This document shows, piece by piece, positions 1 to 20,965 of a stretch of 20,965 bases of DNA. The position numbers were made by a program, and so were the translations under genes. The stretch spans positions 1-20,965 of IMG/VR virus record IMGVR_UViG_3300042945_001649; one strand, given 5' to 3'. Under the pieces are notes generated by a model. The model was given only the letters and a program-made list of their open reading frames with translations, was not told the DNA's origin and ran no database searches. Source of the stretch: a virus. How positions within the stretch are numbered: position 1 is the first letter of the stretch; the number at the start of each line of letters is the position of its first letter.

Positions 1-2
1 GG

Positions 3-269
3 TGCGATAACCAATTTAGTCCAACAGTATCTTATCAGATATACTGCTCTACATCCTGTAGAGATCAAGCAACGAAGCAAAAAATTGCAGATAGATATAT
101 TCACACAAGAAGACAAAAGCGTGTTGGAAAAAATAGAAAGTGCAGAAGTTGTGATTTAGATTTATCAATATATAATGATGAGTCTCTTTGTAATAACTGC
201 CTAGTCGATCCAAAAGAAGTCAACAAAGCGCTAAAAGATATGAAGGGTATTGCAAATGGTAAAAAATAA
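3..269 (+). CDS. C-terminal fragment of a zinc-finger protein
   Basis: An open frame enters from the left edge and stops at 267-269, giving the last 88 residues of a protein whose start lies outside the window. It shows spaced cysteine pairs (CSTSC near residue 16, CRSC near residue 48 and CNNC near residue 64 of the visible part) separated by a strongly basic stretch, so it probably binds zinc and nucleic acid. Its stop overlaps the start of the resolvase gene by 14 bases, which suggests shared translation. The family is not recognised and the function is unknown. The cysteine spacing and good ribosome-site context of the next gene make it a likely real gene. Confidence 0.6.
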   Translation, partial: CDNQFSPTVSYQIYCSTSCRDQATKQKIADRYIHTRRQKRVGKNRKCRSCDLDLSIYNDESLCNNCLVDPKEVNKALKDMKGIANGKK

Positions 270-852
270 ATGGGGACTGGAAATTATTCCAGACACTATT
301 TGTGCTATTGATGCCAGCACTAATAGTCTTGCTTTTGCTATTTTTGATACCAAACAAAAAACATTAAAGTCAGTTGGAAAGATTAACTTTACAGGGAAAG
401 ACACCTATGAGAAGGTTATGGATGCTGGGAAAAAGGTAAGAGCATTTCTTGACATATATGGTGGATTTGATGCAATAGTAATTGAACATACTGTATTCAT
501 GAATAGCCCTAAGACTGCTGCAGATCTTGCATTGGTTCAGGGGGCTATTCTTGGAGCAGCAGGGCAGACTGGAACAACTGTAATTGGAAAGGTTGCACCA
601 ATCACCTGGCAAAACTTTATTGGCAATAAGAAAATTTCTAAAGATGAGAAACTATATATTAAGTCTCAAAATCCAGGAAAGTCAGAGTCGTGGCTTAAAT
701 CTCACGAAAGAGAACTGAGGAAGCAAAGAACTATTAGATATATTAATACTGTATACGATAGAACTATAACTGATAACGATGTGGCAGATGCGTGTGGAAT
801 TGGACATTGGGCATTGTCAAACTGGAGTAAGGCAATAGGAGTTGACAAATAA
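256..852 (+). CDS. RuvC-like Holliday junction resolvase
   Basis: This is a 198-residue RuvC/RNase H-fold nuclease, expected to cut branched DNA during phage recombination or before packaging. Visible acidic residues fit the family: D19 in CAIDAST on the first strand, E77 in VIEHT, and D175 and D178 in NDVADACGI at the C-terminal helix. Length is close to the usual 160-200 residues of phage RuvC-like proteins. The ATG at 256 is preferred over an in-frame TTG at 250, because AAGG at 244-247 lies 8 bases before 256 and only 2 before 250. It starts inside the end of the zinc-finger gene and precedes the terminase cluster by three small genes. Confidence 0.85.
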   Translation: MVKNKWGLEIIPDTICAIDASTNSLAFAIFDTKQKTLKSVGKINFTGKDTYEKVMDAGKKVRAFLDIYGGFDAIVIEHTVFMNSPKTAADLALVQGAILGAAGQTGTTVIGKVAPITWQNFIGNKKISKDEKLYIKSQNPGKSESWLKSHERELRKQRTIRYINTVYDRTITDNDVADACGIGHWALSNWSKAIGVDK

Positions 853-856
853 CGAT

Positions 857-1012
857 ATGGCTGCTAAACTATATACATCGGAGGCTTATATGCGTAAGAG
901 ATATCTTATGGATAAGAAGACACCAGAAGAGATTGCAAAGGAATGTGGATGCTCTTTAGAGACCATCTATGTCTACCTTGCTAAATTTGGACTAAGGAAG
1001 TCAAAAAGATGA
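857..1012 (+). CDS. Small helix-turn-helix-like protein
   Basis: A 51-residue basic protein starting four bases after the resolvase stop. Residues 20-48 (DKKTPEEIAKECGCSLETIY) have the shape of a helix-turn-helix of the kind found in resolvases and sigma-like regulators: a helix, a short Gly-Cys turn and a recognition helix followed by a basic tail. It probably binds DNA, either as a small regulator or as an accessory to the terminase. No strong ribosome site is visible, so translation may be coupled to the resolvase. Its TGA overlaps the next ATG in an ATGA junction. The fold call rests on pattern only. Confidence 0.6.
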   Translation: MAAKLYTSEAYMRKRYLMDKKTPEEIAKECGCSLETIYVYLAKFGLRKSKR

Positions 1013-1131
1013 ATAAAATTAAAAAGTTAGTTGTTGCTCTAACAATAGTGGGTGCAGTAGGTGTTTCTTATGCCCTATATACTTTAAGGGGATTGCCAGA
1101 TGCGTTTGATTGGGAGGAAGATGATGAGTGA
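1009..1131 (+). CDS. Small membrane protein with acidic tail
   Basis: A 40-residue peptide: a short basic start (MNKIKK), one hydrophobic helix over roughly residues 7-24, then a linker and a very acidic C-terminus (DWEEDDE). This predicts one membrane pass, with the direction of insertion set by the N-terminal lysines. It overlaps the preceding gene in ATGA and the following gene at 1124-1131, so three genes are translationally chained here. The acidic tail codons also carry the ribosome binding site (GGGAGGA) of the next gene, which constrains this C-terminus. Function is unknown. Confidence 0.6.
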   Translation: MNKIKKLVVALTIVGAVGVSYALYTLRGLPDAFDWEEDDE

Positions 1132-1366
1132 GAATTTAACTATCACAGTTGATCAAGTAAATCATCCACACCATTATACAACAGATCCATCTGGCGTTGA
1201 GTGCATTCAGATAACACGACATCGTAATTTTAACATTGGAAATGCATTTAAATATCTTTGGAGAGCAGGCCTTAAGGATGAGTCTAAGACTATACAAGAT
1301 CTTGAAAAGGCAATCTTTTATATCAAAGATGAAATCAATAGACTAGAGGGAAAATATGTCAACTGA
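1124..1366 (+). CDS. DUF3310 family protein
   Basis: An 80-residue protein with the DUF3310 pattern: VNHPHHYT near residue 12, GVECIQITRH near residue 23, then NAFKYLWRAGLKD and a helical tail with DLEKAIFYI. This family is common in phages, often near nucleotide metabolism or replication genes, and has no settled biochemical role. ATG 1124 is chosen over ATG 1121 and an in-frame GTG-type extension to 1100, because GGAGG at 1113-1117 sits 6 bases before 1124. Its stop overlaps the start of the small terminase gene by 11 bases. Confidence 0.85.
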   Translation: MSENLTITVDQVNHPHHYTTDPSGVECIQITRHRNFNIGNAFKYLWRAGLKDESKTIQDLEKAIFYIKDEINRLEGKYVN

Positions 1367-1889
1367 AGAAGATTTAGTAAAGCACCTTGATCAAGTAAAT
1401 CAAGTTGTTGAAGAGTATCTAAAAGGTAATGACCCAACAGTAATTTCAAAACAACTTTCCATACCAAGACAAAGAGTTGTAACCTTAATCAATGAGTGGA
1501 AGGTCATGGCTTCTGCTAATGATGCCATCCGTGCTCGTGCCAAAGAAGCACTCGCTGCAGCAGATACACACTATAGCAAGTTGGTCTCTAGAACGTATGA
1601 AGTAATTGATGAGGCATCTATGACTAATAACCTTAGTGCAAAGACTGCAGCAATTAAACTTGTAATGGACATTGAGTCTAAAAGAATTGATATGCTTCAA
1701 AAGGCTGGTCTTCTTGAGAACAAAGAACTTGCAGAAGAGATGATGGAAATTGAAAAACGTCAAGAGGTTTTGATGGCTATACTTAAAGACATTGCAGCAG
1801 AATATCCGCAGGTTCGTGATGACATTATGCGTAGACTATCTGCCGTATCTAAAAAAGATGAGGTAATAACTGTTGTCCACGGAGTTTAG
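1356..1889 (+). CDS. Terminase small subunit-like protein
   Basis: A 177-residue, mostly helical protein directly before and overlapping the large terminase gene by 17 bases, the classic place of the small terminase that recognises phage DNA for packaging. Residues 18-48 (YLKGNDPTVISKQLSIPRQR) look like a helix-turn-helix DNA-binding segment. Residues 60-150 are long amphipathic helices with many Glu, Lys and Met residues, fitting an oligomerising central domain. A GAGGG ribosome site lies just before the ATG at 1356. The assignment rests on the DNA-binding pattern, size and position, since small terminases are poorly conserved in sequence. Confidence 0.8.
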   Translation: MSTEEDLVKHLDQVNQVVEEYLKGNDPTVISKQLSIPRQRVVTLINEWKVMASANDAIRARAKEALAAADTHYSKLVSRTYEVIDEASMTNNLSAKTAAIKLVMDIESKRIDMLQKAGLLENKELAEEMMEIEKRQEVLMAILKDIAAEYPQVRDDIMRRLSAVSKKDEVITVVHGV

Positions 1890-3654
1890 CGATTTCTTTG
1901 AGGCACTGAAAGACAACCATTTTGCGGAAACCCCAGTAGATGCAAAGACGTTTGTTGAGGGTGAGCAATATCTCAACCAGCCAGGTCTATCAGATATACA
2001 ATATGATATTGTTGAGGCGATGAGTCAGATATATAGAAAAGAAGACTTGATAGACCTAATGGGTGCAGAAGAGGGTGCTAGGTATTATGAAAAATATACA
2101 AAGAATGAAGTAATTCTGCAACTCGGCAAGGGATCTGGAAAAGATTTTACATCAACCGTAGCATGCTCATATATCGTATATAAACTTCTATGCCTTAAAG
2201 AGCCAGCAAGATATTTTGGCAAGCCTGCAGGAGATGCTATTGACCTTATCAATGTGGCTATTAACGCACAACAGGCAAAGAATGTTTTCTTTAAAGGTTT
2301 TAAAACTAAGATTGAAAACTCTCCATGGTTTGCTGGAAAATTTTATGCAAAGGCTGACTCTATTGAGTTTGATAAATCAATCACTGTTTATTCTGGTCAC
2401 TCAGAAAGAGAATCTCACGAAGGTTTGAACCTTATACTCGCTGTTCTTGATGAAATTTCTGGCTTTGCATCTGAGATTGGTAGTGGTAATGATCAGGGAA
2501 AGACTGCAGAAAACATATATAAGGCTTTCCGTGCCTCTGTAGACTCACGATTCCCTGACCTTGGAAAGGTGGCTCTACTATCTTTCCCAAGATATCCTGG
2601 AGACTTTATATCAGAAAGATACGATGCAGTCATTGCTGAAAAAGAGGCTGTAGAAAAAGTTCATAAGTTTGTTATTAATCCACTATTGCCAGATGATGCA
2701 GTAGACAATACATTCGAGATTTCGTGGGATGAAGATCACATTATCTCTTATAAGTATCCAGGAGTGTTCGCATTAAAACGTCCAACATGGGAAGTAAATC
2801 CTACAAGAAAGATTGATGATTTTAAAATTGCTTTTATGACTGATCTAGGTGATGCCATGCAAAGATTTGCCTGCGTCCCAACATTTGCATCAGACGCTTT
2901 TTTTAAGCAGATAGAAAAAGTAAGAAATTGTATGGTATCAAGAAACCCAATTGACACATTTAAAAGGTTTGATGAAAACTTTAAGCCAGACCCAAATAAA
3001 ATATACTATGTTCACGCAGATCTTGCACAAAAACACGATAAGTGTGCAGTTGCAATTGCCCATGTTGATAAGTGGGTTAATGTTCAAGTAATTAAAGATT
3101 ACGAACAGGTTGCACCAATTGTTGTTGTCGATGCCGTTGCATGGTGGGAACCAAAAATTGAAGGACCTGTTAACCTATCTGAGGTTAAGCAATGGATTCA
3201 AAACCTTCGTAGACTTGGGTTTAATATTGGAATGGTTTCCTTTGACCGCTGGCAGTCCTTTGATATTCAGAACGAGTTGAAGCAGGTTGGAATGAGAACT
3301 GATACTGTTTCTGTTGCTAAAAAACATTATGAAGATATGGCAATGTTAGTATATGAAGAAAGACTTCTTATGCCAGCCATCGAACTTCTATTCGACGAAC
3401 TAACACAGTTAAAGATTATGAAAAATGACAGAGTTGACCATCCACGCAAAAAGTCAAAGGACTTGGCTGATGCGGTGTGTGGAGCAATTTTTGGGGCAAT
3501 ATCACATACCCCAAGAGACCTTAACCTTGAGGTTGATATTCACACTATTAGTGATCGACCAAAGCAAGTTGACAGGCCTGAAGACAATGTGATACAATAT
3601 AAATCTATGCCAAACGATGTAAAAGATTATTTGGATAGATTCAATCTACTATAA
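1873..3654 (+). CDS. terL: Terminase large subunit
   Basis: A 593-residue packaging motor with ATPase and nuclease parts. The Walker A motif is GKGSGKD at residues 85-91, with lysine 90, and Walker B is LILAVLDE at 187-194, with D193 and E194. The C-terminal RNase H-like nuclease shows its three acidic positions: D383 in HADLAQKHD, D458 in SFDRWQS and D533 in DLADAV. Length is typical for phage large terminases. The start is a TTG at 1873 inside the small terminase gene, giving overlapping and probably coupled translation. Unlike many phages, no portal gene follows; exported proteins come next. The end of the gene holds a promoter for the next unit. Confidence 0.95.
   Translation: MSTEFSDFFEALKDNHFAETPVDAKTFVEGEQYLNQPGLSDIQYDIVEAMSQIYRKEDLIDLMGAEEGARYYEKYTKNEVILQLGKGSGKDFTSTVACSYIVYKLLCLKEPARYFGKPAGDAIDLINVAINAQQAKNVFFKGFKTKIENSPWFAGKFYAKADSIEFDKSITVYSGHSERESHEGLNLILAVLDEISGFASEIGSGNDQGKTAENIYKAFRASVDSRFPDLGKVALLSFPRYPGDFISERYDAVIAEKEAVEKVHKFVINPLLPDDAVDNTFEISWDEDHIISYKYPGVFALKRPTWEVNPTRKIDDFKIAFMTDLGDAMQRFACVPTFASDAFFKQIEKVRNCMVSRNPIDTFKRFDENFKPDPNKIYYVHADLAQKHDKCAVAIAHVDKWVNVQVIKDYEQVAPIVVVDAVAWWEPKIEGPVNLSEVKQWIQNLRRLGFNIGMVSFDRWQSFDIQNELKQVGMRTDTVSVAKKHYEDMAMLVYEERLLMPAIELLFDELTQLKIMKNDRVDHPRKKSKDLADAVCGAIFGAISHTPRDLNLEVDIHTISDRPKQVDRPEDNVIQYKSMPNDVKDYLDRFNLL
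3569..3598 (+). promoter_or_regulatory. Promoter for the exported protein at 3670
   Basis: TTGACA at 3569-3574 and TACAAT at 3593-3598 are separated by 18 bases, with TGTGA just before the -10. The predicted start point near 3605 lies inside the last 50 bases of the terminase gene, so the exported-protein gene would have its own strong promoter and a leader of about 65 bases. Confidence 0.6.
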
Positions 3655-3669
3655 AGAAAAGGAAAATAA

Positions 3670-4770
3670 ATGAATTCATTTAAGAAAATCTCAATTGCTA
3701 CTGCTGCAGCCCTAGCAATCGTTGGACTTTCTGTAGCACCATCTTCGGCAGCACCTCTTGCCGTTACGGTTGCAACAGTAACTAACGCTACTACAGCAGC
3801 AGCACCAGCAACAGTTGCGGTGCCAGCAGCAAACCAGATTACATCTGGAACATCTGTAGCACTAGCAGCAACAGCAGATACAGGAACAGTCGTTTCTTTT
3901 ACTGCTTCATCAACCGTTAAGTTGGTTACAGCACTACACACATCAAGTGCACCAGTTTCAGTTGCTTCAGGAGTATCAACTCTTTCAGTAACATCTGCTG
4001 GAGCAGCAATTACAGTATATGCTTATACAACAACAACAGCAGTTGGATCAGTTACCATTGTAAATGGCTCATACTCAACTATCGTATACATTAAGGGAAC
4101 ACCAGGAGCAGCATCAAATGTTGCAGTTTCAGTCCCTTCAGCAACAGCAGTTGGAACAATTCCAACAATCACAGTTTCAGCAACAGATGTTTTTGGAAAC
4201 GCAATCGCAACAGGTGAGACAATTACTGCTACAGTAATCGGATCAACATTTGCTGATGGTTCATCTACAAAGAATCTAGTTACCACAACAACAGCAGAGA
4301 ACGCAGCAGACTCAACTCTAGTAGTTGGATCAAAGACTGCAGCACTTGCTACAGCAGTAGTAGGAACAATTCAGGTTGTTGTTACTGGTGTTGCATCAGC
4401 AGCAACAGTTACTGGTCTTCCAGCACCAGTTAAGGCAGCAACAGCATCATTTACTGTTTCAGACCTTAATGGAACAATTGCTAAGTTGACTGCAGACCTT
4501 GCAGCAGAAAAGGCTGGTCGTGCACTTGATGCTCAGGCAGCAGCAAATGCTCTTGCAGCAGAACGTGCTGGTCGTGCAGCAGATAAGGCAGCAGCAGACA
4601 AGGCGCTTGCAGATGCAATTGCTAAGTCAGTAACAGATTCAGCAACTGCTAAGGCAGCAGCAGATGTTGCTCTAAAGGCAGCAGCAGCAACTTACAAGGC
4701 AGAGTATAACGCTCTTGCTAAGAAGTGGAATGCAAAGAATCCAAAGGCTAAGGTTGCTCTAAAGAAGTAA
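3670..4770 (+). CDS. Exported Ala/Thr/Val-rich protein with C-terminal coiled coil
   Basis: A 366-residue protein with a Sec signal peptide: basic start (MNSFKK), hydrophobic core over residues 8-22 and a likely cut after SSA near residue 28. Residues 30-260 are rich in Ala, Thr, Val and Ser with repeated strand-like stretches, suggesting beta-sandwich surface domains. Residues 265-345 switch to Ala/Lys/Asp-rich helix with repeated AAE-AGRA units, and the tail is basic (KNPKAKVALKK). No catalytic motif is seen. It has its own promoter, a GGA-type ribosome site and a strong terminator, so it may be made in large amounts. A host-surface or virion-surface role is inference. The family is not recognised. 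Confidence 0.8.
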   Translation: MNSFKKISIATAAALAIVGLSVAPSSAAPLAVTVATVTNATTAAAPATVAVPAANQITSGTSVALAATADTGTVVSFTASSTVKLVTALHTSSAPVSVASGVSTLSVTSAGAAITVYAYTTTTAVGSVTIVNGSYSTIVYIKGTPGAASNVAVSVPSATAVGTIPTITVSATDVFGNAIATGETITATVIGSTFADGSSTKNLVTTTTAENAADSTLVVGSKTAALATAVVGTIQVVVTGVASAATVTGLPAPVKAATASFTVSDLNGTIAKLTADLAAEKAGRALDAQAAANALAAERAGRAADKAAADKALADAIAKSVTDSATAKAAADVALKAAAATYKAEYNALAKKWNAKNPKAKVALKK

Positions 4771-4786
4771 CTTAACCAAACATTAA

Positions 4787-4816
4787 AGGGGCTATCAATC
4801 TGGTAGCCTCTTTTTT
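4787..4816 (+). terminator. Intrinsic terminator
   Basis: An 11-base stem (AGGGGCTATCA with TGGTAGCCTCT, two G-U pairs) closes a 3-base loop and ends in a run of T at 4811-4816. It ends the transcript of the exported protein, just before the promoter of the PA14 gene. Confidence 0.85.
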
Positions 4817-4827
4817 GTGCAATAAAA

Positions 4828-4836
4828 TGGTATAAT
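4828..4836 (+). promoter_or_regulatory. Extended -10 promoter of the PA14 gene
   Basis: TGGTATAAT is a perfect extended -10 element placed 12 bases after the T-run of the terminator. No good -35 is visible, as is usual for extended -10 promoters. The expected start point is about 4843. Confidence 0.65.
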
Positions 4837-4843
4837 TATCCTA

Positions 4844-4858
4844 ACAGACATAGTCTGT
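4844..4858 (+). promoter_or_regulatory. Small hairpin at the predicted mRNA 5' end
   Basis: ACAGAC and GTCTGT form a perfect 6-base stem around ATA, starting at or one base after the predicted transcription start. It could protect the mRNA 5' end or mark a protein site on DNA. Which one is not shown by the sequence. Confidence 0.4.
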
Positions 4859-4874
4859 CCAAGGGGGAAGAGGT

Positions 4875-7124
4875 ATTAAAAGATTACTACGCATATTTTT
4901 AGTGGTATCACTTGCTCTATTTCCCCTTCTTTTAGGCATTGAGAAGGCTCACGCAGCAGATGGCTTGACTGCCCAAGTATATAGTGTCAATGGTCAGAAT
5001 AATGCTCCGTATATACCACAAGGAGCCTCTCCAGTAAGAACAGTAAATGTCCCAAATGTAAACTTTCAGTGGGGATCTGGGTCAGTTCTTGGAGGACCAT
5101 CAGAGGATGTTATAGTAAGATTTACTGGATCTATACTTAGTAATACAACTCAAAATATATCATTTTTAGCAACAGCAGACGACGGAACAAGGCTCTATCT
5201 TGATGGAGTATTGATAACTGATGACTGGTTTGATAAGGGTGGCGGAGGAACCACCAGCGCCCCAATTTCCTTTACAGCAGGAGTGCCAAAGACAATAGAA
5301 TTAATGTATTATGAAAATGGTGGGGGAGCCAATGTATTCCTGTATTGGGATCAATCTGGATCTATGGACATTATTCCAGCATCAGCATTTACCTCACAGG
5401 CAGCACCAGTAATAAAAACAATAGGTGCTCCAAGAAATCTTACAGTTGTAGATGGTTCTACTGCCACCGTCCTTACATGGGAAGCGCCTAACACTGGTAA
5501 CACTCAGCCAGAAAGATATGCTATTTCTTTTAGCGCAGATGGTGGGGGATGGGGAATAGCAACAGGAAATGTTGGAGATGCTAATGCTCTCAATACAACC
5601 ATAACAATTAATCACTCAGTCCTAGAGCAGTTAAAGCCAAGTGGCACAACATGGACATTCAGCATAAGGTCTGATAACGACACAAACAGTCTATACTCTG
5701 AATCATCTAACCAAGTAACGATTAAAATTGGTAAGACTCAAGCAGAAAAGGATGCTGAGGCTGCTGCTATATTGGCAGCACAACAAGAATCAGATAGACA
5801 GGCAGCAGCAAATACTGCAGTGTCTAATTATGAGACACAAACAGTAAACACATTAGAGCAGGTAGCAATTGCAGAAGCATTAAGATTATTAGCAGATTCA
5901 GCAACATCGATTGTTATCAATGAAAGTGTAAAGTCATCACTGCAGTCAAGAATAGATTCAAAAACAGCAACAGTTTTATCAGCAAAATCATCATTAACTC
6001 AAGCAAAACTTGAGGCTGAGGCAGCAGCATTGTTAGCAGCCCAACAGGAAGCAGCGAGGCTTGAAGCAGAAGCAGAAGCAGCAAGACAGGCTGCAATAGC
6101 AGCAGAGGCTGCTAGAGTTGAAGCAGAAAGACAGGCAGCACTTGCAGAAGCAGCAAAAGTTAAAGCAGAGCAAGATCGCTTGGCTGCTATCGAAGCAGCA
6201 AGAATTCAGGCAGAAATAAATGCCAAGGCAGAGGCAGATAGAATTGCTGCAGAACTTGCTGCTAAGAAGGCTGAAGAAGAAAGAATTGCAGCCGAAATTG
6301 CAAAGGCTAAGGCCGAAGAAGAGGCAAGACTTGCTGAGGAAGCCAGACTAAAGGCTGAAGCAGAAGCAAAAGCAGCAGAAGAAGCAAGATTAAAAGCAGA
6401 AGCAGAAGCAAAAGCCAAGGCTGAAGAAGAGGCTCGTTTAGAAGCGGAGAGAATTGCTGCTGAGGAAGCCAAAGCGAAGGCAGAGGCAGAAGCCAAAGAA
6501 AAGGCTGAGCAAGATGCAAAGAAGTTAGCAGAGCAAAAGGCTGCTGAGGAAGCAAAAGCAAAAGCGGAAGCAGAAAAACTTGCAGCAGAAGAGTCTGCTA
6601 AAAAAGCAGAAGAAGAAAGACTAGCAAAGATTGCTGAAGAAGCAAAGGCTGGAAAAGAATTATCTAAAGAAGAAGTTGCAGCAGTTGTAGAGTCATTAGT
6701 TGCAGATTTAAAACCAGGAGAATCACTATCAGCAGCACAAGTGCAGGCATCTGGAATTTCATATTCACAACTTCCACCAGAAACACCAGTCGAGGTTCGC
6801 ACAGATGAAAACGGAAATGCCCTTGTAATAACTGCAGAAGTTGCTGCACAAGTTGAATTAGTTCAAGATCCAGGAGCATTATTAGAGGCAGCATTAACTG
6901 ATCCAGGAGCAGCATTAGCAGCACTTGGAAGTATTGGTGCAGATATGACTGAAGAAGAAAGAGAAGAAGCAACCGATATGGTTGTTGCAACAGTTGTAGC
7001 AGCAGGTGCAGCAATTAATGCAGCAGCAGTTGCAACAGGAGGATCAACAGGCGGAGGAAGTTCTGGTGGGGGTGGCGCTTCAGGTTCCAACTCACCAGGT
7101 TCAAGAGGAGGTAGAAGATGGTAA
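4875..7124 (+). CDS. Exported PA14-FN3-coiled-coil surface protein with probable ATT start
   Basis: A 749-residue protein. Residues 1-27 form a signal peptide with a basic start (KRLLR) and cut site AHA. Residues 30-178 are a PA14 domain, with its hallmark DDGTRLYLDG and a WD-containing last strand; PA14 domains often bind carbohydrate. Residues about 182-285 fit a fibronectin type III domain (APRNLTVVDG, LTWEAP). Residues about 287-610 are a very long Ala/Glu/Lys coiled coil of TolA style. An Ala-rich hydrophobic stretch near 705-725 and a Gly/Ser tail ending in RRW follow. The start is taken as ATT 4875, with AAGGGGG 7 bases upstream. GTG 4902 would lose the basic signal segment and has no ribosome site. 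A fibre or adhesin-like role is inferred. Confidence 0.85.
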   Translation: MKRLLRIFLVVSLALFPLLLGIEKAHAADGLTAQVYSVNGQNNAPYIPQGASPVRTVNVPNVNFQWGSGSVLGGPSEDVIVRFTGSILSNTTQNISFLATADDGTRLYLDGVLITDDWFDKGGGGTTSAPISFTAGVPKTIELMYYENGGGANVFLYWDQSGSMDIIPASAFTSQAAPVIKTIGAPRNLTVVDGSTATVLTWEAPNTGNTQPERYAISFSADGGGWGIATGNVGDANALNTTITINHSVLEQLKPSGTTWTFSIRSDNDTNSLYSESSNQVTIKIGKTQAEKDAEAAAILAAQQESDRQAAANTAVSNYETQTVNTLEQVAIAEALRLLADSATSIVINESVKSSLQSRIDSKTATVLSAKSSLTQAKLEAEAAALLAAQQEAARLEAEAEAARQAAIAAEAARVEAERQAALAEAAKVKAEQDRLAAIEAARIQAEINAKAEADRIAAELAAKKAEEERIAAEIAKAKAEEEARLAEEARLKAEAEAKAAEEARLKAEAEAKAKAEEEARLEAERIAAEEAKAKAEAEAKEKAEQDAKKLAEQKAAEEAKAKAEAEKLAAEESAKKAEEERLAKIAEEAKAGKELSKEEVAAVVESLVADLKPGESLSAAQVQASGISYSQLPPETPVEVRTDENGNALVITAEVAAQVELVQDPGALLEAALTDPGAALAALGSIGADMTEEEREEATDMVVATVVAAGAAINAAAVATGGSTGGGSSGGGGASGSNSPGSRGGRRW
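6310..6460 (+). repeat. 14-residue repeats in the coiled coil
   Basis: Within the PA14 gene a 42-base unit is repeated imperfectly, coding EEARLKAEAEAKA-type segments. An identical 16-base piece (AAGCAGAAGCAAAAGC) recurs at 6358-6373 and 6400-6415, exactly 42 bases apart. Fourteen residues equal two heptads, so unit gain or loss would keep the coiled coil in register. Confidence 0.7.
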
Positions 7125-7300
7125 GAATAGTAAAAAATATAATCAAAGACCTAATTGACCAAGCATGGACCCTTCTTGGTATGTTTATTGCTTGGGTAGT
7201 TTTGGACGGTAGTGCTAAGACTATTGTTGGTTATGGAATCATAGCAACAACAGCCCTATGGATACTGACTAGTCCGATTAGAAATAGAGAGGAGGACTAA
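7118..7300 (+). CDS. Small two-pass membrane protein
   Basis: A 60-residue protein with an amphipathic start (MVRIVKNIIKDLIDQA), two hydrophobic segments near residues 17-30 and 35-52, and a charged tail (RNREED). It overlaps the PA14 gene by 7 bases. Its ribosome site GGAGGT lies in the codons for the GGRRW end of the PA14 protein, which ties the two genes together. It may be part of a lysis or membrane-anchor set with the next gene. No family is recognised. Confidence 0.7.
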   Translation: MVRIVKNIIKDLIDQAWTLLGMFIAWVVLDGSAKTIVGYGIIATTALWILTSPIRNREED

Positions 7301-7301
7301 A

Positions 7302-7586
7302 ATGGCAACTAAGAAAGTAGAAGTGGCTCCTAAAAAGGAACACCCACAAAAGGCTCTCCCAAATGTTTTGATGCGTATCGTAGCAGTATTCGCCGCTTCT
7401 GGTCTATCAGTGCTTGGCGCTGGAGCAGTAGTAGGAATTGACACAATTCAGGCAGTTATGCTTGCAGGACTATTAGGCGTAGCAACAGTCGTTGAAAGGC
7501 TGGCAAGGGCTTTTTTGGACGATGGAAAACTTACAATCGCAGAAATAAATGATGCATTTAAGACTGTAGATAAAAAGGCTAATTAG
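7302..7586 (+). CDS. Holin-like membrane protein
   Basis: A 94-residue protein with a Lys-rich start, two hydrophobic segments near residues 24-46 and 50-68 joined by a short GID turn, and an acidic-helical tail (DDGKLTIAEINDAF). Size and layout match small phage holins, which form the membrane lesions that release endolysin. A GGAGG site sits just before the ATG, and the gene follows the 60-residue membrane protein after one base. The endolysin gene is 3.3 kb downstream. A holin call is plausible but rests on topology. A second candidate lies at 17642. Confidence 0.55.
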   Translation: MATKKVEVAPKKEHPQKALPNVLMRIVAVFAASGLSVLGAGAVVGIDTIQAVMLAGLLGVATVVERLARAFLDDGKLTIAEINDAFKTVDKKAN

Positions 7587-7602
7587 TCATTATTGACGGT
7601 AG

Positions 7603-7632
7603 TTGACAGCCCTCTCTGGGCAGTGGTATACT
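7603..7632 (+). promoter_or_regulatory. Consensus promoter for the Ntn hydrolase gene
   Basis: TTGACA at 7603-7608 and TATACT at 7627-7632 with an 18-base spacer and a TGG extension. The predicted start point is near 7639, about 25 bases before ATG 7664. The whole -10 region lies inside the loop of an inverted repeat. Confidence 0.75.
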
Positions 7633-7660
7633 TGATTATATCTATCTAGAGAGGGCTTTT
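7608..7660 (+). terminator. Terminator-like inverted repeat enclosing a promoter
   Basis: AGCCCTCTCT at 7608-7617 and AGAGAGGGCT at 7648-7657 are perfect 10-base inverted arms, and the right arm runs into TTTT. RNA reading through from upstream could fold this into a terminator with a 30-base loop. RNA started at the internal promoter has only the right arm and would escape. Its right arm also supplies GAGAGGG, the likely ribosome site of the next gene. An operator is an alternative. Confidence 0.55.
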
Positions 7661-7663
7661 GCC

Positions 7664-8188
7664 ATGACTTGTATTGCTGTAGTAAAACATGAAGATAAAA
7701 TCTACATGGCAGGAGACCGTGGGGCATCAGATGATGGAACAATTCTATCACTTTCTGCTCCAAAGGTTTGGAAGATTGGTCCATATCTAATCGGATATGC
7801 TGGATCAATGGACGGAGAAAGAATCCGTTATAACTTTAAACCAACTCCACCTAATATTAAAGATACAGATAAATTTATGCAAACTAAATTTATTAAAGAA
7901 CTTAGAGAGTTCTATAATGAGTTTTGGGTTGACACATCTAAGGATGGAGATCTTGGTTTGATCATCGCAGTTCGTGGTGAAATCTATGAGCATAGTTCTG
8001 CAGATATGTCTTTGTCTAAATACTCATTGCCCTATCTTGCTATGGGATCTGGAGCAGAGTATGCATTTGGTGTTTTGTATGCAACAGACAAACAGAAAAA
8101 TGCTAGAAACCGTGTTGTCTCAGCGGTGTCTGCAGCAATTAAATTTAACCCATCTTGCATGGGCCCAGTTGACGTTGTCAGTCTTTAA
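7664..8188 (+). CDS. Proteasome/HslV-like Ntn hydrolase
   Basis: A 174-residue protein of the N-terminal nucleophile hydrolase superfamily, resembling proteasome beta and HslV peptidases. After removal of the first Met, the key residues fall at the classic positions: Thr1, Asp17 (in MAGDRGAS) and Lys33 (in SAPKVW). A GSGAEYAFG segment at residues 128-136 matches the conserved serine-glycine region. There is no propeptide: the sequence begins MTCIAVV. Length matches HslV. It is preceded by its own consensus promoter. No ATPase partner is coded in the window, so it could act alone, use a host ATPase, or act on small amides as other Ntn hydrolases do. Related single genes are known in phages. 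Confidence 0.8.
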   Translation: MTCIAVVKHEDKIYMAGDRGASDDGTILSLSAPKVWKIGPYLIGYAGSMDGERIRYNFKPTPPNIKDTDKFMQTKFIKELREFYNEFWVDTSKDGDLGLIIAVRGEIYEHSSADMSLSKYSLPYLAMGSGAEYAFGVLYATDKQKNARNRVVSAVSAAIKFNPSCMGPVDVVSL

Positions 8189-8197
8189 GGGTATACT
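8169..8197 (+). promoter_or_regulatory. Promoter with leaderless start, gene at 8204
   Basis: TTGACG at 8169-8174 and TATACT at 8192-8197 have a 17-base spacer. Only 6 bases separate the -10 from ATG 8204, so the transcript would begin at or next to the start codon. The -35 lies inside the Ntn hydrolase gene. Confidence 0.65.
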
Positions 8198-8203
8198 TAA
8201 TAT

Positions 8204-8407
8204 ATGGATCACATTCACGAAGATTTATCTCCAGAAGAGCAAGAGTTTGGCATATGGCTATCAAATGGTATTGATAGGGGTTGGGTAACTCCACCTTATT
8301 GCAATACACACGATGGTGGATATGAATATATGGGAGAAGAAGAGTTAGAAGAGTGGGAAGCAGGAGGCGACCCATGCTGCCATGTCATCAGATTGATGAT
8401 ATCGTAA
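8204..8407 (+). CDS. Small acidic Cys/His-containing protein
   Basis: A 67-residue acidic protein with YCNTHDG near residue 32 and a conserved-looking end, EEWEAGGDPCCHVIRL. The Cys and His residues could bind a metal, but this is only a possibility. It has no ribosome site; a strong promoter places the -10 just before the ATG, so it is probably translated from a leaderless mRNA. Small proteins with this kind of GWV...YC..HDG...GDPC layout occur in actinobacterial phages, but no function is known to me. The exported subtilase gene follows after 17 bases and may be in the same transcript. Confidence 0.65.
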   Translation: MDHIHEDLSPEEQEFGIWLSNGIDRGWVTPPYCNTHDGGYEYMGEEELEEWEAGGDPCCHVIRLMIS

Positions 8408-8424
8408 AAATGAAAAGGAATAAA

Positions 8425-9207
8425 ATGAAGAAAATCGTAGCACTAGTATCAGTATTGTTCTCAGTTGTTGTGCCAGTTCAGTCACAGGCAGCAGTTGGGG
8501 AAAGAATTGTAATCGTTGACAATGCATTTGACCTATCACAAATTAGCGGTAGCGTTGAATTTGTTTGCGTTTCCTCAGACAGATGTGTTAATAAGACAAA
8601 GTCTACTCTAGATCATGGAACTCAAATGGCTCTTGTTGCTCGTCAACAAAATCCAACAGCAACATTAGTTTTGATCCAGAGTGCACCAGTAAGTAAAAGT
8701 GGAACATCCTCAGAGGTTAATCTGATTGGTTTGATTTCTGCACTTGATTTTGTTAACAGCAATTCATCCAATGTTTCTGCTGTTTCTTTTTCAAGATTTG
8801 TTAACAATACCACTGCAAAGTTATCAGGACAATGTTTCCCACCAGCATCAGCGCCATATACTCCACAGACAGGATTCGAAAGAGTTAAGTCTTCTGTTGT
8901 TTCTTTAAACTCAAAGGGAATTCAGGTATATGCTGCTGCAGGAAACTCAGTATCAAAGACAATTGATTTTCCAGCATGCATTTCAGAGGTAGTTTCTGTT
9001 GGATCTTATATTTATGGAAAGACATATAAGAATGGCGAAGTAGATATTCTTACATCTCTTTCAACACCAGATAAGACTTCAACTATTAAGAACCTTATTA
9101 AGGGTGTTTCTATTCAGTTTTCAACTTCAGTAGCAACTGCTGCTGTTGCTGCAAACTCAAGCACAATTGTTCCATCTTCAAAGGTGGCAATGGTTCTCTC
9201 TAACTAA
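8425..9207 (+). CDS. Exported subtilase-like (S8) protein
   Basis: A 260-residue protein with a signal peptide (MKKIVALVSV start, likely cut after QAA near residue 23) and subtilisin-type blocks in order: D32 in IVIVDNAFD, H64 in DHGTQMA, N174 in AAAGNS (oxyanion hole) and S235 in STSVATA, where GTSxA is usual. All four active-site positions are thus present, though the serine motif has Ser for Gly. Length is just under a minimal subtilase. ATG 8425 is chosen because AAAGGA lies 5 bases upstream and the signal peptide then starts cleanly. It may process surface proteins or degrade host ones; activity is not certain. tRNA-Asn follows directly. Confidence 0.75.
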   Translation: MKKIVALVSVLFSVVVPVQSQAAVGERIVIVDNAFDLSQISGSVEFVCVSSDRCVNKTKSTLDHGTQMALVARQQNPTATLVLIQSAPVSKSGTSSEVNLIGLISALDFVNSNSSNVSAVSFSRFVNNTTAKLSGQCFPPASAPYTPQTGFERVKSSVVSLNSKGIQVYAAAGNSVSKTIDFPACISEVVSVGSYIYGKTYKNGEVDILTSLSTPDKTSTIKNLIKGVSIQFSTSVATAAVAANSSTIVPSSKVAMVLSN

Positions 9208-9213
9208 GAGAAC
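9193..9213 (+). other. Hairpin between the subtilase stop and tRNA-Asn
   Basis: GTTCTCT and AGAGAAC pair over 7 bases with a 7-base loop that overlaps the subtilase stop codon. It has no T-run and ends 2 bases before the tRNA. It could guide tRNA 5' processing from a shared transcript, since no separate tRNA promoter is visible. Confidence 0.4.
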
Positions 9214-9215
9214 GG

Positions 9216-9288
9216 TGGGGTGTAACTCAGATGGTAGAGTGCCGAACTGTTAATTCGGATGTCGCAGGATCGATACCTGCCACCCCAG
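9216..9288 (+). tRNA. tRNA-Asn (GUU anticodon)
   Basis: A 73-base cloverleaf: acceptor TGGGGTG with CACCCCA, D stem ACTC with GAGT, anticodon stem CCGAA with TTCGG, anticodon GTT at 9249-9251, T stem GCAGG with CCTGC, and discriminator G at 9288. The U1-A72 pair and G73 are normal for bacterial tRNA-Asn. CCA is not encoded. The T loop reads ATCGATA, with A where T54 is nearly always found. It would read AAC and AAU codons. It appears to be cut from the subtilase transcript. Confidence 0.9.
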
Positions 9289-9292
9289 CAAA

Positions 9293-9301
9293 TGGTATAC
9301 T
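9293..9301 (+). promoter_or_regulatory. Extended -10 promoter with leaderless start at 9308
   Basis: TGGTATACT is followed after 6 bases by ATG 9308. No -35 is evident. The spacing matches the leaderless layout at 8204, 12538 and 19356. Confidence 0.6.
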
Positions 9302-9307
9302 TATTAA

Positions 9308-9391
9308 ATGAGCATAATTAAAAAGATTAAATGGTATATCTGGCAAAAAAAATATAAAAAGAAGATGAAAAATAAAAGGTATATCTACTAG
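9308..9391 (+). CDS. 27-residue basic leader peptide
   Basis: A tiny open frame coding a very basic, aromatic peptide (starts MSIIKKIKWYIW, ends NKRYIY). It starts 6 bases after a promoter -10 and lacks a ribosome site. Its TAG stop overlaps the GTG start of the carbamoyltransferase in TAGTG, a coupling junction. It could be a real small protein that binds membrane or nucleic acid, or a translated leader that opens the next gene. The exact promoter spacing and stop-start overlap are the evidence that it is translated. Confidence 0.55.
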   Translation: MSIIKKIKWYIWQKKYKKKMKNKRYIY

Positions 9392-10815
9392 TGATCATTC
9401 TTGGCATAAATGAAACAAGTCACGATGCTTCAGTTTCTTTAATTGAAAATGGAGACATCCTTTTTTCAGGGCATGCCGAAAGATATAGCAAGAAAAAAAA
9501 TGACTGGTATATCAATGATAGTTTAATAAAAGACGCTTTGCAGTATGGCAGACCAGATCACATTGCCTACTATGAAAAACCCCTTCTAAAAGCCTCTAGA
9601 CTACTTTTAAAGGGTGGAGCAGGGGACTGGAAGCCACGCTTTGATTTACCAGATATCCCAAGAAAATCATTTAGTCATCACCACTCTCACGCAGCAGCGG
9701 GATACTATACGAGCCAATTTAACGATGCAGTGGTTGTAGTTCTAGATGCAATGGGAGAATACAATACATCTACAGTGTGGGTAGGTGAAGGTGATAATCT
9801 TAAACTTAAATTTAAGCAAAACTATCCAGTCAGTTTTGGACTATTTTATTCTGCATTTACTGACTTAATTGGACTTATGCCAAACCAAGAAGAATACATT
9901 ATGATGGGGATGGCAGCCTATGGAGACTGGAAAAGATACTATAAGGAAGTAAATGAATACTTTCCAAACTACCATACTCAAAAATATAATTTTCATAAAG
10001 GTATTGACGATTGGTGCATGCCAATAACAGAGCAAGATGCATTTGACATTGCAGCAGCAGTTCAGGTTGTATATACGACCCGACTTATGGAATTTATGAA
10101 TATGGCAAAAAGAATTACAGGAAAGAAGAATCTTGTTTTTATGGGTGGCTGTGCCCTCAACTCATCTGCTAATACATCTTTATGGAAACTATTTGATATG
10201 ATCTGGATTATGCCAAACCCAGGAGATGCTGGTAGTTCATTAGGTGCTGCAGCAGCATTATATGGAAAGCATTTAAACTGGAAAGGACCATACCTTGGAT
10301 ATAATATTGAGGGTAAATATCCTATTCAGGAAATTGTTGACGGTATACTAAAAGACGGAATCGTAGCAGTAGCATCAGGAAGAGCGGAGTATGGACCAAG
10401 AGCACTAGGTAACAGAAGTATCCTTGCTGATCCAAGAGATCCAAACATTAAAGACAAAGTTAATCTAATTAAACAAAGAGAACTCTTTAGACCTTTTGCT
10501 CCTGTAGTTATGGCAGAGCATGCATCTAAATGGTTTGATATGGATTTTGAAAGCCCATATATGCAGTATACGGTCAAGTGTTTAAAACCAGAAAAGATAC
10601 CCTCTGTAGTTCATAAAGATGGCACCTCTAGAGTGCAAACAGTTACAAGAGAGCAGCACCCAGGCCTGTATAGGGTAATAAATAAGTTTTATCTTCAGAC
10701 TGGAGTCCCAGTTCTTTTAAATACTAGTCTTAATATAAAGGGGCAACCGCTTTTAAATGATGAAAATGAAATAATTAAATGGGAAAAAGAGTATGACTTC
10801 AAAATATGTAGGTAA
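9391..10815 (+). CDS. NodU/TobZ-family carbamoyltransferase
   Basis: A 474-residue enzyme of the family that moves a carbamoyl group from carbamoyl phosphate through carbamoyl-adenylate to a hydroxyl group. The N-terminal Kae1-like part shows GINETSHDAS at residues 5-14, the metal-binding HHHSHA at 96-101 and VLDAMGE at 117-123. GGCALN is at 252-257. The C-terminal domain shows GRAEYGPRALG at 330-340, FRPFAP at 366-371 and LNTSLN at 443-448. It is shorter than the 550-600 residues of NodU, with a slim C-terminus. The start is GTG, coupled to the small peptide. A substrate is not visible: DNA 5-hydroxymethylpyrimidine or a glycan are both possible. Confidence 0.85.
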   Translation: MIILGINETSHDASVSLIENGDILFSGHAERYSKKKNDWYINDSLIKDALQYGRPDHIAYYEKPLLKASRLLLKGGAGDWKPRFDLPDIPRKSFSHHHSHAAAGYYTSQFNDAVVVVLDAMGEYNTSTVWVGEGDNLKLKFKQNYPVSFGLFYSAFTDLIGLMPNQEEYIMMGMAAYGDWKRYYKEVNEYFPNYHTQKYNFHKGIDDWCMPITEQDAFDIAAAVQVVYTTRLMEFMNMAKRITGKKNLVFMGGCALNSSANTSLWKLFDMIWIMPNPGDAGSSLGAAAALYGKHLNWKGPYLGYNIEGKYPIQEIVDGILKDGIVAVASGRAEYGPRALGNRSILADPRDPNIKDKVNLIKQRELFRPFAPVVMAEHASKWFDMDFESPYMQYTVKCLKPEKIPSVVHKDGTSRVQTVTREQHPGLYRVINKFYLQTGVPVLLNTSLNIKGQPLLNDENEIIKWEKEYDFKICR

Positions 10816-10817
10816 AC

Positions 10818-10826
10818 TGGTATAAT
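10818..10826 (+). promoter_or_regulatory. Extended -10 promoter of the endolysin gene
   Basis: TGGTATAAT right after the carbamoyltransferase stop gives a predicted start near 10833. Unlike other promoters here it leaves room for a leader with a strong GGAGG site at 10842-10846, 6 bases before ATG 10853. Confidence 0.65.
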
Positions 10827-10852
10827 AGATATGTCTTTGAAGGAGGCAAAAC

Positions 10853-11653
10853 ATGGCAGCAAAAGGTAGTTTAGAGGCAATCATTGAGGTTGCAAAGAAA
10901 GAAGTTGGAACAATCGAGGGTCCAAAAGATAATGAAACAAAGTATGGTGCATGGATGAAGGTTAATTTCCAACCGTGGTGCCAGTCTTTTGTTTCTTGGT
11001 GTGCATTCACAGCAGGAGTGGCTAAGTTCCCAAAGTCTGCGTCGACAGTTGCTGCGTCAGATGAATTTAAGAAGCAGGGTCGTTGGGCAGATGCTCGTAA
11101 TGATGATCCAACCCCAGGAGACTGGATCTACTTTGATTTCCCAGAAGATGGTGTAAATCGTATTTCACATGTTGGCCTTTGCATTAAGAACAATGGCGAT
11201 GGAACAATCCAAGTTATTGAAGGAAACACTTCAGGAACTGCAAAGGGAGATCAGCGAAACGGCGGAATGTGTGTAGAAAAGACTCGTGGTTATGTAAAGA
11301 ATAACAAAAAGAAGTTAGTTAATGCTGTTGTAGGTTGGGGTCGTCCAGTTTATGCTGGAGAAGAAAACCTTCCATTGCTTTCTAAGGTGGGCTCTTCAGA
11401 TGCCCCAGTTAAGGCAACAACACCTACTGAGAAGCCAGCAGCACCCGCTGCAAAGAAAGAGTTCAAGCCATTTAAAATCGGCGCTAAGGGATCATCAGTA
11501 AAGGTTGTTCAGGAAGCGCTTGGCCTTAAGGCAGATGGAGAGTTTGGGCCAGGAACAGATAAGGCTGTTAAGGCTTTTCAAGAGGGTAACGGACTAAAGG
11601 TAACTGGCGTTGTAGACGCTCAAACATTTAAAGCAATTAAGGGATCAAAGTAG
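10853..11653 (+). CDS. Endolysin: CHAP amidase/peptidase with peptidoglycan-binding domain
   Basis: A 266-residue cell-wall hydrolase for phage release. The CHAP domain covers residues about 5-165, with catalytic C43 in PWCQSFVSW, H106 in RISHVGL and a third polar position E123 or N125 in VIEGNT. A Pro/Ala/Lys linker at about 178-200 leads to a PG_binding_1 domain at about 201-264 (GAKGSSVKVVQEALGL, DGEFGPGTDKAVKAFQ). No signal peptide is present, so it needs a holin. It has its own promoter and the best ribosome site in the region. The TAG stop overlaps the GTG of the next gene. Confidence 0.92.
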   Translation: MAAKGSLEAIIEVAKKEVGTIEGPKDNETKYGAWMKVNFQPWCQSFVSWCAFTAGVAKFPKSASTVAASDEFKKQGRWADARNDDPTPGDWIYFDFPEDGVNRISHVGLCIKNNGDGTIQVIEGNTSGTAKGDQRNGGMCVEKTRGYVKNNKKKLVNAVVGWGRPVYAGEENLPLLSKVGSSDAPVKATTPTEKPAAPAAKKEFKPFKIGAKGSSVKVVQEALGLKADGEFGPGTDKAVKAFQEGNGLKVTGVVDAQTFKAIKGSK

Positions 11654-12519
11654 TGATAACACCTCTATACGCAAACCATCCAGACCCTGACCGTATTGAT
11701 TGGAAATATTCATCTAAAGAAAACTACCTTGCTGTTGAAAAAGTATTAACAGACGATGTTGTTTTTTTTGAACCATTTTTGGTAGACGAGTTCTTTCCAA
11801 AAGAAATGTTCGATGAACTAGTTGAAATAGTTACATCTTACAATCTTGGAAACGTAGACTTTTCCCATCAGATGAATAAATGGGAAGAGGGGGTAGAGAT
11901 ACCTCAAAAATTTATTGACTATACTGTAGAAAAGGTAAAGTCTTTAATTGAAACCGATGATGTCAATTTTGGATATCATATGTATGCACACCATCAGATA
12001 ACATCTGAAGGCAGGGTTCCAAGGCTACCACTTCATATTGATCACGCCCCAGGTCCGTATATGGTTGACCTACATATTGGTGGGAATAGAGATTGGGGAT
12101 TTGTTGCTGGTGATACAAACTTTATAACTAAGCCAAATCAGGCAATTATTTGCCAGCCACAGTTTGACTACCATTACAGGCCATCTTGGAGCAATAATGA
12201 TCCAAATGAATACTATCAGGCACTGTTCTTTCATCTTATTAACAAAAATCATTGGTGCGTTCCGAATGAAAGTTCAATGCAGTCTAGATCTAAAGAGATA
12301 AATGATAAGTTTAGTTTTGGTAAAGATTTCAGAGAGTCTCCAGAGTTCGAGGCTTACACTTTTCAAAGAAGGTATTTATTTGACAAATTTTATCTAGAAG
12401 AGAATGCCAGGGTGGGGCTTCCTCCAATTCCTTGGTCCGAAATACCTACACCAGAAGATGCAGATATTCATCAAAGGAAGGGCGTAAGTCCACTATCTGA
12501 TCTTGACAAAGACAAGTAA
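11653..12519 (+). CDS. Fe(II)/2-oxoglutarate oxygenase-like protein
   Basis: A 288-residue protein with a likely double-stranded beta-helix core. The iron triad can be placed as H128 and D130 (in LPLHIDHAPG) and H174 (in FDYHYRPSW), with R176 as a possible 2-oxoglutarate anchor. About 100 residues precede the core and a 100-residue tail follows, with no clear domain. GTG at 11653 overlaps the endolysin stop, and AAGGGA lies 8 bases before it. Such oxygenases are common in aquatic phages; targets are usually unknown. With the carbamoyltransferase nearby, hydroxylation of a base or sugar before carbamoylation is a possible link, but that is inference. Confidence 0.65.
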   Translation: MITPLYANHPDPDRIDWKYSSKENYLAVEKVLTDDVVFFEPFLVDEFFPKEMFDELVEIVTSYNLGNVDFSHQMNKWEEGVEIPQKFIDYTVEKVKSLIETDDVNFGYHMYAHHQITSEGRVPRLPLHIDHAPGPYMVDLHIGGNRDWGFVAGDTNFITKPNQAIICQPQFDYHYRPSWSNNDPNEYYQALFFHLINKNHWCVPNESSMQSRSKEINDKFSFGKDFRESPEFEAYTFQRRYLFDKFYLEENARVGLPPIPWSEIPTPEDADIHQRKGVSPLSDLDKDK

Positions 12520-12531
12520 GGTTGGTATAAT
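12503..12531 (+). promoter_or_regulatory. Perfect consensus promoter with leaderless start at 12538
   Basis: TTGACA at 12503-12508, a 17-base spacer ending in TTGG, TATAAT at 12526-12531, then 6 bases to ATG 12538. It matches the sigma70 consensus fully. It would drive the long run of small genes that follows. The -35 is inside the end of the oxygenase gene. Confidence 0.8.
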
Positions 12532-12537
12532 TATATT

Positions 12538-12738
12538 ATGGAATCAACTAAAAGAACACTATTAAAGACGGCAAGTTGGGAAACATTTCACCTTGTTGGT
12601 GTCGCTGGAGTAATATATCTTTTCACTGGTGAATGGGAGTATGCAAGCCTTGGTGCTCTTATTTATATTGGATGGGAAGCCATTGGATACTTTTTACACG
12701 AAAGAGTATGGGCTAAGTTTGGAAGCAGGGTAAAGTAA
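12538..12738 (+). CDS. DUF2061 membrane protein
   Basis: A 66-residue protein with the DUF2061 pattern: KRTLLKTASWE at the start, a first membrane helix near residues 18-32 with a TGEW turn, a second near 36-52, and the terminal YFLHERVW. Members are small bacterial membrane proteins of unknown role. There is no ribosome site; the ATG lies 6 bases from a perfect -10, so the mRNA is probably leaderless. Its TAA overlaps the next ATG as TAATG. Confidence 0.8.
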   Translation: MESTKRTLLKTASWETFHLVGVAGVIYLFTGEWEYASLGALIYIGWEAIGYFLHERVWAKFGSRVK

Positions 12739-12842
12739 TGAGAATCAAAATTATTAAATTTGTAGTTAAAGTATTGGGTTATGAGTGGGGCGGAGATGCT
12801 CTCAAAGCACCAATCTGGACAATTAAAGCAAAGAAAAAGTAA
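12738..12842 (+). CDS. 34-residue basic small protein
   Basis: A short frame between the DUF2061 and ferredoxin genes, joined to both by TAATG overlaps. The product has a basic hydrophobic start (MRIKIIKFVVKVLGY), a Gly/Asp/Ala middle and a Lys-rich end. The double overlap and the perfect fit between two known genes support translation. Function is unknown; a membrane-edge amphipathic peptide is possible. Confidence 0.6.
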   Translation: MRIKIIKFVVKVLGYEWGGDALKAPIWTIKAKKK

Positions 12843-13147
12843 TGCCGTATGTAGTAACAGACGCATGCGTTGACGTTAAGGATAAGTCATGTATTGCTGA
12901 GTGCCCAGTTGATTGCATCTACGAAGGTGGAAGAATGTTATACATTAATCCAGAGGAGTGCATCGACTGCGGTGCCTGCGAACCTGCTTGTCCGACTGAT
13001 GCAATTTATTGGGCAGATGATTTACCAGAAAATAAAAAAGACTTTAAAAGAATTAACAGGGAATTCTTTATACCAATTGGAAATCTTCATGGAGCAAATA
13101 AATTAAAAGATACTACCATGGATCATCCAGAAATAAGAGATAAATAA
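12842..13147 (+). CDS. fdxA: 7Fe ferredoxin, FdxA type
   Basis: A 101-residue ferredoxin with cysteines at the positions of the actinobacterial/Azotobacter 7Fe type: C9, C17 and C50 for a [3Fe-4S] cluster, and C21, C40, C43 and C46 for a [4Fe-4S] cluster, with a free C25 as in known members. Blocks CVDVKDKSC and ECPVDCIYEGG are close to actinobacterial FdxA. The tail after residue 65 is charged and longer than the electron-transfer core. It probably supplies electrons to an unknown redox partner in the host. Overlaps on both sides show it belongs to the small-gene operon. Phage ferredoxins are known but FdxA type is less usual. Confidence 0.9.
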   Translation: MPYVVTDACVDVKDKSCIAECPVDCIYEGGRMLYINPEECIDCGACEPACPTDAIYWADDLPENKKDFKRINREFFIPIGNLHGANKLKDTTMDHPEIRDK

Positions 13148-13332
13148 TGCCAGCATATGAATATTTATGTAACAAGTGTGACACTCACTACACTAAGGTT
13201 AGAGGGATAAAGGAAGATGACCCAGGATACCTATGTGAAACTTGCAATACCGCTTTGGTTCGTGTATACTCTAATTTCGGGGTTGTTCTAAATGGCCCTG
13301 GATTCTATTCCACCGACAACAGAAAGAAGTAG
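13147..13332 (+). CDS. FmdB-type zinc ribbon protein
   Basis: A 61-residue protein with two CxxC pairs, C8/C11 and C30/C33, and the FmdB-style framing: a YEYLCNKC start and an NGPGFYSTDNRKK end, where GSGFYxTDYR is usual in the family. The fold is a small zinc ribbon. FmdB-type proteins are often called regulators, but their role is mostly unknown. It is chained to the ferredoxin gene by TAATG. The end of this gene contains the promoter and an alternative start of the next one. Confidence 0.85.
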   Translation: MPAYEYLCNKCDTHYTKVRGIKEDDPGYLCETCNTALVRVYSNFGVVLNGPGFYSTDNRKK

Positions 13333-13338
13333 TATAAT
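13333..13338 (+). promoter_or_regulatory. Possible -10 element, gene at 13346
   Basis: TATAAT just after the FmdB stop, 7 bases before ATG 13346. There is no clear -35 and no TG extension, so it is weaker than the other candidates. It is listed because its spacing repeats the leaderless layout. Confidence 0.35.
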
Positions 13339-13345
13339 GTTTACA

Positions 13346-13588
13346 ATGCTAAAAGAAGAAGTTAAGCAAGAGTGGATTCTAGGACCAAAGGATAGATGCG
13401 ACAAGTGTGGAGCAGAGGCCTTGGTTCAGGTGACTGGTATTTCTGGAGACCTACTATTTTGCGGACATCACTACAACAAGATTATGGCAATCCCAGATGG
13501 GTATAACAGTATGATGTCTTTTATGATTAGTGTGGTAGATGAAAGAGAAAAACTTGTTGAAAATAGAGCAAAGGGAGAGTCGTATTAA
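13346..13588 (+). CDS. DUF7455-like zinc protein
   Basis: An 80-residue protein with the pattern DRCDKCGAEALVQV followed by DLLFCGHH, at residues 17-42: C18, C21, C39 and His 41 or 42 can bind one zinc ion. This is the shape of DUF7455, a family common in actinobacteria. Longer in-frame starts exist, at 13292 inside the FmdB gene and at 13337 overlapping the TATAAT. The ATG at 13346 is chosen because it lies where a leaderless RNA would begin and the motif is kept whole. A start at 13337 is the main alternative. TAATG joins it to the nuclease gene. Confidence 0.75.
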   Translation: MLKEEVKQEWILGPKDRCDKCGAEALVQVTGISGDLLFCGHHYNKIMAIPDGYNSMMSFMISVVDEREKLVENRAKGESY

Positions 13589-13995
13589 TGTATGAATACT
13601 ATGTAAGAAAAGTAGAGAACGTCGTAGACGGAGATACCATCGATGTTCTTATTGATTTAGGGTTTGATATTCTGTTTGCATCTCGTGTAAGGTTGGCTGG
13701 TATTGACACTCCAGAGTCTCGCACAAAGGATCTTGCTGAGAAGGCTCTTGGTCTTGAGGCTAAGGAGTATCTAAAGAAGTCACTAAAGGACGCTAAGTCT
13801 GTTGTGATTAAGACTGAGAAGATGGACTCATCTGAGAAGTATGGTCGCATTTTGGGCTGGGTATATATCAATGGAGATACAGAATCTCTAAATGATAAAA
13901 TGATTAATGATGGTTATGCTTGGGGATACCTAGGTGATACTAAAGTTAAGGACTTTGATGCCCTTGCAAAAGCCAGAAAGAAGTCTGGTAAGTGA
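13588..13995 (+). CDS. Staphylococcal nuclease-like (SNase) protein
   Basis: A 135-residue nuclease of the thermonuclease family, which cuts DNA and RNA with calcium. The active-site set is present: D16 in VVDGDTID, R35, D40 and E43 in VRLAGIDTPE, and R87 in YGRILG. Its C-terminal KARKKSGK is basic. It lacks a signal peptide, so it would act inside the cell, perhaps on host nucleic acid. A GGGAGA site precedes the ATG, which overlaps the previous stop; its own TGA overlaps the GTG of the thioredoxin gene. Confidence 0.9.
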   Translation: MYEYYVRKVENVVDGDTIDVLIDLGFDILFASRVRLAGIDTPESRTKDLAEKALGLEAKEYLKKSLKDAKSVVIKTEKMDSSEKYGRILGWVYINGDTESLNDKMINDGYAWGYLGDTKVKDFDALAKARKKSGK

Positions 13996-14246
13996 AGCAT
14001 GTCCTATACTTTACTGCTGAATGGTGCAAGCCATGCGAAAAAGTAAAGCCAATAGTTGAGCAACTAAATCGTGATCAGATAACTGCTAGATTTTTTATGA
14101 TAGATGCTGACTCTGAAACAGAAATGGTTGAAGATTTTAGTATTAAGTCTATACCAACCTTTGTTTTAATTGAAGACAATAAAGAGGTTGGAAGAATTAA
14201 CGGCGCTAAAACAAGAGAAGAATTAATTACTTTTATAGAAGGATAA
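13992..14246 (+). CDS. Thioredoxin-like protein
   Basis: An 84-residue protein with the thioredoxin active site WCKPC (C12 and C15) and the cis-proline at P55 in SIPTF. It is shorter than the usual 105 residues because it lacks the N-terminal helix and strand, as in glutaredoxin-like or phage mini-thioredoxins. It would reduce disulfides in the cytoplasm. GTG start overlaps the SNase stop. Together with the ferredoxin 1 kb upstream it forms a small redox group. Confidence 0.88.
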   Translation: MKHVLYFTAEWCKPCEKVKPIVEQLNRDQITARFFMIDADSETEMVEDFSIKSIPTFVLIEDNKEVGRINGAKTREELITFIEG

Positions 14247-14247
14247 A

Positions 14248-14466
14248 ATGGACATAAAAAATCAGGCACTGGTTGAGCACTTACTTAATCAGGGTGCCAT
14301 AGAGGTTGCAGGGATTGACAATGATGGTCTTCTTACATATAAGATAACAGAAAAACTAAAGAATGTCAGCCCTTCTCTTTATGATGATTTAAAGGATCAA
14401 TTTGAGCATCATATGTTTAGGCTAATTAAGCGTGGTCCAGAAACAATGACTTGGAGGCTAAGATAA
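14248..14466 (+). CDS. Unknown small protein, first of a duplicated pair
   Basis: A 72-residue protein that is related to its downstream neighbour. Shared segments are LLNQGAIEVAGID near residue 12 and KITEKLKNVSPSLYDD near residue 32, which align with LILQGALEVAGID and NFTDKLQYINPELHNE. The AGID...Y...T-KL layout suggests a small alpha/beta or helical domain that recurs in phage proteins with no assigned role. AAGGA lies just before the ATG, one base after the thioredoxin stop. Function is unknown. Confidence 0.75.
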   Translation: MDIKNQALVEHLLNQGAIEVAGIDNDGLLTYKITEKLKNVSPSLYDDLKDQFEHHMFRLIKRGPETMTWRLR

Positions 14467-14795
14467 TGGACGAAGAGTCAAAAATTATTGAAGACCTCAT
14501 ACTACAAGGGGCACTTGAAGTAGCGGGAATTGATTTGGATTCTGGAGAGCCTTTGTATAATTTTACAGATAAACTTCAGTATATAAATCCAGAACTTCAC
14601 AATGAGTTCTCTAAGTATTTTTCTTCAGAGACTATGGCTTTGTGGGAATATGGATTTCTTGATATGGACATAACAAACATAAATCCAACAGTTAGGGTTA
14701 CAAAAAAGGCCTTTGATCCAGAGGCAGTGGCTAAACTAGATAAGGGTCATCAGTATACGCTTAAAGAAATTATCAGAGTTTTGTTGGAGGATTAA
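14466..14795 (+). CDS. Unknown protein, second of a duplicated pair
   Basis: A 109-residue acidic protein whose first 50 residues copy the layout of the gene before it (GALEVAGIDLDSGEPLYNFTDKL in two short parts at residues 14-36), with a new C-terminal half of about 50 residues ending in LKEIIRVLLED. The start at 14466 overlaps the previous TAA as TAATG; an extension to 14451 would lie fully in the upstream gene and is less likely. A tandem duplication with later divergence is the simplest reading. No function is recognised. Confidence 0.75.
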   Translation: MDEESKIIEDLILQGALEVAGIDLDSGEPLYNFTDKLQYINPELHNEFSKYFSSETMALWEYGFLDMDITNINPTVRVTKKAFDPEAVAKLDKGHQYTLKEIIRVLLED

Positions 14796-15196
14796 TGTCT
14801 TATTTTGTTGGAGCAATGACAACCCTTATCGTATTTTTTGCTGCAACAAAATTTGTAATGAGCACTAATACTATTAAGAAAAATACTGGCATAGTTTATA
14901 GACAAAGCCATATACACGAGATTGTTAGACCAATACTACCACTTATCGAATCGTATAAAGAGCCAAAAGTGATTAAGCGTCAGTCAAGGAATCACGAAAA
15001 TAAGATAAATGTAAAGGTGTTAATTGTAAATGACATTGCGTATTGGATTAAAGATAATGCATTTTATATGGCACCAATGAATGGATTCTTTATAGATAAG
15101 GATCAGGCAACTGTAGTTGACACAATGGGTATGGATAAGGTAGAATTAGATAAGATGCTTTTTATAATGGATGAACTAAGAAAGGATACAGAATAG
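14795..15196 (+). CDS. Single-pass membrane protein of unknown function
   Basis: A 133-residue protein with one hydrophobic helix at residues 4-22, a short basic segment, and a soluble domain of about 90 residues. The soluble part has strand-like runs (VKVLIVNDIAYWI, AFYMAPMNGFFID) and an acidic helical end. Topology suggests the domain is held at the inner face of the membrane if the positive residues after the helix stay inside. TAATG and TAGTG overlaps tie it to its neighbours. The family is not recognised. Confidence 0.7.
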   Translation: MSYFVGAMTTLIVFFAATKFVMSTNTIKKNTGIVYRQSHIHEIVRPILPLIESYKEPKVIKRQSRNHENKINVKVLIVNDIAYWIKDNAFYMAPMNGFFIDKDQATVVDTMGMDKVELDKMLFIMDELRKDTE

Positions 15197-15546
15197 TGAT
15201 TGTTGTAATTCAAGGCACACAGGCTTTTACTGACTACCAAGTCTTTTTAAGAGCAATGGGTGTAGCGATGTCTGCAATTAAAGATGATGATCCATACTTT
15301 TATGTTTATTCGGCAGGGCCAGGAAATATAAATGCTATGGCATCGGAATTTACTAATTTATCTGAGCGTGGAATGAAGGCTCGTGGTAAAAAGATAAAGT
15401 TATACAAGGTTGCACCAAGTTGGGTTGAAGAAAACATTAATGATGTTAATTACTTTGCTTTCCTTTCAAATCCAAAAGAGCCAGTCTCAAAACTTGCTGC
15501 AACAGCCCAACTCAAAAATATTGATGTTGGATTATTTAGATACTAG
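15196..15546 (+). CDS. Unknown protein with Rossmann/SLOG-like start
   Basis: A 116-residue protein with a start like that of nucleotide-binding SLOG/YspA-type folds: VVIQGTQAFTDY at residues 3-14, then AMGVAMSAI, FYVYSAGPGNINAMA and a helical second half. The QGTQAFTD and SAGPG segments sit where the phosphate-binding loops would be, but the match is weak. It starts at GTG overlapping the previous stop, with an AAAGGA site upstream. An unknown ligand-binding role is the most that can be said. Confidence 0.65.
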   Translation: MIVVIQGTQAFTDYQVFLRAMGVAMSAIKDDDPYFYVYSAGPGNINAMASEFTNLSERGMKARGKKIKLYKVAPSWVEENINDVNYFAFLSNPKEPVSKLAATAQLKNIDVGLFRY

Positions 15547-15554
15547 GGAGAAAA

Positions 15555-15764
15555 ATGCTAGTAAAGTCATTAGAACAAATGGAGGCAATTGTCTCTAAGT
15601 CACCAATCCTATCGTGGGATGGATGGTCAGTTATTGAATTACAGCGCTCTGAAAAGGGCAGAACATCAGAACGTGGTGTTTATGTTAACGGTAAGTGGCA
15701 CCTAAAAAAGGTTTTTGATCCTTCACGTATGGGGTGGGAGATTCCAAATAAGTATGTGATGTAA
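15555..15764 (+). CDS. Unknown small basic protein
   Basis: A 69-residue protein with a GGGAG ribosome site and no recognised domain. It has a central strand-like part (DGWSVIELQRSEKG, RGVYVNGKWHLKKVF) rich in aromatic and basic residues, resembling a small beta-sheet that could contact nucleic acid or protein. It directly abuts the WhiB-like gene with no spacer, which suggests that the two are translated together. Confidence 0.65.
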   Translation: MLVKSLEQMEAIVSKSPILSWDGWSVIELQRSEKGRTSERGVYVNGKWHLKKVFDPSRMGWEIPNKYVM

Positions 15765-16049
15765 ATGAAAAAGCATGATTGGAAAGATGATGCTGTCTGT
15801 TTAGATTACGACACAAATTTATTTTTTGAAAAGTATGAAGATGATGAAACTCTTCGTCCTGCAATAGATAAACTATGCTCAGAATGTCCAGTAAGAAAGC
15901 ACTGCTTTGCAGTTGGAGTATCACAAAAAGAGTGGGGCGTTTGGGGTGGGGTTTATTTAGAGAATGGCTCAATATCTAGAGAGTTTTCTCGTCATAGATC
16001 CAAGTCAGCCTGGGCTGAAACTTGGCAAACACTTACACTGGGAGATTAG
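15765..16049 (+). CDS. WhiB-like iron-sulfur regulator
   Basis: A 94-residue Wbl protein. The four cluster cysteines are C12, C38, C41 and C47 (LCSECPVRKHC), followed by the GVWGG turn at residues 58-62 and a basic C-terminus (SRHRSKSAW). Wbl proteins are limited to actinobacteria and their phages, bind a [4Fe-4S] cluster, and work with the primary sigma factor. Phage copies can shut down host wbl genes and block septation or second infection, as known for mycobacteriophage TM4. It is strong evidence for an actinobacterial host. Start abuts the prior stop. Confidence 0.92.
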   Translation: MKKHDWKDDAVCLDYDTNLFFEKYEDDETLRPAIDKLCSECPVRKHCFAVGVSQKEWGVWGGVYLENGSISREFSRHRSKSAWAETWQTLTLGD

Positions 16050-16050
16050 C

Positions 16051-16260
16051 ATGTGGTCATGGATATTGGCAGTCATAGGGGTTACAGGCATATTCCTAGT
16101 AGGTCGTAAGACCATCTGGGGATGGCTAATCCTCTGTGTTAATGAGTGTTTGTGGATTGCTTATGCATTAGCCACAAAACAATATGGGTTTATAGCAATG
16201 GCTGTTGCATATGCAGCGGTATATATTAAGTCATTTTTACACTGGAAGAAAGAGGAGTAA
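16051..16260 (+). CDS. PnuC-like small membrane protein
   Basis: A 69-residue protein with two or three hydrophobic helices (residues 2-18, 23-40 and 43-62) and the layout of a half-size PnuC-like unit: a VGRKTIWGW turn, NECLWIAYAL, and YGFI...Y...K tail. Full PnuC moves nicotinamide riboside and is about 200 residues long, so transport by this one would need oligomers and is uncertain. ATG 16051 with GGGAGA nearby is preferred over an extension to 15964 within the WhiB gene. Confidence 0.65.
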   Translation: MWSWILAVIGVTGIFLVGRKTIWGWLILCVNECLWIAYALATKQYGFIAMAVAYAAVYIKSFLHWKKEE

Positions 16261-16496
16261 TGTATACAGAACAAATGCGTATGGCATTTCACTCGATCCG
16301 TGCTCCTAAAAATTTCAAGTTGACAATTGTAGATAATGATCACTTCATAACAGTTCGTGCTTCTGAAAAAGACTTTGTTACCCTATCACATGATGAAAAA
16401 ATTCAAGCAGTTGAGTATATGATCAGGGTAAAGAAGGCTCTTGAAGATAATGGTGCAATCGTAATGCTGGTTAGAGAGGGAGGTAAAGATGTTTGA
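16260..16496 (+). CDS. Unknown small protein
   Basis: A 78-residue protein with mixed strand and helix pattern: KLTIVDNDHFITVRAS, a DEKIQAVEYMIRVKKALEDN helix region, and a closing strand GAIVMLVRE. The ordered beta-alpha-beta layout suggests a compact domain, but the family is not recognised. It overlaps the membrane gene before it (TAATG) and the gene after it by 8 bases. Confidence 0.7.
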   Translation: MYTEQMRMAFHSIRAPKNFKLTIVDNDHFITVRASEKDFVTLSHDEKIQAVEYMIRVKKALEDNGAIVMLVREGGKDV

Positions 16497-16896
16497 TTTT
16501 GTTTTCTTTATATTATTTATGTTATTTTTCTTTTTAATTGTTGTCGATAACGTTAAAATGAAAATTAAACAAAAGGACTTACTTGTAAAACTTGCTCAGT
16601 CAGATGCTGATAACGAACTTCTTTTGAATAAAATTAGCATAATGAAAGACAAAGAAGAGATTGAAAAAACGGATGATTTTGTAAGTTTTTTGAATCAGTC
16701 GAGAGATTGGGCATTTGAGTATATAAAGAATGTTCAGTTGGGAATAAGTAAGTTTGTTTCTGATATTGAGCCAGAGATTAATTATTTTAAAGAGTATGGT
16801 GATATTATGTCTATGGCACCAAACTATTACTCTATGAAGAAAATTGCTGAATCTTATGAAGAATTAAAAAAACTTCTTCCGCAGGAGGAAGATTGA
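16489..16896 (+). CDS. Membrane-anchored coiled-coil protein
   Basis: A 135-residue protein with a Phe-rich membrane helix at residues 3-20, then a Lys-rich stop segment and long charged helices (residues 30-65) likely to form a coiled coil, followed by a helical end with Tyr residues. The positive residues after the helix suggest the domain faces the cytoplasm. Its base composition is especially AT-rich. The ribosome site GGGAGG is in the end of the gene before it. No function is recognised. Confidence 0.7.
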   Translation: MFDFVFFILFMLFFFLIVVDNVKMKIKQKDLLVKLAQSDADNELLLNKISIMKDKEEIEKTDDFVSFLNQSRDWAFEYIKNVQLGISKFVSDIEPEINYFKEYGDIMSMAPNYYSMKKIAESYEELKKLLPQEED

Positions 16897-16897
16897 T

Positions 16898-17470
16898 ATG
16901 AATTATTTAGAATTAGCAAAAAATGTTTTACTTTATGAGTCAATAATGAGCAAAGAAAAGTCGAATGAATTAATTAAAGATTTTGAAAGTCATAATCTAA
17001 ATTGGCAAAACTCAATAATTGGAGATAGTCAAATGGTAGATCCACTAATCAGGTCTAGCCAACAGATAGAGATAAAAGAAAAAGAATCTAAACTTTTTTA
17101 TAGTATTAATTCTCAGATTATAGAAAAACTTAATCATTATCTGCTTAACACAGAGTTTAGATCTCTGGTTAGATCCGAAAAGATTACACTGTTAAGGTAT
17201 TATCCTGGATCATTTTTTAAAGAGCATTCAGATTACAATCCAAACAGTGAAATACCTAGGATAGTTTCCTGTGTTATATATATGAACCCAGAACAATATG
17301 AGGGTGGAGATCTAGAGTTTACAAAATTGGGAATTTCTGTAAAGCCAAAAACTCCATCTATGGTATTTTTCCCATCTACAGATGAATACTCACACATAGC
17401 ACACCCAGTGGTATCTGGAATAAAGTATTCTATACCTATTTGGTTTACAGATAAAGGAAAGAGGCCTTAA
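16898..17470 (+). CDS. Prolyl-4-hydroxylase-like Fe(II)/2-oxoglutarate oxygenase
   Basis: A 190-residue enzyme with the full iron triad of the P4Hc fold: H110 and D112 in KEHSDYNP, H169 in HIAHPV, and K176 in SGIKYSIPIWF as the 2-oxoglutarate anchor. A GGDLEF segment at residues 136-141 also matches the family. It uses oxygen and 2-oxoglutarate to hydroxylate a protein or other target. Phage members are common in aquatic viruses, with unknown substrates. GGAGG lies about 10 bases before the ATG. It is better supported than the oxygenase-like gene at 11653. Confidence 0.9.
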   Translation: MNYLELAKNVLLYESIMSKEKSNELIKDFESHNLNWQNSIIGDSQMVDPLIRSSQQIEIKEKESKLFYSINSQIIEKLNHYLLNTEFRSLVRSEKITLLRYYPGSFFKEHSDYNPNSEIPRIVSCVIYMNPEQYEGGDLEFTKLGISVKPKTPSMVFFPSTDEYSHIAHPVVSGIKYSIPIWFTDKGKRP

Positions 17471-17471
17471 A

Positions 17472-17630
17472 ATGAAAGAAATTATTTTATCAGTTATAAC
17501 AGGTTTTGGATGCGGAGTTGTATTTGCTGCATTCAAATTGCCAGTGCCAGCACCACCAGTTTTTGCGGGAGTCGCAGGAATTATTGGACTATGGCTTGGC
17601 TATGATATACTAGTAAGAATCATATCCTAG
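17472..17630 (+). CDS. XapX domain membrane protein
   Basis: A 52-residue protein with the XapX pattern: a first helix with GFGCGVVFAAFKLPVPAPP and a second with GVAGIIGLWLGY. XapX proteins are tiny bacterial membrane proteins of unknown function, found next to xapB-like genes and elsewhere. The PVPAPP turn and GIIGLWLGY end make the match clear. An AGAGG site precedes it. The TAG stop forms part of the GGAGG site of the next gene. Confidence 0.8.
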   Translation: MKEIILSVITGFGCGVVFAAFKLPVPAPPVFAGVAGIIGLWLGYDILVRIIS

Positions 17631-17641
17631 GAGGAATAAAT

Positions 17642-17914
17642 ATGAATGAAAAAATGAAGGCTATGCTTGCATCATACGGACGATCAGTCCTTGGCGCAGC
17701 GCTTGCACTATATATGTCTGGGGTAACAGACCCTAAGACTCTTGCATACTCATTGGTTGCTGCATTGGCACCAGTTGCACTGAGAGCAGTTAATCCAAAC
17801 GATACTGCTTTTGGAAAGATGCCATCTGTTGAAGAGGTAGATTCTGCAGTTAAGAAGGCTACCGTCAAGAAGGCACCTGCTAAGAAGGCTGCCCCTAAGA
17901 AGGCTGCAAAGTAG
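17642..17914 (+). CDS. Holin-like membrane protein with Lys/Ala tail
   Basis: A 90-residue protein with two short hydrophobic segments near residues 10-24 and 30-47, a proline/asparagine turn (VNPNDTAFGK), and a tail made of KKA and KKAAP repeats. It resembles small phage holin-like proteins with cationic tails; the tail could also bind DNA or wall polymers. It has a perfect GGAGG site 6 bases before its ATG, and is followed by a terminator-like stem, marking the end of the long operon. It and the protein at 7302 are both holin candidates. Confidence 0.6.
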   Translation: MNEKMKAMLASYGRSVLGAALALYMSGVTDPKTLAYSLVAALAPVALRAVNPNDTAFGKMPSVEEVDSAVKKATVKKAPAKKAAPKKAAK

Positions 17915-17918
17915 TTGG

Positions 17919-17946
17919 TAGGGGCATCTGAAATATGGTGCCCCTA
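17919..17946 (+). terminator. Terminator-like stem fused to a promoter
   Basis: TAGGGGCA at 17919-17926 and TGCCCCTA at 17939-17946 pair over 8 bases with a 12-base loop; the bases after it are AT-rich but there is no clean T-run. Its last two bases are the first two of the next -10 hexamer. Confidence 0.55.
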
Positions 17947-17950
17947 TAAT
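17945..17950 (+). promoter_or_regulatory. Possible -10 with leaderless start at 17956
   Basis: TATAAT ends 5 bases before ATG 17956, which has no ribosome site. No good -35 or TG extension is visible. The overlap with the stem may be a control feature. Confidence 0.45.
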
Positions 17951-17955
17951 TAATT

Positions 17956-18513
17956 ATGCTATATAACGATAATTTTTTAGATGAAGAATCTATCAAAAAA
18001 CTACAAAATGTTTTTTATAAGGATGCGAATTCACTTTTTCCGTGGATCATAGACAATAGTAATTTTAAGTCAGGCTCTTTTACCCTGAGTCATAAAGCAA
18101 TTACAGACAACAAACCAGTGAGTCCATTGTCGGACGAATCTAAAAAAATACTTTCTAATTTTTGTTATGAAAAAATGATAAAGTTAGATTATATATCTGA
18201 ATCAGAGGCTCAATTATATATTTTTGGATTGAATGGTCTGGACGTTTTGTTAGACAAATATACTCCTAAAGAAGATCAGTATTTGTTTATATATTTTATT
18301 AATGAGTCTGGCGCTAACATAAAGGTAACAAAAAATGGAAGCAATAATGAAGAGATACTATCCTCTAAGTCAGGTCGTGGTGCGGTAATTGAGCCAGGAG
18401 ACAGTGTAGTAATGTCGCCTTCAGGACCCAATGAGTTCCAGTCAATACTTTTGGTATGGTTTGCTGGGCATGTTCCAGATTTTATTATATCTAATAGGGT
18501 TATATTAAACTAA
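17956..18513 (+). CDS. Unknown protein, possible degenerate jelly-roll
   Basis: A 185-residue protein with a helical first half and a strand-rich second half: QYLFIYFINESG, ANIKVTKNGS, GRGAVIEPGDSVVMSPSGP and FQSILLVWFAGH. The PGDSVVMSP step and strand order recall the cupin-like fold of phage 2-oxoglutarate oxygenases, but no HxD...H iron set is visible. If related, it has lost iron binding. It is AT-rich, overlaps the opposing gene by 9 bases, and seems to have a leaderless promoter. Function is not known. Confidence 0.65.
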   Translation: MLYNDNFLDEESIKKLQNVFYKDANSLFPWIIDNSNFKSGSFTLSHKAITDNKPVSPLSDESKKILSNFCYEKMIKLDYISESEAQLYIFGLNGLDVLLDKYTPKEDQYLFIYFINESGANIKVTKNGSNNEEILSSKSGRGAVIEPGDSVVMSPSGPNEFQSILLVWFAGHVPDFIISNRVILN

Positions 18514-19203
18514 ATTATTTTTAATTTCTTCTATCAGTGCTTTATGTTTTTTATTTAAAATAAATCTATTATAGTTCTCAGATAGAGGCAAATTTGGAAA
18601 TCTGTCTTTCATTAAAACACATTCGTGCATAATATTTTTTATTTTTTGTGTTTCTTTAAACTCCTGCAATACAACCTTTTTGTCAGTAATAAAGTTGACA
18701 TAGGCTAGAGGATCCTCTTCAGACATAACCAACTCCCTTGATGATTTCCATAAAGAGAATGTAGGAATAATTGGTCTAAACCACTGACTAATATTAAATT
18801 CACCACTTAAAACTGTTGCATACTCTGAAGCCTTTGTTTTATGGAAATATGGAGGGGTTAACTGAATACTGATGTCGTCTTCAGAAAAGAATAGCCACCT
18901 AGAGTCGTAATCTACCGCAGGACCATCCTGAAATACTGGCCTCCTTGGTCTAAACTTTTTGGCATCCCTAGTATTTAGCAGTTTACCCCCACTAAACAAT
19001 ATATGAAGATTTTCTGTAGAGGGGAGTATAAAAGTATTCTTAAATAGTTCTTGTGCAGACTTGCATTTATAGTATGAAGACTCAGGATCAGTGTTTTTAT
19101 TTCTTTCGCTAACTACATTATTAAAAAGTGGCAGAATTGGCTTAGATGGACCTAAAATTGGTAGGTCAGTATCTATGCACCAATATACGGTAGAAGTGTC
19201 CAT
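18505..19203 (-). CDS. Unknown 232-residue protein on the minus strand
   Basis: A protein with no recognised domain. The N-terminal half has strand-like runs (VYWCIDTDLPILG, ENLHILFSGG), the middle is aromatic and polar (SRWLFFSEDDISIQL, FNISQWFRPIIPTF), and the C-terminal 60 residues are charged helix. The full-length frame lies opposite the rest, with AAGGGGG 3 bases before its ATG (AAGG at 6 bases). tRNA-Arg and a good promoter are directly upstream, so tRNA and mRNA probably form one transcript. Its stop overlaps the gene at 17956. Confidence 0.75.
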   Translation of the reverse strand: MDTSTVYWCIDTDLPILGPSKPILPLFNNVVSERNKNTDPESSYYKCKSAQELFKNTFILPSTENLHILFSGGKLLNTRDAKKFRPRRPVFQDGPAVDYDSRWLFFSEDDISIQLTPPYFHKTKASEYATVLSGEFNISQWFRPIIPTFSLWKSSRELVMSEEDPLAYVNFITDKKVVLQEFKETQKIKNIMHECVLMKDRFPNLPLSENYNRFILNKKHKALIEEIKNNLV

Positions 19204-19226
19204 AATCCCCCTTAGAGCCTTTCTAG

Positions 19227-19299
19227 CACCCCTGGCAGGAATCGAACCTGCGACGCTTGGCTTAGAAGTCCAACGTTCTGTCCACTGAACTACAGAGGT
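19227..19299 (-). tRNA. tRNA-Arg (UCU anticodon)
   Basis: A 73-base cloverleaf on the minus strand: acceptor ACCTCTG with CAGGGGT (two G-U pairs), D stem GTTC with GAAC, anticodon loop CTTCTAA with TCT, T stem GCAGG with CCTGC, normal T loop TTCGATT, and discriminator G. The anticodon stem TTGGA with GCCAA has an A-G mismatch at the loop end. CCA is not encoded. It reads AGA, an arginine codon frequent in many genes of this window. Confidence 0.9.
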
Positions 19300-19307
19300 A
19301 TAGATTA

Positions 19308-19336
19308 AGTATACACCTAAACAAAAGCATCGTCAA
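19308..19336 (-). promoter_or_regulatory. Promoter of tRNA-Arg and the minus-strand gene
   Basis: On the minus strand, TTGACG (19331-19336) and TATACT (19308-19313) have a 17-base spacer, with the tRNA beginning 8 bases after the -10. Its -35 lies 7 bases from the -10 of the divergent plus-strand promoter. Confidence 0.75.
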
Positions 19337-19340
19337 GTTG

Positions 19341-19349
19341 TGATATAAT
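19341..19349 (+). promoter_or_regulatory. Extended -10 promoter with leaderless start at 19356
   Basis: TGATATAAT ends 6 bases before ATG 19356, with no ribosome site. It is divergent from and nearly touching the tRNA-Arg promoter, so the two may influence each other. Confidence 0.6.
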
Positions 19350-19355
19350 AATTAG

Positions 19356-20471
19356 ATGCCATATCGTGTAGGTGCTAAAGGAAGTTACGGTTGCTCAGGA
19401 TACCCTGCTGTAAAAGAGGGTGGAGAAGTCATGGGATGCCATACAACAAGGGCAGAAGCAGCAGCACAAATATATGCAATTAATCGTAGTGAGGGAAATA
19501 TAGGTAAATCAATGCCAAATCTAAAAGAAGGCGATTTCGCCATGACAGCACACGGATCTGATGAAGAGGTTCATATTGGTCAGGTAGTGCACGTAATGCG
19601 TGAAGGTATGCTTGGTGTTCCAGGAGGAGAATACTCACTTGAGGCAAGTGCAGAAAATCCAGCGGTATTAATTCAGTTGTTTGAACAAGAAGAAAACGGA
19701 TACTGGGAAGCAACTAACCTTTATACTGGGTGCATGATGTCTTTGATGGTTGCTATTGATCCACTACCACAAGAGCCAGAAGATTCAGAGGTTGCGATGG
19801 CGATGTATGACGCTTCTATTGGAAAAGCATATACTGGATGTGGCTGTCCAATGTGTAAAGAATTAAATGTAACATGCGAAGAATGTCCTCAATGTCAGTC
19901 TGGCGATATGAAGTCAAACTGTTGTGGTGATTTAAATAAGCAAGCACCTTGTTGGGATGGTTATGTGCAGCGTGGAATGAAGCCAGGAGATGGTGGAGCA
20001 ATGGTTCCTAATTGTGTTCCTGCTGAAAAAGCAGATGATTTATTTGAAGATGATGACACAGTTGAATATGATACAGATACAGTCTCAAAGGCTGAAGGAT
20101 ATTCACCACCTGCAGGAGCAAGATCTGCTGCTCGTAGAGCAATTAAATTTAAAGAAGATGGAAAGGCTAATGGTGCAGGAACTGCGGTTGGCTGGACTCG
20201 TGCAGGGCAGTTAGCAAGAGGAGAAACTATCTCTCTCAGCACTGTTAAGAGAATGTATTCATACTTCTCACGCCACGAAGTAGACAAGAAGGGTAAGGAC
20301 TGGGGAAATACAGCCAACCCTTCTAACGGATACATTATGTGGTTAGCCTGGGGTGGAGATGCAGGATTTGCTTGGTCAAGATCAATTGTTAATCGTGAAA
20401 AAGATAAGGCTTTATTTGCTGACTTTGGAAAAGATTATACAAGAATTCAAACAGAAAGACATACACTATAA
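19356..20471 (+). CDS. Phage head-associated multi-module protein
   Basis: A 371-residue protein built of modules known from phage structural regions. Residues 8-42 hold GCSGYPAVK and GEVMGCHTT, a motif often at the start of head proteins. Residues 55-138 (GDFAMT, GQVVHVMREG, LGVPGGEY) are a compact beta module. Residues 160-190 are a Cys cluster (C162, C164, C167, C174, C177, C180, C189, C190) that may bind zinc. Residues 198-222 hold CWDGYVQRGMKP and MVPNCVP. Residues 249-345 hold PPAGARSAARRA, a TVKRMYSYFSRHEVDKKGK stretch and WGGDAG. No protease or portal catalytic motif is seen. It probably opens the head gene block. The start is leaderless. Confidence 0.75.
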   Translation: MPYRVGAKGSYGCSGYPAVKEGGEVMGCHTTRAEAAAQIYAINRSEGNIGKSMPNLKEGDFAMTAHGSDEEVHIGQVVHVMREGMLGVPGGEYSLEASAENPAVLIQLFEQEENGYWEATNLYTGCMMSLMVAIDPLPQEPEDSEVAMAMYDASIGKAYTGCGCPMCKELNVTCEECPQCQSGDMKSNCCGDLNKQAPCWDGYVQRGMKPGDGGAMVPNCVPAEKADDLFEDDDTVEYDTDTVSKAEGYSPPAGARSAARRAIKFKEDGKANGAGTAVGWTRAGQLARGETISLSTVKRMYSYFSRHEVDKKGKDWGNTANPSNGYIMWLAWGGDAGFAWSRSIVNREKDKALFADFGKDYTRIQTERHTL

Positions 20472-20602
20472 TGCCAAAGAAAAAAGCAGCAGCGTTTAAC
20501 CCTGTTCAGATTAAAGATGGTTGGATTGTTAGATTATATAAAGATGGTCGCATTAAGTCAAAGATTGCACCATACGAACCTAAACATCCTAAGAAGTCTT
20601 AA
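20471..20602 (+). CDS. 43-residue basic small protein
   Basis: A short frame starting at an ATG that overlaps the stop of the head-associated gene (TAATG). The product is very basic (MPKKKAAAFN start, KHPKKS end) with a small strand-rich middle (IKDGWIVRLYKDGR). It may bind nucleic acid or act as a small head-completion factor, but nothing proves this. It converges with the minus-strand gene and overlaps it by 14 bases. Confidence 0.65.
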   Translation: MPKKKAAAFNPVQIKDGWIVRLYKDGRIKSKIAPYEPKHPKKS

Positions 20603-20965
20603 GTATTAAAACTTTGTCGCTACAGATTCCATAGATATTGTTGTAATCTTTAATATCATTTGTTTCTAGATCAACTATTATTGAGTTAGTTCCAACCATC
20701 ATTCCTGGATATGTCCACACTTTGTTATTACTAGTCAATGTAAAATCGTCTAGTTGATGCCAAAAATATCTATAAGTTGGGAAATACTTTATAAAATGAT
20801 TTAATGCTTCTAGGTTTTTACAATGAAACCAAGCATGATTACACACCTTGTAAAAATCTTCTGATGAGACTAAATGTTTGGGCTCATCGTGACCAAAATA
20901 CATCTTACCTTCAACAACCCACACATCTACTTCAACATCAAATCCCATTTTAATTGCATATAACA
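20589..20965 (-). CDS. GDPD/PI-PLC-like phosphodiesterase family protein, 5' end missing
   Basis: The frame stays open to the right edge, so only the C-terminal 125 residues or so are seen. They fit a shortened glycerophosphodiester phosphodiesterase-like barrel: MGFDVEVDVWVVEGK (Glu and Asp as in the metal-binding ExD of the family), YFGHDEP (the catalytic His block), WFHCKNLEAL, YFWHQLDDFTLTS and VWTYPGMM. Small viral and bacterial proteins with this layout exist, with unclear substrates. The first catalytic His expected near the N-terminus would lie outside. The internal ATG at 20948 is not taken as the start. Confidence 0.75.
   Translation of the reverse strand, partial: LYAIKMGFDVEVDVWVVEGKMYFGHDEPKHLVSSEDFYKVCNHAWFHCKNLEALNHFIKYFPTYRYFWHQLDDFTLTSNNKVWTYPGMMVGTNSIIVDLETNDIKDYNNIYGICSDKVLILKTS

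Follow-up and report, generated by a model that had tools for sequence, protein, structure and literature searches.

Predicted exported Ig-like and lectin-stalk proteins encoded after the terminase genes of a freshwater actinophage lineage

Phages are already known to encode proteins that alter the envelope of their host. Superinfection-exclusion lipoproteins, such as Llp of phage T5 and Ltp of phage TP-J34, are phage products that end up in the envelope of the host cell, and the spanins comprise either an inner-membrane protein with an N-terminal transmembrane domain together with an outer-membrane lipoprotein, or a unimolecular spanin lipoprotein. The two phage proteins analyzed here, denoted P1 and P2, resemble Llp and Ltp in their predicted destination, the envelope of the host, but they carry no lipobox, are much larger and multidomain, with Ig-like or lectin domains, and displayed no relatedness to those lipoproteins by the tests run. 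P2 also departs from the spanins, having a signal peptide and a C-terminal hydrophobic helix but no lipobox. LysZ of Corynebacterium phages is described as a protein of 177 aa with one TMD and is reported to be spanin-like (cited in PMC13056207). With LysZ and the spanins P2 would share the character of an envelope-spanning helical phage protein encoded near holin genes in an actinophage, whereas its signal peptide, lectin head and C-terminal anchor set it apart from LysZ. P2 furthermore has a PA14 domain in common with sugar-binding proteins such as MpPA14 of Marinomonas primoryensis and with RsgI3 and other RsgI-type anti-sigma factors, but here that domain sits on a phage stalk that carries a hydrophobic helix near its C-terminus and is partnered by a small membrane protein, and its sugar binding, expected to depend on calcium, is putative. 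The new elements are thus a lectin stalk, probably anchored, with exchangeable heads, and a non-ATG start; our literature search found no paper describing the P1/P2 family and no direct precedent for PA14 proteins of freshwater phages.

The terminase-proximal locus and its lineage

The material was an IMG/VR virus fragment of 20,965 bases, the whole of which is here called the window, with position 1 as its first letter. Its gene order is terS, terL, P1, P2, TM60, HOL94, an HslV-like hydrolase, an exported protease-like protein and, further on, a CHAP endolysin (Table 1), in agreement with an earlier note that had placed two ORFs immediately 3' of TerL. The TerL protein was 55% identical to TerL of Streptomyces phages of the Stanwilliamsviridae, including Stanimal, and the window also holds a WhiB gene. 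Because of this WhiB gene and the actinophage-type TerL, the host of this freshwater phage is most likely an actinobacterium. Kinship with the Stanwilliamsviridae was further seen in the homologous TerL and portal and in a portal gene located far from terL; the actinophage lineage that encodes P1 and P2 is a relative of that family.

Table 1. Features of the terminase-proximal locus, with positions in the window unless given as residues.
Feature	Position	Strand	Remarks
terS	1356-1889		
terL	1873-3654		
P1 promoter, TTGACA-N18-TACAAT, TGA before -10	3569..3598	+	11/12 consensus, TGn; inside terL 3' end
P1, secreted protein, 366 aa	3670..4770	+	ORF, signal peptide, model; start ATG in 82/82 relatives
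P1 signal peptide	residues 1-27		
P1 Ig-like domains	residues about 28-146 and 148-265		
P1 helix	residues 266-356		followed by basic tail
P1 intrinsic terminator	4786..4812	+	12-pair stem, -15.3 kcal/mol, T tail
P2 promoter, extended -10 TGGTATAAT	4828..4836	+	strict pattern before 74/74 P2 relatives
P2 Shine-Dalgarno AGGGGGA	4862..4868	+	about 7 nt before ATT; same spacing in relatives
P2, 749 aa from ATT	4875..7124	+	signal peptide 1-27; GS-rich basic tail
P2 PA14 domain	about 5043-5369		
P2 fn3 domain	about 5427-5705		
P2 coiled coil	about 5739-6704		
P2 C-terminal hydrophobic helix	about 6951-7040	+	
TM60, 60-aa membrane protein, two hydrophobic helices	7118..7300	+	start overlaps P2 stop
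HOL94, holin-like small membrane protein	7302..7586	+	phrog matches
Third exported protein, subtilisin-like protease by motif (D, HG, GN, S)	8410..9207	+	motif residues in relatives

That note had also expected a portal gene directly after terL, which did not hold for this lineage. In Stanimal the portal, at 24.6 kb, precedes terL, at 69.1 kb, by about 43 kb, and in 11/11 long relatives having both genes the distance was 38-75 kb, with portals 48-57% identical; the 21 kb fragment itself contains no portal. A replacement of the portal by P1 or P2 was rejected, as the portals of the lineage sit elsewhere, and the genes after terL are no misplaced structural block.

We found at least 396 IMG/VR relatives of P1 and at least 294 of P2. 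Among named phages P1 had no relatives and P2 had two partial matches. A profile search of genome contigs for P1 gave no cellular relative; its one match was a 110 kb contig in a cyanobacterial MAG, which itself carries phage TerL and portal, whereby a host-derived origin of P1 was rejected. In the protease-like protein, D36, H68-G69, G177-N178 and S239 were invariant across 46 aligned relatives, and a search for a Pfam match to this protein found none.

P1 as a separately transcribed secreted protein

The earlier description of P1 as an Ala/Thr-rich protein with a signal peptide was confirmed by the ORF, by a signal-peptide heuristic (positive n-region, hydrophobic core and AxA-type site, used in place of SignalP) and by conservation. 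All 106 of 106 P1-slot genes of relatives passed the heuristic, compared with 0/128 for TerL, 0/107 for TerS, 0/72 for HslV and 0/48 for CHAP. Since the heuristic alone is unspecific, with 35% of shuffled P1 N-termini passing, we placed the weight on conservation of the signal peptide, and a conserved K/R n-region together with an AxA-type site, as expected for Sec export, was found for both P1 and P2. A lipobox cysteine at the end of the signal peptide was sought in both proteins and found in neither, both signal peptides lacking Cys and P1 being devoid of it throughout. The slot after terL was moreover occupied by at least five P1 body families without detectable mutual similarity (86, 14, 4, 1 and 1 members), across which the signal peptides were related.

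The predicted structure of P1 (mean pLDDT 77.6) contains two Ig-like domains and a 90-residue helix. The Ig-like domains resemble those of the S-layer protein SbsB (residues 27-146, Z 8.9, rmsd 2.2) and invasin-type domains, in a Foldseek list that leaves room for other folds. P1 had no Pfam match, and thus no SLH or other wall-anchoring domain was matched by Pfam; Big_1 appeared below cut-off in other P1-slot proteins, and a sequence search of P1 against the PDB gave no match. Phage virions can contain Ig-like and lectin domains, and the Foldseek list for P1 includes a phage tail protein among its many Ig-like matches, both of which would suit P1 or P2 as virion components (decoration or tail) whose hydrophobic N-terminus is no signal peptide. 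We hold this to be very improbable, in view of the K/R n-region, hydrophobic core and AxA-type site being conserved while the mature bodies are exchanged, and of a monocistronic unit of its own away from head and tail genes.

The proposal that each gene has its own promoter, and P1 its own terminator, also stood when examined among relatives. An extended -10 element preceded P1-slot genes in 92/92 cases and P2 genes in 74/74, compared with 17/118 (loose pattern) or 2/118 (strict pattern) before TerL, and a terminator followed 89/97 P1-slot genes against 0-13 of 60 control genes. The terminator of P1 in the window was found by folding, having been missed by a simple terminator scan. By these conserved signals P1 is a separate transcription unit. 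Its Lys codons were AAG in 21/22 cases, compared with 23/49 in TerL (p=5e-5), a codon bias of the high-expression type, and P1 is probably abundant. A second gene arrangement was also found, in which P1 is placed after the protease gene, showing that P1 and P2 are separable.

The P2 lectin stalk and its membrane partner

P2 had been described as an exported protein with PA14, fn3 and coiled-coil parts, and we found the same, with a signal peptide read from an ATT start. The PA14 domain (PF07691) scored 31.6 bits, above the Pfam cut-off of 24, and fn3, at 22.6 bits, fell slightly short of its cut-off of 25. The best sequence match of the PA14 domain was PDB 6qe7 (1.7e-23), with 6qe7 and sugar-bound MpPA14 as best Foldseek matches and RsgI3 also matched. 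An Asp-Asp pair and an ENGGG loop are the mark of sugar-binding PA14 lectins; D102, D103 and YYENGGGA were invariant in 25/25 relatives of P2. The AlphaFold model of P2 was of low confidence (mean pLDDT 65.9, pTM 0.27) and only the domain order was taken from it. Its 320-residue helix would, if continuous, be near 48 nm long and suffice to cross a thin wall. All three P2 clades end in a hydrophobic segment followed by a basic tail, with the segment being Ala/Gly-rich, and hence a soft anchor, in the clade of the window; P2 is thereby probably membrane-anchored at its C-terminus. Among 25 ectodomain cluster representatives, PA14 was found in 12 and a SUEL lectin in 2. Lectin heads, like the P1 bodies, are exchanged among relatives, with signal peptides and anchors persisting.

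TM60 lies directly after P2 in 97/109 testable loci, usually overlapping the P2 stop codon, and HOL94 follows TM60 in 78/90. The hypothetical protein WJZ48438.1 of Actinomycetia phage DSL-LC01 (OQ999401) is similar to P2 in its signal peptide, its C-terminal hydrophobic helix and its fn3 domain (47% identity, E 2.5e-22), but has other N-terminal domains, in which no PA14 was found, and has a TM60-like segment fused at its end (hhalign 87.5%, score 33.4) in place of a separate gene. In controls, 200 shuffles scored at most 15.0 and six other small window proteins, including holin-like and membrane proteins, at most 11.8; with TM60 against the whole DSL-LC01 protein the probability was 52.8%. 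BLASTP of TM60 against the DSL-LC01 tail gave nothing, the likeness being seen by profile comparison only. Such a fusion in nature makes it likely that TM60 and P2 function as a single complex.

That both proteins are destined for the host envelope, as had been proposed, is well supported by the conserved signal peptides with AxA-type sites and by the extracellular-type folds, and for P2 also by the C-terminal hydrophobic segment with its basic tail and by the membrane partner gene. We tentatively prefer, although at somewhat less than even confidence, a reading in which a lectin stalk of P2 and TM60 stands on the infected cell together with an abundant secreted coat of P1, most likely altering adsorption. 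P1 and P2 would here be exported by the Sec system of the host and not be parts of the virion. The C-terminal helix and the overlapping partner TM60 would keep P2 in the cell membrane, with its coiled coil spanning the thin actinobacterial wall and its sugar-binding head, a PA14 domain here and a SUEL domain in some relatives, facing outward, and P1, made from a strong promoter and with its own terminator, would coat the wall or the surroundings by means of its helical, basic C-terminus. Together they would change attachment to the infected cell; most likely they would keep further phages from adsorbing, by superinfection exclusion or receptor masking, and keep progeny from being lost to cells already infected. 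On these comparisons, such phages seem to remodel the surface of the cells in which they grow. If this is true, phages of freshwater actinobacteria use dedicated lectins and Ig-like coats to rebuild the surface of their host, and superinfection as well as adhesion between planktonic cells become testable at the gene level.

HOL94 matched phrog_443 (holin, 0.0028, weak) and phrog_26427 (3.4e-25, labelled nuclease). A holin-like gene downstream would also suit a role in lysis. The main rival is accordingly a part for P2 and TM60 in lysis, in which they would form a spanin-like device across the wall and, with the help of the holin-like protein and the CHAP endolysin, break the glycan or other surface layers that make up the actinobacterial envelope. 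P2, TM60 and HOL94 stay together in both gene arrangements with CHAP nearby, a long coiled coil reaching from membrane to wall resembles a spanin, a lysis protein could well have a weak start codon, and corynephage LysZ is reported as spanin-like (cited in PMC13056207). We nonetheless judge this rival unlikely, as no outer membrane is expected in such hosts, lectin and fn3 heads are unusual in lysis proteins, the topology of P2 with signal peptide and C-terminal anchor is unlike that of spanins, the holin label of HOL94 is weak, and P1 is separate and, to judge from its codons, highly expressed.

Alternatively, the exported proteins could act in trans after release by binding virions, debris or neighbouring cells, leading to aggregation or to the carriage of virions to new hosts or surfaces. 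P1 with its Ig-like domains has no membrane anchor and is probably abundant, and bacterial adhesins use PA14 domains to bind the sugars of other cells (MpPA14 entries), but P2 seems anchored to the producing cell and no link from P1 to virions was found, making this alternative improbable, more so than a lysis device.

The start codon of P2

Read from ATT at 4875, P2 begins with the signal peptide (M)KRLLRIFLVVSLALFPLLLGIEKAHA-ADG. A start at GTG 4902 was rejected, since a protein begun there lacks the positive n-region, does not pass the heuristic and has its Shine-Dalgarno sequence at a long distance upstream. In 74 distinct contexts of relatives, the start position was occupied by ATT in 44, ATA in 9, ATC in 3, TTG in 8, CTG in 4, ATG in 2, GTG in 1 and other codons in 3. 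A wider set of 122 distinct starts, located via TM60, had ATT in 55, ATA in 16, ATC in 3, TTG in 28, TTA in 7, CTG in 6, ATG in 4 and others in 3, which gives ATT, ATA or ATC in 74/122 and ATG in 4/122, all these counts coming from kindred sequences and not being independent events. The same procedure returned ATG for P1 in 82/82, TM60 in 32/33, HOL94 in 32/33 and HslV in 68/71. Among 54 distinct relatives starting with ATT, ATA or ATC, 52 had no ATG, GTG or TTG upstream in the open frame and 13 had none in the next 60 codons; a sequencing error as the source of the ATT was rejected based on these 54 relatives and the 52 that lacked an upstream alternative. The spread over ATT, ATA, ATC, CTG and TTG points to avoidance of ATG in the P2 family, rather than to one inherited codon.

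The start codon of infC is ATT in E. coli and ATC in Streptomyces and is repressed by IF3, and IF3 likewise represses the GTC start of Streptomyces sigR, thereby setting its ratio to the co-transcribed and translationally coupled rsrA (PMC5472188). P2 similarly pairs a strong Shine-Dalgarno sequence with a near-cognate start kept across relatives, and the overlapping layout of P2 and TM60 is similar to that of sigR and its coupled downstream gene, but P2 encodes a phage surface protein, for which IF3 control is an analogy only. The ATT start probably restrains translation of P2, and could hold the protein low or late despite the strong promoter and Shine-Dalgarno sequence. The earlier proposal of controlled high expression for both genes thus stood with regard to separate, conserved transcription and the codon bias of P1, but fits P2 less well because of this probable restraint.

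A wider reading, which we regard as rather doubtful, is that a widespread group of freshwater actinophages displays an exchangeable lectin stalk (P2 with TM60) on infected cells and that an AUU/AUA start, kept by selection, gates how much of the stalk is made. Such gating may tie P2 to IF3 or to the translation state of the dying host. Our literature search on AUU-start phage genes gave no direct precedent, nor was start-codon control by a phage in such a manner seen in the literature searched. As ATT, ATA and ATC starts lie outside the ATG, GTG and TTG to which gene callers may be restricted, such callers trim or lose the signal peptide of the P2 family, and the export signal would be missed in hundreds of records. 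Weak starts are also used elsewhere in the lineage, TerL starting mostly with TTG (73/86).

Candidate promoters

Strict extended -10 boxes of the TGNTATAAT type were found eight times on the + strand of the window and not once on its - strand, with genes starting immediately downstream of most of them. These eight boxes likely constitute a promoter set of the phage.

Features of the window
Feature	Position	Strand	Remark
Strict extended -10 boxes, TGNTATAAT type	3590, 4828, 7624, 9293, 10818, 12523, 17603, 19341	+	
terL (large terminase)	1873-3654		TTG start codon, as in 73/86 relatives
Third exported protein of the region	8410-9207		subtilisin-like by motif residues
Carbamoyltransferase, NodU/CmcH type	9391-10815		both Pfam domains present
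Second small holin-like membrane protein	17642-17914		Lys/Ala-rich tail; distinct from holin-like HOL94 (7302-7586)

Protease-like protein and carbamoyltransferase

The motif of the third exported protein (Asp, His-Gly, Gly-Asn and Ser) was unchanged across 46 relatives, in which three Cys residues were also invariant, although a Pfam search of this protein gave no match. The carbamoyltransferase is phage-encoded, and its gene is flanked by those for tRNA-Asn and the endolysin.

Contigs of relatives

In the relative L221, the protein encoded at 1935-3623, directly after terL, the position occupied in the window by a secreted Ig-like protein, had a different body and ended in ITCYKGKLVKKVTGVAPKCPVGYSTKK, which may resemble actinobacterial surface-protein C-termini. 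The relative L153 (CAINGU010000031.1) is 110 kb long and encodes a TerL and a portal that are both actinophage-like; this contig lies in a MAG labelled as a cyanobacterium, where it was probably misbinned.
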